Positions 1 through 64,000 of a DNA stretch of 64,000 nt are shown here, piece by piece. A program made the translations under genes and the position numbers. This stretch comes from an uncultured Dehalococcoidia bacterium (GTDB taxonomy: Bacteria > Chloroflexota > Dehalococcoidia > Lucifugimonadales > UBA3495), in contig OX638345.1 in the NCBI GenBank assembly GCA_951813535.1, positions 3,154,608-3,218,607 of the forward strand, written 5' to 3'. Every line of letters starts with the position of its first letter. The first letter of the stretch is position 1. Below the pieces are notes generated by a model. It worked only from the letters and a program-made list of their open reading frames with translations, was not told the origin of the DNA and ran no database searches.

Positions 1-77
1 TCGCCGCGTTCTACATCTTCATCAACCTGGCGGTTGATGTAGCGTACGCCTACCTGAACCCGCGGATCCGCTACTAG
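1..77 (+). CDS. ABC transporter permease, DppB type, C-terminal end (partial)
   Basis: Only the last two dozen codons are in the window, read in frame 3 and ending at the TAG at 75-77. The peptide ends in a hydrophobic stretch followed by YLNPRIRY, the usual C-terminus of DppB/OppB-type permeases of peptide/nickel ABC transporters, where the last helix is followed by a short cytosolic D/N-PR-I-R-Y tail. A DppC-type permease begins 45 bases downstream on the same strand, the standard dppB-dppC order. The rest of the gene lies outside the window. Confidence 0.75.
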   Translation, partial: AAFYIFINLAVDVAYAYLNPRIRY

Positions 78-122
78 ACCAGTTCCTGCCCTCGCTCTGC
101 CGCCCACACAAGGAAACTAGCG

Positions 123-1043
123 ATGACCACCCCAACCGCGTCTCCCGGCATCACGACGACTCCCGCCGACGAATTGTATCGACAACGCGGTTTGATCGGC
201 CGGGCATGGTCCAGCACGCGCCAGTACCCGATCATCCCGTTGGTGATCCTGGCGGTCATGCTCATAATCCCGGCGATCTTTGCCAACATGATTGCCCCGC
301 ACGACCCGGTTGAGGTGAACCTGCGGGATCGCCTGTTGCCGCCGGCGTGGCAGGAAGGCGGGAGTTGGCAGTTCGTTCTGGGCACCGACCGGCACGGGTT
401 TGACATCCTCAGCCGTATCATCCACGGGGCGCGGATTTCGCTGTCGATTTCCCTGCTGGCAATCGCGCTGGGCGGTGGAGTGGGAACGGTGCTGGGCCTT
501 CTGGCAGCCTACGGCGGCGGCTGGGTCGACAACCTGATCATGCGGATCGTCGACATCAAGCTGGCGTTTCCGTCAATACTCCTCGCGCTGGTATTGGTGG
601 CGGTCAGTGGACCAGGTTTCCAAACGGTGGTGCTGGTCATCGCATTGCTGCTGTGGGCCAGGTTCGCGCGGATGGTGCGGGGCGAGGCGCTGGCCATCAA
701 ACAGCAAGACTTCATCGCCCGCGCGCTGGTCGCAGGGGCGTCTCCCACGCGTATCATGGTGCGCCACATTTTCCCCAACGTGGTGAATACTGTGGTTGTC
801 CTGGCCACCCTGGAGGTTGGCCACGTGATCATCTTGGAATCTACGCTGAGCTTCCTGGGAGCCGGATTAGTAAAACCGACCCCCGCGTGGGGACTGATGG
901 TGGCCGACGGTCGAACGCTGATCGTTACGGCCTGGTGGCTGTTCTTCTTCCCAACCATGGCCATCGTGCTCACCGTGCTATCCATGAACCTGCTGGGTGA
1001 CTGGCTCAGGGACCGGCTTGACCCCAAGCTGCGCAACGTGTAG
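123..1043 (+). CDS. ABC transporter permease, DppC/OppC type
   Basis: A 306-residue inner-membrane permease that would pair with the DppB-type protein upstream to import peptides or similar solutes. It has an N-terminal helix (about residues 35-60), the DppC signature [13 protein letters not shown] near residue 90, and about five further hydrophobic segments. The cytoplasmic EAA loop that contacts the ATPase is around residues 190-215. It ends in the typical [10 protein letters not shown] tail. An AAGGAAACTAGCG stretch precedes the ATG. No ATPase or binding-protein gene follows, so those are probably upstream. The substrate cannot be told from sequence. Confidence 0.9.
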
Positions 1044-1126
1044 CTTGAACCGGAAATCACGCATCGTGGCGGCGGGGTGTGTTATCGCATCCCGCCGCTA
1101 CTTTGACCCTTTGCAACCGGATTGAC

Positions 1127-2530
1127 ATGACGGCCCCACCCGAAAATCCCTCAGAACGCGCATCACACGAGCCAGCGAACCCGGCAGATGCCGACGGGTA
1201 CCTGCCCGATTGGGCGCAGCAAGCGCCACGTCGACGCCGGTTCATATCCAGGCGCAACGCGCTGATCGCCGTGGTGGCGTTAGTCGTCATCGGGTTCCTG
1301 GTCTGGATCAATTTCCCCTTCATTCCGGATCCGGTGATCCTGTTGAGCCGCCAACCGGAAGCGGTATTCGATTCCATGTCGCCCGGCGCGGGATGGACCA
1401 TGCACGGACGCAGCCTCGGCCAGACCCGTTACGCGTCGGACGTACTCGACGAACCCCAGGGGCAACTGGCATGGAGCGCCGACACCGGGCCGGCGACGTT
1501 GGCCGCGCCGATTGTGTCCGACGGACGCATATACCTTGGGGCGCACTTCCGTATCGCGGTGCTTGACGCTGGCACCGGTCAGGAGGTCGAGTCCATGCCG
1601 GCCACCGGACCCATTGGCAACTCGCTGGCACTGGCGAACGGCGCTCTGTACTACACCATGCCGGACCGCCGGCTGGTGGCGCGGAACGCCGAGACCCAGC
1701 AAATCCTGTGGGAGTACCAAATGGGCGACGCCACGTCGGGTCCGGTAGCAGTCGCCAATGGGATCGTGTACGCGGGGGCGCTGGACGGCGTGACTTACGC
1801 GGTGAACGCCACGACCGGAGAGTTGGTCTGGAGGCACGAAACTTTGGGAGAGGTACAGTCTCCCGCATCCCTCACTGACAACCTTGCGTTCGTGGCATCA
1901 GCGGACCGGAGCCTGTACGCGCTGGACTCGCGGACCGGACAGGAGCGGGCCAGGTTCCGGACTGGGGCATCGCTGGTCGCCGCGCCGGTGACGGCCAATG
2001 GGCTAACCTATTTTGTGTCCGAGCGCAAACTACACGCGATGGAAGCGGACGCGCTTGAATACCCTGGACAATACGCGGTGACCCGCACTTGGTCGCAATT
2101 GTGGTTGTGGCAGTTCCCACTACCGGCCCCGCCGTCGCAACCCGGCGACAAATGGCGGTTCGGATCCAAATATCCTGAAGGATTCCCCTCGCGCCAGAAA
2201 AGGACCGAGGGCATCATCTCGGCGCCGGCCGTCGCGGGTGACAGCCTTTACGTCGGAGATACGCTGGGCAAGATGTACGCCGTAGACGCCATCACCGGCG
2301 CCGAGCAATGGCAGTTCCAGGGCGAGGATACCATCCTTGTATCGCCCATCGCCGTGGGCAACCTCCTGGTCTACGGAGACATGGCTGGTTGGCTCTATGG
2401 ACTGGACCGATCCGACGGCGCGGAGCGCTGGCGGCTGAAACTGCCGGCCGGCGTCCACACCGAGCCCATCTACGCCGAAGGTATGCTGCTGGTGCGGACG
2501 GAAGACGGGACGCTGCACGCCGTCCGGTGA
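1127..2530 (+). CDS. Membrane-anchored PQQ-type beta-propeller protein
   Basis: The reading frame is open from 1079, but the ATG at 1127 gives a sensible N-terminus: about 40 polar residues, a basic stretch, then one transmembrane helix (about residues 45-65) and a long extracytoplasmic domain. That domain has repeated PQQ_2/BamB-like blades with motifs such as VYALDxxTGxxxW, recurring about every 40 residues. Such proteins are scaffolds (BamB) or pyrrolo-quinoline-quinone enzymes. I see no heme motif or dehydrogenase active-site signature, so a non-enzymatic or unknown role is safest. It may be co-transcribed with the permeases, 83 bases upstream. Confidence 0.75.
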   Translation: MTAPPENPSERASHEPANPADADGYLPDWAQQAPRRRRFISRRNALIAVVALVVIGFLVWINFPFIPDPVILLSRQPEAVFDSMSPGAGWTMHGRSLGQTRYASDVLDEPQGQLAWSADTGPATLAAPIVSDGRIYLGAHFRIAVLDAGTGQEVESMPATGPIGNSLALANGALYYTMPDRRLVARNAETQQILWEYQMGDATSGPVAVANGIVYAGALDGVTYAVNATTGELVWRHETLGEVQSPASLTDNLAFVASADRSLYALDSRTGQERARFRTGASLVAAPVTANGLTYFVSERKLHAMEADALEYPGQYAVTRTWSQLWLWQFPLPAPPSQPGDKWRFGSKYPEGFPSRQKRTEGIISAPAVAGDSLYVGDTLGKMYAVDAITGAEQWQFQGEDTILVSPIAVGNLLVYGDMAGWLYGLDRSDGAERWRLKLPAGVHTEPIYAEGMLLVRTEDGTLHAVR

Positions 2531-2539
2531 TCTGCTGGC

Positions 2540-3322
2540 CTACTGGGCCGTATAGCCTCCGTCGATGACCAACTCGCTGCCGGTCATGAAAGACGATTCT
2601 TCCGACGCCAGGAACAGCACGCCGTAGGCGATATCATCCACGGTGCCGATCCGACCGATGGGGGTCGAATCGACGCGGAGTTGCCGCTGCTCGGGGTCCG
2701 ACATGGTCCGCGCCGTCATTGCAGTGTCGATAAATCCCGGGTGGACCGAGTTGCAGCGGATGTTGTCGCCAGCGTATTGGACAGCGGTCGACTTGGTCAG
2801 CAAGCGCACCGCCCCTTTGGAGCTGGCGTAGGCAGATCCGGCTCCGGACCCTGGCCTGGTGGCGATAATGCCCGCGATGGACGAGATATTGATGATGGAG
2901 CCGCCGCCGGCGGTGCGCATCGCGGGTATTGCGGCGCGGGTTCCAAGAAAGACACCTTTGCCGTTCACGTCCATTATCTGGTCCCAAACTTCGGTGGGCG
3001 CTTCGTGGATGCGCGGCGCATTGACCCCGCCGATACTGGTGCCGCCCACGCCGGCGTTGTTGACCAGGATGTCCAGCTTGCCGTATCGACTGACCGCCTC
3101 GGTGACGGCGTCGGCCCACTGATCGGCATCGGTAACGTCGAGGTGGACGTAGGTAGCGTGGCCGCCGAGTTCACGGATCTCGGCCTCCAGTTTCATCCCA
3201 TCTTCGTCAAGAATATCTCCGATGACCACTGCCGCCCCTTCATGGGCGAATAACTTGGCCTCGGCGGCCCCCTGACCACGTGCGCCACCGCTGACCAGGG
3301 CTACTTTTCCTTCCAGTCGCAT
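2540..3322 (-). CDS. SDR family NAD(P)-dependent oxidoreductase
   Basis: A 260-residue classical short-chain dehydrogenase. It has the nucleotide-binding VSGGARGQG motif at residues 10-18, NNAGVGG around 88, the catalytic Ser in NISSIAGI, and YASSKGA with the catalytic Tyr and Lys around 165-169. The C-terminal GSELVIDGGYTAQ is typical of classical SDRs. Family members oxidise or reduce secondary alcohols and ketones; the substrate is not predictable. AGAGG stands just ahead of the ATG. It is the last gene of a minus-strand group that includes the lactonase-like propeller 34 bases upstream. Confidence 0.88.
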   Translation of the reverse strand: MRLEGKVALVSGGARGQGAAEAKLFAHEGAAVVIGDILDEDGMKLEAEIRELGGHATYVHLDVTDADQWADAVTEAVSRYGKLDILVNNAGVGGTSIGGVNAPRIHEAPTEVWDQIMDVNGKGVFLGTRAAIPAMRTAGGGSIINISSIAGIIATRPGSGAGSAYASSKGAVRLLTKSTAVQYAGDNIRCNSVHPGFIDTAMTARTMSDPEQRQLRVDSTPIGRIGTVDDIAYGVLFLASEESSFMTGSELVIDGGYTAQ

Positions 3323-3356
3323 GTCGAACCTCTCTGTTGGGTTGTGAAGAGGGCGA

Positions 3357-4409
3357 TCAGTCGCCCAGCGCAGCTGTGAGTACCCACATGGGTCGTTCGC
3401 CCACGGCGTACGTACCCAGCGGAGTCAGCTGCCCCGTAGCCGCGTCGATACTGTAGGAGGCCAGCTGACCGGTCGCTGATCCTGCGGCGAACACGAAGCG
3501 ACCAGACGGGTCCAGGCTGAAAGCGCTGGGCACAGCCTCGGTGACGGCGTGGTCGGCGGGTGTCAGGCGACCCTCGGCATCGACAGTGAAGCTGGCGATG
3601 CTATTGTGTCCGCGATTGGGGACGCACAACAGGCTCCCGTCGGGGGAGAACTGGATCTGGGAGCAAGTGTTGCGCTCGGTGACGCCGGCGGGCAGGGTGG
3701 AAACGGTTTCGAATGGAGTCAACCGTCCTTCGTCGTCAATCTGGTAAGAAGAAACGCTGCAGCCCTGCTCGTTGGAGAAGTAGACCAGATCGAGGCTCGG
3801 ATGGTAGGTCAGGTGCCGAGGGCCGATCATGTCGTCCTGCGCGAGGGTAGAAGGGTCGTTGGCGGTCAGCGCGCCGCTGTCCGCATCGAAGCGGAACTGG
3901 TAGATGACATTGGGCCCCGGAATGTTCTTCGGCGGTTCGAGGACGTTGTCCTGCACTCGGGCAATGTGCGGAACATACGCGAACCGGTTGGACCGGTCGG
4001 TCATCATGGCGTGGGCGCCGGTGTCGGTGTCCACCACAGACGTGGCACCGCCGCCCAGGCTCCCGTCGTTGCCCAGAGGGTGCACGGCGGCCTTCCCGTC
4101 GGCGTAGTAGGACGAGAGCAGGAACCGGCCGGTGCGGTCGGTTGAGAGAAAAGAGGGCTGCCCGGGCGGTGTCACCGAGCCGGTCTGGGTCAACTCGCCG
4201 GTCTGCTGGTCGACGCGATGACTGGTGATCTCGGGAACCTCGCGGTGCCCGGCGTACAGTGTCTGCCGGTCGGGGCTGATAGCCAGCAGGGAGGGTCCGC
4301 CGGACACCTCCTCCTCCCCGGCGATGGTCAGGGCTCCGCTGGCTTCGTCCATGGTGAAGATGGATACCTTGTTGTCGTCCTGAGCTGCAACATACACGTA
4401 GGTTGCCAT
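3357..4409 (-). CDS. Lactonase-family beta-propeller (YbhE/6-phosphogluconolactonase-like)
   Basis: A 350-residue seven-bladed propeller of the lactonase_7 family. Blades repeat the pattern 'V..Y.ID..TG.LT..G', each followed by 'SPDGR.LY'. Family members include YbhE-type 6-phosphogluconolactonase and cycloisomerases acting on lactones. No signal peptide is visible, so it is probably cytosolic. A GGAGG Shine-Dalgarno lies 8 bases before the ATG. Its neighbours, an SDR and an F420-type oxidoreductase, would suit a catabolic role on a lactone intermediate, but that is inference. Confidence 0.82.
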   Translation of the reverse strand: MATYVYVAAQDDNKVSIFTMDEASGALTIAGEEEVSGGPSLLAISPDRQTLYAGHREVPEITSHRVDQQTGELTQTGSVTPPGQPSFLSTDRTGRFLLSSYYADGKAAVHPLGNDGSLGGGATSVVDTDTGAHAMMTDRSNRFAYVPHIARVQDNVLEPPKNIPGPNVIYQFRFDADSGALTANDPSTLAQDDMIGPRHLTYHPSLDLVYFSNEQGCSVSSYQIDDEGRLTPFETVSTLPAGVTERNTCSQIQFSPDGSLLCVPNRGHNSIASFTVDAEGRLTPADHAVTEAVPSAFSLDPSGRFVFAAGSATGQLASYSIDAATGQLTPLGTYAVGERPMWVLTAALGD

Positions 4410-4463
4410 TTCAGTTGCCTCCTGTCCGCGTGCACAATGGTGTTACTTGAATGACGACGAATG

Positions 4464-5315
4464 TCAGCGAAGCAGGGTGTCGGCCATGCTTTCCAACTGC
4501 TGGCCCATCTCCTCTTCGGAATCGGAGTGGTTGGGCCACACGCAGACCCGCAACGCTCCGGCGTTGAGGAAATCGTCGACGGTCTGGCGGGTGGTATCGG
4601 GAGCCTGCCCGAACACGGAGATCGTAATCGCCTCGGGGTCGCGTCCCCGCTCAGCCGCGAGGGTGTCCAGTTGCTTGCGGCTGTCCTCAATCTGTCCCGG
4701 GGTCGCGCGGTTGGGGAGCCAACCGTCGCCGTAGCGCACCACGCGACGCAGCACGTTGCGCGCGTTGCCGCCCAGCAGGATGGGCGGGTGGGGTTCCTGC
4801 ACCGGTTTGGGGTACATGTAGACGGGCGGGAAGTTGTAGTAACGGCCGTGGAACTCGGCCTGGTCCTCGGTCCACAGGGCCTTCAGGGCGCCCACAGCCT
4901 CCTCAGTCTGGGTCCAGCGGTGGTCGAAGTCGCCGCCCATCATCTCGGTTTCCTCACGGTTCCAACCGGCGCCAATGCCGAAAACGAAACGGCCATTGCT
5001 GTGGCGGTCCAGCACCGAGATTTGTTTGGCAAGGATGAGAGGGTTGCGCTCGGGCACCAGGGTGATGCCGGTGCACAGCTTGATCTTCTCAGTCACTGCC
5101 GCGGCCATCGCCAGGGACATGTACGGATCGGAGAAATGGCGATAGGTCCACGGTATCTCGCCGCCGGTGGCCGGGAAGGGGCTCTCGCTATTGACGGGCA
5201 GAATGGGGTGCTCATGGTACCAGATGGACTCGAAGCCAAGTTCCTCGGCCTTCCTGGCGATAAACGCCGGGTCGAGGGTGTAGGCCGGCAGTGGGACGAT
5301 TATTCCTACGGACAT
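4464..5315 (-). CDS. LLM-class (luciferase-like) F420-dependent oxidoreductase
   Basis: A 283-residue TIM-barrel protein of the luciferase-like family. It starts with MSVGIIVPLPAY and has ELGFESIWYHEHP near residue 30, as in TIGR03619-type F420-dependent oxidoreductases. Other family features are GITLVPERNPLILAKQ near residue 83, GRFVFGIGAGWNREE near 108 and KPVQEPHPPILLGG around 171-184. It would use F420 or FMN to oxidise or reduce a small organic substrate. AAGGAGCAAGGTA precedes the ATG and fixes the start. A possible promoter lies about 65 bases upstream. Confidence 0.88.
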   Translation of the reverse strand: MSVGIIVPLPAYTLDPAFIARKAEELGFESIWYHEHPILPVNSESPFPATGGEIPWTYRHFSDPYMSLAMAAAVTEKIKLCTGITLVPERNPLILAKQISVLDRHSNGRFVFGIGAGWNREETEMMGGDFDHRWTQTEEAVGALKALWTEDQAEFHGRYYNFPPVYMYPKPVQEPHPPILLGGNARNVLRRVVRYGDGWLPNRATPGQIEDSRKQLDTLAAERGRDPEAITISVFGQAPDTTRQTVDDFLNAGALRVCVWPNHSDSEEEMGQQLESMADTLLR

Positions 5316-5378
5316 TACCTTGCTCCTTTGCGGCAGCGTTGCGAAAGATCCAGGAAATCATTGCGGATAGTGGGTCGG

Positions 5379-5407
5379 AGTTTATCAGACCCGGTCGACT
5401 GTGACAG
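5379..5407 (-). promoter_or_regulatory. Candidate promoter for the LLM/lactonase/SDR group
   Basis: On the minus strand a CTGTCA -35 box (complement of 5402-5407) and a TAAACT -10 box (complement of 5379-5384) are separated by 17 bases. Each matches four of six consensus positions. It lies in the gap between the SulP gene end and the LLM gene start, where a promoter for the minus-strand group is expected. Confidence 0.4.
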
Positions 5408-5430
5408 CGCGCTCGCGCAGGATTGGGCCG

Positions 5431-7083
5431 CTATCGACCTTTCCTTTCGAGCAGATTCCCCGCCAGTTCCCGGGCCGAGCCCAGGTCATCGACAAAGCGC
5501 TCAGCCGGAACCCGCCGGAAAACATTCAACGACCGCAGGGTCTCCTCCACCGGGCCGGAAAGATTGAGAACGATGCATTCCGTTTTGGCGGCGGCGGCCG
5601 CGTCGATCAGTCTTTCAATGATCAGCGCCGCGCTGTCGTCCATGTGGACGGTGTTGGAAAAGTCAAAGATGGTGACCTCGTGCTCTTGAATGTCCGCGCC
5701 TATCATCCAGGCCAGCTCGTTCGCGGAGGCGAAGGAAAATTCGCCGCGCAGATCGACCAAGCCCACCCGGGCCCGAAATTCATCGACATCGCCCGCGTCG
5801 GTGTCGCTGGGGAAAAACTCGCGATCCAGCAGGGGCACTGATATCACCCGTCCCAGCTCACGTTGTTCCCTGGCCCGCGCCCGCGCGAATCCGGCTACAA
5901 TCAGTCCGATGGCGATGGCGGTGATCAGGTCCACGAACACCGTCAGAACCAGCGTGAGCGCCATGACCAGCAGGTATTCACGCTGGACGTGACGAATTCG
6001 TGTGATCAGTCTCCGATCGATGATGTCCCAACCAACTTTGATCAGGATGCCGGACAGTGCGGCTACCGGTATGGGCTCCGCGATCCAGCCCAGGCCCAGC
6101 ACTAGGGCCAACAGGACCGCCGCGCAGGTAACGCCGGAGACCGGCGTGGTGCCCCCAGCCCGAACGTTCACTGTCGTTCCCGAGGGCGCGCCGGCTCCTG
6201 GCAAAGCCCCCAGCACGCCAGCGGACACGTTCGCGATGCCCTGCCCGAAAAGCTCCCGGTTGGGTTTATGGCGCGTGCGGGTCAGGGTATCGGCGACCAA
6301 CGAAGCCACCAGGCTGTTAACCGAACCGATCAGGGCCAGCGTGAGCGCCGGTTGCAGGGCGGACAGCAGCAGACCCGGCGCCAGTTCCGGCAGGTACAAC
6401 GCCGGCAGGCCCTGCGGGAGCTTTCCGATCGTGGGAGCATCGTGCAACCACAACGCCGCCATCGCCGTTCCAACAATCAAAGCCAACAGCGGTCCCGGCA
6501 TGAACCGACCCAGCCGGCGCGGCCAGAACACGCAGATCGCAAGGCACACCGCGCCCACTATCACCGAGTGGGGGTTCAGCGTGAGCACCGCCTCCGGCCA
6601 GGCTCGGATGATGCCAAAAAGACCCCCAGGGGCGGGAGGAGCGCCCAGGAAGGGCAGCACCTGGATGATGATGATGATCAGGCCGATTCCGGAGGTAAAT
6701 CCGGCGATCATGGAATATGGCGTATAGTTGATAAACCGACCGACCCGCAGGAGTCCCAACGCAACCTGGATTACGCCGGCCAGCATGACGATGGTGAACG
6801 CCTCAGACGGAGTTTTGGCGTGCTGCGCGAGCACGATCATCATCGCCACCGTCATGGCGCCGTTGGGAAACGCGATCCGGGCAGGAGTCCCGCCGAACAC
6901 CGCCGCGCAGAATCCAACCGCGATCGCGCCGTACATACCGGCCACGGGGCCCAACCCCGTGGCCACGCCGTATGCCAAAGCCATAGGGAGCACCGTCGCG
7001 GCGGTGGTGACTCCGCCGAACAAGTCTCCCGATAGTATTCTCGGGTTATAGGACGGTCGTGCCCTGAAGAGTCTCAACGGCAA
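5431..7083 (-). CDS. SulP-family anion transporter with C-terminal STAS domain
   Basis: A 550-residue membrane protein of the SulP/SLC26 family, which transports sulfate, bicarbonate or dicarboxylates. The N-terminal ISGD-like block and the MALAYGVATGLGPVAGMYG region of the first helices are family hallmarks. About 10-12 hydrophobic segments run to about residue 410. The rest forms a STAS domain with FDFSNTVHMDDSAALII, the site that is often regulatory. The apparent start is a TTG with no clear ribosome binding site, so the N-terminus is uncertain by a few residues. The substrate is unknown. Confidence 0.9.
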   Translation of the reverse strand: MPLRLFRARPSYNPRILSGDLFGGVTTAATVLPMALAYGVATGLGPVAGMYGAIAVGFCAAVFGGTPARIAFPNGAMTVAMMIVLAQHAKTPSEAFTIVMLAGVIQVALGLLRVGRFINYTPYSMIAGFTSGIGLIIIIIQVLPFLGAPPAPGGLFGIIRAWPEAVLTLNPHSVIVGAVCLAICVFWPRRLGRFMPGPLLALIVGTAMAALWLHDAPTIGKLPQGLPALYLPELAPGLLLSALQPALTLALIGSVNSLVASLVADTLTRTRHKPNRELFGQGIANVSAGVLGALPGAGAPSGTTVNVRAGGTTPVSGVTCAAVLLALVLGLGWIAEPIPVAALSGILIKVGWDIIDRRLITRIRHVQREYLLVMALTLVLTVFVDLITAIAIGLIVAGFARARAREQRELGRVISVPLLDREFFPSDTDAGDVDEFRARVGLVDLRGEFSFASANELAWMIGADIQEHEVTIFDFSNTVHMDDSAALIIERLIDAAAAAKTECIVLNLSGPVEETLRSLNVFRRVPAERFVDDLGSARELAGNLLERKGR

Positions 7084-7115
7084 GTGGCTGCGACTACAAG
7101 ACTAAAATGTGTGAC

Positions 7116-8657
7116 TCACTGATCGGACCGCACCCATTCGGCAACGCGCTCGCCGATCATGATGGTGGTGCAGTTGGTGTTGGCCCGGATAACATCGGGC
7201 ATCACCGAGGCGTCGGCGACACGCAGCGATTCGATGCCGTGGACGCGGCAATGTTGGTCCACCACCGCCATGGGATCGCTGTCGGGTCCTAACTTGCAGG
7301 TGCCCGAGAGGTGCTGTCCGATGCAGACCTCGCGCAGCATCCAGTTGTCCAGCGTTTGGTCGGACTCCAGGTCTGCCTCGGTGGGGGAAATCAGGCCATC
7401 GTAGATGTTGCGGAATTGCTCGTGATCCAATAGGCGGATGACGATGCGAACCGCCTCGCGCATGCGCTCACGGTCCCAGTCGGCCTCCAGATAACGACAG
7501 TCGATGTGGGGCTGCACGTCGGGGTCGGTGGACTGAAGGGTCAGCTCGCCGGCGCTTTCGGCGAGCTCCATCATGCAGGTCAGGCGGATGCCCTCGTTGT
7601 CGAATGGGTCGCCTCCCAGCGGCGTCGAGAAGGACGAGGGGAAGATCTGCATGTCGTTGCGAGCATCGGAACCGCTGGCGGTGTAGCGCAACACCGTCTG
7701 GATGCGAGGCGCGTCGGGATCCAGCGGGAAGTCGTCCTTCACTTTGACCCGAACGGGCACCAGGGGATGGTCGCGGAGGTTCTTGCCCACACCGGGCAGG
7801 TCCTTGACCACGGGTATGCCCAAGCCGCGCAGTTCCTCAGCCGGTCCGACGCCCGACAGCATGAGCAGTTGAGGTGAGGCGATAGCGCCAGCGCACAGGA
7901 CGATCTGCTCCGCCTCGATTTGGAAGGTCTCGCCGCCACTTTCGACCTGTACACCCACGGCCCGTTGTCCTTCGAAGAGGATCCGGTGAACACGGACGTT
8001 GGCGCGTATGGTCAGGTTGAGGCGATGACGGTTGGGATTCACGTAGGTCAACGCGGTGCTCATGCGCACCCCGTTGGGGTTGTTCATCGGAAACGGGCCG
8101 ACGCCGGTGGAGTCGGGATGGTTGTGATCGTAGACCTCGGCGTATCCGACGTTGGTGCAGGCCTGAACGAAAGCTTCCTGCAGGGGCAGCCAGTTCTCCC
8201 TCCGGTGCCGCCGCACGGGGATGGGGCCATCGAAGCCATGGAAGTCGTCAGTGATGTCGGTATCGGTTTCCTGCTTGCGGAAGTAGGGGAGCACGTTGAT
8301 GTAGCTCCACTCGTCGTTTCCCCAGGAGGCCCAGCGGTCATAGTCCTCGGGCACACCCCGCAGGAACACTTGCCCGTTGATGGCGCTGGTCCCACCGACC
8401 ACGCGCCCGCGCGGGACGTTCACCGGCTCTGTCTGCAAGGGTGTGCCGGTGCCCACGAAGGACCAGTTGTGCGGGGCGCCCATTTCAGAGGCGCGAGGAG
8501 CGTAACCGAACTTCAGATCGTCGGGCGTCTGCTCCAGGTCAGGATAATCGGGACCCGCTTCCAGCAGAAGCACGGAGCGTGACGGGTCCTCCGATAGACG
8601 GGTTGCCATGGTGCCGCCGGCGGAACCGGCGCCGATCACGATGACGTCATATTTCAT
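7116..8657 (-). CDS. GMC-family FAD-dependent oxidoreductase (choline-dehydrogenase-like)
   Basis: A 513-residue flavoprotein of the glucose-methanol-choline family. The dinucleotide-binding motif VIGAGSAGGTMATRL starts near residue 7, followed by LLLEAGPDYPD. The GMC signature GRVVGGTSAINGQVFLRG is near residue 84, and a second signature with AGAIASPQLLMLSGVGP near 258. The C-terminal catalytic region has GQHLSGTCKLGPDSDP and ends RANTNCTTIMIGER. Family members oxidise alcohols to aldehydes. AAGGAGCG precedes the ATG. A close paralogue lies at 15315-16859. The cysteine-hydrolase gene starts the same minus-strand group. Confidence 0.92.
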   Translation of the reverse strand: MKYDVIVIGAGSAGGTMATRLSEDPSRSVLLLEAGPDYPDLEQTPDDLKFGYAPRASEMGAPHNWSFVGTGTPLQTEPVNVPRGRVVGGTSAINGQVFLRGVPEDYDRWASWGNDEWSYINVLPYFRKQETDTDITDDFHGFDGPIPVRRHRRENWLPLQEAFVQACTNVGYAEVYDHNHPDSTGVGPFPMNNPNGVRMSTALTYVNPNRHRLNLTIRANVRVHRILFEGQRAVGVQVESGGETFQIEAEQIVLCAGAIASPQLLMLSGVGPAEELRGLGIPVVKDLPGVGKNLRDHPLVPVRVKVKDDFPLDPDAPRIQTVLRYTASGSDARNDMQIFPSSFSTPLGGDPFDNEGIRLTCMMELAESAGELTLQSTDPDVQPHIDCRYLEADWDRERMREAVRIVIRLLDHEQFRNIYDGLISPTEADLESDQTLDNWMLREVCIGQHLSGTCKLGPDSDPMAVVDQHCRVHGIESLRVADASVMPDVIRANTNCTTIMIGERVAEWVRSDQ

Positions 8658-8724
8658 GCTGGCGCTCCTTGGGTTTCGACGAGTGGTTGGCGCACTTCAA
8701 AACTGGGGGATAGCTCTTCAGCTT

Positions 8725-9249
8725 CTACAAGGCCTGGAGAAACTCGTCGGTGGTCATCACGGTGCCCTGTCGCGGGTAGACCTTCTCGGTGAGCACGCGG
8801 TGTACCTCCGGATCTCCGTCGGAACAGGCGTCGGATAGCACGGTGAAGCTGTAGTTTATGTCCACCGCCCAACGCACCGAGGACAGCACGCACCCGCTGG
8901 TGGCCACTCCCATGATGACCAGGTTGTCGCGTCCCATCTCACGCAGGGTTACGTCCAGCGCGGTGGTGGAGAACGGACCGGGGCGGACCTTAGTGATGAC
9001 CAGTTCCCCTTCTGCCGGCGTAACGCCCTGGTGCAGTTCCACGTCTGGCGCATATTCCGCGAAGGGACCGCCGCGATGAACGACATAGATGACGGGGATG
9101 CCGGACGCGCGGGCGCCAGCAAGAGCCCTGGCCGCATTTTCCACCACAGCCGCGGGCTCGGCGGCGACGTTGGCGATGATGCGCTGCTGGAAGTCCATAA
9201 TCAAAACGGCGGTACGTTCAGCGTCGATACGGGTCGCTTGCTGGGTCAT
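8725..9249 (-). CDS. Cysteine hydrolase of the isochorismatase family
   Basis: A 174-residue isochorismatase-fold hydrolase. I start it at the ATG at 9249, preceded by GGGAGGAAC; the open frame continues 39 codons further without a signal. The catalytic Asp is in AVLIMDFQQ near residue 19, the Lys in ITKVRPGPF near residue 90, and the nucleophile Cys in MGVATSGCVLSS near 123. Family members hydrolyse isochorismate, nicotinamide, N-carbamoyl compounds or biuret-like amides; the substrate is not evident here. It is followed by the GMC oxidoreductase on the same strand. Confidence 0.88.
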   Translation of the reverse strand: MTQQATRIDAERTAVLIMDFQQRIIANVAAEPAAVVENAARALAGARASGIPVIYVVHRGGPFAEYAPDVELHQGVTPAEGELVITKVRPGPFSTTALDVTLREMGRDNLVIMGVATSGCVLSSVRWAVDINYSFTVLSDACSDGDPEVHRVLTEKVYPRQGTVMTTDEFLQAL

Positions 9250-9298
9250 GGGGGTTCCTCCCGGTACGGACGGCGTCACTACAGCTTGGGATAGCGGT

Positions 9299-9304
9299 AT
9301 TATA
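9299..9304 (-). promoter_or_regulatory. Candidate -10 box (TATAAT) for the cysteine hydrolase gene
   Basis: A perfect TATAAT on the minus strand, inside GCTATAATACC, 50 bases upstream of the ATG at 9249. No convincing -35 element is present. The same bases read TATTAT at 9298-9303 on the plus strand, ahead of the divergent gene at 9328, so the site could serve either side. Confidence 0.4.
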
Positions 9305-9327
9305 GCGTCCGAGGAGGAGCAGCGGGC

Positions 9328-9978
9328 GTGGCGCACCGCAAACCTAGGAGCACTCCAATCTCGCAATCCGATATGTCGGCGATGTGTAGCAAGAAACCCG
9401 TGCTAAAGTGGCTATTGCCGGATCGGTCAGAAACGATGCAAACCCCACGATTGCCAATTGATAACATGGCGCAACGCCATCACGGTCTTACTCAAGCGAT
9501 TGCGGAACAACTTACTGAAGGCGCACGAGTATGCCTTGATCGTCACCACCAATCCCCAACTGAGTTCCATGTCCATTGGGAGGACCGTCGAACGGACGCG
9601 TTGGTAGTCTGGGAGCCTACCGATGATCGCACCAAAGCTGCTTGGGCCAATGAGACAGATACGACCGAAGCTGGTGCGTGTGCCTGCGTTTTGGCGGCGA
9701 TTGAAATGCTGGATGAACTGGTGGCGGTTCGGCGTGCCGAAACAGGAACCGGCGCTGATTATTACCTCGCTCCGCCGGGCACACCTGCTGATGATTGGGA
9801 GAACTTCTTACGTCTCGAAGTATCAGGAACTGACCAGGGGAATGAGTCAACCGTTGCCGACAGATTGAGGCGCAAGCTACAGCAAGCAGAATCAGGAGCA
9901 AGCGATCTCCCCGCAATTGCCGGTGTAGTGGGCTTCCGAGCCAAATTGATACGCTTGGCGAATTTGGAGGAGCCATGA
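9328..9978 (+). CDS. Hypothetical protein, first gene of a coupled pair
   Basis: I do not recognise this protein of up to 216 residues. The GTG at 9328 has a strong GAGGAGGAG stretch 8 bases ahead. In-frame ATGs at 9436 and 9466 are alternatives, and the 36 residues before 9436 look unstructured. The remainder looks like a cytosolic alpha/beta protein with charged helices: a Trp-rich segment HVHWEDRRTDALVVWEP, then a helix containing CACVLAAIEMLDELVAVRR. It has no membrane segment. Its TGA overlaps the ATG of the next gene (ATGA), so the two are translationally coupled. It is visibly more A+T-rich than its flanks, which suggests acquisition. Confidence 0.65.
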   Translation: MAHRKPRSTPISQSDMSAMCSKKPVLKWLLPDRSETMQTPRLPIDNMAQRHHGLTQAIAEQLTEGARVCLDRHHQSPTEFHVHWEDRRTDALVVWEPTDDRTKAAWANETDTTEAGACACVLAAIEMLDELVAVRRAETGTGADYYLAPPGTPADDWENFLRLEVSGTDQGNESTVADRLRRKLQQAESGASDLPAIAGVVGFRAKLIRLANLEEP

Positions 9979-11078
9979 TTTGGCTTGAGCATCATATCCA
10001 AAGCGAACAATTCGCGTCTGATGCAGAGGTGTCCAGCCACCGCGGCGAGCGCGCTGCGGCAATTGAACTTTACGCCAAAGCTGCAGAAGCTGAAGAGCGG
10101 GCACTTTCAGAACTTGACCCGTCCAAATTGCGCACTTACGGCATCATCGCGGTGAGTGCCGTCGCACTGCACTACAAAGCCGCTATGAGCGACAAAGCTA
10201 GTGTTTTGGCCCATCGACTTTTGGGATCCGCAACGCCACTACCATATTTCGCGCGGCGGCAGTTGGATGATTTATTAGACAGCATCAAAAGGGAACAAGC
10301 TGGCCTCGACATTGCCGACGCACATATCCTCGTCTCAATGAGCGGCGGAAGAATCCTGCCGGGCGGGGCACCAATGGACCTAGTCATCTCGAAATCGCAG
10401 AATATGAAACATCTGCTGTACCGAACCACTGAACACCTGAAGCGTCTCCCACACCGCCGTCGTGGCGAACCGAGCAAGGAGATCCAGGATGCATACAGAC
10501 CCTGGATCTTCCAAGCTGCGCCAGGCAGCTATCAATTCGAAGTGTCAGTACAAGAGACAAGGCAACTGAGTATGTTCGACACCGATGATGTGCACCCGAA
10601 GCAAATCGTTGTCGGCCTTTTTGATATTCTGCGAGCTTGTGCAGAATCCCCTGTAAATGGATTGACTGAAATAGTTGACGACGCCGAATACAGAAGTACA
10701 TTTCTTAAATTGACCCGCGATCTCGCCCCCACTACAACCGGACGAATATTCTCACGGATCGACATCAAGTCTGCTGACAGGGTACACCCGATTTCGTTAA
10801 TTCCGTCTACCAGGAATGCAATCAACGATGCTATCCGTGCTAATCGTTCGCCAGTGACAGAGGGAACGGATGAAGAGGTTCACGGGATCTTACGTGCACT
10901 GCACCTTGACAGCGACTGGATTGAGGTCATTGGATACGACGAAATTCGATACCGGATCGAACGTGTGAGCGAAGAGGTTGATGACCGGATCGGGAGTATG
11001 GTGAATCGTCCGATTGTTGTCCATGCGACGCGTGTGAATGAAAGGCTGTATTTCCGCGATATCGAAACAGACGAATAG
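9975..11078 (+). CDS. Hypothetical protein with TPR-like N-terminus, second gene of a coupled pair
   Basis: A 367-residue protein that I cannot assign. Residues 15-100 are helical and TPR-like, with AAIELYAKAAEAEERAL followed by two more amphipathic helices. The middle (about 120-250) is mixed alpha/beta with VSMSGGRILPGG and a basic HLKRLPHRRRGEP segment. The last 70 residues form a small beta-rich unit with LRALHLDSDWIEVIG and SMVNRPIVVHATR. There are no membrane segments and no catalytic motif I know. In 10561-10620, 31 of 60 bases are G/C, well below most of the window. It ends in a convergent gap with a palindromic hairpin. Confidence 0.7.
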   Translation: MIWLEHHIQSEQFASDAEVSSHRGERAAAIELYAKAAEAEERALSELDPSKLRTYGIIAVSAVALHYKAAMSDKASVLAHRLLGSATPLPYFARRQLDDLLDSIKREQAGLDIADAHILVSMSGGRILPGGAPMDLVISKSQNMKHLLYRTTEHLKRLPHRRRGEPSKEIQDAYRPWIFQAAPGSYQFEVSVQETRQLSMFDTDDVHPKQIVVGLFDILRACAESPVNGLTEIVDDAEYRSTFLKLTRDLAPTTTGRIFSRIDIKSADRVHPISLIPSTRNAINDAIRANRSPVTEGTDEEVHGILRALHLDSDWIEVIGYDEIRYRIERVSEEVDDRIGSMVNRPIVVHATRVNERLYFRDIETDE

Positions 11079-11162
11079 CCAGAGCTTGCCCAATTGGTTT
11101 TGGCCGGCGTCCGAATCTTCACTTGTTTTCGAAGACAGATAAACACCTGCAAAATAAACAAA

Positions 11163-11186
11163 AGGGGCGAATAATCATTCGCCCCT
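11163..11186. terminator. Palindromic hairpin in a convergent gap
   Basis: Perfect 10-base arms AGGGGCGAAT and ATTCGCCCCT flank a four-base AATC loop. It sits between the end of the plus-strand gene at 11078 and the end of the minus-strand gene at 11214, so it can act as a terminator in both directions. The AGGGGCGAAT arm recurs at 18146-18173, and a related arm at 45200-45227. Confidence 0.65.
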
Positions 11187-11213
11187 ACGTAGAAACCGGC
11201 TAGTCGGAATCGG

Positions 11214-12212
11214 TTACAGGTTGAGCGGGTGTTCCTCGTAGTCCTTGACCTTGTCGTAGACCTGGATGCGGTGACGGCTGGCTTCGAGGACGAAGATGCG
11301 GTCATTCTCGTCCACGCGCACCGACACCGGCCGGCGGAAGCGCCATTCAGGCTCCAAGTCCACGCGGCGACGCGCCTTGACGATGTCAGGGTTGGCGTCG
11401 ATGTAGGTTTGGGTCCACGGGGACGGCTGCTGGGCGTCGCCCACCAGCGAGGTTATGAAGCGGCCATCCGGAGCGTACACCTGGAGGCGATGGTTGCCCC
11501 AGTCCGTGACGTACACGTCTCCCTCAGAGTCAACCGCAACACCGGTGGGACCGCTCAGGTCGCCGACGCCGGAGGTCGGTGCGGCCTCAAATTTCTGCAC
11601 GAAGTTCCCGTCGGCGTCAAACTTCTGCACGCGGTTGTTCTTCCAGTCCGCGACGTACACGCTGCCGGCGTCGTCGACGCAGAGGCCCCACGGCAGCTTG
11701 AACTTGCCGTCGCCATCACCCTGTTTGCCAAACGAACCCAGATGCTTGCCATCTTTGGTGAACTTCTGCACCCGGTGGTTCTGGCTGTCGACCACCAGCA
11801 TGTTGCCCTCGGCATCGAAGGCCATCCCGCAGGGGCCGTTCAACTGGTCTTTGCCGTCTCCGGCCTCGCCCCAGCACGAGAGAAACGCTCCCTCCGGGTC
11901 GAAAACCGACACGCGGCTCAGGAAATCGTCGGAGGCGTAGACGTTTCCTTCTTCATCCAGCGCAATGGAGCGAGGCCAGACGAACTGGCCGTCTCCACGG
12001 CCGAAAGCGCCGAACTGCCCGAGGAACTGGTGGTCCAAGGTCACGCGGCTGACGCGTTGGCCCAATTCCTCCGCGCCGCGGCTGAGCACGTACATCGTTT
12101 CTCCGGCCAACGCGAAATCCTGGGGTGTCCAGAACCCCTGACCGGACATGCCGTACATGCCGATGCAATAGCTGTAGTCGAAAACCCGCCCGGCGGCCAC
12201 TGTGGTTAGCAT
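11214..12212 (-). CDS. NHL-repeat beta-propeller protein
   Basis: A 332-residue protein starting at the ATG at 12212, which has AGGGAGA 8 bases upstream; the frame is open a little further without a signal. It is made of about six NHL repeats with the pattern 'G..L..P.G.A.D..G..YV.D..N.RVQ.F...G'. Examples are VVDSQNHRVQKFTKDG and YVTDWGNHRLQVYAPDG. NHL propellers bind proteins, RNA or small ligands; some are peptidyl-hydroxyglycine lyases. There is no visible signal peptide. It is the last gene of the DUF1800/DUF1501 group, 32 bases below DUF1501, which suggests it works with them. Confidence 0.85.
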   Translation of the reverse strand: MLTTVAAGRVFDYSYCIGMYGMSGQGFWTPQDFALAGETMYVLSRGAEELGQRVSRVTLDHQFLGQFGAFGRGDGQFVWPRSIALDEEGNVYASDDFLSRVSVFDPEGAFLSCWGEAGDGKDQLNGPCGMAFDAEGNMLVVDSQNHRVQKFTKDGKHLGSFGKQGDGDGKFKLPWGLCVDDAGSVYVADWKNNRVQKFDADGNFVQKFEAAPTSGVGDLSGPTGVAVDSEGDVYVTDWGNHRLQVYAPDGRFITSLVGDAQQPSPWTQTYIDANPDIVKARRRVDLEPEWRFRRPVSVRVDENDRIFVLEASRHRIQVYDKVKDYEEHPLNL

Positions 12213-12244
12213 GGTTAGATCTCCCTCGCTTTGAGTTGATGCTC

Positions 12245-13372
12245 CTATACGAAGTCCAACTGCTCGAAGTTGCCGCCCACGATGGGCACCGAATCCAAGC
12301 CCAGCCACTTCTCGATGACGGTGGCATAGAGCCCGCGGAAGTCGTAGTTGGGCTCAAGGTCGCCCTGGGTCAGATCCTCCGGCCGCAGGGAAGGATAGGC
12401 GCTGTAATGGCCGCCCTTGACCTGGTTGCCGATCACGAAGGCCGCGCCGCCTGCGCCGTGGTCGGTTCCGGTGCCGTTGTCCCTGACGCGCCGGCCGAAC
12501 TCGGTGAAAAGCACCATAATGAGGTTGTCACCGGCGTCGTGCTCTTCCAGATCGTCGAAGAAGTCGCCGATTGCGCTGGACATGTCGGTCCACAGCTTCG
12601 TGTGCATCGGCGGCTGGTTGAAGTGGGAGTCGAAGCTGCCGTGCTGGGTGTAGAAAAGCTGCGTGCCGAGGTCGGCCAGGTAGACCTGCGCGATGTCCCG
12701 CAGGTACTTGGCGATAGGGGTGTCGGCATATTCGACGGTGGACGAGTACTGCTCCGGTGCGGAGCGGACGATGTCGGCGCCCTTGAGGGCATCGCGGCCG
12801 GTCTGGCCCAGGTAGTCCATCACCGCGCCGGTCCCCACGGTAGGGGAGTACATGCGCGCGAACCGGTCCAGCAGTTGATCGCGCTCCGCCTCGACCGGGA
12901 CGCTGGAAAGCACGCCGTAGGTCTCCAGGCTGGAAACCGACGTGATCGGCACGCCGCGCAGAGCCAACGCCCGGGGCAACCCCTGGCCGAAGTTCACGCC
13001 CTTGAGGACGTTTTCGCCACGGGGATCAAGGTCGCGGATCACGCGGCCAGCCCAGCCCTCGGTTCCGACGATGTCCGGCTCGCAGGTGTGCCAGATGTCC
13101 ATTGAGCGGAAGTGCGACCGCGGCGAGTTCTCGTAGCCGATGCCGTGGATGATGGCGACCTTGCCCTCATCCCACAGATCCTTGATGCGCCCCATCTGCG
13201 GGTTGAACCCCAACTCGTCATTGATGGGAATGACCTTGTCCGCCGCAATGCCAACCCTGGGGCGGGCGTCATGGTAGTGGCCGTTGGTGAAGGGGATGAC
13301 CGTGTTCAAGTAGTCGTTGGCGCCGGTCATCTGCAGAACCACCACCACCGGGTCTTTCGTCGTAGTCGTCAT
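12245..13372 (-). CDS. DUF1501 domain-containing protein
   Basis: A 375-residue protein starting at the ATG at 13372, preceded by CGGAGGAACAAC. It begins DPVVVVLQMTGANDYLNTV and has DFFDDLEEHDAGDNLIMVLFTEFGRRV near residues 265-290 and DHGAGGAAFVIGNQVKGG about 20 residues later. This is the DUF1501 fold, related to alkaline-phosphatase and sulfatase-type enzymes and often exported by Tat. No twin-arginine signal is present here. It overlaps neither neighbour but lies within 70 bases of both. The usual partner, DUF1800, is directly upstream. The reaction is unknown. Confidence 0.9.
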   Translation of the reverse strand: MTTTTKDPVVVVLQMTGANDYLNTVIPFTNGHYHDARPRVGIAADKVIPINDELGFNPQMGRIKDLWDEGKVAIIHGIGYENSPRSHFRSMDIWHTCEPDIVGTEGWAGRVIRDLDPRGENVLKGVNFGQGLPRALALRGVPITSVSSLETYGVLSSVPVEAERDQLLDRFARMYSPTVGTGAVMDYLGQTGRDALKGADIVRSAPEQYSSTVEYADTPIAKYLRDIAQVYLADLGTQLFYTQHGSFDSHFNQPPMHTKLWTDMSSAIGDFFDDLEEHDAGDNLIMVLFTEFGRRVRDNGTGTDHGAGGAAFVIGNQVKGGHYSAYPSLRPEDLTQGDLEPNYDFRGLYATVIEKWLGLDSVPIVGGNFEQLDFV

Positions 13373-13440
13373 GTTGTTCCTCCGTGTGTAGCGGGGCGAC
13401 CGGTCAGTCGCCCGCTCCAACTGATACCGATGGTAGTGGT

Positions 13441-14844
13441 CTATGCAAACTGGAAATCGCGAGACGCGGCGATCAGGGCCAGCATCACGCCGACCCGCTT
13501 TTCGGACCGTTCGGCGTCGCCCTCGGTATCCCACCGCAGTTCGCCGTCGCTATGGGCCTGGTCAAGCAACTCGGCCCGTGTGCCCTCGCTGACTTCCAGC
13601 GGACCCACGAGTTCGAGGCAGGCTTCGACCAGCTCGTCAGGACGCAGGTTCCCGCGATCCCGCAGGGTGTCCACTATGGACCGGACGCCCGGTAGCGAAA
13701 CGTCGCCGAGCAGGCCAGCGGCGAAGTTGACCCGGCGCACCAGCGCGCCGCCATCAATCCATTCGCTGCCGGTATGCCAACTCTCGACGCTGGGCGGGTT
13801 CAGCAGTTCCTGACCCTGATAGGCGCACTCGAAAGCCAGCGAGTTGATACCGGGACGCGGTTGCCTGAAGTTGCCCGCCAGACGAGCCGTGCCGATGACC
13901 AGTTCCGCCGGGCTCTTGACCCGGCTGAATCGCGCTTCCTTGAAGAAATCGGAGTTGAACAGAACACGAAGCACGAAGCGGATGTCGCCGTCAGATTCGT
14001 TGTAGGCCGCCACCAACTGGTCTATAGCGTCGGGATCATTGGGCGGCGTGATATTCCAACTGGGAACCTGGGGCTCATCAGCCACGAAGAAGTTGTAGAG
14101 GTGCCGCGCCAGGAAGCGGGCGCTTGCCGGCTGCTCAACCACGAGGTTGATGATGTCCTGGCCGTTGAAGTTCCCGGTGTGTCCCAGGAAGGTCTTCTCG
14201 CCGTCGTCGTGGTCCTCAGCACGGTACTCGAAGTTCCAGTAGAACCGTCCCAGCGGGTTGCGTGGAATCTTGGGGCCGATGGTCCAGCCGGTGAAGGCGC
14301 GGCTGGCCTCCTTGATGTCGTCCTCGGAGTAGTTGCCCACTCCCATGGAGAAGAGTTCCAGCAACTCACGGCCCCAGTTCTCGTTGATCGCGCCGCGGTG
14401 GTTGCCGTTGTTGTCCAGCCAGAAGATCATGGCGGGGTTCTGGGCCAGCTCAATCAGGATGTCGCGGAATTTCCCGAGACCACAGCGCCGGAACATGGCG
14501 ATCTGTTGCGTCAACTCCGGCGGATTGTCCACCTTGGAATTGCCGGTGGCGAAAAGCTGGTGCCAGAACAGCGCCATCTTCTCTTCCAGCGGCCGCTGGG
14601 TGTTGATCATGCGGTAAACCCAATCGGCTTGGTTGAGCGGCGGGCCCAAAGCGCCCTCGTATCCTGGCATGAACCGGTAAAGCAACTCCTCGTCCACCGG
14701 CTCGAATTGCTCGGGGTTGAGCAGATCCTCCACCGCGGCTTCGTAACCGCGGCCGGCTTTTTCCACCAACTCGTCGTGGGTCCCACCGAATCCGGCTCGC
14801 CGCATCAGGTGACCTATCAAAGCAATATCTTCGCGATTCGTCAT
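13441..14844 (-). CDS. DUF1800 domain-containing protein
   Basis: A 467-residue protein starting at the ATG at 14844 with CGGAGG upstream; the frame is open 24 codons further without support. Family marks are HLMRRAGFGGTHDELVEKA near residue 10, a Trp-rich FWHQLFATGNSKVDNP near 100, NENWGRELLELFSMGVGNY near 160 and PAELVIGTARLAGNF near 310. DUF1800 proteins almost always neighbour DUF1501 proteins, as here, and the pair is thought to process a shared extracellular polymer or form an export unit. That role is not established. It is the first gene of the three-gene unit behind the promoter at 14916-14944. Confidence 0.9.
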   Translation of the reverse strand: MTNREDIALIGHLMRRAGFGGTHDELVEKAGRGYEAAVEDLLNPEQFEPVDEELLYRFMPGYEGALGPPLNQADWVYRMINTQRPLEEKMALFWHQLFATGNSKVDNPPELTQQIAMFRRCGLGKFRDILIELAQNPAMIFWLDNNGNHRGAINENWGRELLELFSMGVGNYSEDDIKEASRAFTGWTIGPKIPRNPLGRFYWNFEYRAEDHDDGEKTFLGHTGNFNGQDIINLVVEQPASARFLARHLYNFFVADEPQVPSWNITPPNDPDAIDQLVAAYNESDGDIRFVLRVLFNSDFFKEARFSRVKSPAELVIGTARLAGNFRQPRPGINSLAFECAYQGQELLNPPSVESWHTGSEWIDGGALVRRVNFAAGLLGDVSLPGVRSIVDTLRDRGNLRPDELVEACLELVGPLEVSEGTRAELLDQAHSDGELRWDTEGDAERSEKRVGVMLALIAASRDFQFA

Positions 14845-14915
14845 TTTTTGCCTCCGATCGAGGAAGTTTCGATCGCTCATGAAAGAACTGGATAATTCGG
14901 TCGATTCTAAATGCA

Positions 14916-14944
14916 ATACTACGTATCGGCCAATTCGATGTCAA
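14916..14944 (-). promoter_or_regulatory. Promoter of the DUF1800-DUF1501-NHL unit
   Basis: On the minus strand there is a consensus TTGACA -35 box (complement of 14939-14944), a 17-base spacer and a TAGTAT -10 box (complement of 14916-14921). It is 72 bases upstream of the DUF1800 ATG. This is one of the two best sigma70-like promoters in the window. Confidence 0.7.
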
Positions 14945-15009
14945 GGAAAACGCTTCGGTGCGGACCCGTGCCGCCGACCGGCGCAACGCCTACCGAAAGC
15001 CGTGAGTCT

Positions 15010-15225
15010 TCAACCGGTCGCCAACGGTCGTTTCCAATAGTAATAGACGAAGCAGTCAGTGGGATTTTGAGGGATAAACAGCGGCATCGCGGACACCAAC
15101 TCCCACCCCGCCGCGCCCCGTTCGTTCAGGAACGCCTCGTCGACCGCGTCGACGTTCATTGGGCCCTTCCCGTAGAACCCTCCGGACCTGATGGGCATCT
15201 TGTCAACCCAGTATTCCCACTTCAT
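15010..15225 (-). CDS. Small DUF4177-like protein
   Basis: A 71-residue protein beginning MKWEYWVDKMPIR. It has the family-like pattern 'LNERGAAGWELVSAMP' followed by an aromatic strand VYYYWKRP. That is the usual DUF4177 layout: a beta strand, the helix with LNxxGxxGWELV, then a final strand. DUF4177 proteins are small, soluble and of unknown function. GGAGACACTGACGC precedes the ATG. It is isolated from the DUF1800 unit by the promoter at 14916-14944 and follows the second GMC gene. Confidence 0.72.
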   Translation of the reverse strand: MKWEYWVDKMPIRSGGFYGKGPMNVDAVDEAFLNERGAAGWELVSAMPLFIPQNPTDCFVYYYWKRPLATG

Positions 15226-15257
15226 GCGTCAGTGTCTCCTTGACTGATGTGAAACGA

Positions 15258-15290
15258 GACGCCCGCCGCGTTTGAACACGGGCGGGCGTC
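15258..15290. terminator. Hairpin downstream of the second GMC gene
   Basis: Perfect 10-base arms GACGCCCGCC and GGCGGGCGTC are separated by 13 bases. It lies between the stop of the GMC gene at 15315 and the small gene at 15225, both on the minus strand. This fits a terminator or transcript-stabilising hairpin; there is no clear T-run after it on the minus strand. Confidence 0.5.
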
Positions 15291-15314
15291 CGGCAGTTGC
15301 GTCGGGACCCACGG

Positions 15315-16859
15315 TCACTGCCCCATCTTGACCCAGTCGGCGCAGCGTTCGCCGATCATGATGGTGGTGCAGTTGGTGTTGGCTCGTATGACGTTGGGCA
15401 TCACCGAAGCGTCGGCGACCTTGATGCCTTCCAGTCCGTGGATGTTCAGGCGTTGGTCGACCACGGCCATCGGGTCGCTGGACGGCCCCATCTTGCAGGT
15501 GCCCGAGGCGTGGGTAGTGTTGAACACCGTCTGGCGCATCCAGCGGTCCAGTGTTTCATCCGACGCCAGGTCCTCCGCCGATGGTTGAATGATGTGATCC
15601 ACGATGGGACCGAAGGCATCGTTCTCCAGGAGCCCGACGCTGAGGCGTACCGCCTCACGCAGACGCTCCCGGTCGCGTTCAAGCTCCAGGTAGCGGTAGT
15701 TCAGCGAGGGCTGGACGGCGGGATCGTTGGCGGAGAGGCGCACCTCGCCGGCCCCGTCGGCCAGCTCCAGGATGCATTGAACGCGGACGCCGCCGGCCTC
15801 GAAGGGGTCGGCGCCGCCGATGGGCGTTGAGAAGGACGACGCCATGATCTGCATATCGTTGCGGTCGGGCGAACCGGTGGCCGTGTAACGCAGCGCGGTT
15901 TGGGTGCGCGGCGCCAGCGGGTCCTGCTCGTGGTCGTCCCGCACCTGACAGATGACGGCGACGATGGGATGGTCCCGCAGGTTCTGGCCCACTCCAGGAA
16001 GCTCGTGAACCACGGGAATGCCCATTTCACGCAGGTGGTCCGCTGGACCCACGCCCGACAGCATCAGCAACTGCGGGGAGGCCATGGCGCCGGCGGATAG
16101 CACGATCTGGTCGGCTTCCACCTGGTACACCTCTCCGCCGCTTTCCACCTCGACACCGGTGGCGCGGTTGCCCTCAAACACGATGCGGCGCACGACCACG
16201 TTGGCGCGCACGGTCAGGTTCAGCCGGTGGCGCACCTCGCGCAGGAAGGTCAGGGCGGTGCTCATGCGCACGCCCTCAGGGTTGTTCATCGGCACGGGGC
16301 CGATGCCTCCCGAGTCGGGACTGTTCATATCGGCGTCTTCTGGGTACCCCGCCTCGATGCAGGACTGGACGAAGGCCTGCTGGAATGGCAGCCATTCCTG
16401 CCTCGGGAATCGCCGCACTGGAATCGGTCCCTCGGAGCCGTGGAAGTCGTCGCTGATGTCCATGTCGGTTTCCATCTTGCGGAAATACGGCAGGACGTTG
16501 ATGAAGGACCACTCGTCATTCCCTTCGGAGGCCCAGCCATCGTAGTCCTCGGGGACGCCCCGCAACAGCACTTGGCCGTTGATGGCGCTGGTGCCGCCCA
16601 CGACCTTGCCGCGCGGCGCCGGAAGCATCTCGGTTTGGTCCGCAGAACCCTGGGCCCACCAGGTCCAATTGTGGGGCGCGCCCTGGGTGGAAGCGTCGGG
16701 CTTGTAACCGTATTTCAGGTCGTCGGGATAGTGCTCGTACTCCGGATAGTCCGGCCCGGCCTCGAGCAACAGGATGGAACGGCTGGGATCCTCGGCCAGC
16801 CTGGATGCTACCACGCAGCCTCCCGAGCCCGCCCCAATCACTATGACGTCGTATTTCAT
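15315..16859 (-). CDS. GMC-family FAD-dependent oxidoreductase (paralogue)
   Basis: A 514-residue flavoprotein from the ATG at 16859, with AGGTGAGACC just upstream. It starts MKYDVIVIGAGSGGCVVASR and carries GKVVGGTSAINGQVLLRG, SAGAMASPQLLMLSGVGP and the C-terminal THASGTCKMGPSSDP region with a catalytic His. It is clearly a paralogue of 7116-8657: the same motifs in the same order and nearly the same length. Family members oxidise primary alcohols such as choline or polyethylene glycol; the substrate is unknown. It is divergent from the LLM monooxygenase at 17090. Confidence 0.92.
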   Translation of the reverse strand: MKYDVIVIGAGSGGCVVASRLAEDPSRSILLLEAGPDYPEYEHYPDDLKYGYKPDASTQGAPHNWTWWAQGSADQTEMLPAPRGKVVGGTSAINGQVLLRGVPEDYDGWASEGNDEWSFINVLPYFRKMETDMDISDDFHGSEGPIPVRRFPRQEWLPFQQAFVQSCIEAGYPEDADMNSPDSGGIGPVPMNNPEGVRMSTALTFLREVRHRLNLTVRANVVVRRIVFEGNRATGVEVESGGEVYQVEADQIVLSAGAMASPQLLMLSGVGPADHLREMGIPVVHELPGVGQNLRDHPIVAVICQVRDDHEQDPLAPRTQTALRYTATGSPDRNDMQIMASSFSTPIGGADPFEAGGVRVQCILELADGAGEVRLSANDPAVQPSLNYRYLELERDRERLREAVRLSVGLLENDAFGPIVDHIIQPSAEDLASDETLDRWMRQTVFNTTHASGTCKMGPSSDPMAVVDQRLNIHGLEGIKVADASVMPNVIRANTNCTTIMIGERCADWVKMGQ

Positions 16860-17045
16860 GGTCTCACCTGCGGTTGACTGGTCTGCGCTGCCGATGCGCT
16901 GTCGCGTCAGCATAATGGAACGCGCGGCGAATTGAAAAGGGAGGAAAGCCGCTTTCGAGGCCGGTCGGAGCGTAACTCCGCTTTATGAGACGACACAGCG
17001 AGGCTGCCACCCCGCGGCTTGGATGACGCTGAATGGCTCAGGCCC

Positions 17046-17051
17046 TATAAT
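17046..17051 (+). promoter_or_regulatory. Candidate -10 box (TATAAT) for the LLM gene
   Basis: A perfect TATAAT, 38 bases before the ATG at 17090, in the divergent gap. There is no good -35 hexamer at 16-18 bases. It gives a leader of about 30 bases containing the GGGAGGAACTC ribosome binding site. Confidence 0.45.
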
Positions 17052-17089
17052 TCGCCCATGCGCCAGACCGCTGCACCAGGGAGGAACTC

Positions 17090-18118
17090 ATGAATTTTGG
17101 CATGTTCACCGATTTTCACATCGGAGAAAACAGGACCCAGGCTGAGGCCTTTGACGAGTCGTTCGCGCAGATTGCCGACGCCGAGGCGATGGGTTTCGAT
17201 ACGGTGTGGCTGGCCGAACATCACTTCAGCCCGGAGCGCGCGGTGCTCGCGTCGCCGATGGTGATCGCCAGCGCCATCGCCGCCCGCACCGAGCGAATAC
17301 GCACCGGGCTGGCCGTGCAGGTTCTGCCGCTGACCAACCCGCTCCGCGTCGCCGAGGAAGCCGCCACCGTCGACCACATCAGCAAGGGTCGGTTCGAGTT
17401 CGGCATCGGACGCAGCGGGCTGACCAAGTACTACCAGGGCTACAACATCCCCTATTCGGAGAGCCGGCCGCGTTTCTTGGAGGCGCTGGACGTGATCATG
17501 CAGGCGTGGGCTCAAGATCAGTTCTCCTACGAGGGCCAGTTCCATTCCTATCAGGACGTCGCCGTGGTGCCCAAGCCCTACCAGCAGCCCTATCCACCGG
17601 TGCGCGTGGCCGTAGCCGGCGAGGACACCTTCCCATTGATCGGCAAGATGGGACATCCCATCTTCGTCAGCGCGAACGCCGGACGGGACCAATTGCAATC
17701 ACGGATCGCGTCCTACGAGGAAGCGCGCGCCGCCGCCGGCCACTCCGGCCCCGCCGACATAGCGGTGCGCATCCCCGTGTACGCGGCCGAAACCACCGAG
17801 CGCGCCCACTCGGAACCGGAAGCCAGCGCGATGTCCGCGATCCAATATGCCGCCAGCGAACTGGTCAAAACCGCCGCCAGCGAGGAGACGGCCGAGCGCA
17901 TCCGGCGAACCGCCAACACGCCCTACTCGGACGTGCTCCAACAGCGGGTGGTTTTCGGGACGCCGGCCGAGATCGTGGAGCGGTTCCGGGGATTCCAGGA
18001 GGACTTCGGCGCGACGGGCGTCGTCATGGAAGTCAACTACGGCGGTCGCATCCCCTACGACCGGGTCAAGAACTCGCTGCGCCTGATCAGCGAGGAGGTC
18101 ATGCCCCACTTCAAATAG
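17090..18118 (+). CDS. LLM-class flavin-dependent oxidoreductase (luciferase-like)
   Basis: A 342-residue bacterial-luciferase-fold protein. Family features are MNFGMFTDFHIGENRTQAEA at the start, AMGFDTVWLAEHHFSPE near residue 34, AARTERIRTGLAVQVLPLTNP near 64 and GRFEFGIGRSG near 102. The motif VPKPYQQPYPPVRVAV is near 160. It most resembles FMN-dependent alkane-type monooxygenases that act with a separate flavin reductase. GGGAGGAACTC directly precedes the ATG. It stands alone between a divergent GMC gene and a convergent VOC gene. The substrate is unknown. Confidence 0.9.
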   Translation: MNFGMFTDFHIGENRTQAEAFDESFAQIADAEAMGFDTVWLAEHHFSPERAVLASPMVIASAIAARTERIRTGLAVQVLPLTNPLRVAEEAATVDHISKGRFEFGIGRSGLTKYYQGYNIPYSESRPRFLEALDVIMQAWAQDQFSYEGQFHSYQDVAVVPKPYQQPYPPVRVAVAGEDTFPLIGKMGHPIFVSANAGRDQLQSRIASYEEARAAAGHSGPADIAVRIPVYAAETTERAHSEPEASAMSAIQYAASELVKTAASEETAERIRRTANTPYSDVLQQRVVFGTPAEIVERFRGFQEDFGATGVVMEVNYGGRIPYDRVKNSLRLISEEVMPHFK

Positions 18119-18145
18119 GCTTTGAACCTTGTGCGATTAAACGAT

Positions 18146-18173
18146 GTAGGGGCGAATAGTCATTCGCCCCTAC
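18146..18173. terminator. Palindromic hairpin in a convergent gap
   Basis: Perfect 12-base arms GTAGGGGCGAAT and ATTCGCCCCTAC flank an AGTC loop, followed by TCTTTTG on the plus strand. It lies between the stop of the LLM gene (18118) and the stop of the minus-strand VOC gene (18228). It is nearly identical to the element at 11163-11186, so it is a dispersed element probably serving as a bidirectional terminator. Confidence 0.7.
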
Positions 18174-18227
18174 TCTTTTGCCGGCCGGCAAAACCTGCGA
18201 CGCTGAGCGCAGGTTCCCGCAATCGCG

Positions 18228-18737
18228 CTAGTGCGCGGCTCCAGCGAACGCCGCCTGCGCCGCCAGTTCCTCGTCCCACGGGCCGGGCATCCGACCCTTT
18301 TCGGTGCCGCCGATCATGTAGCCGCTCTCGTCGTGGCCCCACTGTTCGCGAGGCATCTCGTAGGACAGCTCGATACCGTTGCCATCAGGGTCGCGAATGT
18401 AGATGCCGATAGCGTGGCCGTGGTCGGACACGCGCTGGATGGGAATGTTCTTTTCCTTGACCCGGTAGTAGAGCTCCTTGAGGTCCTCCAAGCTTTCCAT
18501 GTACCAGGCCATGTGGTTGAGGCCCACCTGGCCACCCTGGGGGCCCATGGCGTTTTCGCCCACCTCGGTCAGCGCGATCTCGTGGGAGTTCCCCAGGTCG
18601 GCGGACATGAACGCGGCCCGTCCCGGGAAGAACCCGTAGGTATGCAAACCCAGCAGGTCTTCGTACCAGTCCCGCGCTTTTTCCGCATTGCGTACGAAGA
18701 TGTTGACGTGTCCCAGATTTCTCGGCGTGTAACTCAT
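18228..18737 (-). CDS. VOC-family (glyoxalase/extradiol dioxygenase-like) protein
   Basis: A 169-residue protein with one vicinal-oxygen-chelate domain pair. It begins YTPRNLGHVNIFVRNAEKAR, where the His is the usual first metal ligand. It has a middle LNHMAWYMESLEDL, with a second His, and a last IYIRDPDGNGIELSYEMP, with the Glu ligand. These fit a mononuclear-metal dioxygenase or lyase of the catechol 2,3-dioxygenase type. AAGGAGGGTACT precedes the ATG. It is monocistronic and the substrate is unknown. Confidence 0.85.
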   Translation of the reverse strand: MSYTPRNLGHVNIFVRNAEKARDWYEDLLGLHTYGFFPGRAAFMSADLGNSHEIALTEVGENAMGPQGGQVGLNHMAWYMESLEDLKELYYRVKEKNIPIQRVSDHGHAIGIYIRDPDGNGIELSYEMPREQWGHDESGYMIGGTEKGRMPGPWDEELAAQAAFAGAAH

Positions 18738-18780
18738 AGTACCCTCCTTATCTATCGGTGGATTCGGTAACCATGGAGCA

Positions 18781-18809
18781 ATGATAACAACGGCCTGTGG
18801 CTATGGAAA
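18781..18809 (-). promoter_or_regulatory. Candidate promoter of the VOC gene
   Basis: On the minus strand a TTTCCA -35 (complement of 18804-18809), a 17-base spacer and a TATCAT -10 (complement of 18781-18786) lie 44 bases above the ATG. The -10 matches five of six positions and the -35 four. Confidence 0.4.
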
Positions 18810-18872
18810 GGGGTAACGAGCCGGCTGAACCCAAGCGCTCGCAGAGTTTCTCGTTGTCCGAGGCGGCCGGCG

Positions 18873-19295
18873 GTGGTGGTGGCCTGCGATGAGATGTGGA
18901 CCTATCGGCGAGCCCGACATGGTGCGCGGCTGGAGGAGTGGTGGATCTGGACCGCGGTAGTGTGCGAAGCCGACGACAGCCGGTGGGTGGATTTTGAGGT
19001 GGGAGACCGCAGCGAAGCGCCCTTCCTGCGATTGTATGCCCGGCTGCCCGAGGCGGGATTGTATCGCAGCGACGCCTACTCGGTGTATGCGGGGTGGTTT
19101 CCGCCGAACCGCCACGTGGTGGGCAAAGGCGGAGCGGTGAACTGGAATGAAGGACTGCATTCGGTGTGGCGGAGCAAGTTGAACCGCCTGGTGCGGCGGA
19201 CCAAAGGCTATACCAAGAGCATCGAGATGCTGGTGTATTCCCTGGCTTTGGTGAGCTGGCGACGGCAGGCAAAACTCAATACCTGCCCACGTTAA
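18873..19295 (+). pseudogene. IS1-type transposase remnant (DDE domain only)
   Basis: The 140-residue frame begins with VVACDEMWTY, the first catalytic Asp region of IS1-family transposases. It continues with RSDAYSVYAGW, the second Asp, and GGAVNWNEGLHSVWRSKLN near the expected third acidic residue. It then has RRTKGYTKSIEMLVYSLAL, the usual C-terminus. The N-terminal zinc-finger and helix-turn-helix half of about 90 residues is missing: upstream codons stay open but show no zinc-binding cysteines. I found no terminal inverted repeats or target duplications. It is a decayed element in a 700-base gap. Confidence 0.7.
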
Positions 19296-19317
19296 GAACA
19301 CCGCGACGCAAGCCCGG

Positions 19318-19346
19318 TTGATAGTCCGGGCGTCCTCTGGCACAAT
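19318..19346 (+). promoter_or_regulatory. Promoter of the threonine-synthase/NIL/sulfur-carrier unit
   Basis: TTGATA at 19318-19323 (five of six), a 17-base spacer and CACAAT at 19341-19346 (four of six). It lies 90 bases before the GTG at 19437 and is followed by a GC-rich leader containing CGGTT and AACCG arms that could pair. Confidence 0.55.
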
Positions 19347-19436
19347 GTGTGGCCGGTGTATGTGTTTTGATCCATGCCGGCGGTTGGGTTGCAAACCGGC
19401 GCACGGGTACATCAGGAACCACGGAGGTAACATCCG

Positions 19437-20726
19437 GTGGCGTTTGTCAAAGGACTAAAGTGCCGGGAATGCGGCCGGGAATACCCGGGCGAACCCCTGA
19501 ACGTTTGCGACTTCTGCTTCGGCCCATTGGAGGTGATTTACGACTACGTGACCATCTCTGAGGTGGTTACGCACCAGCGCATCGCCGACGGGCCGATCAG
19601 CATATGGCGTTACCAGGACCTGTTGCCGGCGTCGGCGGACGACCCCGTGGACATCATGGCGGGTTACACGCCTTTGCTCAAGGCCAGGAACTTGGGCAAA
19701 AAGCTGGGCCTGAACAATCTGTACATCAAGAATGATAGCGTGAATCCGTCGTTCTCGTTCAAGGACCGTGTTGTATCGGTAGCCGCGACGAAGGCAGTTG
19801 AATTCGGTTATGAGACCCTGGCGTGCGCCAGCACTGGGAACTTGGCCTGCAGCGTGGCCGCGCACGCCGCCCGGGCAGGGATTGACGCGGTGGTTTTCAT
19901 CCCCGCCGACTTGGAACGGGGGAAGGTTATCGGCGCCGCGGTCTACAACCCAACGCTGGTAGCGGTCGAAGGGACGTACGACGAAGTGAACCGTCTGTGC
20001 AGCGAGGTAAGCGACAACTACCCCTGGGCGTTCGTCAACATCAACATGCGGCCTTACTATGCGGAAGGGAGCAAGACCCTCGGGTACGAAGTCGCCGAGC
20101 AGTTGGGTTGGAGAGTGCCGGACCACGTGGTGGTACCGTCGGCCTCCGGCGCAATGTTCACCAAGATCTGGAAAGGATTCAACGAACTGGCGTGTTTAGG
20201 ACTGCTGGACGGAGTAGATCCGCAGCCGTTCGGAGCCGACCAGAACACAGTCCATCATCCCGCGGTTACGACGCGGATGCACATGGCGCAGGCCGCCGGG
20301 TGCTGCCCGATCGTCACCGCGTGGGAAAACCAGCAGAATCAGATCCGTCCCGTGCGTCCGGACAGCATAGCCAAGTCGCTGGCCATAGGTAATCCGGCAG
20401 ACGGGATCTATAGTCTGCGTGTTATCAGAGAGTCGGGCGGGAGTGGCTACGCAGTGCCGGAATCCCAGGTGGTTGAAGGCATCAAGCTGCTGGCAGAGAC
20501 CGAGGGCATCTTCACGGAAACAGCCGGCGGCGTGACCGTCTCCACCCTGAAGTATCTGGCCGAAACCGGCGCCATCGGCGCTGACGAACTGGCGGTGGCC
20601 TACATCACGGGCAACGGCCTGAAGACCCAGGAAGCCGTGGAAGAGGTAGTTAATCCCCTCCATATCAAGCCGATGATGGGCTCATTCGAGGAGGCGCTGG
20701 AAAATCGGATGGCGGCTCGAGTGTAG
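19437..20726 (+). CDS. thrC: Threonine synthase-like PLP enzyme
   Basis: A 429-residue fold-type II PLP enzyme. The N-terminus carries a zinc ribbon (C9, C12, C24, C27), then GYTPLLKARNLGKKLG. The PLP lysine K109 is in SFSFKDRV, and the phosphate-binding loop is CASTGNLACS near 138. Threonine synthase makes threonine from O-phosphohomoserine. It starts at GTG with GGAGG 9 bases upstream. Six bases after the stop begins a NIL-domain gene, and further on a CysO-like sulfur carrier. That context leaves open a sulfur-transferring activity rather than plain threonine synthesis. The symbol reflects the best family match. Confidence 0.82.
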   Translation: MAFVKGLKCRECGREYPGEPLNVCDFCFGPLEVIYDYVTISEVVTHQRIADGPISIWRYQDLLPASADDPVDIMAGYTPLLKARNLGKKLGLNNLYIKNDSVNPSFSFKDRVVSVAATKAVEFGYETLACASTGNLACSVAAHAARAGIDAVVFIPADLERGKVIGAAVYNPTLVAVEGTYDEVNRLCSEVSDNYPWAFVNINMRPYYAEGSKTLGYEVAEQLGWRVPDHVVVPSASGAMFTKIWKGFNELACLGLLDGVDPQPFGADQNTVHHPAVTTRMHMAQAAGCCPIVTAWENQQNQIRPVRPDSIAKSLAIGNPADGIYSLRVIRESGGSGYAVPESQVVEGIKLLAETEGIFTETAGGVTVSTLKYLAETGAIGADELAVAYITGNGLKTQEAVEEVVNPLHIKPMMGSFEEALENRMAARV

Positions 20727-20732
20727 ATAGCC

Positions 20733-20975
20733 ATGGCCAAGCAGCGCGTGCGGTTCACGTTTTCAGCTGAGATGGTACGAGAGCCGATCATTTACCGGCT
20801 GGGGCACGACTTCGACGTGGTTACCAACATCAGGCGCGCCGACGTCCGATCGGATGTTGGCTGGGTGATCCTGGAGTTGGAAGGTTCCGATGAAGAGATA
20901 CAGCGGGGTCTCGACTGGGTTGGCGACACCGGCGTGCGGGTCGACCCCATCGCGGGTGACGTGATCGAAGGCTGA
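20733..20975 (+). CDS. NIL-domain protein
   Basis: An 80-residue protein that is a single ferredoxin-like NIL domain: RVRFTFSAEMVREPIIYRL, then a strand with VVTNIRRADV and GWVILELEGSDEEIQRGLDW. NIL domains sit at the C-terminus of methionine ABC ATPases (MetN) as methionine sensors, and beside ferredoxins in sulfide-dependent homocysteine synthesis in methanogens. Here it stands alone, six bases after the threonine-synthase-like gene and before a sulfur carrier. A role in methionine, threonine or cysteine sulfur metabolism is therefore likely but unproven. Confidence 0.85.
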   Translation: MAKQRVRFTFSAEMVREPIIYRLGHDFDVVTNIRRADVRSDVGWVILELEGSDEEIQRGLDWVGDTGVRVDPIAGDVIEG

Positions 20976-21070
20976 CCGAGTCGGTCCGCTAATCCCCCAA
21001 TGCCCCTTACTGACATGCCGCAGCGGCGGACGCAAAACGGCATCCCAAAATTGCAGGAGGAACGATTCCA

Positions 21071-21352
21071 ATGGGCGTAATGGTGCGCATTCCCACTCCG
21101 CTGCGACGCATGACCGGCGGCGCCGACAAAGTTGAACTGGACGTGGCCGACCTTTCGCAAATGATCGATCGATTGGAGAGCGACTATCCCGGCTTTAAGG
21201 AGCGGCTACTGGACGAAGAAGGCGAATTGCGGTACTTCGTGAACATCTACGTCAACGGCGAAGATATCCGCTTCGACCAGGGGCTGCGAACAGCTATCAA
21301 ATCTGGTGACGAGATCAGCATTGTTCCGGCCGTTGCCGGCGGACTGACCTGA
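21071..21352 (+). CDS. CysO-like ubiquitin-fold sulfur carrier (MoaD/ThiS family)
   Basis: A 93-residue beta-grasp protein. The pattern VRIPTPLRRMTGGADKVEL, FVNIYVNGEDIRF and ISIVPAVAGG matches mycobacterial CysO more closely than MoaD or ThiS. Such carriers hold sulfur as a C-terminal Gly-Gly thiocarboxylate. Here two residues, LT, follow the Gly-Gly at 90-91, so a peptidase must expose the glycine first. No such protease or activating E1-like gene lies in the window. GCAGGAGGAACG precedes the ATG. It closes the unit begun by the PLP enzyme at 19437. Confidence 0.85.
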   Translation: MGVMVRIPTPLRRMTGGADKVELDVADLSQMIDRLESDYPGFKERLLDEEGELRYFVNIYVNGEDIRFDQGLRTAIKSGDEISIVPAVAGGLT

Positions 21353-21383
21353 GGACCTGAGGCGGACTTACCTTCGAAATCCA

Positions 21384-21409
21384 GACACTCCCGCCAGTGC
21401 GGGAGTGTC
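21384..21409 (+). terminator. Rho-independent-like terminator after the sulfur-carrier gene
   Basis: Perfect 11-base arms GACACTCCCGC and GCGGGAGTGTC flank a CAGT loop, followed by GCGTTTC, a short T-run. It begins 32 bases after the stop at 21352, in the right place to end the threonine-synthase/NIL/carrier transcript. Confidence 0.75.
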
Positions 21410-21845
21410 GCGTTTCAAGTTGCACCCGGTCACCACGAGACCGCGATGCGCCCGTCACCAGCGAACTCGGTAAGCCGACATTCGGGGCTTTTCCAAGAAG
21501 CGGCGGCAATCAACTCCCCAAACAGTGGTCTGCGGCATTCCAGCGTGCCCCCAGACGCGTTGCGCGGAGGGGATAGTCACCGATTGATCGGAGAGGCCGT
21601 TCCCACCGGCCCCTCGGGCATCGCGGACGCTCGTCGTTTCGACAACCACGGATAGAGGACGACTGGGTATCGCGCGGGGTTCGTGACCCGCATGTGTGCC
21701 GCGGCAGTGCAACTCGCGGGCATCGCCCCGCATCCCACGGTAAATCGAGGCACGGCGATCGCCGAAGAATTGACCGCCGGATCCGATGTAACCCGGCCTG
21801 GGTAAGAACCATGCTCCGGGCTAGCGGTGGCTCGGACCGCGTTGC
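21410..21845. other. Non-coding gap, about 430 bases, no recognised feature
   Basis: Short open frames here on both strands have no ribosome binding site and no protein resemblance. I found no tRNA, recognised riboswitch or mobile-element end. The base composition is like that of the coding neighbours. It could hold a leader, a small RNA or a decayed gene. The hopanoid promoter starts at 21846. Confidence 0.5.
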
Positions 21846-21874
21846 TTGACACGATTGCCGGCGATCGTTACATT
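21846..21874 (+). promoter_or_regulatory. Promoter of the hopanoid/isoprenoid run
   Basis: A consensus TTGACA -35 at 21846-21851, a 17-base spacer and TACATT at 21869-21874 (four of six). It lies upstream of the polyprenyl synthase gene and of the uninterrupted plus-strand series to 36097. The leader before the chosen ATG would be about 170 bases, or about 80 to an earlier ATG at 21960. Confidence 0.72.
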
Positions 21875-22052
21875 CTGTGATCGTTGAAACGAACGGGCCC
21901 TACCCGGAAACCGCGCGCCGCGCCTACCCCCTATTCTCACCGCACGGCAGGCTTCGTCAATGGGTACAATACCAACAGCCTCCTCTGAGGCTCGCCGGTT
22001 GGGTCGGCAGGGCAACAACCGTGCGCAGAAAGACGCACCAAGTTTGCCCGCC

Positions 22053-23069
22053 ATGTTTGACCGGTACCGAGAGTACCTGGAAAATGCGTTAGCAGCAGCA
22101 GTACCGCCTCTGGGAGACCACGCGGTCAACACCTTGCTGCGATACCACTTGGGATGGTCGTCCCGAAACGGGATTCCGGCGGCTACGCCCGCGTCTCAAG
22201 GCAAAGCGCTCCGGCCCACGCTGTGCATGTTTGCGTGCCACGCACTCCAGGGGGATCCAGGTCATGCCGCTCCGGCAGCAGCCGCGTTGGAGCTCATCCA
22301 CAGCTTCTCCCTGGTTCACGATGACATCCAGGACCAGGGCATGGAACGGCGCCACCAACCTACGGTGTGGGCCGTTTGGGGTACGGAGCAGGCCTTGGTG
22401 GCTGGTGACGCGATGCAGTCGTTGGGTGACCTGAGTTCCCTGAGTGTGGGTGGCGGCGTGTCACCGGACACCACGATTCGCGTCTCCCAACTGTTGACGC
22501 AAAGCTATCTCGAAATGATAGAAGGCCAGTGTCGAGACTTGGAGTTCGAAGGGCGCGAAGTCATCGCCTCCGAGGAATACCTGGACATGATAGCCCTGAA
22601 AACCGGAGCGCTGATCCGCAGCAGTATGGTGATCGGAGCAACCATCGCCACGGACGATACCGAGACCCTGGAAAGCGTGGCTAGATTCGGCCGGGCCATT
22701 GGGCGGTTGTTCCAGATCAGGGACGACTACCTGGGAATCTGGGGTGACGAAGCGATTACCGGAAAGTCCACCGACAGCGACATCGTTCAACGCAAGAAAA
22801 GCTACCCCATCGTATACGCTTTCCAGCATGCGGACGGCGCTAATCGGAATGAGTTGGTAAGGTTGTACTCTCAGCAAGCCCTTGACGAATCCGATGTGGA
22901 CCGCGTTCTGGACATACTGGACAATCTGGGGGCCGACCGCCAAACCGACGAACTAACCGAGGCGACAGCCGAGGAAGGCCGGGCCGCGTTGGCTATGCTG
23001 GAGTTGCCGCCCTGGGCCACAGAGGATGCCAAAAAACTGATCGACTTCATGGCGTACCGCCTATTCTGA
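22053..23069 (+). CDS. Polyprenyl (farnesyl/geranylgeranyl-type) diphosphate synthase
   Basis: A trans-isoprenyl diphosphate synthase of 338 residues from the ATG at 22053. An ATG at 21960 would add 31 residues of low complexity, and neither start has a good ribosome binding site. The first Asp-rich motif is in LVHDDIQDQG near residue 92 and the second in QIRDDYLGIWGD near 222; both bind magnesium-diphosphate. These enzymes condense isopentenyl diphosphate with allylic diphosphates. As the first gene of a hopanoid run, its likely product is farnesyl diphosphate for squalene synthesis, but chain length cannot be settled by eye. Confidence 0.88.
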   Translation: MFDRYREYLENALAAAVPPLGDHAVNTLLRYHLGWSSRNGIPAATPASQGKALRPTLCMFACHALQGDPGHAAPAAAALELIHSFSLVHDDIQDQGMERRHQPTVWAVWGTEQALVAGDAMQSLGDLSSLSVGGGVSPDTTIRVSQLLTQSYLEMIEGQCRDLEFEGREVIASEEYLDMIALKTGALIRSSMVIGATIATDDTETLESVARFGRAIGRLFQIRDDYLGIWGDEAITGKSTDSDIVQRKKSYPIVYAFQHADGANRNELVRLYSQQALDESDVDRVLDILDNLGADRQTDELTEATAEEGRAALAMLELPPWATEDAKKLIDFMAYRLF

Positions 23070-23103
23070 CAGCCCCCAGCGATAAGCTACGGAGACTCTG
23101 AGT

Positions 23104-24180
23104 ATGGTACAAACACGAAAAGATCCTCACACCGTTATAAAGCCGGCCAAGCGCCCGATAGAACTGGGCGTGCGGATGGGATGGTACATACTCAAGAACC
23201 GCCTGCGTGGCCGCAAGCGCTTCCCGCTGGTCACCATGCTGGAACCCCTGGAGATGTGCAACCTGGCCTGCATAGGGTGCGGCCGGATCCGGGAATACCG
23301 CGGCGTGCTGGACCAGATGATGCCGGTGGAAGAAGCCTTGGCCGCCGTGCGCGAGTCGGGCGCGCCCATCGTTTCCATTGCCGGCGGCGAACCGACGATT
23401 CATCCCAAGATCGACGAGATCATCAACACCCTCGTTGACCAGAAGTACTTCGTTTATTGCTGTACGAACGCACTGCTGCTGCCGCGCATGCTGGAGAAGA
23501 TACCGCCATCCAAGTATTTCTGCTGGGTTATACACATGGACGGCATGGAGGAAAAACACGACGAATCAGTAGCGCGGACGGGCGTGTTCAAGCGGGCGGT
23601 GGACGGGATACAAATGGCGGTGGAGCGGGGTTATCGCGTTTGCACGAATACGACCGTGTTCCGCAACAGCGACGTCGAGGACTTGCGGGAAATGTTCCGT
23701 TACGTCTGCGACCTCGGGGTCGAGGGCTCGATGATATCGCCAGGTTACGACTTTGAAGACGCGCCCGATCAGGATCTTTTCCTTACTCGGCAGGAGTCCA
23801 GAAACGTGTTTCGGGACTTGTTGGATCCAACCCGGATCGAGGGCATGCGGTTCTACAACAACCCGTTGTACCTGAATTTCCTCCGAGGAGAACGGGAATA
23901 TCAGTGCACGGCGTGGTCCAATCCCACCTACACGGTAATGGGTTGGCGGAAGCCCTGTTATCCGCTGGCTGACGAACACACGACGGAAATCGACGAACTC
24001 TACGACCCCCATTTGTGGGAAGAAAAATACGGCGTGGGCAGAGATCCTCGCTGCAACAACTGCATGATGCATTGCGGTTTCGAATCAGCAACGATATTCA
24101 ACGCTATTGGTAAACCCAGGGAGTGGGTCACGTTCATCAAATCCGGGGCCGCGCATAAAGGAGGCATCAGCGTCGGCTAG
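23104..24180 (+). CDS. hpnH: HpnH, adenosylhopane synthase (radical SAM)
   Basis: A 358-residue radical-SAM enzyme. The iron-sulfur cysteines C52, C56 and C59 are in MCNLACIGCGRIREY, followed by the SAM-binding GGEPTIHPKI near residue 98. The C-terminal CNNCMMHCGFES region near 320 is typical of HpnH. The known reaction couples the 5'-deoxyadenosyl radical of SAM to hopene to give adenosylhopane, the first committed step to side-chain hopanoids. It starts with AGACTCTGAGT and no strong ribosome binding site. Together with hpnG it shows that this organism should make C35 bacteriohopanepolyols. Confidence 0.93.
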   Translation: MVQTRKDPHTVIKPAKRPIELGVRMGWYILKNRLRGRKRFPLVTMLEPLEMCNLACIGCGRIREYRGVLDQMMPVEEALAAVRESGAPIVSIAGGEPTIHPKIDEIINTLVDQKYFVYCCTNALLLPRMLEKIPPSKYFCWVIHMDGMEEKHDESVARTGVFKRAVDGIQMAVERGYRVCTNTTVFRNSDVEDLREMFRYVCDLGVEGSMISPGYDFEDAPDQDLFLTRQESRNVFRDLLDPTRIEGMRFYNNPLYLNFLRGEREYQCTAWSNPTYTVMGWRKPCYPLADEHTTEIDELYDPHLWEEKYGVGRDPRCNNCMMHCGFESATIFNAIGKPREWVTFIKSGAAHKGGISVG

Positions 24181-24285
24181 CCAATTCCCGGCAACGGATC
24201 CGCAAGCCTCATTTGACGGCGGACAATCGGGACGATAACACGAACGCCGACCGACTGGTTGAAGTTGGTCACTATTGTTACCCCT

Positions 24286-24990
24286 ATGCTTGCCATAGTT
24301 GCACCCATGGCTACAGAAATCGCCGGCGTTCGCCGGGCGATCCGCGGCCCGCACGGAGACGGCGTGACGTTGCGCGTCATCGGAGTCGGTAGGCAGCGCG
24401 CCGAGGTGGGCGTCGCGGCCGTGGCAGCGGAATCTCCGGCAGCGATTGTCGTGATCGGATTCTGCGGCGGCGCGGACCCGGAACTGCGCACGGGCGACTT
24501 GCACGTCGCTGGGGTGTTCCATTCCGCTGACCGTGCCGAGCCCATCGCGGCTGACCCGGGGCTGACCAGCAGAGCAACATCCTGGGCCGACGATAACAAT
24601 GCCCGCCTGGCACGCGGCTCGTCCGTTACGGTAAATACTGTAGCCAGCGCGAAAGCGAAATCTGCCCTGTACGCGGCAACCGGAGCAATGTCGGTCAACA
24701 TGGAAGACTATTGGGCCGCACGCACAGCAGCCGCTTACCGAATACCGTTCGCGTCGGTGCGAGCGGTACTGGACACGGCAGAGGACGAGCTACCGGATTA
24801 TCTGAGTGACATCGGTGAAGGGATTGTCGCCGTGCCGCGCCGGGTGGCGACGCACCCCGGCAGCTGGCCAATGCTGGTTCGGCTGCACCGGAAAGCGCGG
24901 GTCGCACGGGGCCGCCTGGCCGATTGCGTCTCCGGGTTGTTGGCAGGATCACCTGCGCGATGGGCCGGCGCGGCTCCGTTGACCCCATGA
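24286..24990 (+). CDS. hpnG: HpnG, adenosylhopane nucleosidase (PNP/UDP phosphorylase superfamily)
   Basis: A 234-residue protein beginning MLAIVAPMATEIAGVRRAI. It shows the nucleoside-phosphorylase fold: VVIGFCGGADPELRTGDLHV, the GAMSVNMEDYWAAR motif with Met-Glu near residue 138, and FASVRAVLDTAEDELPD near 155. HpnG removes adenine from adenosylhopane, giving phosphoribosyl- or ribosylhopane. The ATG at 24286 is preferred to a TTG at 24259; neither has a ribosome binding site. Its TGA overlaps the hpnA ATG by four bases, so the two genes are translationally coupled. Confidence 0.85.
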   Translation: MLAIVAPMATEIAGVRRAIRGPHGDGVTLRVIGVGRQRAEVGVAAVAAESPAAIVVIGFCGGADPELRTGDLHVAGVFHSADRAEPIAADPGLTSRATSWADDNNARLARGSSVTVNTVASAKAKSALYAATGAMSVNMEDYWAARTAAAYRIPFASVRAVLDTAEDELPDYLSDIGEGIVAVPRRVATHPGSWPMLVRLHRKARVARGRLADCVSGLLAGSPARWAGAAPLTP

Positions 24991-25988
24991 CCACTCTGGT
25001 GACCGGCGCCACTGGTTTTGTCGGCGGCAACCTGGCTAGGGCGCTTTGGGCCAGGGGCGAAGACATACGGGCTTTGGTCCGGCCCAATGCCAACGACTTG
25101 GCGATTCGGGACACGGGAGTGATTCAAGTCACCGGTGATTTGTTGGACAGCGAATCGGTGCGTCGGGCCGCCGAAGGCTGCGAGACCGTTTATCATTGCG
25201 CGGCCATCTACTCATTCTGGTCGCCGCGACCCCGCGAAATGTACCGCTCAAACGTGGTAGGCACGGTCAATCTACTCGACGCGGCGCGGAGGGCCGGTGT
25301 CCGCCGGGTGGTTTTCACCAGCTCGGTTGCCACGATAGGAATACCTGACAACGGGCCGAGTGGTCCTGAACGCCTGGGCACGGAAGAGATGCCGCCCCGT
25401 CCGGCATTGCTGATCGGGTATTACAAACAGTCCAAGTATGCCACGGAGCAGATCGCTCTGGCGGCCAATGACGATAAAATGGAGGTGGTAGTCGTCAACC
25501 CCTGCGCTCCGGTCGGAGAGTGGGACGTGAAGCCAACGCCCACAGGCCGGATTCCGCTGTACTTCGCCCGCGGCAAGGCTCCGGGTTACATCGCGACGGG
25601 CATGAACCTGATAGACGTGGCGGACGTCGCCGAGGGGCACATATTGGCGATGGAGCGCGGCACTCCTGGAGAGCGCTACATTCTCGGATGCCGCAATCTC
25701 ACCCTGAAAGAAATCTTCGACATCCTGTCCAAAATCACCGGACGGCGCGCACCCAATATCCGGATACCGCATTGGGCCATGTTGAGTGTCGCTTACTGCG
25801 ATGAGTTCATCGAGGGGACCCTCCTCCGCCGCTCACCTGCCGTCCCCGTAGAAGCAATTAAAATTACCAGGCATCCCATGTACGTGAGCAGCAGAAAGGC
25901 AGTAGAGGAACTGGGTTTGCCTCAGAGCCCGGTGGAAGTGGCTCTGGAAAAAGCAGTCCGTTGGTTTAGAGATCACGGATACATTTAG
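24987..25988 (+). CDS. hpnA: HpnA, hopanoid-associated sugar epimerase
   Basis: A 333-residue extended SDR. I start it at the ATG at 24987, which overlaps the hpnG stop as ATGA. It begins MTTLVTGATGFVGGNLARAL, has VFTSSVATIGIPDN near residue 108 and the catalytic Tyr-Lys in GYYKQSKYATEQIAL near 142-149. NPCAPVGEWDVKPTPTG is near 172. HpnA-type proteins accompany squalene-hopene genes and are thought to modify the ribose-derived side chain; the exact substrate is not established. No ribosome binding site is needed if coupled to hpnG. Confidence 0.87.
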   Translation: MTTLVTGATGFVGGNLARALWARGEDIRALVRPNANDLAIRDTGVIQVTGDLLDSESVRRAAEGCETVYHCAAIYSFWSPRPREMYRSNVVGTVNLLDAARRAGVRRVVFTSSVATIGIPDNGPSGPERLGTEEMPPRPALLIGYYKQSKYATEQIALAANDDKMEVVVVNPCAPVGEWDVKPTPTGRIPLYFARGKAPGYIATGMNLIDVADVAEGHILAMERGTPGERYILGCRNLTLKEIFDILSKITGRRAPNIRIPHWAMLSVAYCDEFIEGTLLRRSPAVPVEAIKITRHPMYVSSRKAVEELGLPQSPVEVALEKAVRWFRDHGYI

Positions 25989-26015
25989 CGCTCTAAGATT
26001 TGCAGGGTAAGCATC

Positions 26016-28118
26016 ATGGTTATCCAGGAAATCATTCACAACTCGTCCGGCGCTCGTGTCGGCATGCCACCGCCGGAAGCTCTGGACGGATCAATCGAGA
26101 GGCTGCAAGAGTACTTCCGACGAATCCAGGACTCGAGCGGCTACTGGTGGGGCGAACTGGAATCGAACAACACGATGGAAGCGGAGTACGTCATGCTGTC
26201 CCGGTTTCTGGGTCACCACAACCAGGAACGTGAGCGGCACATCGTCAACTACCTCCGGAGCAAACAGCTGGACGACGGGTCGTGGGCTATCTACTACGGT
26301 GCTCCAGGTGATTTGTCCATCACCGTGGGGTGCTACTTCGCGCTGAAACTGTGCGGCGAGGATCCGCAAGCGGACCACATGCAACGGGCGCGACGGTTTG
26401 TCCTGGACCGGGGCGGTGTGCCTCGCACTCGCATGTTCACCCGGATCTGGTTCGCCCTGTTCGGACAGTGGGAGTGGTACGGCACGCCTCGCCTGCCCAT
26501 TGAGATGATATTGCTGCCAGATTGGTCGCCATTGAGCATCTACCGCTTTGCCAGTTGGGCCCGGGGATGCATCGTGCCCTTATCCATCGTGCTTTCGCGC
26601 CGGCCGGTTCGACCCATCCCTCCGGACCACGCCATCGACGAATTGTTCCCTGAGGGCCGTTCGGGAACAGACTATTCAGTGCCGTCTCCTCCCGGATTCA
26701 ACCTGCCGAAACTGGTGCATCTGGCTGAGGAAGCCCTCGAGAAGACATACGGCCGGATTCGTTTCGACCGGCTCAGTAAAATCGCAGAGCGCAAAGCCAT
26801 GAGATGGATTTTGGATCACCAGGAAGAGGTCGGAAGTTGGGGAGGAATTCAACCGCCCTGGGTGTACAGCCTTATTGCCCTGAGCGTGTGCGGTTTCGAC
26901 AACGACCATCCCACCATGTCCCGCGGCTTCAAGGGCCTGGACGGCTTCTCCATCCAAAAAGGCGACCGTTGGACCATCCAGGGCTGCATTTCGCCGGTGT
27001 GGGACACTTGCCTGGTAGTTCAAGGACTGGTCGAGAGCGGATTATCGCCATCGGATCCCATGCTCGAATCCGCCACCCGCTGGCTGGTCGACCAGCAAAT
27101 TCTCGTCGGTGGCGATTGGCAGGTACAAGTGCCGCAACTGCAGCCTGGCGGGTGGGCATTCGAGTTCCACAACAACTGTTACCCGGACATCGACGATACC
27201 GCCGAAGTCGTTCTGGCGCTGCGGTTGGGCAGGTTACCAGGCGCTGAGGACCGCTTGCGCGACGACGCAATCTCGCGCGCCCTGGACTGGGTCCGCGGGA
27301 TGCAGAACAAGGACGGTGGTTGGGCATCATTCGACAAGGATAACAATCATGGCTATGTGACTGCCTTGACCTTCAGCGATTTCGGCGAAGTCCTCGACCC
27401 CTCCAGCGCCGACGTCACAGCGCATGTTCTGGAAATGTACGGCAAACTCGGATACAAGACCGATCAGAGTTTCCTGCAACAGGCCTATCGCTATTTGCGC
27501 CAGGAGCAGGAGGATGATGGTAGTTGGTTCGGGCGATGGGGAGTAAACTACATCTATGGATTGGGGGCAGTCCTGCCGGCGTTGGAGGCTGCGGGTGAGG
27601 ACATGCATCACCCTTACATTCGTCGCGCAGTGCGGTGGCTGATCGAACACCAAAATCCTGATGGCGGTTGGGGAGAATCCTGCGCGTCGTACATAGATTC
27701 CGCGCAACGCGGGGTCGGATCGAGCACCGCTTCCCAAACCGCCTGGGCTATTATGGCGCTGGTCGCCGCCGGATACGATGACGATCAGGCCACACACTTT
27801 GGAGTTTCATTTCTGCTGGACACGCAACTCGAGGAGGGCGACTGGGACGAGCCTTATTTCACCGGTACCGGGTTCCCCGGATACCTGAAAGGCGAGCGTG
27901 TGGACCGGGTCCCTCAGCCCGGTGAACGCGGGTTCCAGGGGGCGGAACTGTCAGCGGGTTTCATGATCAACTACCACCTTTATCGAAACACGTGGCCGCT
28001 GATAGCCTTAGCCCGGTACCGGGCCCGCCTGGCCGAGCGGGGTTCGCGCGCCAAAGCCCAAAGCAACGGTCACCTGCCAATCCAGGCGGAGCGTCACCGC
28101 ACAGCCCACTCCAGATAA
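26016..28118 (+). CDS. shc: Squalene-hopene cyclase
   Basis: A 700-residue triterpene cyclase (HpnF). Catalytic D-x-D-D is D391-I-D-D394 in YPDIDDTAEVV. Repeated QW motifs appear as QLDDGSWAIYYG, QNKDGGWASFDKDN, QEDDGSWFGRWG and QNPDGGWGESCAS. ADDxxxx-type N-terminal blocks and GTGFPGYLKGERVDR near 620 fit the family. It cyclises squalene to hopene or hopanol at the inner membrane. It is about 60 residues longer than usual, mainly a low-complexity tail after residue 670. An AGGG stretch lies upstream of the ATG. It is the core of the hopanoid run. Confidence 0.95.
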   Translation: MVIQEIIHNSSGARVGMPPPEALDGSIERLQEYFRRIQDSSGYWWGELESNNTMEAEYVMLSRFLGHHNQERERHIVNYLRSKQLDDGSWAIYYGAPGDLSITVGCYFALKLCGEDPQADHMQRARRFVLDRGGVPRTRMFTRIWFALFGQWEWYGTPRLPIEMILLPDWSPLSIYRFASWARGCIVPLSIVLSRRPVRPIPPDHAIDELFPEGRSGTDYSVPSPPGFNLPKLVHLAEEALEKTYGRIRFDRLSKIAERKAMRWILDHQEEVGSWGGIQPPWVYSLIALSVCGFDNDHPTMSRGFKGLDGFSIQKGDRWTIQGCISPVWDTCLVVQGLVESGLSPSDPMLESATRWLVDQQILVGGDWQVQVPQLQPGGWAFEFHNNCYPDIDDTAEVVLALRLGRLPGAEDRLRDDAISRALDWVRGMQNKDGGWASFDKDNNHGYVTALTFSDFGEVLDPSSADVTAHVLEMYGKLGYKTDQSFLQQAYRYLRQEQEDDGSWFGRWGVNYIYGLGAVLPALEAAGEDMHHPYIRRAVRWLIEHQNPDGGWGESCASYIDSAQRGVGSSTASQTAWAIMALVAAGYDDDQATHFGVSFLLDTQLEEGDWDEPYFTGTGFPGYLKGERVDRVPQPGERGFQGAELSAGFMINYHLYRNTWPLIALARYRARLAERGSRAKAQSNGHLPIQAERHRTAHSR

Positions 28119-28156
28119 TTGTTCCGTTAGTCACACTCCACTACAGAGTGCAACTC

Positions 28157-28600
28157 ATGAAAACAGAACACTTTTCCCTGAAAGTCGACACCACCGGCGC
28201 CCCCGAATTCATCGACATCACCGACTGGGTGAAGGGATGCGTTGGAAAGTCGCGCGTCAGCAACGGATTCGTGGTGGTGTACTCCCGTCACACCACGGCC
28301 GCTGTTATCATCAACGAGAACGAGCCGTTACTGATAGAAGACATGACGCGGTTTTTAGAGAAAATCTGTCCTCGCTTCGGCGAGTACAGGCACAACGATT
28401 TCTCGATCCGTACGGTCAATATGACTGAAGAGGAATCTCCCAACGGGCACGCGCATCTCCAGCATCTGATGCTTGGGTCGAGTGAAACCATCCCGCTCAT
28501 CGAAGGGAAAATGCCTTTTGGCCAGTGGCAGAGCATTTTCTTCATAGAACTGGACCACCCGAGGCCCCGGGAGGTGATGGTCCAGATCGTCGGTGAGTAA
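28157..28600 (+). CDS. YjbQ-family protein (UPF0047, secondary thiamine-phosphate synthase type)
   Basis: A 147-residue protein starting at the ATG at 28157; the frame is open upstream into shc but without support. It has FIDITDWVKGCVGKSRVSNG, VVYSRHTTAAVIINENEP with the conserved His, NGHAHLQHLMLGSSETIPL and GQWQSIFFIELDHPRPRE, all YjbQ hallmarks. E. coli YjbQ shows weak thiamine-phosphate synthase activity; the real function of the family is unclear. It lies between shc and hpnC within the same strand run, 38 bases after shc, which is an unusual place for it. Confidence 0.9.
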   Translation: MKTEHFSLKVDTTGAPEFIDITDWVKGCVGKSRVSNGFVVVYSRHTTAAVIINENEPLLIEDMTRFLEKICPRFGEYRHNDFSIRTVNMTEEESPNGHAHLQHLMLGSSETIPLIEGKMPFGQWQSIFFIELDHPRPREVMVQIVGE

Positions 28601-28623
28601 GTACCGCCCGGATACCGACTAGC

Positions 28624-29622
28624 ATGTCAACCTCCATGGAAGAGCGCAACGCCTCCCATCCGGGCGCGAACACGCCCGCAGCCGCAGAACCCGTGCCTTT
28701 GGGTGAGGCTTACCAGTATTGCGAAACGCTGGCGCGCGGCCACTACGAGAATTTTAACGTCGGTGGTTGGATCACGCCTAAGGACAAACTCCCGCACGTC
28801 TATGCCATCTATGCCTGGTGCCGCATGGTGGACGACCTGGGCGACGAATCGCTGCCGCCGATACCGGTCGCGACGCCTGAAGATGCCGGCAAACCCGACG
28901 GCGCGATTACCGCCCACCGGCTTAGCCAACTGGCGTGGTGGCAAGAAGAGTTGGACGCGATTTACTCCGGGCAGCCGACGCACCCCATATCGATTGCGGT
29001 CCAGCACACGGTCGCTGCGTTCGAAATTCCGCCGGAACCATTCCACCGCTTGATAAAGGCCAACATGATGGACCAGGGGTCCGGGCGGTTCGACACGCTG
29101 GACGACGTGCTGGAGTACTGCCGGTATTCGGCCAATCCGGTGGGCCACCTGTACCTGCACCTGTTCGGATACGCGGACCGCAGACGGCAACTGCTTGCCG
29201 ATCACACCTGCACCGCATTGCAACTCACCAACTTCTGGCAGGACGTGAACCGCGATTATCATGACCGCGGGCGCATCTATCTACCTGCATCCGATATGAA
29301 ACGTTTCGGCGTCGGCGAAAGCGACATAGCGAACGATTCGGCAAACAGTGAATTCCGCGCCCTGATGCGATACGAATGCGATATCGCGATGCGGATGTTC
29401 CGACAGGGCGCGCCATTGGTTGACGCGTTGGACAAAGGCGCCCGATTGCCGGTCGCACTGTTCACCCGTGGAGGTGTGGCCGTACTCCATGCCATACGCC
29501 GGCAGCGCTACGACGTGCTGACCCGGCGGCCGGCGTTGTCGAAGCGACAGAAAGCATGGTTGTTGGGATCCGCGTGGTTGGGTAACAAGCTGGGCGCCGG
29601 GTACGGATTGCCCCGCGGCTGA
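28624..29622 (+). CDS. hpnC: HpnC, hydroxysqualene synthase
   Basis: A 332-residue squalene/phytoene synthase-family protein. The substrate-binding Asp-rich motif is in YAWCRMVDDLGDES near residue 65, and the second in QLTNFWQDVNRDYHDRGRIYLP near 200. The N-terminal EAYQYCETLARGHYENFNVGGW matches HpnC. In the HpnCDE route HpnC converts presqualene diphosphate to hydroxysqualene. It starts at an ATG 23 bases after the YjbQ stop, with a weak ribosome binding site. It is somewhat longer than the usual 280-300 residues, by an N-terminal tail. Confidence 0.9.
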   Translation: MSTSMEERNASHPGANTPAAAEPVPLGEAYQYCETLARGHYENFNVGGWITPKDKLPHVYAIYAWCRMVDDLGDESLPPIPVATPEDAGKPDGAITAHRLSQLAWWQEELDAIYSGQPTHPISIAVQHTVAAFEIPPEPFHRLIKANMMDQGSGRFDTLDDVLEYCRYSANPVGHLYLHLFGYADRRRQLLADHTCTALQLTNFWQDVNRDYHDRGRIYLPASDMKRFGVGESDIANDSANSEFRALMRYECDIAMRMFRQGAPLVDALDKGARLPVALFTRGGVAVLHAIRRQRYDVLTRRPALSKRQKAWLLGSAWLGNKLGAGYGLPRG

Positions 29623-29632
29623 GACTTATCCC

Positions 29633-30529
29633 GTGACGACTCCTTCGCGGACAGCACCTTCTCCGTCGCCCGAGGCGTTGGCGGCGGCCTACGAAGAATG
29701 CCGTAGGGTGACGCGGCGCGAAGCCCGCAACTTTTACTTTGCCTTCCTTACTTTGCCAACTCGGCAGAGGCGGGCCATCTACGTCGTCTACACGTTTTGC
29801 CGCTATTGTGACGACTCGGTCGACGCCGAAGGCACTCACGAGGAGAAGTTGCAGCGCATTGAGTACCTGCGCAGCATGCTGGCCGAAGCATACGCCGGCA
29901 ACGCTGACCAGCCACTATTCATCGGGCTTGCCGACGTTGCGGCAACCTACGGCATCCCGGAAGAATACTTCCGGGAGGTTCTGAACGGGGTGGAATCCGA
30001 CTTGGTAAAGACCAGATACGCCAATTTTGAGGAATTGCGCGGTTACTGTTACCAAGTAGCGTCAGTCGTCGGGCTGATTTGTATCCACATTTTCGGCTTT
30101 CGCGGTGGCGAAGAGGCGCGCCGCGGTGCGATTGATCTGGGGCTGGCGATGCAGTTGACCAATATCTGCCGAGATGTGCTCGAGGATTGGGAGTTCGGAA
30201 GGGTCTACCTGCCTCAGGACGAGTTGGCCCGGTTCGGAGTTACCGAAGCCGACCTGGAAAACCGAGCGGTAACCGACGGGTTTGCCAACCTGATGCAGTT
30301 CCAGATCGACCGGGCGCGGGAGTATTTCGCCAACGGCAGACAACTGTTGCCCTACCTCTCGCCCAGATCACGGGCGTGTCCGGCTGCCCTGGGTCTGATC
30401 TATGGCGGGGTGCTCAACAAGATCGAGTCCGGGGGATACGACGTGTTTCGCGAGCGCATCGGCCTGAGCAAAGGCGCGAAACTGAGGCTGATGGCCAGGG
30501 CCTGGCTCACGGGTCCATTGATGAAGTAG
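29633..30529 (+). CDS. hpnD: HpnD, presqualene diphosphate synthase
   Basis: A 298-residue paralogue of HpnC, starting at GTG. The motifs are TFCRYCDDSVDAEG near residue 60 and QLTNICRDVLEDWEFGRVYLP near 170, with ARNFYFAFLTLPTRQRRAIY near 28. HpnD joins two farnesyl diphosphates to presqualene diphosphate; HpnC and HpnE finish squalene. The reading frame begins ten bases after hpnC, and its TAG shares its last base with the GTG of hpnE, so hpnD and hpnE should be translationally coupled. Confidence 0.9.
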   Translation: MTTPSRTAPSPSPEALAAAYEECRRVTRREARNFYFAFLTLPTRQRRAIYVVYTFCRYCDDSVDAEGTHEEKLQRIEYLRSMLAEAYAGNADQPLFIGLADVAATYGIPEEYFREVLNGVESDLVKTRYANFEELRGYCYQVASVVGLICIHIFGFRGGEEARRGAIDLGLAMQLTNICRDVLEDWEFGRVYLPQDELARFGVTEADLENRAVTDGFANLMQFQIDRAREYFANGRQLLPYLSPRSRACPAALGLIYGGVLNKIESGGYDVFRERIGLSKGAKLRLMARAWLTGPLMK

Positions 30530-31938
30530 TGATCGGCAGCGGTAGATGCCCATCGGCGCTGGTCATCGGCGGCGGGTTGGCCGGGATCGCCTCGGCGGCC
30601 CGACTCGCTGAGTCGGGCTGGCGGGTAACGTTGCTCGAGGCTCGAACCTCGTTGGGAGGTCGGGCTTTTTCGTTCGAGGACCCGGAAAGCGGTCGGGAGT
30701 TGGACAACGGCCAACACGTGATCGTGGGGGCGTGTCACAACCTGGTTTCGTTCTTCGAACGCCTCGGCGTTCGCGATCTGTGGTACGTCCAGCCGAGACT
30801 GAACGTCGATGTATATGACCGGGCCGGGCGCAGGGGCAAGCTCTACGGGCTGGGCGGACCCGCGCCGGGCCACCTGCTGTCGGCTTTCCTTACGTACCGG
30901 CACCTCAGTGTAGGTGATAAATGCCGGGCCGTGCGAGGCGTGATCGCGGCCATGCTGGCAAAACGGTCCGCACCAGAAATGGACACGATCTCGTTTTACG
31001 ATTGGCTCCGGTCACACGGCCAGTCGGAACGGTGCATCTACAATCTTTGGAACGTGATTATTGAGGGGACACTGAACGACAACATCAGCGACGTAAGCGC
31101 GGCGATGGGGTTGATGATCGTGCAGGATGGCCTGTTGAAAGGGCGTCTAGAGTCCAACATCGGGTATCCCAAGGCGCCCCTGGGACGGGCTATCGGATTG
31201 CCATCCGAGACCTACCTGCGCCAGCTCGGCGTGCGTATGCTGCTGGGTTGCCCCGCCCGCGGCATTGAAGTGGGTGCCGACGGGATGGTGCGGTGCGTGG
31301 TGACAGGCGACCACCAAATGATGTCAGCGGACGCCTACGTGTGCGCGGTCCCGTTCTGGGTCCTGCCCGGCCTGATCCCGGACCATCTGGCCGGAAGAGC
31401 GCCATTCAATTCGTTGACCGGACTACGAGCCTCGCCCATCGTCAATGTGCATCTCGACTACGACCGTCGGGTGATGGACGGAGATTTCTGCTATTTCCTG
31501 GATAGTCCGTTGCAGTGGGTTTTCAACGGTTCGGGAATCCGCGGGACTGACCGGCAGGGCGAAGGCCAATCATTGACGGTGTCAATCAGCGCGGCGTGGG
31601 ATCAAATCGATCTGCCGCGACCGGAACTCGCCAACAGCATTGCCGAAGAGATGCGGGCCGCTTTTCCGAAGGCACGCGACGCGCAGTTGGTGAAGTCGAC
31701 GGTAGTGAAACAGAGGAACGCGACTTTCAGGTGCACTCCGGGCGCGCAGCGAATACGACCAACCCCATCCACCGCTTCGCCAAATCTCTTTCTGGCGGGC
31801 GAATGGACCGACACCGGGTGGCCTTCGACTATGGAGGGTGCAATCATCAGCGGATATAATGCCGCTGCAGCGGCAATTTCCAGTTTGGGCGGAGCCGCCG
31901 ATGCCTCGGAGGAAAACAGTGGCCCACCAATGGTCTGA
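30529..31938 (+). CDS. hpnE: HpnE, squalene-associated FAD-dependent desaturase
   Basis: A 469-residue flavoprotein. The start is GTG at 30529, which shares one base with the hpnD stop; the open frame runs much further back but only as the shadow of hpnD. It carries VIGGGLAGIASAARLAES, then VTLLEARTSLGGRAFSF, and a C-terminal NLFLAGEWTDTGWPSTMEGA that completes the FAD site. HpnE reduces hydroxysqualene to squalene. A further gene begins within its last 20 bases. Confidence 0.9.
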   Translation: MIGSGRCPSALVIGGGLAGIASAARLAESGWRVTLLEARTSLGGRAFSFEDPESGRELDNGQHVIVGACHNLVSFFERLGVRDLWYVQPRLNVDVYDRAGRRGKLYGLGGPAPGHLLSAFLTYRHLSVGDKCRAVRGVIAAMLAKRSAPEMDTISFYDWLRSHGQSERCIYNLWNVIIEGTLNDNISDVSAAMGLMIVQDGLLKGRLESNIGYPKAPLGRAIGLPSETYLRQLGVRMLLGCPARGIEVGADGMVRCVVTGDHQMMSADAYVCAVPFWVLPGLIPDHLAGRAPFNSLTGLRASPIVNVHLDYDRRVMDGDFCYFLDSPLQWVFNGSGIRGTDRQGEGQSLTVSISAAWDQIDLPRPELANSIAEEMRAAFPKARDAQLVKSTVVKQRNATFRCTPGAQRIRPTPSTASPNLFLAGEWTDTGWPSTMEGAIISGYNAAAAAISSLGGAADASEENSGPPMV

Positions 31939-32581
31939 ACAGCGCCGGGACCTCACGGAGGCCACCCGGGAAATGTATCGGCGCGGCCTGGTGGGAGCAT
32001 ATTCGGGCAACACAAGCCTGCGTTTGACCGGCCCCGGAGATGACAGCCTGCTGCTGGTTACGCCCACGCATCATCCCTATTACCGACTTCAGCCGGACGA
32101 GCTCGTGGTGGTGAACCTGGACGGAGAGCCAGTGTCTCCCGCTCCCATGCGGCCGTCGTCGGAAACCCGCCTGCATCTCGAGATATATCGCCAGCGCCCG
32201 GATGTCCAGGCGGTGGCGCATACTCATTCCATATACGCGTCGGTGGCTGCGGTCATCGGGCGGGACATACCACCGCTGATCGACGAAATGCTCATGACCA
32301 TTGGAGGGCCGATCAAGGTCAGCAGGTATGCCTTCCCGGGAACGCAGGAATTGGCCGAACAGGCTTACGCGGCGTTGGGCGACCGGAACGCCGCGCTGCT
32401 GCGGAACCACGGCGCCGTGGGCGTCGGGCCGGACATCTGGGAAGCGCTGGAAGTCTGCGACCTGGTGGAGCGGCTGGCGAAGATTTTCGTGCTGGCCCGC
32501 AACTTCGGGCCCCGGGCCGCGGCGAGCCTGCCGGAAGATGCCATCGCGACCGAAATGCAGATGTTCCGCGATAGTCGCTGA
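31919..32581 (+). CDS. Class II aldolase/adducin-family protein
   Basis: A protein of 220 residues from the GTG at 31919, which has GGAGG six bases upstream. An ATG at 31901 would add six residues. It is of the FucA type: GAYSGNTSLRL near residue 30 (substrate phosphate pocket), then VAHTHSIYASVAAVIG near 104 with two zinc-ligand histidines. The third ligand is in LLRNHGAVGVG. Family members cleave or epimerise sugar phosphates, or decarboxylate hydroxy acids. It overlaps hpnE by 20 bases, so a role with hopanoid side-chain sugars or 5-deoxypentose salvage is attractive but inferred. Confidence 0.85.
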   Translation: MAHQWSEQRRDLTEATREMYRRGLVGAYSGNTSLRLTGPGDDSLLLVTPTHHPYYRLQPDELVVVNLDGEPVSPAPMRPSSETRLHLEIYRQRPDVQAVAHTHSIYASVAAVIGRDIPPLIDEMLMTIGGPIKVSRYAFPGTQELAEQAYAALGDRNAALLRNHGAVGVGPDIWEALEVCDLVERLAKIFVLARNFGPRAAASLPEDAIATEMQMFRDSR

Positions 32582-32636
32582 ACGGGACCGAAAGCCGGAT
32601 ACTCCGACCAGACAAGCTGTCGAAATGTACAGAGAC

Positions 32637-33677
32637 ATGAGTACCGCACCAGACGCCTCACGTGAGTTTTCCCAAGTCATCGGCGTGGTGGGCGCCGCAT
32701 CCAGCTTCGGCGCACAGATGCTGCACTATCTGGAGAGGGAGCAACCGGACTGCTGGCTGGTGGCCATCGCCGAACGCCCTCTGCGCTGGCCCGTGGAGCG
32801 AATCTCCACCTACCGACTGGCGCAGAATCGCGTGGGCGGCATCCTCACGATGTCCGATATCCCGGACTTCATGCAACAGAAAGCGTGGGACATGTTCCTT
32901 GAGGGACACGAACTGACGGTTGCCGACATTCCGGATGTGCTGCAGCTGGAAGGGGTGGACTCCCTGATCCACATGGGGAGCTATTACGACGGGCCCAACC
33001 CCGAGCAATTCTGCGCGGACGCGGAACTGTGGCTTCGGGCAGCCCGCATAGCGGGGGTGCGCCAGTTCATATATCTGTCCGACGTCAGGGTCTACGGGGT
33101 AAACGCCGACACCCCAGTCCCCATCACGGAGCGGACGGGCAAGAACCCCAGTCGGCAGCACCGCTACCTGGCCGAAGCAGAGCCGGACTTACCCGACATT
33201 GTGGGCGACGGTTCGTCGCCCGCCACGGATGGCGACGCCGACGAAGACATGAAGGTGGTCGTGCTGCGCACCGCAATGTCGGTGGGTACCATTCAAGCTA
33301 GTCCCGCAGTTGACGAGCTGTTGCTGCCTTCAGTTACGGCCAACCGGAAACGCAGCTTTCCGCTCCAGTTCCTGCATCAACACGACCTGGCCCGAGCGAT
33401 AGAACAGGCAGTTAAGAAACGACTGCAAGGCGTGTTCAACGTGGCCGGCGACGGCGTGGTGGATTCGTTGGAAATCCTGGAATGGTGTCGGTCTCCGGGA
33501 CTGCCCAGACACGCCGGTTCGAGCCTTTCGCGCAACGCGATGGGACGGCAGCTATCGAAACATCCCCTGATCATCAGTTCCGCCAAGTTCAAGCAATCCG
33601 CGGGGTTCCGGTTCAAGTATTCATCATCGCGCGCCGTACGCGCGTATTGCCACTCGGTCCTCCTGGAACCGAGTTGA
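32637..33677 (+). CDS. NAD-dependent epimerase/dehydratase-like protein, atypical
   Basis: A 346-residue extended-SDR relative from the ATG at 32637; an ATG 12 bases earlier is also possible. It has a modified nucleotide loop VIGVVGAASSFGAQML near residue 14 and GVRQFIYLSDVRVYGVNADT near 137. It then has MKVVVLRTAMSVG near 200 and a C-terminal GVFNVAGDGVVDSLEIL. The usual catalytic Tyr-x3-Lys is not apparent: the segment after the YLSD motif has RQHRYLAEAE, with no lysine at +4. It may bind NAD(P) without SDR catalysis. It is in the same run as HpnA and the class II aldolase. Confidence 0.72.
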   Translation: MSTAPDASREFSQVIGVVGAASSFGAQMLHYLEREQPDCWLVAIAERPLRWPVERISTYRLAQNRVGGILTMSDIPDFMQQKAWDMFLEGHELTVADIPDVLQLEGVDSLIHMGSYYDGPNPEQFCADAELWLRAARIAGVRQFIYLSDVRVYGVNADTPVPITERTGKNPSRQHRYLAEAEPDLPDIVGDGSSPATDGDADEDMKVVVLRTAMSVGTIQASPAVDELLLPSVTANRKRSFPLQFLHQHDLARAIEQAVKKRLQGVFNVAGDGVVDSLEILEWCRSPGLPRHAGSSLSRNAMGRQLSKHPLIISSAKFKQSAGFRFKYSSSRAVRAYCHSVLLEPS

Positions 33678-33681
33678 GCGC

Positions 33682-34626
33682 ATGACGTCATCAGAAACCC
33701 CTGCGGCGGAGCCGGTCGTGATCGACACCGATCCCGGCGTCGACGATGCCATTGCGCTACTGATGGCGCTGTCATGCCCAAGCATGGATATAGTGGGCCT
33801 GACCACCACGGCGGGCAATGTTCCGGTTGGGCCGGCGACCAGAAACACCCTGGCGATCCTGGAAAGCGCCGGGCGGGCGGATATCCCGGTCGCCAGGGGC
33901 GCGACTCGGCCGATACGCGGTCGCTATGCCTACGCCCGTCACGTCCACTCAGCGGAGGGACTGACATACCCTCTGCCTCCGCCGGAAACGCGCACATCTG
34001 ATACTGGCGCCGTGCAATTCATGGCCGAAACCCTTCAGGCCAACCCGGGTGCAGTTACCCTCATTGCTCTCGGGCCCCTGACCAACCTGGCACGCCTGAA
34101 CCGGAACCGCCCATCGGTTTTGCAGCTGGCCAAACGCGTGTTTGTCATGGGCGGAGCGGTGGGGTCGCCGGGCAATAGCACGCCACACGCGGAGTTCAAC
34201 TTCTATAGCGATCCCACAGCCGCACGTTTGGTGATCGAATCGGGAGTTCCGATTACATTGATCGATATGGCGCCGTGCCGGCAGGTTTATTTGACCAAGG
34301 ACGACGTGGAGGGAGCGCGCGCCTCCACCGAAGCGGGGAACCTGGCGGAGCGGTTGCTCTCAGGGTGGTTCCGGCAAGACCCCACACGGGAGCGGTTCTA
34401 CATGTACGATCCGTTGACGCTGGTCGCGGCGGTGGACCCAAACGCCATCAGGTTCCGATCGGTGACCATGACGATTGATGATTCCGAGAGCACTGAAGAC
34501 GCAACCCTTTGGGGCCGTTGCCGGGTCCTGGACGATGCAGAGGGACCGATCAGGGTTGCCGAACCAAAGGGCGTCGACGTGCAGGCATCGCTGCGGCTGA
34601 TCCGCGAATTGCTGGGGTGGTCGTAG
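33682..34626 (+). CDS. Nucleoside hydrolase (IUNH family)
   Basis: A 314-residue protein with the calcium-binding signature VIDTDPGVDDAIALLMALS at residues 13-31, GLTTTAGNVPVGPATRN, VTLIALGPLTNLARL near 118, and VFVMGGAVGSPGNSTPHAEFNFYSDP near 155. The family hydrolyses ribonucleosides to ribose and base. An Asp near 240 (YMYDPLTLVAAVDP) is the expected last ligand. It begins four bases after the previous gene. Adenine or nucleoside by-products of the HpnH/HpnG steps are possible substrates; this is inference. Confidence 0.9.
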   Translation: MTSSETPAAEPVVIDTDPGVDDAIALLMALSCPSMDIVGLTTTAGNVPVGPATRNTLAILESAGRADIPVARGATRPIRGRYAYARHVHSAEGLTYPLPPPETRTSDTGAVQFMAETLQANPGAVTLIALGPLTNLARLNRNRPSVLQLAKRVFVMGGAVGSPGNSTPHAEFNFYSDPTAARLVIESGVPITLIDMAPCRQVYLTKDDVEGARASTEAGNLAERLLSGWFRQDPTRERFYMYDPLTLVAAVDPNAIRFRSVTMTIDDSESTEDATLWGRCRVLDDAEGPIRVAEPKGVDVQASLRLIRELLGWS

Positions 34627-34660
34627 CCAATGGCGAAGTGAGCATGGGAGGCAAGTCCCA

Positions 34661-36097
34661 ATGGCAGTCCAACGCAGAGTATTGATTGTCGTATTCGACG
34701 GGCTCCAGCCGGCGCAGATCACGTCGGAGTTGATGCCCAACCTGGCGGAGTTCGCCCGTGCCGGAGTCACGTTCGCGAACCACCATCCGGTGTTTCCGAC
34801 GGTGACGCGAGTCAACGCGTCGAGCTTGGTCACGGGGTGCATGCCGGGACGGCACGGATTGGCCGGAAACACGTTCCTCTGCCGGGACTACGACCCGCAC
34901 CGAGTGATCCCGGCGCTGGAACCTACGTTACAGGAGATCGCTGATTCCACCGGACGCGCGCTATTGGTTCCGACACTGGCCGACGTGCTGGGTCGGCACC
35001 GCATGGAATACTTCGCCATCGGCACTGGCACCAGCGGCAATGCCTACGTGCACAACCCGAGTGCGGCCACAGCGGGCGGCGCGACCATCCATCCCGATTT
35101 CACTCTGCCACGGTCGCTGCACGCCGAACTGGCCGAACGGTTCGGCGAATGGCCATCCCAGGATCTGCCAAACACGGCGCGCCTGGTTCACGCCAGACGC
35201 ATTTTGACCGAGTTCGTCCTGCCGGAACGGGATCCGGCGGTGGCCCTGCTCTGGTCGTCGGAACCGGACAAGACGCAGCATGAGGACGGCGTCGGCCTCG
35301 GCAGGGTTCCGCAAGCGTTGGCCGAAGCGGACGCGGAGTTCGGCGAACTGCTGGCCTGGCTGGACGAAAATGGCCGTGCGAACACAACCGACGTATTCGT
35401 CGCATCCGACCACGGATATTCGACCATCAGCGAGGTCGTGCGCGTGGAACAACTGCTGCGAGACGCTGGGTTCGATGCAATTGATCGCCCCGGCGGGGTG
35501 GCGGTGGCCGCCAACGGGGGCTCTGTGCTGCTGTACATCAACGAAGGTGATCAGGAAACGGCGGATAGGCTAACCGCGTGGCTGATTGCGCAGCCTTGGT
35601 GCGGCCCGCTGTTCGCGTCAGAGCGCGTTGGGCGTCCGGCGGGTACGCTGCCATTGGCGCTGCTGGGATGCGAGGGGCCGCGCTCGCCGGACCTGATTAT
35701 GTCCTTCCCGTGGCAGAGCATCGGCAATTCGGCAGGTTATGCCGGCTACGCACCTGCCGCCGGGGGCGCCGTCGGTCAAGGTCAGCACGGCAGCCTCAGC
35801 CGGCACGAACTGCGGAACACCGGGTTGGCAAACGGGCCCTCGTTCAAGCGAGAAACCGTCATCGAGACCCCAACCGGAAACATCGATCTGGCTCCCACGA
35901 TCCTGCATCTCCTGGGCCTGGAAACCGATGCGCCCCCGATGGACGGGAGAGTGTTGTCCGAGGCCCTGGAAGGAGCCGCACCGGGGCTGGTGCCAGACCA
36001 TGAGACCCATAAAGCTGAACGTCTCGGATTCAAGCAGGAATTGCAGATCAGCGCGGTAGGCAAGACGAAGTACGTCGACTGGGGCAATCGGTTGTAG
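34661..36097 (+). CDS. NPP-type alkaline phosphatase superfamily phosphodiesterase
   Basis: A 478-residue protein. Metal ligands and the nucleophile follow the NPP pattern: LIVVFDGLQPAQI near residue 7, the catalytic Thr in FPTVTRVNAS near 47, and Asp-His in LWSSEPDKTQHE near 205. A further pair is in VFVASDHGYSTISE near 247 and a late His in the C-terminal third. Such enzymes split phosphodiesters or pyrophosphates. No signal peptide is visible. AGGCAAGTCCCA precedes the ATG. It is the last plus-strand gene of the run that starts at the hopanoid promoter; the substrate is unknown. Confidence 0.87.
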   Translation: MAVQRRVLIVVFDGLQPAQITSELMPNLAEFARAGVTFANHHPVFPTVTRVNASSLVTGCMPGRHGLAGNTFLCRDYDPHRVIPALEPTLQEIADSTGRALLVPTLADVLGRHRMEYFAIGTGTSGNAYVHNPSAATAGGATIHPDFTLPRSLHAELAERFGEWPSQDLPNTARLVHARRILTEFVLPERDPAVALLWSSEPDKTQHEDGVGLGRVPQALAEADAEFGELLAWLDENGRANTTDVFVASDHGYSTISEVVRVEQLLRDAGFDAIDRPGGVAVAANGGSVLLYINEGDQETADRLTAWLIAQPWCGPLFASERVGRPAGTLPLALLGCEGPRSPDLIMSFPWQSIGNSAGYAGYAPAAGGAVGQGQHGSLSRHELRNTGLANGPSFKRETVIETPTGNIDLAPTILHLLGLETDAPPMDGRVLSEALEGAAPGLVPDHETHKAERLGFKQELQISAVGKTKYVDWGNRL

Positions 36098-36141
36098 TCG
36101 CCGCCGGTCGCGAGTAGCACACCGGGTCGAATCGCGAATGG

Positions 36142-36645
36142 CTAGTTCGCGTCGCGATCGAAGGGCTCGCCGTCGACCAGGACACGTTTGATAACGGCCT
36201 GTCCCCGGTCGTCCAACGAGACGACCACCTTCACATCCTGTGCGCTCTCGATGATATGCCCAGTGCCCTCAGGTACGAAATAGGTGCCGATTCCGAAATC
36301 CAGCCGGCCGTCCACGTTGATCACCCCTCTGATGTAAACGTCCGCCGATTCCGGCTTCGAGCGTGTGTGCATTGACGCGCACCACACGTCGCCACATTCC
36401 GCCAGGACCACGTACACGGTGGCGCCAGTAGGGTTGTCGGCCAGTCGGGAAGAAACTTCCGCAATCTCATAGTCGAGGATTGCGTAATCGCCCTGGAACA
36501 GCGAGCGCGGGTCTACCGGAGCGGTCTGCAAGGTAACCTCGTGGCCCCCGCTCAGAGCAACCTGGCGCACGCCGGCGAAGGCGACCAGGCCGACCACCTG
36601 TGCCAACACGACGGCAAAAAACAGCAGGCCGGCGACCCGGGTCAT
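36142..36645 (-). CDS. GDYXXLXY-domain protein
   Basis: A 167-residue protein from the ATG at 36645 (MTRVAGLLFFAVVL). It has one N-terminal membrane helix and the name-giving motif LFQGDYAILDYEI near residue 48. The rest is extracytoplasmic, with CGDVWCASMH and TYFVPEGTGHIIE. Its ATG overlaps the TGA of the DUF2157 gene as ATGA, so the two are translationally coupled. In many bacteria this family stands directly after DUF2157/DUF4401 membrane proteins. The function is unknown. The reading frame continues upstream only as a shadow. Confidence 0.85.
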   Translation of the reverse strand: MTRVAGLLFFAVVLAQVVGLVAFAGVRQVALSGGHEVTLQTAPVDPRSLFQGDYAILDYEIAEVSSRLADNPTGATVYVVLAECGDVWCASMHTRSKPESADVYIRGVINVDGRLDFGIGTYFVPEGTGHIIESAQDVKVVVSLDDRGQAVIKRVLVDGEPFDRDAN

Positions 36646-39086
36646 GCCGGCTCCCCGACAGGGCGCACGCTGCGCAACATCCGCCGCCGCAGGAACTCCA
36701 GGCCAAAGCCCATGCCCAGCATGATCGCGCCGGCGACAATAAATGCCAGGGATTGCCCCAGCAATCCGAAGCCGAACTCGAAGTAGCGGGTGAACAGCGT
36801 AATCGCGAACGCAACGACGGCGAGATTGATCAGGTCGGTCCGGTTCCAGCGGTAACCCGCAGCCACCAACGCCAGCACCGCGCACAGCAGGGCGGCGTTG
36901 AGCGGGAGCCACGTCCACGTCCAACCCAGCATGAGGCCCATCCACGACACGAGGGCAAGCACACCCATTGCCACGGCGCTCGAAGTCTCCCATCGCAGTT
37001 GGCCGGGTGCTGCGTGGACCGGCGACGACCGCATCCGGTCGACCACCCAAATCAGAACCACAACGGCGATCGCCGCACCCCAAACCGTGCCGGCCAGGAA
37101 CCAGTATTCTTCCAGATAGGCCAGCGCAGAGCCGTCCGTCGCGCCCGGTGAAAAACCCCAGGGATCGCTGTAGCTCATGGCGTAGACGCTGGCGATGACG
37201 GCGGAGAGCCCGGCCAGGTCCCAAACTCGGGAGTTGGTCCGAAGTTGCGCGGTGGAGGTTCCAGACCAACGAACCTGGAGCCGACCGGTCAGGAAAACCA
37301 GCGCCCCGATGCCCAAACCCACTGGACCCAGCCACAGGAGCAGATCATCCTCCGCCAGAACTCCCAGCGCTCCGAAGCATCGAACGATCACCGAAACCGC
37401 GAAGATCGAACACGCAAAATATACAGCGGACGACTGTCGGCGCCGGTAGCCATACCAGATTAGCGCCGCGATACCCACCAACAAAGCGAGGTTGAATATC
37501 GACCAGGCCGCCTCAACCTGAAGTCCCAGTCCCAACCACATGGCGATCGTCAGCAGCCCCATTGCCGCGAATGCGCCGACCTGCCACGTCGCCTGGCCGC
37601 TGCTGGAACGCCCGCCTTTCCATAGGGCAAGTCCAATCATGGATGCCGAAAGCAGCCACGCGCTTGCCATTACGATCCAATATTCAGCAGGCATCCAGGA
37701 CCAATCCCGTGACCCTTCCCAGCGCCAAAGGGTTCCATACCCCATGACGTGGAGGCTTGACGCGGCAAGCGTCAACCCCGCCGCTGCCACGTACCGGGCA
37801 TACGATGCAACCAGGGGTGCAGCGCCCATTGCAAGGCTCCCGGCGAAGAGGCACGCTCCCACCGTCAACGCGGCCGCGGAAAGCAATATCGGCGCGGCTT
37901 GATCGCCCAGATCCACCAGGCTCACGAAACGCAGCGCTGCCAGCATCACGACCAGGACGGCGACACCTCCAAGCAGCGGGGTCGAACGCTTGAGGGAAGC
38001 CACCACCGTGGCGCCGCCGAACGCAGCGAGGTTGAACAGCCACCACAGCGCAGGCACCGGATAGGCGAGCCAAAGCCACAGGCACGCCGCGGTGGCAACC
38101 ATCGTGGCCGCCAATGCGGTTCCGGCAAGCGGGCGCCCGTCGCGCTGTCCGCCAATGGGCCACCAGAGCGCGGCGTTAGCCGCCGCAGTCACCGCGACGG
38201 CCACGCCGGCCGTTACCCAATACTCCGCAGACAACACCTCCCAGGCGAGGTTGCCATTGTCCATCCAGATGCTCGCTATGGTCATGGCACAAAACGCCGA
38301 CAGCGCTGCGGCCAGGCCCGGATAGTAACAATACGCTGCCAATGGCCGTGTCCACTCGAAGCGCAATTGGAGCCGGCCCAGTGCGATGACCGCAGCCGAC
38401 AGCGCAAGGACCATCGGCGCCAGGAACAGGATCGTCTCATCGCCGTAGTATTCCAGCCACCATTGGGTCCGGAAACCCATGCTCAAGGCGAGGAGCAACA
38501 GCGATAATCCCACCATCAGGCGTGAGCGCACGATATATGCCAGCGGGACCACGCCCAGGAACCAGGCGGTCGTCAGATTGGGATGATTCACGGGGACGTG
38601 GTAAATCTGAGCGACCAGGTGGATTGCCGCCCCGTACGCCAGGGCTCCGACCACGAGGATCGCCACCCCGACCCGTGGGTAATCAAACCGGGCCAGCAGC
38701 AACCAACCGGTGACGTTGATCGCTGCCGTCAACCCCACCAGCATGGTGACGCGAGCCCAAACCGGGATCACGTCCCAATTCGCGGCCACGTAAATGATGA
38801 TGCCCAGGCCAACCAGGAGAGCCCCCATCACGCCGATGATGGAAACGGCTCGGCTGACCAGGCTGTTGCGCTCCGCGGCGTCTGCCGGCGAAATCGCGAG
38901 ATCGTTGGAGCCGGGGACGGGAGGTTGGCCTGCAATCGGCTCCTCGGCAGGCGGCTCGTAGCGTTGAAGGATTGCCCGGGCCTGTTCCCCCGAGACTAAC
39001 CCGTCGCGCTCCCAGCTGCCGACTTCCCTTGATAGACGGCGGCGGAATTCGACATTGCCGTCCCCGCCCGCAGGCGCGGTTGCCAT
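36642..39086 (-). CDS. Large DUF2157 membrane protein
   Basis: An 814-residue protein. The N-terminus is soluble: RLSREVGSWERDGLVSGEQARAILQRY is the DUF2157 signature of about 60 residues. After a proline-rich linker there are more than 20 hydrophobic segments, in three similar stretches of Trp-rich helices. It may have grown by internal duplication, since usual DUF2157 proteins have 8-10 helices. It is followed by its usual partner, a GDYXXLXY protein. AAGGGAATCTG precedes the ATG. The pair may form a membrane complex of unknown role. Confidence 0.82.
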   Translation of the reverse strand: MATAPAGGDGNVEFRRRLSREVGSWERDGLVSGEQARAILQRYEPPAEEPIAGQPPVPGSNDLAISPADAAERNSLVSRAVSIIGVMGALLVGLGIIIYVAANWDVIPVWARVTMLVGLTAAINVTGWLLLARFDYPRVGVAILVVGALAYGAAIHLVAQIYHVPVNHPNLTTAWFLGVVPLAYIVRSRLMVGLSLLLLALSMGFRTQWWLEYYGDETILFLAPMVLALSAAVIALGRLQLRFEWTRPLAAYCYYPGLAAALSAFCAMTIASIWMDNGNLAWEVLSAEYWVTAGVAVAVTAAANAALWWPIGGQRDGRPLAGTALAATMVATAACLWLWLAYPVPALWWLFNLAAFGGATVVASLKRSTPLLGGVAVLVVMLAALRFVSLVDLGDQAAPILLSAAALTVGACLFAGSLAMGAAPLVASYARYVAAAGLTLAASSLHVMGYGTLWRWEGSRDWSWMPAEYWIVMASAWLLSASMIGLALWKGGRSSSGQATWQVGAFAAMGLLTIAMWLGLGLQVEAAWSIFNLALLVGIAALIWYGYRRRQSSAVYFACSIFAVSVIVRCFGALGVLAEDDLLLWLGPVGLGIGALVFLTGRLQVRWSGTSTAQLRTNSRVWDLAGLSAVIASVYAMSYSDPWGFSPGATDGSALAYLEEYWFLAGTVWGAAIAVVVLIWVVDRMRSSPVHAAPGQLRWETSSAVAMGVLALVSWMGLMLGWTWTWLPLNAALLCAVLALVAAGYRWNRTDLINLAVVAFAITLFTRYFEFGFGLLGQSLAFIVAGAIMLGMGFGLEFLRRRMLRSVRPVGEPA

Positions 39087-39176
39087 CAGATTCCCTTCAG
39101 GTGAGGCCGGGAAAGAGTGCCGTCAGATGGCGACCCACCGGTCGGCGCCGCGAAATCGGCTGGACGCTTCCTCGCC

Positions 39177-40064
39177 TCAGTCAGCCGCCACCGCCCCGTT
39201 GCCTGCCGCGTATCCGGAGTCTCGCTCCAGCATCTGGGACAAACCCATGAGTTCGAAGGCCTCGGTGAGAGGGGTCATCTCGCTTACCAGATGCTCGGTA
39301 GTTCCCGTCGCCTTGAGTTCCGCCATGACCCGAGCTACGGTGTGGGCCACCGACATGAAGGCGCTCCCGGGGAAGATCACCATCTTGAATCCCAGCTTTT
39401 CGAGTTCAGCCACGTTGAGCAACGGGGATTTCCCGGTTTCCACGAAGTTATAAAGGAGCGGGACCGAGGTGCGGGCTACGACTTCGCCCGCTTCGTCGGC
39501 GGACCGGATCGCCTCCACGAACAGCGCATCCGCCCCGGCTTCGGTGAAGGCGTCGCAGCGACGCATGGTGTCGTCCCAGCCGGTGACGGCCAGCGCGTCG
39601 GTGCGCACGATGATGGTGAAATCGTCATCAGTGCGCGCGTCAACGGCGGCGTGAATTTTCTGCACCATCTCGTCAATTGGCACCACCCGCTTATCTTCCA
39701 GGTGGCCGCAGCGCTTGGGGAACTGCTGGTCCTCGATATGTACCGCCGCGACACCGGTGCGCTCGTACTCACGGATCGTGCGACGCACATTCATAGTCCC
39801 ACCATAGCCGGTGTCGGCATCCGCGATCACGGGAACGCTGACGGTCGAAGCGATGGACGCCGCGTTGGAAAGCATCTCCGTGGCCGTGGCCAGCGCCAGA
39901 TCGGGGTAGCCGATGCGGGCCACCGAGGTTCCGGCGCCGGTCATGTAAACCGCCACAAACCCGGTTTGTTCGATAATGGCGGCAGTGAGGCAATCGTAAG
40001 CGCCGGGAGCAGTGATGATCCCGGGCTCGGCGAGCAGTTGTCGGAAACGGGTGGTGGTTTTCAT
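39177..40064 (-). CDS. Isocitrate lyase/PEP mutase-family protein
   Basis: A 295-residue TIM-barrel protein. It starts RFRQLLAEPGIITAPGAYD, has PVIADADTGYGGTMNVRRT near residue 78 (metal site), and HIEDQQFPKRCGHLEDKRV near 109. KRCGH is the family's active-site signature. LFVEAIRSADEAGEV is near 190. Members include 2-methylisocitrate lyase, oxaloacetate decarboxylase and phosphonopyruvate hydrolase; the KRCGH loop suits a lyase. It is convergent to nothing and lies between DUF2157 and fabG on the same strand. The exact substrate is open. Confidence 0.9.
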   Translation of the reverse strand: MKTTTRFRQLLAEPGIITAPGAYDCLTAAIIEQTGFVAVYMTGAGTSVARIGYPDLALATATEMLSNAASIASTVSVPVIADADTGYGGTMNVRRTIREYERTGVAAVHIEDQQFPKRCGHLEDKRVVPIDEMVQKIHAAVDARTDDDFTIIVRTDALAVTGWDDTMRRCDAFTEAGADALFVEAIRSADEAGEVVARTSVPLLYNFVETGKSPLLNVAELEKLGFKMVIFPGSAFMSVAHTVARVMAELKATGTTEHLVSEMTPLTEAFELMGLSQMLERDSGYAAGNGAVAAD

Positions 40065-40092
40065 CGCGCAATCCTCGATTCGATGGGCAGAT

Positions 40093-40857
40093 TTATGCCG
40101 TCAGTCCTCCGTCGATGGTCAGCGTCTGGCCGTTGACATAGTTCGCTCCCGGGCTCGCTAGATAAAGAACGGCGGAGGCCACGTCATCGGCGGCTCCGAA
40201 CCGTCCGGCCGGTATGCGGGAGAGCACCTGGCTGCGCTGGTCATCGGTCATGCCGGCGGTCATGCCGCCGTCTTCTCCGACTTCGATGAAACCAGGCGCA
40301 ACCGCGTTCACCGTGATGCTGCGGCTGGCCACCTCGCGCGCCATCGCTTTCGTAAACCCGATTTGTCCAGCCTTGGAAGCGGCGTAGTTGGCCTGGCCCG
40401 GGTTACCGGTGAGCCCCACCACGGAGGAGATGTTTACGATCCGTCCGTACCGCTGGCGAAGCATCAACGGGATGGCGAAACGCGTGGCCAAAAACGTGCC
40501 GCGGAGGTTCACCGTGAGCACGTCGTCCCAATCCGCGGCGGTCATGCGCAGCATGAGCCGGTCACGGTTTACGCCGGCGTTGTTCACCAGGATGTCGAGA
40601 CGTCCCAGCCGATCGGCAGTGGTTTTCACCACGGCCTCCGCAGTGTTTTCATCGGAAACGTCACCGGGTACGCGCAGCGCCTCGCCGCCTGCCGCGCGGA
40701 TTTCGTCGATCACGGCATCGGCGGCGGCGGCGTTGCTCCGATAGTTAATGCCTACGGACGCCCCAGCGGCGGCAAGCCTGGTTGCGATCACGGCGCCGAT
40801 GCCCCGGGACGAACCAGTGACCAGGGCAACCTGACCGCTCAAATCAATCGTGTACAT
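40093..40857 (-). CDS. fabG: 3-oxoacyl-ACP reductase, FabG type
   Basis: A 254-residue SDR with VTGSSRGIGAVIATRLA near residue 12, LVNNAGVNRDRLMLRMT near 90 and ISSVVGLTGNPGQANYAASKAGQIG near 145. The RDRLMLRM stretch after NNAG is specific to FabG. It reduces 3-oxoacyl-ACP with NADPH in fatty-acid elongation. It follows plsX by 18 bases, and two MaoC-type genes precede plsX. The group could supply three steps of acyl metabolism. No ACP, FabD or FabF gene is in the window. Confidence 0.85.
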   Translation of the reverse strand: MYTIDLSGQVALVTGSSRGIGAVIATRLAAAGASVGINYRSNAAAADAVIDEIRAAGGEALRVPGDVSDENTAEAVVKTTADRLGRLDILVNNAGVNRDRLMLRMTAADWDDVLTVNLRGTFLATRFAIPLMLRQRYGRIVNISSVVGLTGNPGQANYAASKAGQIGFTKAMAREVASRSITVNAVAPGFIEVGEDGGMTAGMTDDQRSQVLSRIPAGRFGAADDVASAVLYLASPGANYVNGQTLTIDGGLTA

Positions 40858-40875
40858 GGTTGATCACCCAATCCT

Positions 40876-41907
40876 TCACGTCTCGCGCACGACGGCACGG
40901 TGCAATTCGGCCAGTTCCTGCCGGAATCCTTCCACCAACTCAAGCCGATGGCATAGCAAGCCGGTGTTGATCGCGCCGGCGACGCCCGTGGCGGTGGACG
41001 AGCCATGCCCGATCATCACCAGGCCATCCACACCAAAAAGCGGCCCGCCCATGGTGCGGGGGAGATTCATGGTGGTCCAAAGCGCTGCTCCGATCTGTTG
41101 CACCTGTTCGCTCGGCAGAATGGTCGACAGGCGTTGATGGAGATACGGGACCAGCGCCGAACCCAGACCTTCAGCAAACTTGATCAGGATGTTGCCGATG
41201 AATCCGTCGCACACGATGACGTCCGCTTTGCCGGTGAAAAAATCCATGCCCTCGACGTTGCCTACGAAGTTCAGATGGCTCTCGCGAAACAGGGTGTGGC
41301 TCTCCTGTACCTGGCGACTGCCCTTGGCCGCCTCCTCGCCCACGCTCAGCAGCGCCACCCGAGGGCTCTCGATGCCCAGTCGACGACGGGAAAAGGCGAC
41401 CCCCAATGCGGCGAAGTTCAGCAGCAGCGACGGGCGGCAATCTACGTTACTGCCCAGGTCGACTACCGTGGTGTTTGGCGCCACGCCAAGAAAGTTGCCG
41501 CCGATGCAGGGCCGCTCGAGGCCTTCCAGCAAACCCAGCGCCATGACCGCTGTAGCCATGGTGGCGCCGGTCGAGCCCATGGACACTACCATGTCGGCTC
41601 CGCCCTGCTGCACCAGGCCCATGGCGGTGGCGATTGAAGAGTTCGGCTTCCGCCGCAGAGCGGCTATGGGGTGCTCGTCATCTTCGACCTTCCCTTCAGA
41701 GGGAGCCAGTGAAACCGCGCGACCGACCACACTGTGGCGGGACAACTCAGCTCGCACAATATCGGGATCGCCCACCAGGGTGACGGCCAATTCAGGATGG
41801 GCGTCCAACGCCTCCAGAACGCCGGGAACCGTCTCCGCCGGGCCAAAGTCTCCGCCCATCGCATCCACCGCGACACGTACCGGCGGCATATCTCCGTTAG
41901 TGCTCAT
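40876..41907 (-). CDS. plsX: Phosphate acyltransferase PlsX
   Basis: A 343-residue protein with the PlsX start RVAVDAMGGDFGPAETVPG. It continues with AIAALRRKPNSSIATAMGLV near 84, ADMVVSMGSTGATMA near 103, NVEGMDFFTGKADVIVCDGFIGNI near 215 and LFGVDGLVMIGHGSS near 297. PlsX makes acyl-phosphate from acyl-ACP for phospholipid synthesis. Its ATG shares one base with the TAA of the MaoC gene (TAATG). It is usually next to fabD, fabG and acpP; here only fabG follows. Confidence 0.92.
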   Translation of the reverse strand: MSTNGDMPPVRVAVDAMGGDFGPAETVPGVLEALDAHPELAVTLVGDPDIVRAELSRHSVVGRAVSLAPSEGKVEDDEHPIAALRRKPNSSIATAMGLVQQGGADMVVSMGSTGATMATAVMALGLLEGLERPCIGGNFLGVAPNTTVVDLGSNVDCRPSLLLNFAALGVAFSRRRLGIESPRVALLSVGEEAAKGSRQVQESHTLFRESHLNFVGNVEGMDFFTGKADVIVCDGFIGNILIKFAEGLGSALVPYLHQRLSTILPSEQVQQIGAALWTTMNLPRTMGGPLFGVDGLVMIGHGSSTATGVAGAINTGLLCHRLELVEGFRQELAELHRAVVRET

Positions 41908-42383
41908 TACGCAATTTCCTTCATATCCGCCGAGCCCACCACTACAGTCGCTGACCCGGTGATAATCCTGCTTCCATTATCAACGTTCAGAAGTTCAACA
42001 TTGCAAGATAGGCGGCGACCATTAGCGACCGATTCGCTTCTGGTCACCGAGCCAACAGCCTCCAGCAGATCGCCAGGGTACGCCGCGCCACGAAATCTGA
42101 CGCGCAGGCTGCCTGATTGCAGCCAGCAAGACCCGAATGCGCCTGCCATCATCTCGGAGATCATGGCCAAGGTCAGCATGCCGTGCGCGATCACGCCACC
42201 AAACCGGCTGGCCGCCGCAAACTCTTCATCGTAGTGGATGCGGTTGTGGTCACCCGAAGCTGATCGGTAGGCGTCGATGTTATCGCGACGAATGGAACGC
42301 CGCACAGGAGGTATGACGTGGCCCACGGCCCACGAAGACGATGCATGAATTGAAGCGTCAGCGGACATATCCAAGTCCGTCAT
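41907..42383 (-). CDS. MaoC-type (R)-specific enoyl hydratase/dehydratase, catalytic half
   Basis: A 158-residue hot-dog protein. RASGDHNRIHYDEEFAAASRFGGVIAHGMLTLAMISEMM contains the MaoC Asp/Asn-His dyad (D near residue 45, H near 50), split here over several pieces for reading. Such enzymes dehydrate (R)-3-hydroxyacyl-ACP or -CoA. Its ATG overlaps the end of the second hot-dog gene (ATGA at 42380-42383). It probably works as a heterodimer with that protein, as HadA/HadB do in mycobacteria. Confidence 0.85.
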   Translation of the reverse strand: MTDLDMSADASIHASSSWAVGHVIPPVRRSIRRDNIDAYRSASGDHNRIHYDEEFAAASRFGGVIAHGMLTLAMISEMMAGAFGSCWLQSGSLRVRFRGAAYPGDLLEAVGSVTRSESVANGRRLSCNVELLNVDNGSRIITGSATVVVGSADMKEIA

Positions 42384-42769
42384 TCGGAGCTTTGATCCGC
42401 AGGAAGCAGCACGGTGGTACGACCCTTCATCAGATCCGACCCGGCGGCTTCATCGAAGACGGTGTAGCTCACGGTGAGGAACCGCATCCCGCCACGTTCC
42501 CGGACCGGCTCAACCCTGGCGACAGCGGAAACCGTCGAGCCCACGCGCAACGCATCTGCGGTTTCTATATCTTGCAGGCTGTGAATCGCGCCGTCAGGCA
42601 ATGACAAACGTTCCAATAATAGAGCGACGACGCGGGCGGCTAGCATAGTCGGAGGAGCGCATTGAGAGTCGATGTACAACGGCAAATTATCGCCGACGGC
42701 CGAAAGGTATTCGTGGACTGCGTCGGAGGTGATTTCCCAGGAGCCCAAGCTGATCGCGTTATCTTGCAA
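42380..42769 (-). CDS. MaoC N-terminal-type hot-dog protein (FAS1-like dehydratase half)
   Basis: A 129-residue protein starting at TTG (complement of 42767-42769), preceded by AGGGGAAGAGCA. It has ITSDAVHEYLSAVGDNLPLY near residue 12, the N-terminal dehydratase-like motif, and RVGSTVSAVARVEPVRERGG near 75. It lacks the catalytic Asp-His of MaoC. This is the usual structure of the non-catalytic half of HadA/HadC-type dehydratases. Four bases overlap with the catalytic half suggests a 1:1 complex. Confidence 0.75.
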   Translation of the reverse strand: MQDNAISLGSWEITSDAVHEYLSAVGDNLPLYIDSQCAPPTMLAARVVALLLERLSLPDGAIHSLQDIETADALRVGSTVSAVARVEPVRERGGMRFLTVSYTVFDEAAGSDLMKGRTTVLLPADQSSE

Positions 42770-43031
42770 TGCTCTTCCCCTGGCCGATCACACGGATGGC
42801 GCCGCCACACGATGGAGACAATATACACGGGTAGACCGACCCCGACAACGCGAGACCAAACCGCCGTGGACGCGTCGAAGTCCGGTGATGGACGCGGTTC
42901 GCTCCGGAACGATTTGCCGCCGGTCATTTAGTGTAATATGTTCCGCGTGCTTCAGCACCTTTATTCGGACAGTTTTACAGCACGCACATCCCGTTCGCCG
43001 GCGTGCAAGACGCAACGCAAAGGATTACGCA

Positions 43032-44444
43032 GTGGCTGACCAGATTCTATCAACATTGCTCACCATTCCCGGCTGTGACCGGGAGCAGGCTTCGCGGGTT
43101 TCGTTTACCGGGGGTGTCGACCCGATCCTGCCAACTCCATTCAGAATCGGGGAAGCGGCCGCCGCGAGCCTGGCGGCGGTTGGACTGGCCGTCTCCGACC
43201 TGTGGGAGATGCGGACCGGCCGCGGCCAGGATGTGGCAGTGGACGCCAGACAGGCCACGGCATCGTTGCGCAGCAGCAGGTACATGACCCTCAACGGAGC
43301 GCCGGCAGCCGGCGAGCGGCCCTCGGTGATGGGAGTTTATCCCGCCAAGCACGGAAGGTGGAGCTATCTGCACTGCAACTTCCCGAATCATCGCGAGGCG
43401 GCGTTGAGCGTTTTGGGCGTGCCGGAAGACCGCGAAGCGGTACGGCAAGCGGTGGCGAATTGGGACGCCCTGGAATTGGAAGAGGCGATCATCTCCGCGA
43501 GGGGAGCCGGCGGCATGGTCCGGTCCATGGACGAATGGGCCCGGCATCCGCAGTCGGCAGCCGTGGCATCATTACCCTTGCTCGAAATTGACAAGATCGG
43601 CGACAGCCCGCCGGAGCCGCTGCCCACCGGTTCCCGCCCGTTATCAGGAGTGCGGGTTCTGGACTTGACGCGAGTACTGGCCGGCCCCACGTGCGCGCGC
43701 ACGCTGGCGGAGCACGGCGCGGACGTTATGAAAGTAACCGCCAGGCACCTGCCCAGCAGCGAAGCCCAGGAATTCGACACGGGGCACGGCAAGTTGTCCA
43801 CCCACCTGGACCTCAGGGACACACAGGATCTGGCGACCCTGCGTCACCTGGTCAGCGAGGCCGACATTTTCTCGCAAGGCTACCGACCCGGAACCCTGGC
43901 GCAACGCGGCCTTTCCCCGGAAGACCTGGCGAAACTCCGACCGGGCATCGTCTACGTCTCCCTATCGGCCTTTGGGCGCATCGGGCCCTGGGCTGAGCGC
44001 CGCGGTTTCGACACAGTGGTGCAGACCGTCAGCGGTATCACCGATCGGCAGGGACAGCTGTTCCCCGGGTCCGAGCCCGGTCCGCAGTTCTACCCGGTGT
44101 CCGCGATCGATTACCTGACCGGATACCTGATGGCCTACGGTGCGCTGACCGCACTGTCGCGGCGCGCACGAGAAGGCGGGAGCTGGCTGGTCAGGATATC
44201 GCTGGCGCAGACCGGCAAATGGCTGATCGATCGGGGACAGGTGCCGGAACCGGAACTGCATGGAGTAGCGCCGGATTTCGGTCCGGAAGAGATCAGCCAA
44301 TGGCTTACGAACAGCCAGGTAACGGCAGGACAACTGACGCACCTTGCGCCGACCGTGCAGTTATCGGAAACGCGACCGTACTGGGCAAGGCCGACGGTGC
44401 CGCTGGGATATCATGACCCGGTGTGGCCGGAGCCGGTTGAATGA
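43032..44444 (+). CDS. CaiB/BaiF-type family III CoA-transferase, apparently permuted
   Basis: A protein of about 470 residues. The reading frame is open back to 42672, but the GTG at 43032 gives the first plausible N-terminus; an AAAGGA lies 7 bases upstream. The normal family starts with 'PLSGVRVLDLTRVLAGP'. Here that segment is near residue 200, followed by ADVMKVTA, the Asp-containing DTGHGKLSTHLDLRD and GFDTVVQTVSGITDRQG. The first 190 residues resemble the second half of the family: GRGQDVAVDARQATASL, HGRWSYLHCNFPNH and EWARHPQSAAVASLP. The halves are therefore in reversed order. It may move CoA between carboxylic acids. Confidence 0.8.
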   Translation: MADQILSTLLTIPGCDREQASRVSFTGGVDPILPTPFRIGEAAAASLAAVGLAVSDLWEMRTGRGQDVAVDARQATASLRSSRYMTLNGAPAAGERPSVMGVYPAKHGRWSYLHCNFPNHREAALSVLGVPEDREAVRQAVANWDALELEEAIISARGAGGMVRSMDEWARHPQSAAVASLPLLEIDKIGDSPPEPLPTGSRPLSGVRVLDLTRVLAGPTCARTLAEHGADVMKVTARHLPSSEAQEFDTGHGKLSTHLDLRDTQDLATLRHLVSEADIFSQGYRPGTLAQRGLSPEDLAKLRPGIVYVSLSAFGRIGPWAERRGFDTVVQTVSGITDRQGQLFPGSEPGPQFYPVSAIDYLTGYLMAYGALTALSRRAREGGSWLVRISLAQTGKWLIDRGQVPEPELHGVAPDFGPEEISQWLTNSQVTAGQLTHLAPTVQLSETRPYWARPTVPLGYHDPVWPEPVE

Positions 44445-44509
44445 TCCATTAGCGGCACTTGGTCCTGCCGGTTGCAATGCACTGCGGCGCACGGCGGATT
44501 GCCCAGCCG

Positions 44510-44995
44510 TTACTGTGGGCGTTCCCAGTTGCCTGATGCGTTGGTGGGCGTCTCCACTGAAATCGCTTCCGCGTATTCGCTGTTCAGGGTTACCCGGCGA
44601 TCCCTGGTGGTCAGTAGGGTAGCGTTAACCGTTGCTGCGTTCCGCCGGAGGGCTGCCGAAATGGAGCGCCGCGCCCCAATCAGGCCATACCGGTCCAGGT
44701 CAAGCTGGCTGTAGATATCATCGATATGCATCTGGTTGTCCGGAGCGCGCACCAGTGCATCCAACAGCCGCTGAGCGTCTGTAGAAACGTTGTTGCGCGT
44801 GTCCCTTGCGGTGGAGGCAGTCCAGGCGTGCTCCCCCGAACCGGTGGCCACATTGGCAATGGCCACGCCATTTGTAACCGCGGGCGTTTCCAACGCACCT
44901 TGAGCGCGGACTCGTTCGTGTTGCTTTGCCAAGGAACGGATAACCGAGATCACCTCCTGACTGTCGCCGGAGATGTTGAGCGTGACGGTAGCCAT
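44510..44995 (-). CDS. Hypothetical protein with winged-helix-like C-terminus
   Basis: A 161-residue protein that I do not recognise. It begins with a strand and helix, ATVTLNISGDSQEVISVIRS, then a polar, low-complexity Thr/Asn/Ala linker to residue 70. The C-terminal half looks like a winged helix: AQRLLDALVRAPDNQMHIDDI, then RYGLIGARRSISAALRR as a recognition helix and TTRDRRVTLN as a wing. GAGGATGTACAGCA precedes the ATG. It has its own promoter (45121-45151) and A+T-richer surroundings. It may be a DNA-binding regulator acquired from elsewhere. Confidence 0.65.
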   Translation of the reverse strand: MATVTLNISGDSQEVISVIRSLAKQHERVRAQGALETPAVTNGVAIANVATGSGEHAWTASTARDTRNNVSTDAQRLLDALVRAPDNQMHIDDIYSQLDLDRYGLIGARRSISAALRRNAATVNATLLTTRDRRVTLNSEYAEAISVETPTNASGNWERPQ

Positions 44996-45120
44996 TGCTG
45001 TACATCCTCTGATTTAGTGCTGGGAGTAAAGTCTCCGAACAATTTGTATGCACGCGCAGTACCGATCGCAGGAAAATCGTCTTAACGACGCCAGCAAGCG
45101 GCGTGCACGTTCGGCTGCAC

Positions 45121-45151
45121 ATTATAATCAGATATTGTGCGTTTTGTTCAA
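45121..45151 (-). promoter_or_regulatory. Candidate promoter of the winged-helix-like gene
   Basis: On the minus strand TTGAAC (complement of 45146-45151), a 19-base spacer and a perfect TATAAT (complement of 45121-45126), about 125 bases above the ATG at 44995. The spacer is two bases longer than ideal. The surrounding 100 bases are clearly A+T-rich. Confidence 0.5.
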
Positions 45152-45199
45152 TATGTTTGCGAATCGAAAAAATCGCATGCACGGAATTCGCACAAAAAT

Positions 45200-45227
45200 G
45201 CAGGGGCGGTTGTACAACCGCCCCTGC
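45200..45227. terminator. 28-base perfect palindrome between genes
   Basis: The 14-base arm GCAGGGGCGGTTGT is followed directly by its complement ACAACCGCCCCTGC, with no loop. It lies 21 bases past the end of the minus-strand NHL gene (45249) and shares the AGGGGCG core with 11163-11186 and 18146-18173. It is probably a terminator or dispersed element. The true loop would be at least the central four bases. Confidence 0.6.
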
Positions 45228-45248
45228 CGGACTTGCACAAAACGCAGG

Positions 45249-46169
45249 CTAGCCCTTTCGTGTGTATTTCACAACTGTCCGTCCAGTGCTCCCCTCGTAG
45301 GGTTCCACAACGTACAGATCTTTCTGGCTGTCCACCCATACGCCGTGGCAGCTGCGGTGTGTCAAATCCCCCCATTGCGCCAGGCGCCCTCCGTTCGCAT
45401 CCAGGATACTGAGCATCCCGCCGTTGTGTTCCGCCACGTAGGCGACTTCATCATCGTCGATGCAGATCACGGCGGGACCGATCAGCTTGCTGGGCCAGTC
45501 GGTCACATGGGTGCCGTCCTGGTCGAAGACCTGCACACGATCGTTTTCGCGGTCAGCGATCAGAAGATTGCCCTGGCGGTTGATCCACGCGCCGTGAGGC
45601 AAGTTGAACTGGCCGGGTCCGGAACCGGGCTCGCCCCAGGAGAAGATATGCTCACCGGTGGCCGTGAACTTATGCACGCGGGCGTTGGCGTAGCCGTCCG
45701 CGATATAGATCTCACCGGCGTCATTCAGGGCGATGCCGGCCGGCATATTAAATGGGTCGGCGCCCCGAACCACCTGGTGCCACGAGTTTGAATCGAAAGC
45801 CGTGTTGTCCGCTCCGGTGTCGGAACGGTAACCGTACTCCCCGAGTGTCATCACCAGCTCGCCGTCCTTGGTGAGCTTGAAAATCTGGCCCATGTTGCGG
45901 TCCACCAGCCAAACATAACCCCACTGGTCGATGATGATCGCGTGGGGGAACTCGAACATGCCGGCGCCCCAGGACTTTACGAACTTGCCCTCGCGGTCAA
46001 ATACCATGATGGGATGTTCCGGATTGCGATTGAAACAGTAGACGCGGTCCTCGTCGTCACCGAAAACCGCGGCAGCCGGCATTGGGATTCCCTCGGGCAC
46101 CTGGGCCCAGTTGCGATCGAATTCGTAGGTGTGTGCGCCGTTGCCGACGACATTGGTGGCAGTGGTCAT
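45249..46169 (-). CDS. NHL-repeat protein of the peptidyl-hydroxyglycine lyase type
   Basis: A 306-residue protein from the ATG at 46169, with AGGAGGCTCAC upstream; the frame continues beyond without support. It has five or six NHL repeats, for example FDREGKFVKSWGAGMFEFPH, YIADGYANARVHKFTATG and NLLIADRENDRVQVFDQDG. The RVYCFNRNPEHPIMVFDR block and RSCHGVWVDSQKDLYVVE match bacterial proteins of the peptidyl-alpha-hydroxyglycine alpha-amidating lyase propeller family. There is no signal peptide. It is related in style to 11214-12212. Confidence 0.82.
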   Translation of the reverse strand: MTTATNVVGNGAHTYEFDRNWAQVPEGIPMPAAAVFGDDEDRVYCFNRNPEHPIMVFDREGKFVKSWGAGMFEFPHAIIIDQWGYVWLVDRNMGQIFKLTKDGELVMTLGEYGYRSDTGADNTAFDSNSWHQVVRGADPFNMPAGIALNDAGEIYIADGYANARVHKFTATGEHIFSWGEPGSGPGQFNLPHGAWINRQGNLLIADRENDRVQVFDQDGTHVTDWPSKLIGPAVICIDDDEVAYVAEHNGGMLSILDANGGRLAQWGDLTHRSCHGVWVDSQKDLYVVEPYEGSTGRTVVKYTRKG

Positions 46170-46242
46170 GTGAGCCTCCTCATAGTCATTGAGTGTCGCG
46201 ATTTCTCGGGTCCAGCCTTGTTTTACCACAATTTGGTCTGCG

Positions 46243-46800
46243 TCAGCGTCGTGCCACCGACTTGGCAAGGAAGATATCCGGTTTGCCCGGCCCGTTGGCA
46301 TCGGGTAGAACTCCGGCGATGGCAAACCCCATCTTCCGGTAGAACGCGTACGGGTGGCCCTTGAAGTTGGTGATGCGCGCCAGGTGCCACAGGGGATCGG
46401 GGTAGAGGTCGACACCGGCCAGGGAGGTCATACCGTCCTCTTCGTCGGAGCCCAGCCAGATCGTGAGGCCTCCTCGAGCGCCGACCTGCAGTTCAAGGTC
46501 GGACACAAGCGCGCTGCCGATTCCCTGACGCTGACGGGCCGGTTGCACCACCAGCACGTCAAGTTCCCAAACGTTGCCCTGATATATCGGCTCGGCGGCG
46601 GACCAGCCCAGCACGTTGTCTTCCCGGTCCACCGCGGCCCGGCAGATACGATCTACCCCGAGGCATTCCTGAACCGTACCCGCCGCAGAATCGTAGCCAG
46701 GCCACGCGTTGGGCCAATGCTCTGCAAACCCCTCGACCAGTAGGGCGGCCGCCTGGTCCATACCTTGGGATCCAAGCGTTATCAGGTCTATGATCCGCAT
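46243..46800 (-). CDS. GNAT-family N-acetyltransferase
   Basis: A protein of about 185 residues. It has WELDVLVVQPARQRQGIGSALVSDLE near residue 85, with the acetyl-CoA loop RQRQGIGSAL. GGLTIWLGSDEEDG and the final HPYAFYRKMGFAIAG are the typical last strand and helix of GNAT proteins. I prefer the ATG at 46800; a GTG seven codons upstream is possible, and neither has a ribosome binding site. It begins some 43 bases below the SMP-30 gene stop, on the same strand. The acceptor is unknown. Confidence 0.85.
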   Translation of the reverse strand: MRIIDLITLGSQGMDQAAALLVEGFAEHWPNAWPGYDSAAGTVQECLGVDRICRAAVDREDNVLGWSAAEPIYQGNVWELDVLVVQPARQRQGIGSALVSDLELQVGARGGLTIWLGSDEEDGMTSLAGVDLYPDPLWHLARITNFKGHPYAFYRKMGFAIAGVLPDANGPGKPDIFLAKSVARR

Positions 46801-46842
46801 GGAACGATTGGCGCAACTCACTCGTGAGCCGGCGGATCCGGG

Positions 46843-47745
46843 TCAAAACGCGCCGATGCCAGGAGTTTGCACGCGGATACTGTAGAGCGACTGCCCCGAA
46901 GTCAGGAACAGGGTCCGCATATCGTCGCCACCAAAGCAGATATTGCGGGTGACTTCTGGAGTTTCAAGCACTCCCAGCCGCTCGCCGCTGGGAGACACGA
47001 TCCAAACTCCACCGGAACCGGTACACCATACTTGACCGGCGGTGTCGACTTTCATGCCATCGGGTACTCCCGGTGCATCGGATCCCATTTCGATAAGGAT
47101 CCTATTGCCGCTGAGGGTACCGTCGGGAGCCACATCAAAGGCGCGGATACGTCGATTGGGGCAGAACTCGCCTCGTTCCTCGCGGTCGAAATCCGCAGGC
47201 TCGGCGCGGCTTATGGCGACGTACATAATTGAACCGTCGGGAGACAGCGCCAGACCGTTTGCATACTCGCATTCGTCTGTAGCCAGGTGCACGCTTCCCG
47301 CAAGGTCGATGCGATAAATGCCGGCGAATGGAATCTCGCGGAGTTCTTCCGGGAAACGAAGGTGGGGATCCGTGAAATAGATTGTCCCGTCGGTCCGGCA
47401 TATCACATCGTTGGGTTTGTTGAATCGCTTGCCGTCCCAACGGTCGGCGATGGAGGTGATGTTGCCGTCCGCGTCCATACGAGTCACGCAACGGTGATCG
47501 GCGCCTTCGCACATCAACAGATTTCCCTGGCGGTCAAAGGTGCATCCGTTGCCCTCGCCGGTATTCTCCCGCACCACGGTGGTTTCGCGCGTCTGTGGAT
47601 CCCACTTGAGGAGCTGCTGACGCTCCAGGTCGACGAAGGTCAGATAGCCGCCGGGATGCCACAGCGGACCCTCGGTGCGGACCTGATTCCCGTCGAGCAG
47701 GGTAAGTTCGGTTTCGGCGAGCAGCCCGGACAAATCCTCAGCCAT
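46843..47745 (-). CDS. SMP-30/gluconolactonase-family protein
   Basis: A 300-residue calcium-binding propeller. Metal-binding residues sit in EGPLWHPGGYLTFVD near residue 25, RFNKPNDVICRTDGTIYFTDP near 103 (Asn and Asp) and GVPDGMKVDTAGQVWCTG near 225. That is the SMP-30 pattern. It hydrolyses sugar lactones such as gluconolactone. TGGAGGCTAACG precedes the ATG. It is the first gene of a minus-strand group with the GNAT and NHL genes; a TATAAT lies 36 bases upstream. Confidence 0.9.
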   Translation of the reverse strand: MAEDLSGLLAETELTLLDGNQVRTEGPLWHPGGYLTFVDLERQQLLKWDPQTRETTVVRENTGEGNGCTFDRQGNLLMCEGADHRCVTRMDADGNITSIADRWDGKRFNKPNDVICRTDGTIYFTDPHLRFPEELREIPFAGIYRIDLAGSVHLATDECEYANGLALSPDGSIMYVAISRAEPADFDREERGEFCPNRRIRAFDVAPDGTLSGNRILIEMGSDAPGVPDGMKVDTAGQVWCTGSGGVWIVSPSGERLGVLETPEVTRNICFGGDDMRTLFLTSGQSLYSIRVQTPGIGAF

Positions 47746-47780
47746 CGTTAGCCTCCAGTCATGGGGTTGAATTGGAGCCG

Positions 47781-47789
47781 ATTATAGCA
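47781..47789 (-). promoter_or_regulatory. Candidate extended -10 box of the SMP-30 gene
   Basis: TGCTATAAT on the minus strand, an extended -10 with a perfect hexamer, 36 bases before the ATG. There is no good -35. The same TTGCTATAAT string occurs at 56887-56896. Confidence 0.5.
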
Positions 47790-47970
47790 ACGAGAGAGCA
47801 GAGCCGTATCCGTCCCCGGCGTGGCCGCATTGCCTGAGCAGACGAAAATGATTGACCTGCGTTGCCCTCACCCGGGCCAGGCGGTACACTTGCTGCTGTT
47901 GTGCGCGCCCGGCGAACCCGCCTCCGGCGGATGAGCCACGTGAATTTGATAGTCAGCGACGGATTGGCAA

Positions 47971-49305
47971 GTGGCGATTTCCGACGAACGCGTTTCGGCT
48001 GCGCCCGCCGGGCAACAGGCTCCCGGCGGGCGCATCTTTTATGGATGGTGGATGGTTGCCATCACCTCGGTGATGAGCTTTTTCGCCAGCGGAATCTTCT
48101 TTCGCGGGTTCGGCATACTCGTGATCCCGATCCGCGACCAGCTTGGAATAAGCCAGTTCCAAACCAACCTGGTGTTTTCCATCGCCCGCGCCGAGGGAGG
48201 GCTGGAGGGGCCAGCAGCAGGCTGGTTGATCGACAAGTTCGGGAACCGGGCAGTGCTGGTGCCTTCGCTGATCCTCACGGTCGTGGGATACGTGGTGATG
48301 GCCTTCTGGCTCCCCAATTTCTGGGCATTCGCATTTGTCTACCTCGGCCTGGTTTCGCTGGGAAACAGCATGGCTTTCCAGCACGCCTGCTTCGCAGGAC
48401 TGAACCAATGGTTCCACCGGCGGCGCTCCATGGCCATCTCCATACTCGCGGCCGTGGCTTCCCTGGGTGGTCTGGCATTGATCACCACCATGAACTTACT
48501 GATTGAAAGATCAGGCTTGCGGTGGGGCTTGATCACGTCGGCCGCGTTCTACGCGGTGATTCTGCTGCCGCTGTGCTACTGGTTCCGCAACCGCCCCGAG
48601 GATATGGGCCTCCTTCCCGACGGTGCGACGCGCCCGCCGGCAGCACGCGGCGGCGCGGCGGCGGCGCGGCGGGAGACCCGCGACTACACCGTTAAGGAGG
48701 CGCTGCGGACCCAAGCGTACTGGCTGCTGTTGCTGGGAGCCGGACTGAGGCAGATGGCGACTCTGGGTATCCTGATCAGCCTGTTCCCCATATTGGTCGA
48801 TGACAAGGGCATGAGCACGCAGATGGCGGCGAACCTCGTGGGGGCTATGTCGGCCATCAACTTCGTGTCGCGCCTGATTATGGGCTATTTGGGCGACCGT
48901 ATATCGAAGAAAGCCATCATGTTCCTGAGCCTGACGGTGGAAGGTTTCGGCTATCTGTTCCTGTGGCTGGGCGACTGGCAAACGGCGGTGGGAATCACGC
49001 TGGTGCTGGGGTTCATCATGTGTGAAGGAATGATGGACGGGGCCGGCGTCATCGTGTGGGCGGCGTTGGGAGAGTATTTCGGGCGGACCCGGTTCGCCAC
49101 CCTGCGCGGCTATATCACCTTCGCTTACGCGTGGGCCCTGGTGGCATCTCCGGCGTACGCCGGGTGGGTCGGCGACTACTTCGGGGACTACGACTACGCC
49201 ATCATTCCCGGCGCCCTGTGCGCCTTCGCCGCCGGCGCGTGCTTCCTGTTCATCAAGCGGCCTCCGGAGTTGACCACCGACGATCCGGCGCCGGACGCCC
49301 GGTAA
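47971..49305 (+). CDS. MFS transporter, 12 helices (OFA/monocarboxylate type)
   Basis: A 444-residue major-facilitator protein with 12 hydrophobic segments and a central loop of about 40 residues rich in Ala and Arg. It begins at GTG. The first helix segment RIFYGWWMVAITSVMSFF is typical of OFA/monocarboxylate porters. The loop GYLGDRISKKAIMFL near residue 306 repeats the cytoplasmic D-R motif of the second half. Substrates are probably organic acids; nothing proves it. It is followed after 165 bases by an aminotransferase gene. Confidence 0.88.
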   Translation: MAISDERVSAAPAGQQAPGGRIFYGWWMVAITSVMSFFASGIFFRGFGILVIPIRDQLGISQFQTNLVFSIARAEGGLEGPAAGWLIDKFGNRAVLVPSLILTVVGYVVMAFWLPNFWAFAFVYLGLVSLGNSMAFQHACFAGLNQWFHRRRSMAISILAAVASLGGLALITTMNLLIERSGLRWGLITSAAFYAVILLPLCYWFRNRPEDMGLLPDGATRPPAARGGAAAARRETRDYTVKEALRTQAYWLLLLGAGLRQMATLGILISLFPILVDDKGMSTQMAANLVGAMSAINFVSRLIMGYLGDRISKKAIMFLSLTVEGFGYLFLWLGDWQTAVGITLVLGFIMCEGMMDGAGVIVWAALGEYFGRTRFATLRGYITFAYAWALVASPAYAGWVGDYFGDYDYAIIPGALCAFAAGACFLFIKRPPELTTDDPAPDAR

Positions 49306-49325
49306 CTGTGTCAACCTCCCTCCGA

Positions 49326-49334
49326 TGCTACAAT
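49326..49334 (+). promoter_or_regulatory. Candidate extended -10 box of the aminotransferase gene
   Basis: TGCTACAAT, an extended -10 with five of six hexamer positions. It lies 136 bases before the start at 49470, in the gap after the MFS gene. It has no strong -35. Confidence 0.35.
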
Positions 49335-49469
49335 GAGCCCGGACTCGAGCGGCGGCTCTGAAGAATCCCGACGGGGCGCCATACCGAGAGACAAACCGGG
49401 ACCGATGCGTCGCACACACCCGTTACCAGACCGGCCACATCAATCTACATATGAATGGGGAGTCAGAAA

Positions 49470-50804
49470 ATGCCCACCATCCTGGAACAGTACATAGCCA
49501 ATCACGCCGGTTCCGCCGAGCGTTACCGTGAAGCCGTGGGCATATTTCCGGGAGGCGTCACGCACGACAACCGGTACGCCGAGCCCTTCCCGCTGTACAT
49601 CACCCACGGACAGGGGCCGCGGAAGTGGGATGTGGACGGCAACGAGTACATCGATTACGTATCCGGCCACGGCGCGCTACTGCTGGGGCATTCGCATCCT
49701 GCCATTGCGGATGCTGTTTCGGAACAGATCCGCCGGGGAACCCACCTGGGCGCATGCACCGATGAGGAACTGCGCTGGGCCCGGGCCATAATGGACCTGA
49801 TGCCGGCCGTGGAAAGAGTGCGGTTCCACAGCAGCGGCACGGAAGCCACACTGATGGCCATGCGCCTGGCCCGCGCGTACACCGGGCGCAACAAGGTCAT
49901 CAAGCTGCAGGACCACTTCCACGGGTGGCACGACTACGCCATGGCTGGTTCCGATCGCCCGGCGCCCGGAATCCCCGCAGAATCCTGGGGCAGCATGATC
50001 ATCGTGCCGGCGGGCAACCTGGAAGCAGTGCAGCAGGCCATGGAGCGCGACACCGACATCGCCGCCATCATCCTGGAACCTACCGGCGCTCACTACGGTC
50101 AGCTTCCGTTCAACGTGCCGCAATACCTGGCGGGCTTGCGCCAGCTTTGCAACCAGCACGGCGTGGTATTGATTTTCGACGAGGTGGTCACCGGGTTCCG
50201 CGCTTCTCCCGGCGGCGCCCAGGTCCGCTATGGGATTACGCCCGATCTGACCACCATGGCCAAGATCGTGGCCGGGGCCCTGCCTGGCGGAGCCGTGGGC
50301 GGCAAGGCCGATATCGTGGATATGATCGCCCAGCGCGGCGACCCCGAGTGGGACAACACCGAACGCGTTTACCATCCGGGTACTTTCAACGGCAATCCAC
50401 TGTCTGCCGTGGCGGGAGCGACCTGCCTGGAACTCATCGCCGCCGAACCCATGAACGAACGCGCCGACGCCATGGCGGCCCGGCTGAAGGCGGGCCTCAA
50501 CGAGGTGTTCACCCGTATGGAAGTGGAGGGACACGCCTACGGCATCGCGTCCATGATCCACTTCACGCTTGCCGAGGGCGACTTTGACAATGAGTTCGGG
50601 CCGGATGTCGACCGGCAGATCAAGCGCGCCGCGGCCACTCCGGCGGTGACCGGCATCAAGCGCGGGTTGCAAAACCACGGCATCGACATCATGGGTCGGG
50701 ACGCCTTCCTGGTGTCGGCCACACACTCGGAGACCGACATTGACGCGACCCTGGCGGCCTTCGAGGCCACACTGGCGGAGGCGCGGGCGGAGGGGCTGGT
50801 GTGA
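49470..50804 (+). CDS. Class III PLP aminotransferase (glutamate-1-semialdehyde mutase-like)
   Basis: A 444-residue fold-type I PLP enzyme starting at the ATG at 49470, with GGGGAG 7 bases upstream. It has FPGGVTHDNRYAEPFPLYI near residue 30, WDVDGNEYIDYVSGHGALLLGH near 53 and RFHSSGTEATLMAMRLARA near 117. VVLIFDEVVTGFRASPGGAQ near 234 holds the Asp that contacts PLP, and MAKIVAGALPGGAVGG near 267 holds the catalytic Lys. It resembles HemL and beta-amino-acid aminotransferases. The usual heme genes are absent, so a catabolic transaminase is more likely. Confidence 0.88.
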   Translation: MPTILEQYIANHAGSAERYREAVGIFPGGVTHDNRYAEPFPLYITHGQGPRKWDVDGNEYIDYVSGHGALLLGHSHPAIADAVSEQIRRGTHLGACTDEELRWARAIMDLMPAVERVRFHSSGTEATLMAMRLARAYTGRNKVIKLQDHFHGWHDYAMAGSDRPAPGIPAESWGSMIIVPAGNLEAVQQAMERDTDIAAIILEPTGAHYGQLPFNVPQYLAGLRQLCNQHGVVLIFDEVVTGFRASPGGAQVRYGITPDLTTMAKIVAGALPGGAVGGKADIVDMIAQRGDPEWDNTERVYHPGTFNGNPLSAVAGATCLELIAAEPMNERADAMAARLKAGLNEVFTRMEVEGHAYGIASMIHFTLAEGDFDNEFGPDVDRQIKRAAATPAVTGIKRGLQNHGIDIMGRDAFLVSATHSETDIDATLAAFEATLAEARAEGLV

Positions 50805-50843
50805 CCGTGACCCCGGTCGTGCAGCATACGTAGGGATGTAGCA

Positions 50844-51032
50844 ATGAACGCGAGCAAGGCGCTGGCGGTGTTGGTCGCCGGACTGGTGGCATTCGCTCTT
50901 TTTGGACTGTCGTTCTCCGCCACTTTAGAAGACGGCGCGCTTCTTGCCACCTCGGTTGGCATCTTGCTGGGATTGGCCGGCTTTCTGGGGGTTGTCCTGA
51001 TTGCCCGGATATTGTCTGATATGGGGAAATGA
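50844..51032 (+). CDS. Small two-helix membrane protein
   Basis: A 62-residue protein of two transmembrane helices (about residues 5-27 and 33-56) joined by a short acidic loop. I do not recognise a family. It begins 40 bases after the aminotransferase stop; AGGGATGTAGCA precedes the ATG. Its TGA overlaps the next ATG as ATGA, so the two small genes are coupled. Confidence 0.55.
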   Translation: MNASKALAVLVAGLVAFALFGLSFSATLEDGALLATSVGILLGLAGFLGVVLIARILSDMGK

Positions 51033-51286
51033 GGAACTTGCGGACAGCTTGGGCTGGGTTTTTCGCGATAGGTGTTTTTCTGATCGCGGCCGACGCTTTG
51101 GCCAACGCCGTGGTCAGCATTCGCGGGGTTCCGGCCTTGGGAGTGGTTGGTGGGGCAATGGTACTGTTGGTTTTTGCCTCGGTTTTAAATTGGGGATATT
51201 CAAGGAAGCATGGGAACAGCGCAATAAACCGAGCAGCGAATAGGAGGAGTTTGGAATGGCAAGTTTTTGGGAAAAGATCAACGTAG
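51029..51286 (+). CDS. Small membrane protein coupled to 50844-51032
   Basis: An 85-residue protein with two hydrophobic helices (about residues 8-28 and 37-56) and a basic C-terminal tail. I do not recognise a family. The ATG overlaps the previous stop by four bases. Its last 31 bases overlap the start of the dienelactone hydrolase gene, which has its own AGGAGGAG site, so the end of this reading frame may be fortuitous. It could be part of a small membrane pair or be absent in relatives. Confidence 0.5.
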   Translation: MRNLRTAWAGFFAIGVFLIAADALANAVVSIRGVPALGVVGGAMVLLVFASVLNWGYSRKHGNSAINRAANRRSLEWQVFGKRST

Positions 51287-51996
51287 ATGGGCACGAGATG
51301 GATATGTATGCCAGCGTGCCGTCCAGCAGCGCAGGGTTCTCCGCGCCGTTTCCGGCAGTGGTGGTAGCCCAGCACGCCACCGGTGTGGACGCGTTCATAC
51401 AGGACATCTGCGATCGGTTGGCGGCGGATGGCTACGCGGCGGTCGCGCCCAATCTGTACCATCGGCATAGCAAAGAAGCGATTGCCGCGTCTGCCGGCGG
51501 TGGACCACGGCCAAGTCCGGCGACGCTGCTCAGCGACCCAAGCATCGTTGCCGACATGACCGCAACCGTTGACTGGCTACTCAGCCACGACGCCGTTCAG
51601 AGCGACCAGATCGGCGTAACGGGATTCTGCATGGGCGGACGCGTGGCATGGCTGGCAGCCGCAACCAACCCGAACTTCAAGGCCGTGGTCCCGTATTACG
51701 GCGGCAACCTGATGACCACCTGGGGCACCGGAGAAACGCCTCCGTTTGATTTGGCAAATAATATCGACTGCCCCATGCTGTTCCACTTCGGCGAGATTGA
51801 CGCCAACCCGTCGCAGGACGATATGCGGAAGATCGACGCCGAACTGGACCGGCTGGGAAAGGCGCACCAGTTCCATACGTACGCCGGAGCCGACCACGCC
51901 TTCATGAACCCGTCTGGCGGCAGGTACCAGGAAGCCGCGGCGGTGGCATCCTGGCCGCGCACCCTGGAGTTCTTTGCGCAGCACCTGAAGGGTTAG
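51256..51996 (+). CDS. Dienelactone hydrolase-family protein
   Basis: A 246-residue alpha/beta hydrolase. The catalytic Cys is in VTGFCMGGRVAWLAA near residue 123, the Asp in FGEIDANPSQDDM near 178, and the His in AGADHAFMNPSG near 214. The first strand begins PFPAVVVAQHATGVDAFIQ. Dienelactone hydrolases open lactone rings in catechol breakdown. AGGAGGAG precedes the ATG. A close paralogue follows at 52075. Confidence 0.9.
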   Translation: MASFWEKINVDGHEMDMYASVPSSSAGFSAPFPAVVVAQHATGVDAFIQDICDRLAADGYAAVAPNLYHRHSKEAIAASAGGGPRPSPATLLSDPSIVADMTATVDWLLSHDAVQSDQIGVTGFCMGGRVAWLAAATNPNFKAVVPYYGGNLMTTWGTGETPPFDLANNIDCPMLFHFGEIDANPSQDDMRKIDAELDRLGKAHQFHTYAGADHAFMNPSGGRYQEAAAVASWPRTLEFFAQHLKG

Positions 51997-52074
51997 CAAA
52001 TCCCATGGGACGGACCATCATCGTCGTCCCAGCGTAACGTGTACCGTAATTCCGTCGAAACAGGAGGTATCACC

Positions 52075-52800
52075 ATGGCCAGTTTCTGGGAAAAACTCAC
52101 AGTTGACGGCAGCGAAATGGATATGTACGCCAGCGTGCCCAGCAGCAGCGCCGGTTTTTCCGCTCCCTATCCGGCGGTGGTGGTGGCGCAGCACGGCGGG
52201 GGCGTGGACGAGTTCATCCAAACCATCTGCGACCGACTGGCCGCCGAGGGCTACGCCGCCGTGGCTCCGAACCTGTACCACCGTAACTCAGACGAGGTGA
52301 TGAACGCCGACCCGCGACCCCGGCCCTGGGACGTGCTCAGCGACCCCGGCATCGTGGCCGACGTCAACGCCACGGTGGAATGGCTGCGCAACCACGACGC
52401 GGTGACCGACCGCATCGGCGTGACCGGCTTCTGCATGGGCGGACGCGTGGCCTGGCTGGCCGCGGCTAGCAACCCTCACTTCAGCGCCGTCGCGCCGTAT
52501 TACGGTGGCAACCTCCTGGTGACGTGGGGAGCGGGCGAGACGCCCCCGTTCGAACTGGCCGCCAATATCAACTGCCCGATGTTATTCCACTTCGGCGAGG
52601 TCGACGAAAATCCCTCACAGGATGACATGCGCAGGTTCGACGAGGAATTGAACCGTCTGGGCAAGGAGCACCAGTTCTACGTGTACCGGGACGCCGATCA
52701 CGCCTTCATGGACTTCACTGGCCCACGCTACCATAAGGAAGCCGCCGACCGCTCGTGGCCTCGAACCCTGGAGTTCTTCGCGCAGCATCTCAAGTCCTGA
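52075..52800 (+). CDS. Dienelactone hydrolase-family protein (tandem paralogue)
   Basis: A 241-residue paralogue of the preceding gene with the same motifs: GVTGFCMGGRVAWLAA with the nucleophile Cys, FGEVDENPSQDDM and RDADHAFMDFTG. I start it at the ATG at 52075, with CAGGAGGTATCACC upstream. The two genes are collinear and very similar, so this is a recent tandem duplication. The first copy has a Ser/Ala/Gly-rich insert near residue 77 where this one has VMNADPRPRP. Confidence 0.9.
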   Translation: MASFWEKLTVDGSEMDMYASVPSSSAGFSAPYPAVVVAQHGGGVDEFIQTICDRLAAEGYAAVAPNLYHRNSDEVMNADPRPRPWDVLSDPGIVADVNATVEWLRNHDAVTDRIGVTGFCMGGRVAWLAAASNPHFSAVAPYYGGNLLVTWGAGETPPFELAANINCPMLFHFGEVDENPSQDDMRRFDEELNRLGKEHQFYVYRDADHAFMDFTGPRYHKEAADRSWPRTLEFFAQHLKS

Positions 52801-52874
52801 GGGTCTGACAGACCCGGATGATTATTCATCCCGGCACGATATTTCATCATCAACACTGACCAAGGAGTTTTCCA

Positions 52875-53399
52875 ATGCCTCGAGTAGCGCTTGATTTGGA
52901 ACAGAAAGAGGACCTGTCCGTACTCAACTCCGACGGATGGCGTGTCGCGCAGGGTCTCGAACCGGGCGAACCCAACCAGGGCCTGGTGGCGGAAAAGCTG
53001 GGCAGCAATGCTCGCCTGCCGGACTATGATGACTCCGGCTGGGAGAGCGGCGCGGATTTCCAGAAGCGTTATTCGGTGGGGTTCACCTTCGCCTGGTATC
53101 GGTTGCGGTTCACCATGCCGGAGACGGTGAAGGGCCAGGATGTGACCACCTGCCGGGTCTGGTTCGAGACCAACGTGGACAACTATGGCGAGGTGTTCGT
53201 CGACGGGAAGATCGACCGCAACATCGGCGTGGTAACGGGCAACAACACGCCCAAGCGCGTCCTGGTCGAAGAGCCAGGCCAGCCGGGCCAGGAACACGTC
53301 ATCGCCGTGCTGGTGGCCAATGCGCCGCTTGGCGAGCCCGTGGGCGCCATCTTTATGCGCCACGCCACGCTGGCGTTTGAATCGCAGCCGCCGCAGTGA
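52875..53399 (+). CDS. Galactose-binding-like (jelly-roll) protein
   Basis: A 174-residue all-beta protein. It resembles the sugar-binding domain at the N-terminus of family 2 glycoside hydrolases: LPDYDDSGWESGADFQ, then WYRLRFTMPETVKGQ and VWFETNVDNYGEVFVDGK. GNNTPKRVLVEE follows. It has no catalytic barrel and no signal peptide. Proteins like this are often free-standing carbohydrate- or ligand-binding domains. GGAGTTTTCCA precedes the ATG. It follows the dienelactone hydrolase pair by 74 bases. Confidence 0.7.
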   Translation: MPRVALDLEQKEDLSVLNSDGWRVAQGLEPGEPNQGLVAEKLGSNARLPDYDDSGWESGADFQKRYSVGFTFAWYRLRFTMPETVKGQDVTTCRVWFETNVDNYGEVFVDGKIDRNIGVVTGNNTPKRVLVEEPGQPGQEHVIAVLVANAPLGEPVGAIFMRHATLAFESQPPQ

Positions 53400-53513
53400 T
53401 GGCGTGATCAAAGGTCCAGGGACGTTTCCGAAGCGACTTGTGCCATCGCCTCGCGGAACTTGAGCAAATGATGGCTATTTTGGTCACACCTGACACAAAC
53501 GGGAGCTTTCAGT

Positions 53514-54938
53514 ATGTGCCATGGTGGTCGATTCGAGGGTGTGGACAGGTTGGTGAGAACCTTGAGCCTGTTATTGTTGCTGGGGTTGGTTGCGCCGGCT
53601 TTGGTCGCGTGCGGCTCTGCCGACACGTCGGACTCGGAACGCAGGGAGCGCGTAGATCGGGAATCCCGAGAAGAGCCTGGCCTAACCGGAGACAAGTTGT
53701 CCGGCTCCATAGATTCACTCTTGTCCGGGTTTGGCGACAATTCTGCCGTCCCGTCAGAGCCGAGCCCTTCGGCAAGGGACAAGGCGACTGATCAACAAAC
53801 CGGCAAGACAGGATCCGCATCTTCGCTGATCAGCGGCTTGGTCTCGAGTAAAGCGACCGACAGGGACGAGACTGTCGATTTGACGCGTGTTTATGTCCCT
53901 GATGTCTATGGGATCAAGTTGATTGGCGCTGCAAACCAAACTGAGTTGCAGAATTTTCGGCCGCTAGACAGCGGGAGTACAGATTCTCCGGAAAACCTGT
54001 ATTCCGCGATGAAAAAGCAAGTTGATGATCTCCCTCATGAGACAGTGATTCAACCGGATGTTCATGGGATTGCGCTCGTGATCGCGTTCGATTGCAGTCA
54101 GGTCGGCAACATTTCGTTGAACGCATCATATCGCCTGATCGACGTCACCGTTCCAAATGATCCATTCCTGATGATTACAGAGCCGATATTAGTGGAGCGA
54201 AAACAGGGATCGGTAAAAAACGACCACACTGCCAGAGGATGCATAACTACCAAAGGCTTGCAAATGCCCTCCGATGGGTGGCCAGTCGGGTCTTTCCGCA
54301 TCGATGTGCTGGACGATCAAGGCAATATCATGGACAGCGAATCTTTTGAGGTTTCGGAGAATAAGCCTTATCAACCCGCGGCAATTAGCCCGCTTAACTC
54401 GGGCGTCGCACCGCTACAGATTGAGCTGGACAACGCTGGTTCGCTCGGATCAACTACCCCGGTTGAAATAAGAATAAACAGTACATTCATCATTGAACCA
54501 AACGAACTCGATTTGAAAATCTCATACGATGACGGACGATATACCAACACCGCTACGTTCTCTAATGCCAACCGCATCTTGCCCGCGGAAGCGTTTGTGT
54601 ACATGAATTATCATTACACGCGGTTGGACCAATCCCTGACGGGTACCGCCATCACTGCCGTATTGGCGTTTGTTCCCGAAGGCGATCTGGAGTGTTGGCA
54701 TGACGTTGCCGCGTCCGATCTGAGAAGGCTTCACGCTTTTGACTCCCGGGGAGTGTACGATTGCGACTGGATACCACAAGGTGGCGCGAACGAATATCGA
54801 CCCTCCCCTAACCAACCAGGTTGGTGCTACCACCCTGGAAATTTTGATGTGATGGTCCCGTGTGAGGGTGATTCCATACCGGATGACAACCGTCATTTGC
54901 TAAATATTCCCCCGACAGCCACACCCAGGCGCCCATAA
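53514..54938 (+). CDS. Hypothetical lipoprotein
   Basis: A 474-residue protein with a lipoprotein signal: a basic stretch, LLLLLGLVAPALVACG with Cys33, and a Ser/Asp/Glu/Arg-rich linker to about residue 110. GGGAG lies 8 bases before the ATG. The rest is beta-rich with no domain I recognise, and has several Cys residues, including a CWHD and a CDW. The C-terminal quarter has a PGWCYHPGNFDVMVPC segment. The gene is A+T-richer than neighbours (28 of 60 bases G/C in 54421-54480), suggesting acquisition. It should be exported and anchored at the membrane. Confidence 0.7.
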   Translation: MCHGGRFEGVDRLVRTLSLLLLLGLVAPALVACGSADTSDSERRERVDRESREEPGLTGDKLSGSIDSLLSGFGDNSAVPSEPSPSARDKATDQQTGKTGSASSLISGLVSSKATDRDETVDLTRVYVPDVYGIKLIGAANQTELQNFRPLDSGSTDSPENLYSAMKKQVDDLPHETVIQPDVHGIALVIAFDCSQVGNISLNASYRLIDVTVPNDPFLMITEPILVERKQGSVKNDHTARGCITTKGLQMPSDGWPVGSFRIDVLDDQGNIMDSESFEVSENKPYQPAAISPLNSGVAPLQIELDNAGSLGSTTPVEIRINSTFIIEPNELDLKISYDDGRYTNTATFSNANRILPAEAFVYMNYHYTRLDQSLTGTAITAVLAFVPEGDLECWHDVAASDLRRLHAFDSRGVYDCDWIPQGGANEYRPSPNQPGWCYHPGNFDVMVPCEGDSIPDDNRHLLNIPPTATPRRP

Positions 54939-55232
54939 CCGTTGACGCGTTGTGATCGTTTCAACGATGGGCAGGGAGCGCCCTCGGACGATACCGCCAT
55001 TGGGTTGGGGGCACATGTATTTTGTTTTCTGTCCATGGGACCTTGTCCTGCGATGTTGTCGATCAGTTGCTCCGTGTGTTGAACATTGGCGCAGAGTCCT
55101 CCGTCTCGCGGCAACGGCCAATCGCGGGTACTAACTGTCTCCCCAACGTCGCCCGTTCCTGCATGGTGTACAATTCGCGCAAGTTGACGGGCGCCCGCCC
55201 CGAGCGGGCCGCCACGTCTTGGAGGCTTCGCT

Positions 55233-56753
55233 ATGGCCACCCGCTCTTTCGCCGGCACCGTGAACGCGCCGGATTTTCCCGCAAACGTTGAATGGATCAA
55301 CACCGACCGGCCGTTGAGCATGGAAGACCTGCGCGGCAAGTTGGTGGTGCTCGACTTCTGGACCTACTGTTGAGTGAACTGCATGCACGTCTTTCCGCAG
55401 TTGCGGAAAATGGAAGAGAAGTACGCTGATGAGCTCGTGGTCATCGGGGTCCATTCGGCCAAGTTCCCCAATGAAAAGTACGCTGACAACGTGCTGCTCG
55501 CGGCACAGCGCTACGAGCTGAAGCACCCCATTGTCAACGACGCGGAGTTCGAGGTCTGGCGCCAGTACGCATGCCGAGCGTGGCCAACGCTGATGTTCGT
55601 TGATCCCGCGGGCAAAGTTATCGGGAAACACGAGGGCGAGTTGCCCTACGAAGCGTTCGACGACCTGCTGGGCCGGATGATCGCTGAGTTCGACGAAAAG
55701 GGCATGATCGACCGGCGCAACCTGGGTCTCGTGCCGGAGGTTGTGGAGCAGTCGGCGCTGGCGTTTCCCGGCAAGGTGCTGGCGGACGGGCCAGGCAACC
55801 GGCTCTTCATCGCCGATACAAACCACAACCGCATCGTCATGACCGACCTGGATGGTCAGACCCAGGCGGTTATAGGTTCAGGCGCCGAGGGCTTTGCAGA
55901 CGGCGACTACCCCACCGCCGCGTTCAACCACCCCCAGGGTATGGAACTCCTGGGTGACACGCTGTACGTCGCCGACACGGAGAACCACGCCATCCGCCGG
56001 ATTGACCTGGCCAACGGTACGGTCGATACCATCGCCGGAATAGGCGAACAGGGACACGACCGCCAGGCCCAGGGCCCCGGACGTCAGGTGGCGCTGAGCA
56101 GCCCGTGGGACCTGGTGCACCACGAAGGGACGCTATACATCGCCATGGCCGGAATTCACCAGTTGTGGCGGCTGACGCTGGCCGACGGCGTGGTTTGTCC
56201 CCACGCGGGCACCGGTGGAGAGAACATCGACAACGGCCCATTGGCGCAGGCGACGCTGGCCCAGCCCAGCGGCATCGTCGTGGGCAATGACCGGGGGGAT
56301 AACTCCATCCTGTATTTCGCAGATTCGGAGACCAGCAGCGTGAGAAGCGCCGGCATCGACCCGGTCACCGGCCGCGTGGCAACGCTCGTGGGGATCGACC
56401 TTTTCGCTTTTGGCGACCGGGATGGCGTGGAACACAACGTGCGCTTGCAGCACCCCATCGGCATCGAATGGCACCAGGGCGAGCTGTTCATCGCCGACAC
56501 CTACAATCACAAGATCAAGAAGGTCCTGCCCCTGACCCGCTCCGTACAGACGGTGCTGGGTTCCGGGGCGATGGGTCTGCACGATGGCGCCGGCCGGCTG
56601 GCTACCTTCAGCGAGCCCAGCGGATTGAGTTTCGCCAGGTTCGACGACGGACGGGAGCCATTGCTGTTCATCGCTGACACCAACAACCACGCCATACGCG
56701 TTGCAGACATCGCCGCTGACGAGGTTCGGACCCTCGAAATCCACGGATTGTGA
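55233..56753 (+). CDS. Thioredoxin-like NHL-repeat protein (NHLRC2 type), likely selenoprotein
   Basis: An NHLRC2-type protein of 506 residues if the in-frame TGA at 55371-55373 is read as selenocysteine. It starts at the ATG at 55233 with GGAGG 7 bases upstream. The N-terminus [18 protein letters not shown] and VVLDFWTYC leads to C46-U47-V48-N49-C50, where relatives have Cys-Cys-Ile-Asn-Cys. This gives a UxxC redox motif in a thioredoxin-like domain (to about residue 165). NHL propeller blades follow, for example [16 protein letters not shown]. Without recoding, only 46 residues or a headless protein would be made. A point mutation is the alternative. Confidence 0.85.
55371..55409 (+). promoter_or_regulatory. 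Candidate bacterial SECIS element with its UGA
   Basis: The UGA at 55371-55373 is followed by a hairpin whose 7-base arms TTTCCGC (55392-55398) and GCGGAAA (55403-55409) pair perfectly around the loop AGTT. The loop has G at its second position, and 25 bases separate the UGA from the loop. Both fit the published bacterial SECIS pattern: a small apical loop, a G in its first two bases, and about 16-37 bases of spacing. It would bind the elongation factor SelB. Confidence 0.8.
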
Positions 56754-56887
56754 TCCCAACCCGGTATCCGGCAAGAGCCTGAAGCAGGCGGCGTTCTCGA
56801 GCGGGCCAAAGGGGGGCCGCGTCGCCCAATTATCCGGTCGCGGGTGAATTTATGGGACGCGGTAGCGCCCCCGGCTCGAGGGGCTCT

Positions 56888-56896
56888 TGCTATAAT
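56888..56896 (+). promoter_or_regulatory. Candidate extended -10 box of the 56970 gene
   Basis: TGCTATAAT, an extended -10 with a perfect hexamer, 73 bases before the ATG at 56970. There is no -35. It matches the string at 47781-47789 on the other strand. Confidence 0.5.
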
Positions 56897-56969
56897 TGGT
56901 GCCCGCAACCGTTATGTTCGGCACAGCGGCCCGAGGGGTTGCTGTGGCCTATTCCACCCAGGAGATCCA

Positions 56970-57422
56970 ATGACCACACCCACCTCTTCAGACTTCCCCA
57001 CGGCTTCCGACTACGCAGTCCATACCGATGACAACATCACCTTGCTGGCCAGCAAGATAATCCGGGACGTGCTGGTGACCCGGGGCGAACCCATCCGCCG
57101 GGCCCAACTTTGGCAAGCTGTAGAACTGGCCATGGGAGAACGCTCCCCCGACGTCGACGGTGTGCTGAAACGTGACTGGTTCACCAACCAGGACACGGGT
57201 CCCGGCCGGTGGAAGCTGACAGACATCGCCGGCGCCGAAGCTTCGCCTTTCATGGACGCGTCGGGAACGGTAAACCTGGCTGCGGTGGTGGAATATATGC
57301 GCGTCTGTCGCCAGGGCGAAGCACCTTACATCGGCGACCTGGGGGACTTCATCAAGATCTGCAACCCCAGCGTTGAACTGGACGCCGGGTGGCTGGTTGG
57401 CGGCAATATAACGCGAGCATAA
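56970..57422 (+). CDS. Hypothetical protein upstream of a PaREP1-like gene
   Basis: A 150-residue protein that I do not recognise. I start it at the ATG at 56970 with GGAGATCC upstream. It is soluble and looks alpha/beta: ITLLASKIIRDVLVTRGEPIRRAQLWQAVELAMG resembles the helical part of a winged helix (quoted in two parts), then a region ending GRWKLTDIAG. The stop is five bases before the start of the PaREP1/HEPN-like gene, so the two are co-transcribed. It may be a regulatory partner. Confidence 0.62.
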   Translation: MTTPTSSDFPTASDYAVHTDDNITLLASKIIRDVLVTRGEPIRRAQLWQAVELAMGERSPDVDGVLKRDWFTNQDTGPGRWKLTDIAGAEASPFMDASGTVNLAAVVEYMRVCRQGEAPYIGDLGDFIKICNPSVELDAGWLVGGNITRA

Positions 57423-57427
57423 AACCC

Positions 57428-57796
57428 ATGGCGACAAGTGCGGACACCATCGCCTATGACCAGGAACGCAGCCGGCATTTTCTGGATCTCGTGGACGACG
57501 AACTGGCCCGTGGCGAGTTGGAAGAGGCCAGCAAAAAAGTTTGGGGCGCGGCCGCTCATGCCATCAAAGCGGTGGCGGAACGCCGGGGTTGGGAGCACCA
57601 CGCTCACAATCTTTTAGAACAGGCGGTTAATCGGTTGGTGCGCGAAGAGGGCGCGCCGATGGACCTGTGGATTCAGTATCTGACTGCGTCCGCCTACCAC
57701 CATCGATTTTATGGAGGGCCGCCTCCCGATGATGCAATTCGGGCCGGGAAAGAACTCATAGCCCAATTCATAGATACGCTGGAACGCCTGGATTGA
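57428..57796 (+). CDS. PaREP1/HEPN-type small helical protein
   Basis: A 122-residue all-helical protein. SRHFLDLVDDELARGELEEA then KVWGAAAHAIKAVAERRGW is the pattern of PaREP1-type proteins, a HEPN-like family common in archaea and some Chloroflexota. It lacks the R-x4-6-H motif of RNase HEPNs, though HxxH appears as HHAHNLL near residue 55. Function is unknown; HEPN proteins often act with nucleotidyltransferases, and none is here. It starts five bases after the 56970 gene. Confidence 0.7.
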   Translation: MATSADTIAYDQERSRHFLDLVDDELARGELEEASKKVWGAAAHAIKAVAERRGWEHHAHNLLEQAVNRLVREEGAPMDLWIQYLTASAYHHRFYGGPPPDDAIRAGKELIAQFIDTLERLD

Positions 57797-57899
57797 ACGG
57801 CGCGGCCCATCACTACCTGACCGCACCGTTGGCGTGCGCCACCTTGAGATAACCCGGGGTCTCTGCGCCCCGGACTGCTGAACCTCCCTGCCGGCGGTC

Positions 57900-57908
57900 T
57901 GTTATACT
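57900..57908 (+). promoter_or_regulatory. Candidate extended -10 box of the AprA-like gene
   Basis: TGTTATACT, an extended -10 with five of six hexamer positions, 93 bases before the ATG at 58002. The best -35 match, CTGAAC, is 19 bases away and weak. Confidence 0.4.
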
Positions 57909-58001
57909 GCCCGTCGCCGCATTCGGGCCTGACGCATGTTAAACGCCGTCTCAGTCCGCAGCGCACGTCCATAGATCATCCAAGAGGAGACTGTTCCCGA
58001 A

Positions 58002-59861
58002 ATGGCTGAACCAACAACCCGTATCGTTGAAAGCGACGTCCTGATCATCGGCGGCGGCATGTCCGGCTGCGGCGCGGCAATCGAAGCCCGCTATTGGGGT
58101 GGAGACGACCTGCGCATCGTGATGGTGGACAAGGCGGCCACCGACCGCAGCGGAGCAGTTGGCGAAGGGCTGTCCGCCATCAACATGTACATGGGGATGC
58201 GGCACGGTTGGAATCAGCCGGAAGACTACGTCGAGTACGTTCGGAACGACATGATGGGCATCTCCCGCGAGGACCTCGTGTACGACATCGCTCGCCACGT
58301 GGACAGCAGCGTGCACATGTTCGAGGAGTGGGGCCTTCCCTTCTGGTACGACGACGAAGGGCTGTACGTCCGTGAGGGTCGCTGGCAGGTGATGATTCAC
58401 GGTGAGGCCTACAAGCCCATCGTATCCGAGGCAACCAAGAAGGTGATCGGTCCGGAGGACCACTACGAGCGGGTTTTCATCTCCCACCTGTTCACCGACG
58501 CTGACGACTCGAACCGGATCGCCGGGGCAGTCGGCTTTGGTGTCCGCGAGGACGTGATCTACGTGTTCAAAGCTCGTGCAGTCATCAGCGCGGCCGGCGG
58601 AGCAACCGCGTTGTTCCGGCCCCGCAGCGTTGGTGAGGGAATGGGTCGCACGTGGTACTCCATCTTCGACACCGGATCAGTGTACGGGTTGGTGATCCCA
58701 GTGGGCGCCGAGATGACCCAGATGGAGCACCGCTTCGTCCCCAGTCGGTTCAAGGACTCCTATGGGCCGGTGGGCGCGTGGTCGCAGCTGTTTCGCGCCG
58801 ACCTGACCAACGCGGCCGGCGAAAACTATTTCATCAACCGGCTCCCGGAGCTCAAAAAGTACGATCCCTACGGGTCGGCGTTCCCTACGCCAACTCCTCT
58901 GCGCAACCACCTTCTGTGGACGGAGATCCAGGCCGGCAACGGGCCGATCCAGCTCAAAACCCCGGAGGCCATCGACGCGCTGGCCGCCGGCGACGAAGCA
59001 CGGAAACGGGAGATCATCGCGGAGGCGTGGGAAGACTTCCTGGACATGACGATCTCTCAAGCCATTCTTTGGGCGGCACACAATATCGCTCCGGAGGAAC
59101 GTCCTTCCGAGGTCGTGCTGGCCGAGCCGTACATCATGGGCAGCCACAGCGGCGAATCAGGGGCGTGGGTCAGCGGCCCTTCGGATGTCGCGCCCGACGG
59201 ATACCACTGGGGCTATAACAAGATGACCACAGTGCAGGGCCTGTTTGCCGCCGGCGACGGCGTGGGAGCGTGCCCGCACAAGTTCTCGTCGGGTTCCTTT
59301 ACCGAGGGACGACTGGCCGGCAAGTCAGCCGTGACCTACGCCATGGACAACCCGGGTCAACCCAATACGGACGACCACCAGATTGACGAGCTCAAGCGGA
59401 AGGTCTGGGCGCCGATGGTGACCTTCGAAGAGAACCAGTATGCGTCCAGCAACCCGGACGTTAATCCCAATTACCTGCTCCCGCGCCAGGGTCTGTACCG
59501 GCTCCAAAAGCTGATGGATGAGTACGTGGCGGGTGTTTCCGCTGGATTCACCACCAACGAAGCCACCATGCTGCGCGGATTGGAACTGCTGGGCATGTTC
59601 CGGGAAGACCTCGAGAAACTGGGAGCCCGCAACCGCCACGAATTGCTGCGCTGCCACGAACTGATCCACCGCGCCTGGGTTGGAGAAGCGCATCTGCGCC
59701 ACATGCTCCATCGCAAGGAAACCCGGTGGCCCGGCTTCTACTACCGGAGCGACTACCCCGAAATGGACGAGGCTAACTGGAAGGTGTTCGTCAATTCGCG
59801 TTACGACGCGGAGAAAGGCGAGTGGAACGTTTTCACCCGGCCCTGCCCGCAGGTGTTCTAG
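58002..59861 (+). CDS. AprA-type adenylylsulfate reductase alpha-subunit homologue, no AprB nearby
   Basis: A 619-residue FAD protein of the fumarate-reductase/AprA family. AprA hallmarks: LIIGGGMSGCGAAIEA at 15-30, RNDMMGISREDLVYDIARHVD near 84-104, and RWQVMIHGEAYKPIV near 127-141. FRPRSVGEGMGRTWYSI is near 207, FVPSRFKDSYGPVGAW holds R249, and YIMGSHSGESGAWVSGP holds H382. R249 and H382 are each 16 below R265 and H398, remembered as the APS-binding pair of Archaeoglobus AprA. The small AprB ferredoxin gene that normally precedes aprA is missing: a PaREP1-like gene is upstream and a DinB-like one downstream. It may act on sulfite/APS or on another substrate. Confidence 0.85.
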   Translation: MAEPTTRIVESDVLIIGGGMSGCGAAIEARYWGGDDLRIVMVDKAATDRSGAVGEGLSAINMYMGMRHGWNQPEDYVEYVRNDMMGISREDLVYDIARHVDSSVHMFEEWGLPFWYDDEGLYVREGRWQVMIHGEAYKPIVSEATKKVIGPEDHYERVFISHLFTDADDSNRIAGAVGFGVREDVIYVFKARAVISAAGGATALFRPRSVGEGMGRTWYSIFDTGSVYGLVIPVGAEMTQMEHRFVPSRFKDSYGPVGAWSQLFRADLTNAAGENYFINRLPELKKYDPYGSAFPTPTPLRNHLLWTEIQAGNGPIQLKTPEAIDALAAGDEARKREIIAEAWEDFLDMTISQAILWAAHNIAPEERPSEVVLAEPYIMGSHSGESGAWVSGPSDVAPDGYHWGYNKMTTVQGLFAAGDGVGACPHKFSSGSFTEGRLAGKSAVTYAMDNPGQPNTDDHQIDELKRKVWAPMVTFEENQYASSNPDVNPNYLLPRQGLYRLQKLMDEYVAGVSAGFTTNEATMLRGLELLGMFREDLEKLGARNRHELLRCHELIHRAWVGEAHLRHMLHRKETRWPGFYYRSDYPEMDEANWKVFVNSRYDAEKGEWNVFTRPCPQVF

Positions 59862-59922
59862 CCAACGACTGACCACCCTTTGGCGTCATCGCAACTCGGG
59901 ACGAGCGGACACGCAAGGCCAC

Positions 59923-60516
59923 ATGAACGACGAAGGACCCAAGCCTGTGGAGTTGCTGGCGACGGCAATCGACCGGGTGCGCGAGGTTATGTCCGGCGTC
60001 GCCCAGTCTCAATTGGATGCTGCTACCCCTTGCTCCGAGTGGGACGTTTGCGCCCTCATGAACCACATGCTGGGCGGGATCGAAACGACCGCAGGCAGCA
60101 TGGCGGGAAACCCGCCGGACCTGCGCCCAATGGAGGCCGACAGCAGCCTGGTTGGACAGCGGGATGTCTCAGCGTTGGTGGAAACTTATCGGAACGCAAC
60201 TGAGCGGTTACTGCAATTGGCTCAGGAGCCGGGTGCTCTGAACCGTATAGTTCCGTCCCCGTTCGGAGAAATGCCCGCGGCGCGATTCGTGGTCGGCACC
60301 GTGTTGGACCAAACCATCCACTGTTGGGATCTGGCCAAGGCCACCGGGCAGGAGACCACCTTGCCCGCCGAGCTGGTCGCGTACGCGATGCCGGTCCTGT
60401 CGGGCGGCTTTGCGGAAGGCGGTCGGGCCATGGGCGTTGTGGGCCCTGAGATCCAAGTTCCCGAGGGAGCCAACGAACAGGACAGGCTGATCGGCTTCAT
60501 GGGACGCCAGCCGTAA
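59923..60516 (+). CDS. DinB/maleylpyruvate isomerase-type metal-binding protein
   Basis: A 197-residue protein from the ATG at 59923; an open frame further back is a shadow of aprA. The pattern SQLDAATPCSEWDVCALMNHMLGGI near residue 30 with HMLG, and VLDQTIHCWDLAKATGQ near 135 with a second His, is that of TIGR03086-type proteins in the DinB/MDMPI superfamily. They bind a metal with His residues and can use mycothiol or glutathione-type thiols. The function here is unknown. It begins 61 bases after aprA. Confidence 0.8.
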   Translation: MNDEGPKPVELLATAIDRVREVMSGVAQSQLDAATPCSEWDVCALMNHMLGGIETTAGSMAGNPPDLRPMEADSSLVGQRDVSALVETYRNATERLLQLAQEPGALNRIVPSPFGEMPAARFVVGTVLDQTIHCWDLAKATGQETTLPAELVAYAMPVLSGGFAEGGRAMGVVGPEIQVPEGANEQDRLIGFMGRQP

Positions 60517-60528
60517 CCGGAAGGGGCA

Positions 60529-60858
60529 ATGGCCTACGACGAATCGCTGGCCACCCGGGTCAAAGAAATCCTTTCGGTACGGGCCGATATTGCCGAACGC
60601 AGGATGTTCGGCGGGTTGGCGTTCATGCTGGCCGGGAACATGTGCTGCTGCGTGACTGAGAGCGGCTTGATAGTGCGGGTCGGGTCGGAGGGTTACGAGG
60701 AAGCGCTGGCGCTGCCCCACGCCGGCCTCATGGACTTTACGGGCCGGCCGATGCGGGGCTGGGTTCTGGTGCGGCCTGGAGGGCTGACGTCTCACGCCGG
60801 ACTGAACGAGTGGGTGACCCGGGGAATCGAGTTCGCCGCCACCTTGCCGCGCAAATAA
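60529..60858 (+). CDS. TfoX/Sxy N-terminal-domain protein
   Basis: A 109-residue protein matching the TfoX N-terminal domain: RRMFGGLAFMLAGNMCCCV near residue 25, then GLIVRVGSEGYEEAL and MRGWVLVRPGGLTS. Full TfoX also has a C-terminal domain that is absent here. TfoX controls competence in gamma-proteobacteria; stand-alone N-terminal domains are common and of unknown role. It begins 12 bases after the DinB-like gene, probably in one transcript. Confidence 0.85.
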   Translation: MAYDESLATRVKEILSVRADIAERRMFGGLAFMLAGNMCCCVTESGLIVRVGSEGYEEALALPHAGLMDFTGRPMRGWVLVRPGGLTSHAGLNEWVTRGIEFAATLPRK

Positions 60859-60898
60859 ACCGGATTTGCCCGATCCCGCAGTAAACAGGAGCACAGCC

Positions 60899-61744
60899 AT
60901 GCAAGCCATCGACATGCACATCCACGTACCCCGCGAGCCGGGGCTGCCGGAGATCGAGATTGAGGCGGAGTTGCTGCGGTACTTCCGGGCCCCACCGCCG
61001 CCCAAAGATCCGGCGGAGATGGCCGACAAGTTCCGCGAACTGGACCTGTACGGCGTGATCTTTTCGGTGGACACCACCACCAATACCGGAGAGAAACCCG
61101 ACAGCAACGACTGGGTGGCCAGCATCGTCAACTCCCATCCCGAGCAATTCATGGGGTTTGCCTCGGTGGACCCCTGGCTGGGCAAGGCGGCGTGCTACGA
61201 ATTGGAGCGGGCGGTGAACGAGCTGGGACTGAAGGGCCTCAAGCTGCATCCCATCCACCAGGCCTTCTTTCCGAACGACACACGCTTCTACCCGTTGTAC
61301 GAGGTGGCTGATGGACTGGGCATTCCCGTGCTGTTTCACTCGGGATTCGCCGGCGCAGGGTCCGGCACGCCCGGAGGGAGCGGCCTGAAGCTGAAGTACA
61401 GCCAGCCGATCCCCTGCTTTGACGACGTGGCGGCCGACTTTCCCAACATGACCATCATCATGGCGCACCCGGCCTGGCCCTGGATAGACGAGCAGATCGC
61501 CGTGGCCCTGCACAAGTCCAACGTGTTCCTCGACCTGTCCGGCTGGATGCCCAGGTTCATACCCGAAACGCTGATCCGGGAGACTAACACGCGGTTGCAG
61601 GACAAGGTAATGTTCGGCTCAGATTACCCGTTCATCCAACCGGACAACTGGCTGGCGGACTTCCAGAACCTGCAGATGCGGGACCACGTGATTCCCAAGG
61701 TGCTGCTGGAGAACGCCCGCCGGGCGCTCAACGTTGCCGCCTGA
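60899..61744 (+). CDS. Amidohydrolase-family (ACMS decarboxylase-like) protein
   Basis: A 281-residue TIM-barrel metal enzyme beginning MQAIDMHIHV, the first metal-binding His pair. GLKGLKLHPIHQAFFPND near residue 110 includes a Lys/His, PVLFHSGFAG near 142 the next His, and IIMAHPAWPWIDEQIAVAL near 190 another. YPFIQPDNW near 245 follows the final Asp (FGSDYPF). It belongs to amidohydrolase_2, with decarboxylases and hydrolases. ACAGGAGCACAGCC precedes the ATG. The substrate is unknown. Confidence 0.87.
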   Translation: MQAIDMHIHVPREPGLPEIEIEAELLRYFRAPPPPKDPAEMADKFRELDLYGVIFSVDTTTNTGEKPDSNDWVASIVNSHPEQFMGFASVDPWLGKAACYELERAVNELGLKGLKLHPIHQAFFPNDTRFYPLYEVADGLGIPVLFHSGFAGAGSGTPGGSGLKLKYSQPIPCFDDVAADFPNMTIIMAHPAWPWIDEQIAVALHKSNVFLDLSGWMPRFIPETLIRETNTRLQDKVMFGSDYPFIQPDNWLADFQNLQMRDHVIPKVLLENARRALNVAA

Positions 61745-61871
61745 TCCAAGCCTGGCGAAGCTGAGGCGCTGATCGGCTGCGGGCAAGGCAGCAGAGAAAG
61801 GCGCTGGCGTAACAGGAGGGACCCGGGCTGCCACTCGACCGGTTGGCAATCCCGACGCGGCAGCCAAGCGT

Positions 61872-63377
61872 ATGTGGAGCCAAGTGCTTATGTTGGGGGT
61901 AACAACATTGATCAGGACACTCGCCGCCGTTGCCGTAATCGTCGGGGTAATTGGACTCGCCGCGGCTGGGGCAGGCCAAGCTGCCGCTCAGGACACCATT
62001 ACCATCATCGACCAGGGCGTTGAAAACCAGTTTCCCGACGGCCTGCGCTTCTACCTGGAAGCGGAGAGCGCCAGCAAGATCGAGGAGATACGGGTCTACG
62101 TGCGCAAGCTGGGCCAATCCAGCCGCAGCGTTTATCGCACGGTGGAGTTCGAGCCTGGTACGAGTATTTCGGGAGACGTCCTGTTCCAGAGCAAGACTGC
62201 CAACGAGTTCATTCCCACCGGAACGAGACTGTCCTACTACTTTGACATCCGCACGGCCGACGATCAGCGACTCGAAACCGAGCCACAAGTCCTGGTGTAC
62301 TTGAATCGGGGGCTGGACTGGGATGCGGTTTCCGATGGACTGATCAACGTCTACTACTACCGTCACACCAGACAATCGGAAGAACGGGCCAACCAGGTCC
62401 TGCAGGTCGCCGCCGACACCTACGCGCAGATGGGTCCGATACTGGGTGTAGAGTTGACCGAGCCCATGAATCTGGTGGTGTATTCGGACTACGCGGACAT
62501 GCGGCTGGCGCTGCCCCCCAAGTCTCGGGTGGCGGCGCAACAACTGCGCACCCTGGGGCAGGCCTTCACCACCGAGCGCACACTCCTGGTTGATGGATCC
62601 CGAGATTCCTTCGCCGGCGACAACATACTCGGGACCACCGCTCACGAGTTCACCCACCTGCTGGTCGCCGATGCGGCCGGAAGTGCGTATGGCCAGGTGT
62701 ACACGTGGTTGAACGAAGGCTTGGCCGTGTATTCCGAAGGCGGCGACGACACGGAGTTCAGCATCTACGTGAATACGGCCATCCGCAACGACGCGGTGCC
62801 ACCTTTGGCCAGCCTGCGCACCTACGCCGGCACACCGGAAGAAACGCTCCGCAACTACGGTTTGGGCCACGCCGTGGTGACGTACATGCTTAACACTTAC
62901 GGCAAGGAGAGAATGACCCGGCTGTTCGCCGCCATACGCACCACACACAATTTCGAAAAGTCGTTGGAAGAAGCTTACGGGCTCACCATCCTGGAATTGG
63001 ACAACGAATGGCGAGAATCACTGGGCCTATCCCCGCGCGAGCTGTCCACACCGGTGTTGCCGGCCTTTCAGGCCATACCCACCCGTCGCCCCACACCGAC
63101 GCCGGCGGAATCGGCTCAGCAGGCTCCCGCCCCGCAGGCAACCGTCCCGGCGGATGCGACGCCAACGCCGACCGGCGAGCCGGAGCCAACCTACACCCCC
63201 AAGCCGGCTCCGACCTCAGAAGCGCCGGCTCGGGAGTCACCTTCGGGTGGCGGCTGCAACGCTCCACCACCTGGGTCTGCAGGCCGGAGCCTGCCCACGG
63301 AGTTGGCATCTGCAGCGTTGCTGGCTGGACCATTGGGACTGATAGGCATAACGGCGGTTCGGCGGCGTTGGCGATGA
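61872..63377 (+). CDS. Peptidase MA-like (gluzincin) membrane-anchored metalloprotease
   Basis: A 501-residue protein with an N-terminal signal (about residues 8-40, ending AAAQD). It then has a long beta-rich domain with NRGLDWDAVSDGLINVYYYR near 143. The zinc motif is H258-E259-F-T-H262, with E282 in NEGLAVYSEG as the third ligand, a gluzincin spacing. The C-terminal Pro/Thr-rich segment of about 100 residues ends in one membrane helix, then RRRWR. It should be an extracytoplasmic, membrane-anchored protease. It lacks an obvious ribosome binding site; ATG at 61872 is preferred. Confidence 0.83.
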   Translation: MWSQVLMLGVTTLIRTLAAVAVIVGVIGLAAAGAGQAAAQDTITIIDQGVENQFPDGLRFYLEAESASKIEEIRVYVRKLGQSSRSVYRTVEFEPGTSISGDVLFQSKTANEFIPTGTRLSYYFDIRTADDQRLETEPQVLVYLNRGLDWDAVSDGLINVYYYRHTRQSEERANQVLQVAADTYAQMGPILGVELTEPMNLVVYSDYADMRLALPPKSRVAAQQLRTLGQAFTTERTLLVDGSRDSFAGDNILGTTAHEFTHLLVADAAGSAYGQVYTWLNEGLAVYSEGGDDTEFSIYVNTAIRNDAVPPLASLRTYAGTPEETLRNYGLGHAVVTYMLNTYGKERMTRLFAAIRTTHNFEKSLEEAYGLTILELDNEWRESLGLSPRELSTPVLPAFQAIPTRRPTPTPAESAQQAPAPQATVPADATPTPTGEPEPTYTPKPAPTSEAPARESPSGGGCNAPPPGSAGRSLPTELASAALLAGPLGLIGITAVRRRWR

Positions 63378-63453
63378 GCGGAAGCAACTGACAGCGCGAA
63401 TCGGGACGTGATCTGGCCGCGGAATATGCCAGGCCGGCCCAGGAGGTATTGAT

Positions 63454-64000
63454 ATGCGAGCGGTTTGGTATGAAGAAAACGGAGACGCCTCGGTACTGCA
63501 GGTTGGCGAGATGCCCGACCCGGAGCCGGGACCCGGCGAAGTAAGGGTTCGGGTGGTCGCATCCGGGGTGAACCCATCGGACTGGAAGCGGCGACAGGGC
63601 ACGACCGCTCGGATCAACCTCCCGCGCGTCATCCCCAACCAGGACGGCGGGGGCATCATCGACATGGTTGGCGAAGGAGTGCCCGAAAGCCGGCTTGGCG
63701 AGCGGGTTTGGCTGTACCAGTCGCAATTCGGGCGGGCCTTCGGCACGGCAGCGGAGTACACGGTGCAGCCGTCGAATCGGGCCGTTCGGATGCCGGACAA
63801 CGTAGACTTCGCGCTGGCGGCGGGCCTGGGAGTGCCGGCCCTAACTGCACACCGCTGCGTGTTCGCCGACGGACCCCTGAACGGCAAGACCGTGCTGGTA
63901 CCGGGCGGCGCCGGGGCGGTGGGCAACATGGCGCTACAGATGGCCCGTCTGGGAGGAGCCGAACGGATCATCAGCACGGTGAGCGGCGACGCCAAGGCCG
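63454..64000 (+). CDS. Quinone oxidoreductase/zinc-type alcohol dehydrogenase family (partial)
   Basis: The first 182 residues of an MDR-family reductase; the gene runs past the window end. AGGAGGTATTGAT precedes the ATG. MRAVWYEENGDASVLQVGEM, VASGVNPSDWKRRQG, PNQDGGGIIDMVGEGV, GERVWLY and VPGGAGAVGNMALQMARLGG match NADPH:quinone oxidoreductases, where the last is the cofactor-binding loop. No Cys/His zinc site is seen in this part, so a zinc-free quinone reductase is likely. Confidence 0.85.
   Translation, partial: MRAVWYEENGDASVLQVGEMPDPEPGPGEVRVRVVASGVNPSDWKRRQGTTARINLPRVIPNQDGGGIIDMVGEGVPESRLGERVWLYQSQFGRAFGTAAEYTVQPSNRAVRMPDNVDFALAAGLGVPALTAHRCVFADGPLNGKTVLVPGGAGAVGNMALQMARLGGAERIISTVSGDAKA

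Follow-up and report, generated by a model that had tools for sequence, protein, structure and literature searches.

The adenylylsulfate (APS) reductase of Archaeoglobus fulgidus (AprBA; 1jnr, 2fja) is the reference for the residue numbers used here, in which A denotes AprA and B denotes AprB. Trp-B48, located between Fe-S cluster I and FAD, is reported as a strictly conserved residue that matters for electron transfer, and Leu-A278 clamps the adenine together with Arg-A317; Pyrobaculum enzymes lacking Trp-B48 were considered non-functional by the same authors (PMC2211403). For SAR202 bacteria, the part of Mehrshad et al. (PMC5864207) drawn on here describes AprBA and Sat with aprA in a separate clade, sat present and no dsr, and proposes sulfite oxidation, while sat and aprAB transcripts reported for SAR202 subcluster III were read as oxidative (PMC9416657). 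SAR202 bacteria make up a large share of the deep-ocean plankton and also occur in sponges; sulfite oxidation has been credited to them solely because they carry aprBA and sat, and no biochemistry of any SAR202 Apr was found in the openly licensed papers searched.

The window (the whole stretch of 64,000 nucleotides analysed here, from an uncultured Dehalococcoidia bacterium) contains an aprA gene that almost certainly encodes the large subunit of a genuine APS reductase, the partner genes of which are elsewhere on the chromosome. The reading as a whole, namely a genuine AprBA pair of the SAR202 clade with separated partner genes, working oxidatively with Sat and passing electrons by a tryptophan-free path to an acceptor other than Qmo or AprM, seems reasonably probable. 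The split gene order, the substitutions W48S in AprB and L278Q in AprA, and the absence of Qmo and AprM are new here in that none was found in the openly licensed literature, which is not proof of novelty.

The aprA gene and its distant partners

A first-pass annotation of the window, made without database searches, had noted a near full set of AprA-specific blocks and had placed Arg-249 and His-382 at an offset of 16 from the APS-binding pair of Archaeoglobus. The reading frame is open, and its product is indeed a full-length AprA, scoring 926.8 bits against the AprA equivalog TIGR02061 (cut-off 641.75; profile positions 1-615 of 616) and matching A. fulgidus 1jnr_A and 2fja_A with E ~1e-249 (1jnr_A over residues 4-618), and the two residues align with Arg-A265 and His-A398, at that offset. 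The catalytic residues Asn-A74, Trp-A234, Arg-A265 and His-A398 are all present, and in the adenine clamp Arg-A317 is kept and Leu-A278 is replaced by Gln. No second AprA copy was identified in the genome, only a weak match of the wider flavoprotein family, and a promoter scan 5′ of aprA gave nothing above chance. An AlphaFold model of AprA (30 sequences) had a mean pLDDT of 71.9 with active-site loops below 50, and was discarded for the pocket because it was too uncertain.

The neighbours named in the first-pass annotation, a PaREP1-like gene upstream and a DinB-like gene downstream, correspond to PF05942 and MDMPI_N matches (Table 1); MDMPI_N (PF11716) is a domain with a DinB-type fold. The same annotation was correct that no AprB, AprM or Sat gene adjoins aprA: aprB, sat, aprM and qmo are all absent beside it. 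Farther upstream, two adjacent and similar dienelactone-hydrolase-like genes (51256-51996 and 52039-52800, named by eye from the sequence) form a tandem duplicate.

Table 1. Features of the window at and around aprA, in window positions, with the corresponding residues of A. fulgidus
Feature	Position	Strand	Basis and remarks
aprA, APS reductase alpha subunit, SAR202 type, 619 aa	58002..59861	+	TIGR02061, 1jnr_A match, AprA tree
Arg-249 codon	58746..58748	+	Arg-A265 of A. fulgidus, active site; alignment
His-382 codon	59145..59147	+	His-A398 of A. fulgidus, active site; alignment
Gln-129 codon	58386..58388	+	Gln-A145, kept; would clash with the PAPS 3′-phosphate (role: PMC10322725)
Gln-262 codon	58785..58787	+	A278, Leu in 72/72 non-SAR202 sequences; adenine clamp (role of Leu-A278: PMC2211403)
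Trp-70 codon	58209..58211	+	A86, Trp restricted to the SAR202 clade in the comparison; adjoins channel-mouth residue A85
Gly-54 and Glu-55 codons	58161..58166	+	A67 and A68, elsewhere Ala and Gln/Met/His; just before FAD-contacting Leu-A70 and Asn-A74
PaREP1/HEPN-type gene, upstream of aprA	57389..57796	+	PF05942, 40.9 bits; relatives between aprB and aprA in linked species
MDMPI_N (DinB-like) gene, travelled with aprA	59968..60516	+	PF11716, 41.1 bits; downstream of aprA in genus loci
TfoX_N-domain gene, travelled with aprA	60529..60858	+	PF04993, 55.6 bits; genus loci
Amidohydrolase gene, travelled with aprA	60866..61744	+	PF04909, 150.3 bits; genus loci

The genome is a single contig of 4,377,943 bases (4.38 Mb) and is 99.8% complete. 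The search for aprB and sat that the first-pass annotation had recommended found one gene of each on the same contig as aprA. The aprB gene (C1:2802746-2803183, minus strand) is 409 kb from aprA, and its product scores 156.9 bits against TIGR02060 (cut-off 135.65) with all eight cysteines of the two [4Fe-4S] motifs kept; the sat gene (C1:1332216-1333454) encodes a protein that scores 339 bits against TIGR00339 (cut-off 323) and keeps the QTRN, HxxH and GRDHAG motifs. The relatives of AprA, AprB and Sat of this genome follow one lineage. Thus, of the options the first-pass annotation had offered, an AprB encoded elsewhere is correct, an orphan AprA without a partner is ruled out, and by that annotation's own criterion the window protein, with aprB and sat of matching phylogeny in the same genome, is a member of the APS reductase family. 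Sat was found in 28 of 28 genomes with SAR202-type AprA versus none of eight AprA-negative relatives in the same family (Fisher p = 3e-8, uncorrected for kinship). AprA and AprB are predicted to assemble as usual, into an alpha-beta complex that contains FAD and two [4Fe-4S] clusters.

A SAR202-specific clade of AprBA

The sequences compared came from two sources: a search that started from the window protein, of which the best 80 of 131 loci were used, and a set of 197 genomes from the order and 393 from the class; several loci represent one genome reached twice, and distinct counts are given where they matter. Because the sample was so gathered, exceptions to the residue contrasts given below may exist, of which Pyrobaculum, with Ala at B48, is a known one. 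Among the best 80 of the 131 loci, the closest sequences (92-97% identity) belong to MAGs that carry the label SAR202 cluster or Dehalococcoidia/Chloroflexota. The AprA of "SAR202 cluster bacterium bin87", presumably from an Aplysina sponge, is 97% identical to that of the window, the genus of which probably lives in sponges. Set aside as probable contamination was the AprA of another member of the order (G113), on a 4.6-kb contig (C2; L114, L142) that is probably misbinned: it groups with proteobacterial AprA, and no AprB or Sat was found in that genome.

In an AprA tree with SAR202 and other lineages, a check that had been proposed with the first-pass annotation, the window protein falls in the SAR202 clade, and a well-supported branch (SH-aLRT 99) separates the Ser48-type (SAR202) sequences from the rest. 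The Ser48 sequences are also on one side of a branch in an AprB tree from which column 48 was left out (SH-aLRT 98), so one origin of the substitution suffices. In the window genome, as in each of the 39 AprB loci of the clade (30 distinct sequences), Ser takes the place of Trp-B48, whereas the A. fulgidus reference and 71 of 71 other AprB loci covering the site (68 distinct) have Trp, other members of the same class among them. Position A278 is Gln in 43 of 43 SAR202 rows and Leu in 72 of 72 others; the clade also has Gly at A67 (Ala in the others), Glu at A68 (Gln, Met or His in the others) and Trp at A86 (absent elsewhere in the set). The Trp48 set has 102 invariant AprA columns, and A67 and A278 are the only two of these at which every SAR202 member carries a replacement. 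With G12A/S as a further mark in AprB, the AprBA pair is one SAR202-specific clade, distinguished by substitutions in both subunits. All 43 SAR202 AprA rows keep Asn-A74, Trp-A234, Arg-A265, His-A398, Arg-A317 and His-A446, the first four of which constitute the sulfur end of the active site, unchanged in the clade; Gln-A145 is likewise present in all 43.

Both genes are under strong purifying selection, with a median dN/dS within the genus of 0.049 for aprA and 0.051 for aprB. The Ser48 codon varies (TCC, TCG, TCT, TCA), a variety that would be compatible with selection for serine itself. The loss of Trp-B48 throughout a clade that is under purifying selection and keeps its catalytic residues amounts to a natural experiment on the need for this residue in electron transfer.

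Break-up of the sat-aprB-aprA cluster

The separate sites of aprB and sat go back to the dispersal of an ancestral sat-aprB-aprA cluster, which broke up within the SAR202 genus of the window. A sister lineage (L017, 80% identity) has the order sat-aprB-aprA, as do most loci of the family that were seen. Within the genus, sat no longer adjoins aprBA, and the gap between aprB and aprA is 52 bp in L050, approximately 470-490 bp in L009, L012, L014 and L015 (with a PaREP1 gene in the gap of the last three), 0.8 kb with PaREP1 genes in L011, 4.4 kb in L016 and 6 kb in L010; in the last two, PaREP1 genes flank the insert on both sides. In the subclade of the window, aprB and aprA are on different loci, and the last break is between aprB and a PaREP1 gene. 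The aprB gene of the split species still adjoins lepA in the same orientation as in linked species, and aprA, together with the MDMPI, TfoX and amidohydrolase genes, adjoins an NHL-repeat gene; in the split, aprB stayed beside lepA while aprA moved. The separation is recent, and aprB is kept in all four split genomes tested (G126, G134, G187 and the window genome). A 615-aa gene near aprB, an apparent fusion of two electron-transfer flavoprotein subunits judging by its sequence (L002:5161-7008), also stays near aprB in split relatives.

PaREP1 proteins belong to the HEPN superfamily (PMC3710099). They are expanded in the window genome, which has 25 PaREP1 matches, 23 of them over the cut-off; of the 14 control genomes, Sulfolobus alone has such genes. 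Several relatives have tandem PaREP1 copies between aprB and aprA, and the split may plausibly have arisen by recombination at copies of this kind. The stepwise separation of aprB from aprA is a caution that rules based on gene neighbourhood can miss genuine Apr partners.

Direction, substrate and electron acceptor

APS is very probably the intermediate common to AprBA and Sat. In the oxidative direction, sulfite would add to N5 of FAD and attack by AMP would then yield APS, which Sat would convert with pyrophosphate to sulfate and ATP; the two electrons would exit by way of the AprB clusters, where the usual tryptophan is missing, and their acceptor is predicted to be other than QmoABC or AprM, as far as the tested kinds go. 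QmoABC is linked to Apr in sulfate reducers and lineage II sulfur oxidisers, and AprM in lineage I sulfur oxidisers. A single QmoB query had no match in 28 Ser48-type genomes (the window genome and 27 relatives); the only full match was in G003, from whose own locus the query had been taken. G003 belongs to the same order, and its AprB has Trp48. A single AprM query recovered both control genomes and had no match in 28 SAR202-type genomes, although a very divergent AprM could be missed. A conserved neighbour was also considered as electron partner and rejected, because sat, aprB and aprA are the only genes common to all 22 loci compared from the order, other shared neighbours being patchy. The different electron partner envisaged by the first-pass annotation therefore gains indirect support, from the lack of QmoB and AprM relatives in 28 genomes and from the clade-wide Ser at B48; the different substrate that it had offered alongside does not, since neither the catalytic residues nor the APS-type Gln-A145 have changed and Sat is present in every case.

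Electron transfer rates across a protein gap are estimated by a standard tunnelling rule. For the published gap of 12.4 Å from cluster I to FAD (PMC2211403), the arithmetic gives ~30 to 4e5 per second, depending on packing and reorganisation energy, and electron flow need not stop on loss of Trp-B48.

AprBA probably works mainly in the oxidative direction. The proposed genome search for dsrAB found no dsrA over the cut-off, the weak matches being NirB and a NirA-like protein, which are the two siroheme reductases found in the genome; with no clearly assigned sulfite reductase and with the SAR202 transcripts read as oxidative, the route from sulfite through APS to sulfate is favoured. The main rival is that AprBA and Sat run reductively for assimilation, converting sulfate to APS and APS to sulfite in place of CysH, with the NirA-like siroheme enzyme completing the pathway. 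No match to the CysH family (PF01507) was identified in the window genome, compared with matches in all 14 control genomes, the NirA-like enzyme could in principle reduce sulfite, and a dissimilatory-type enzyme performs such a job in Methanothermococcus (PMC10322725). However, the NirA-like protein is nearer to nitrite than to sulfite reductases (1zj8 1.2e-45 versus plant Sir 3.8e-21), its gene is located by PhoU, transporter and HemD genes rather than among sulfur genes, AprA and Sat are patchy among close relatives in a way that would not be expected of a core biosynthetic step, and the published transcripts were taken as oxidative (PMC9416657). Assimilatory reduction is accordingly considered unlikely.

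Much less probable still is that the SAR202 enzyme takes a different nucleotide or sulfonyl substrate such as PAPS. Such a substrate might be suggested by L278Q, F277S and Trp-86, all of them near the channel's nucleotide end, and the residue at A278, so sharply divided between SAR202 and all others, aligns with Gln in the alpha subunit of the methanogen PAPS reductase as well; PAPS is nevertheless unlikely because Gln-A145, which would clash with its 3′-phosphate (PMC10322725), is kept throughout, and PAPS specificity was rejected on that residue. Sat, which makes or uses APS, co-occurs perfectly with SAR202-type AprA, and its gene adjoins aprBA in related genera. The changes at B48 and A278 and the separation of aprA from aprB might instead mark a decaying, non-functional relic, as was argued for the Pyrobaculum enzymes on loss of the supposedly strictly conserved tryptophan (PMC2211403), but a dN/dS of ~0.05 in both genes led to rejection of this explanation; serine maintained across varying codons, the full set of catalytic residues and Fe-S cysteines, and the retention of aprB in every split genome tested and of Sat in all 28 genomes make it highly improbable.

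The oxidative reading with APS as substrate leads to a more tentative proposal, to which somewhat less than an even chance is given: that SAR202 AprBA forms a functional class of its own among APS reductases, with intact sulfur chemistry, a tryptophan-free electron path, a remodelled nucleotide end, and an acceptor that is not QmoABC or AprM. If this is true, the distinct class would serve sulfite oxidation with a gain of ATP in a lineage that is very abundant in the deep ocean and also associated with sponges. With Qmo and AprM missing, the electron acceptor of SAR202 sulfite oxidation becomes a defined question. The order also contains another type of AprBA, in G003 (L026, L113), with Trp48, followed by qmoABC, and with sat ~120 kb away; its AprA groups with one AprA from groundwater Chloroflexi, which suggests two separate Apr histories in one order.

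Compared with known systems, the window pair is like A. fulgidus AprBA over its full length and shares with it Asn-A74, Trp-A234, Arg-A265, His-A398, Arg-A317 and the eight Fe-S cysteines, but has Ser at B48, Gln at A278, Gly at A67 (Ala in A. fulgidus) and Glu at A68 (Gln in A. fulgidus); its genes are unlinked, and QmoB, another of the proposed checks, was not found in the window genome. The Methanothermococcus PAPS reductase (8a8o) is a distant alpha-beta relative that shares Gln at the A278 position; it keeps Trp at the electron-path site (Trp42) and differs from APS reductases at the site of Gln-A145, whereas the SAR202 enzyme has lost this Trp and keeps the Gln. Pyrobaculum AprBA, with Ala at B48, is the other published loss of this tryptophan that was found (PMC2211403); it has also lost Asn-A74 and is thought inactive, in contrast to the SAR202 enzyme, which keeps Asn-A74 and is under purifying selection. 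By sequence and by organism, the window protein belongs to the same lineage as the SAR202 AprBA of Mehrshad et al. (PMC5864207), to which the split gene order, the AprB W48S and AprA L278Q substitutions and the missing Qmo and AprM, unmentioned in the part of that paper drawn on here, are now added.
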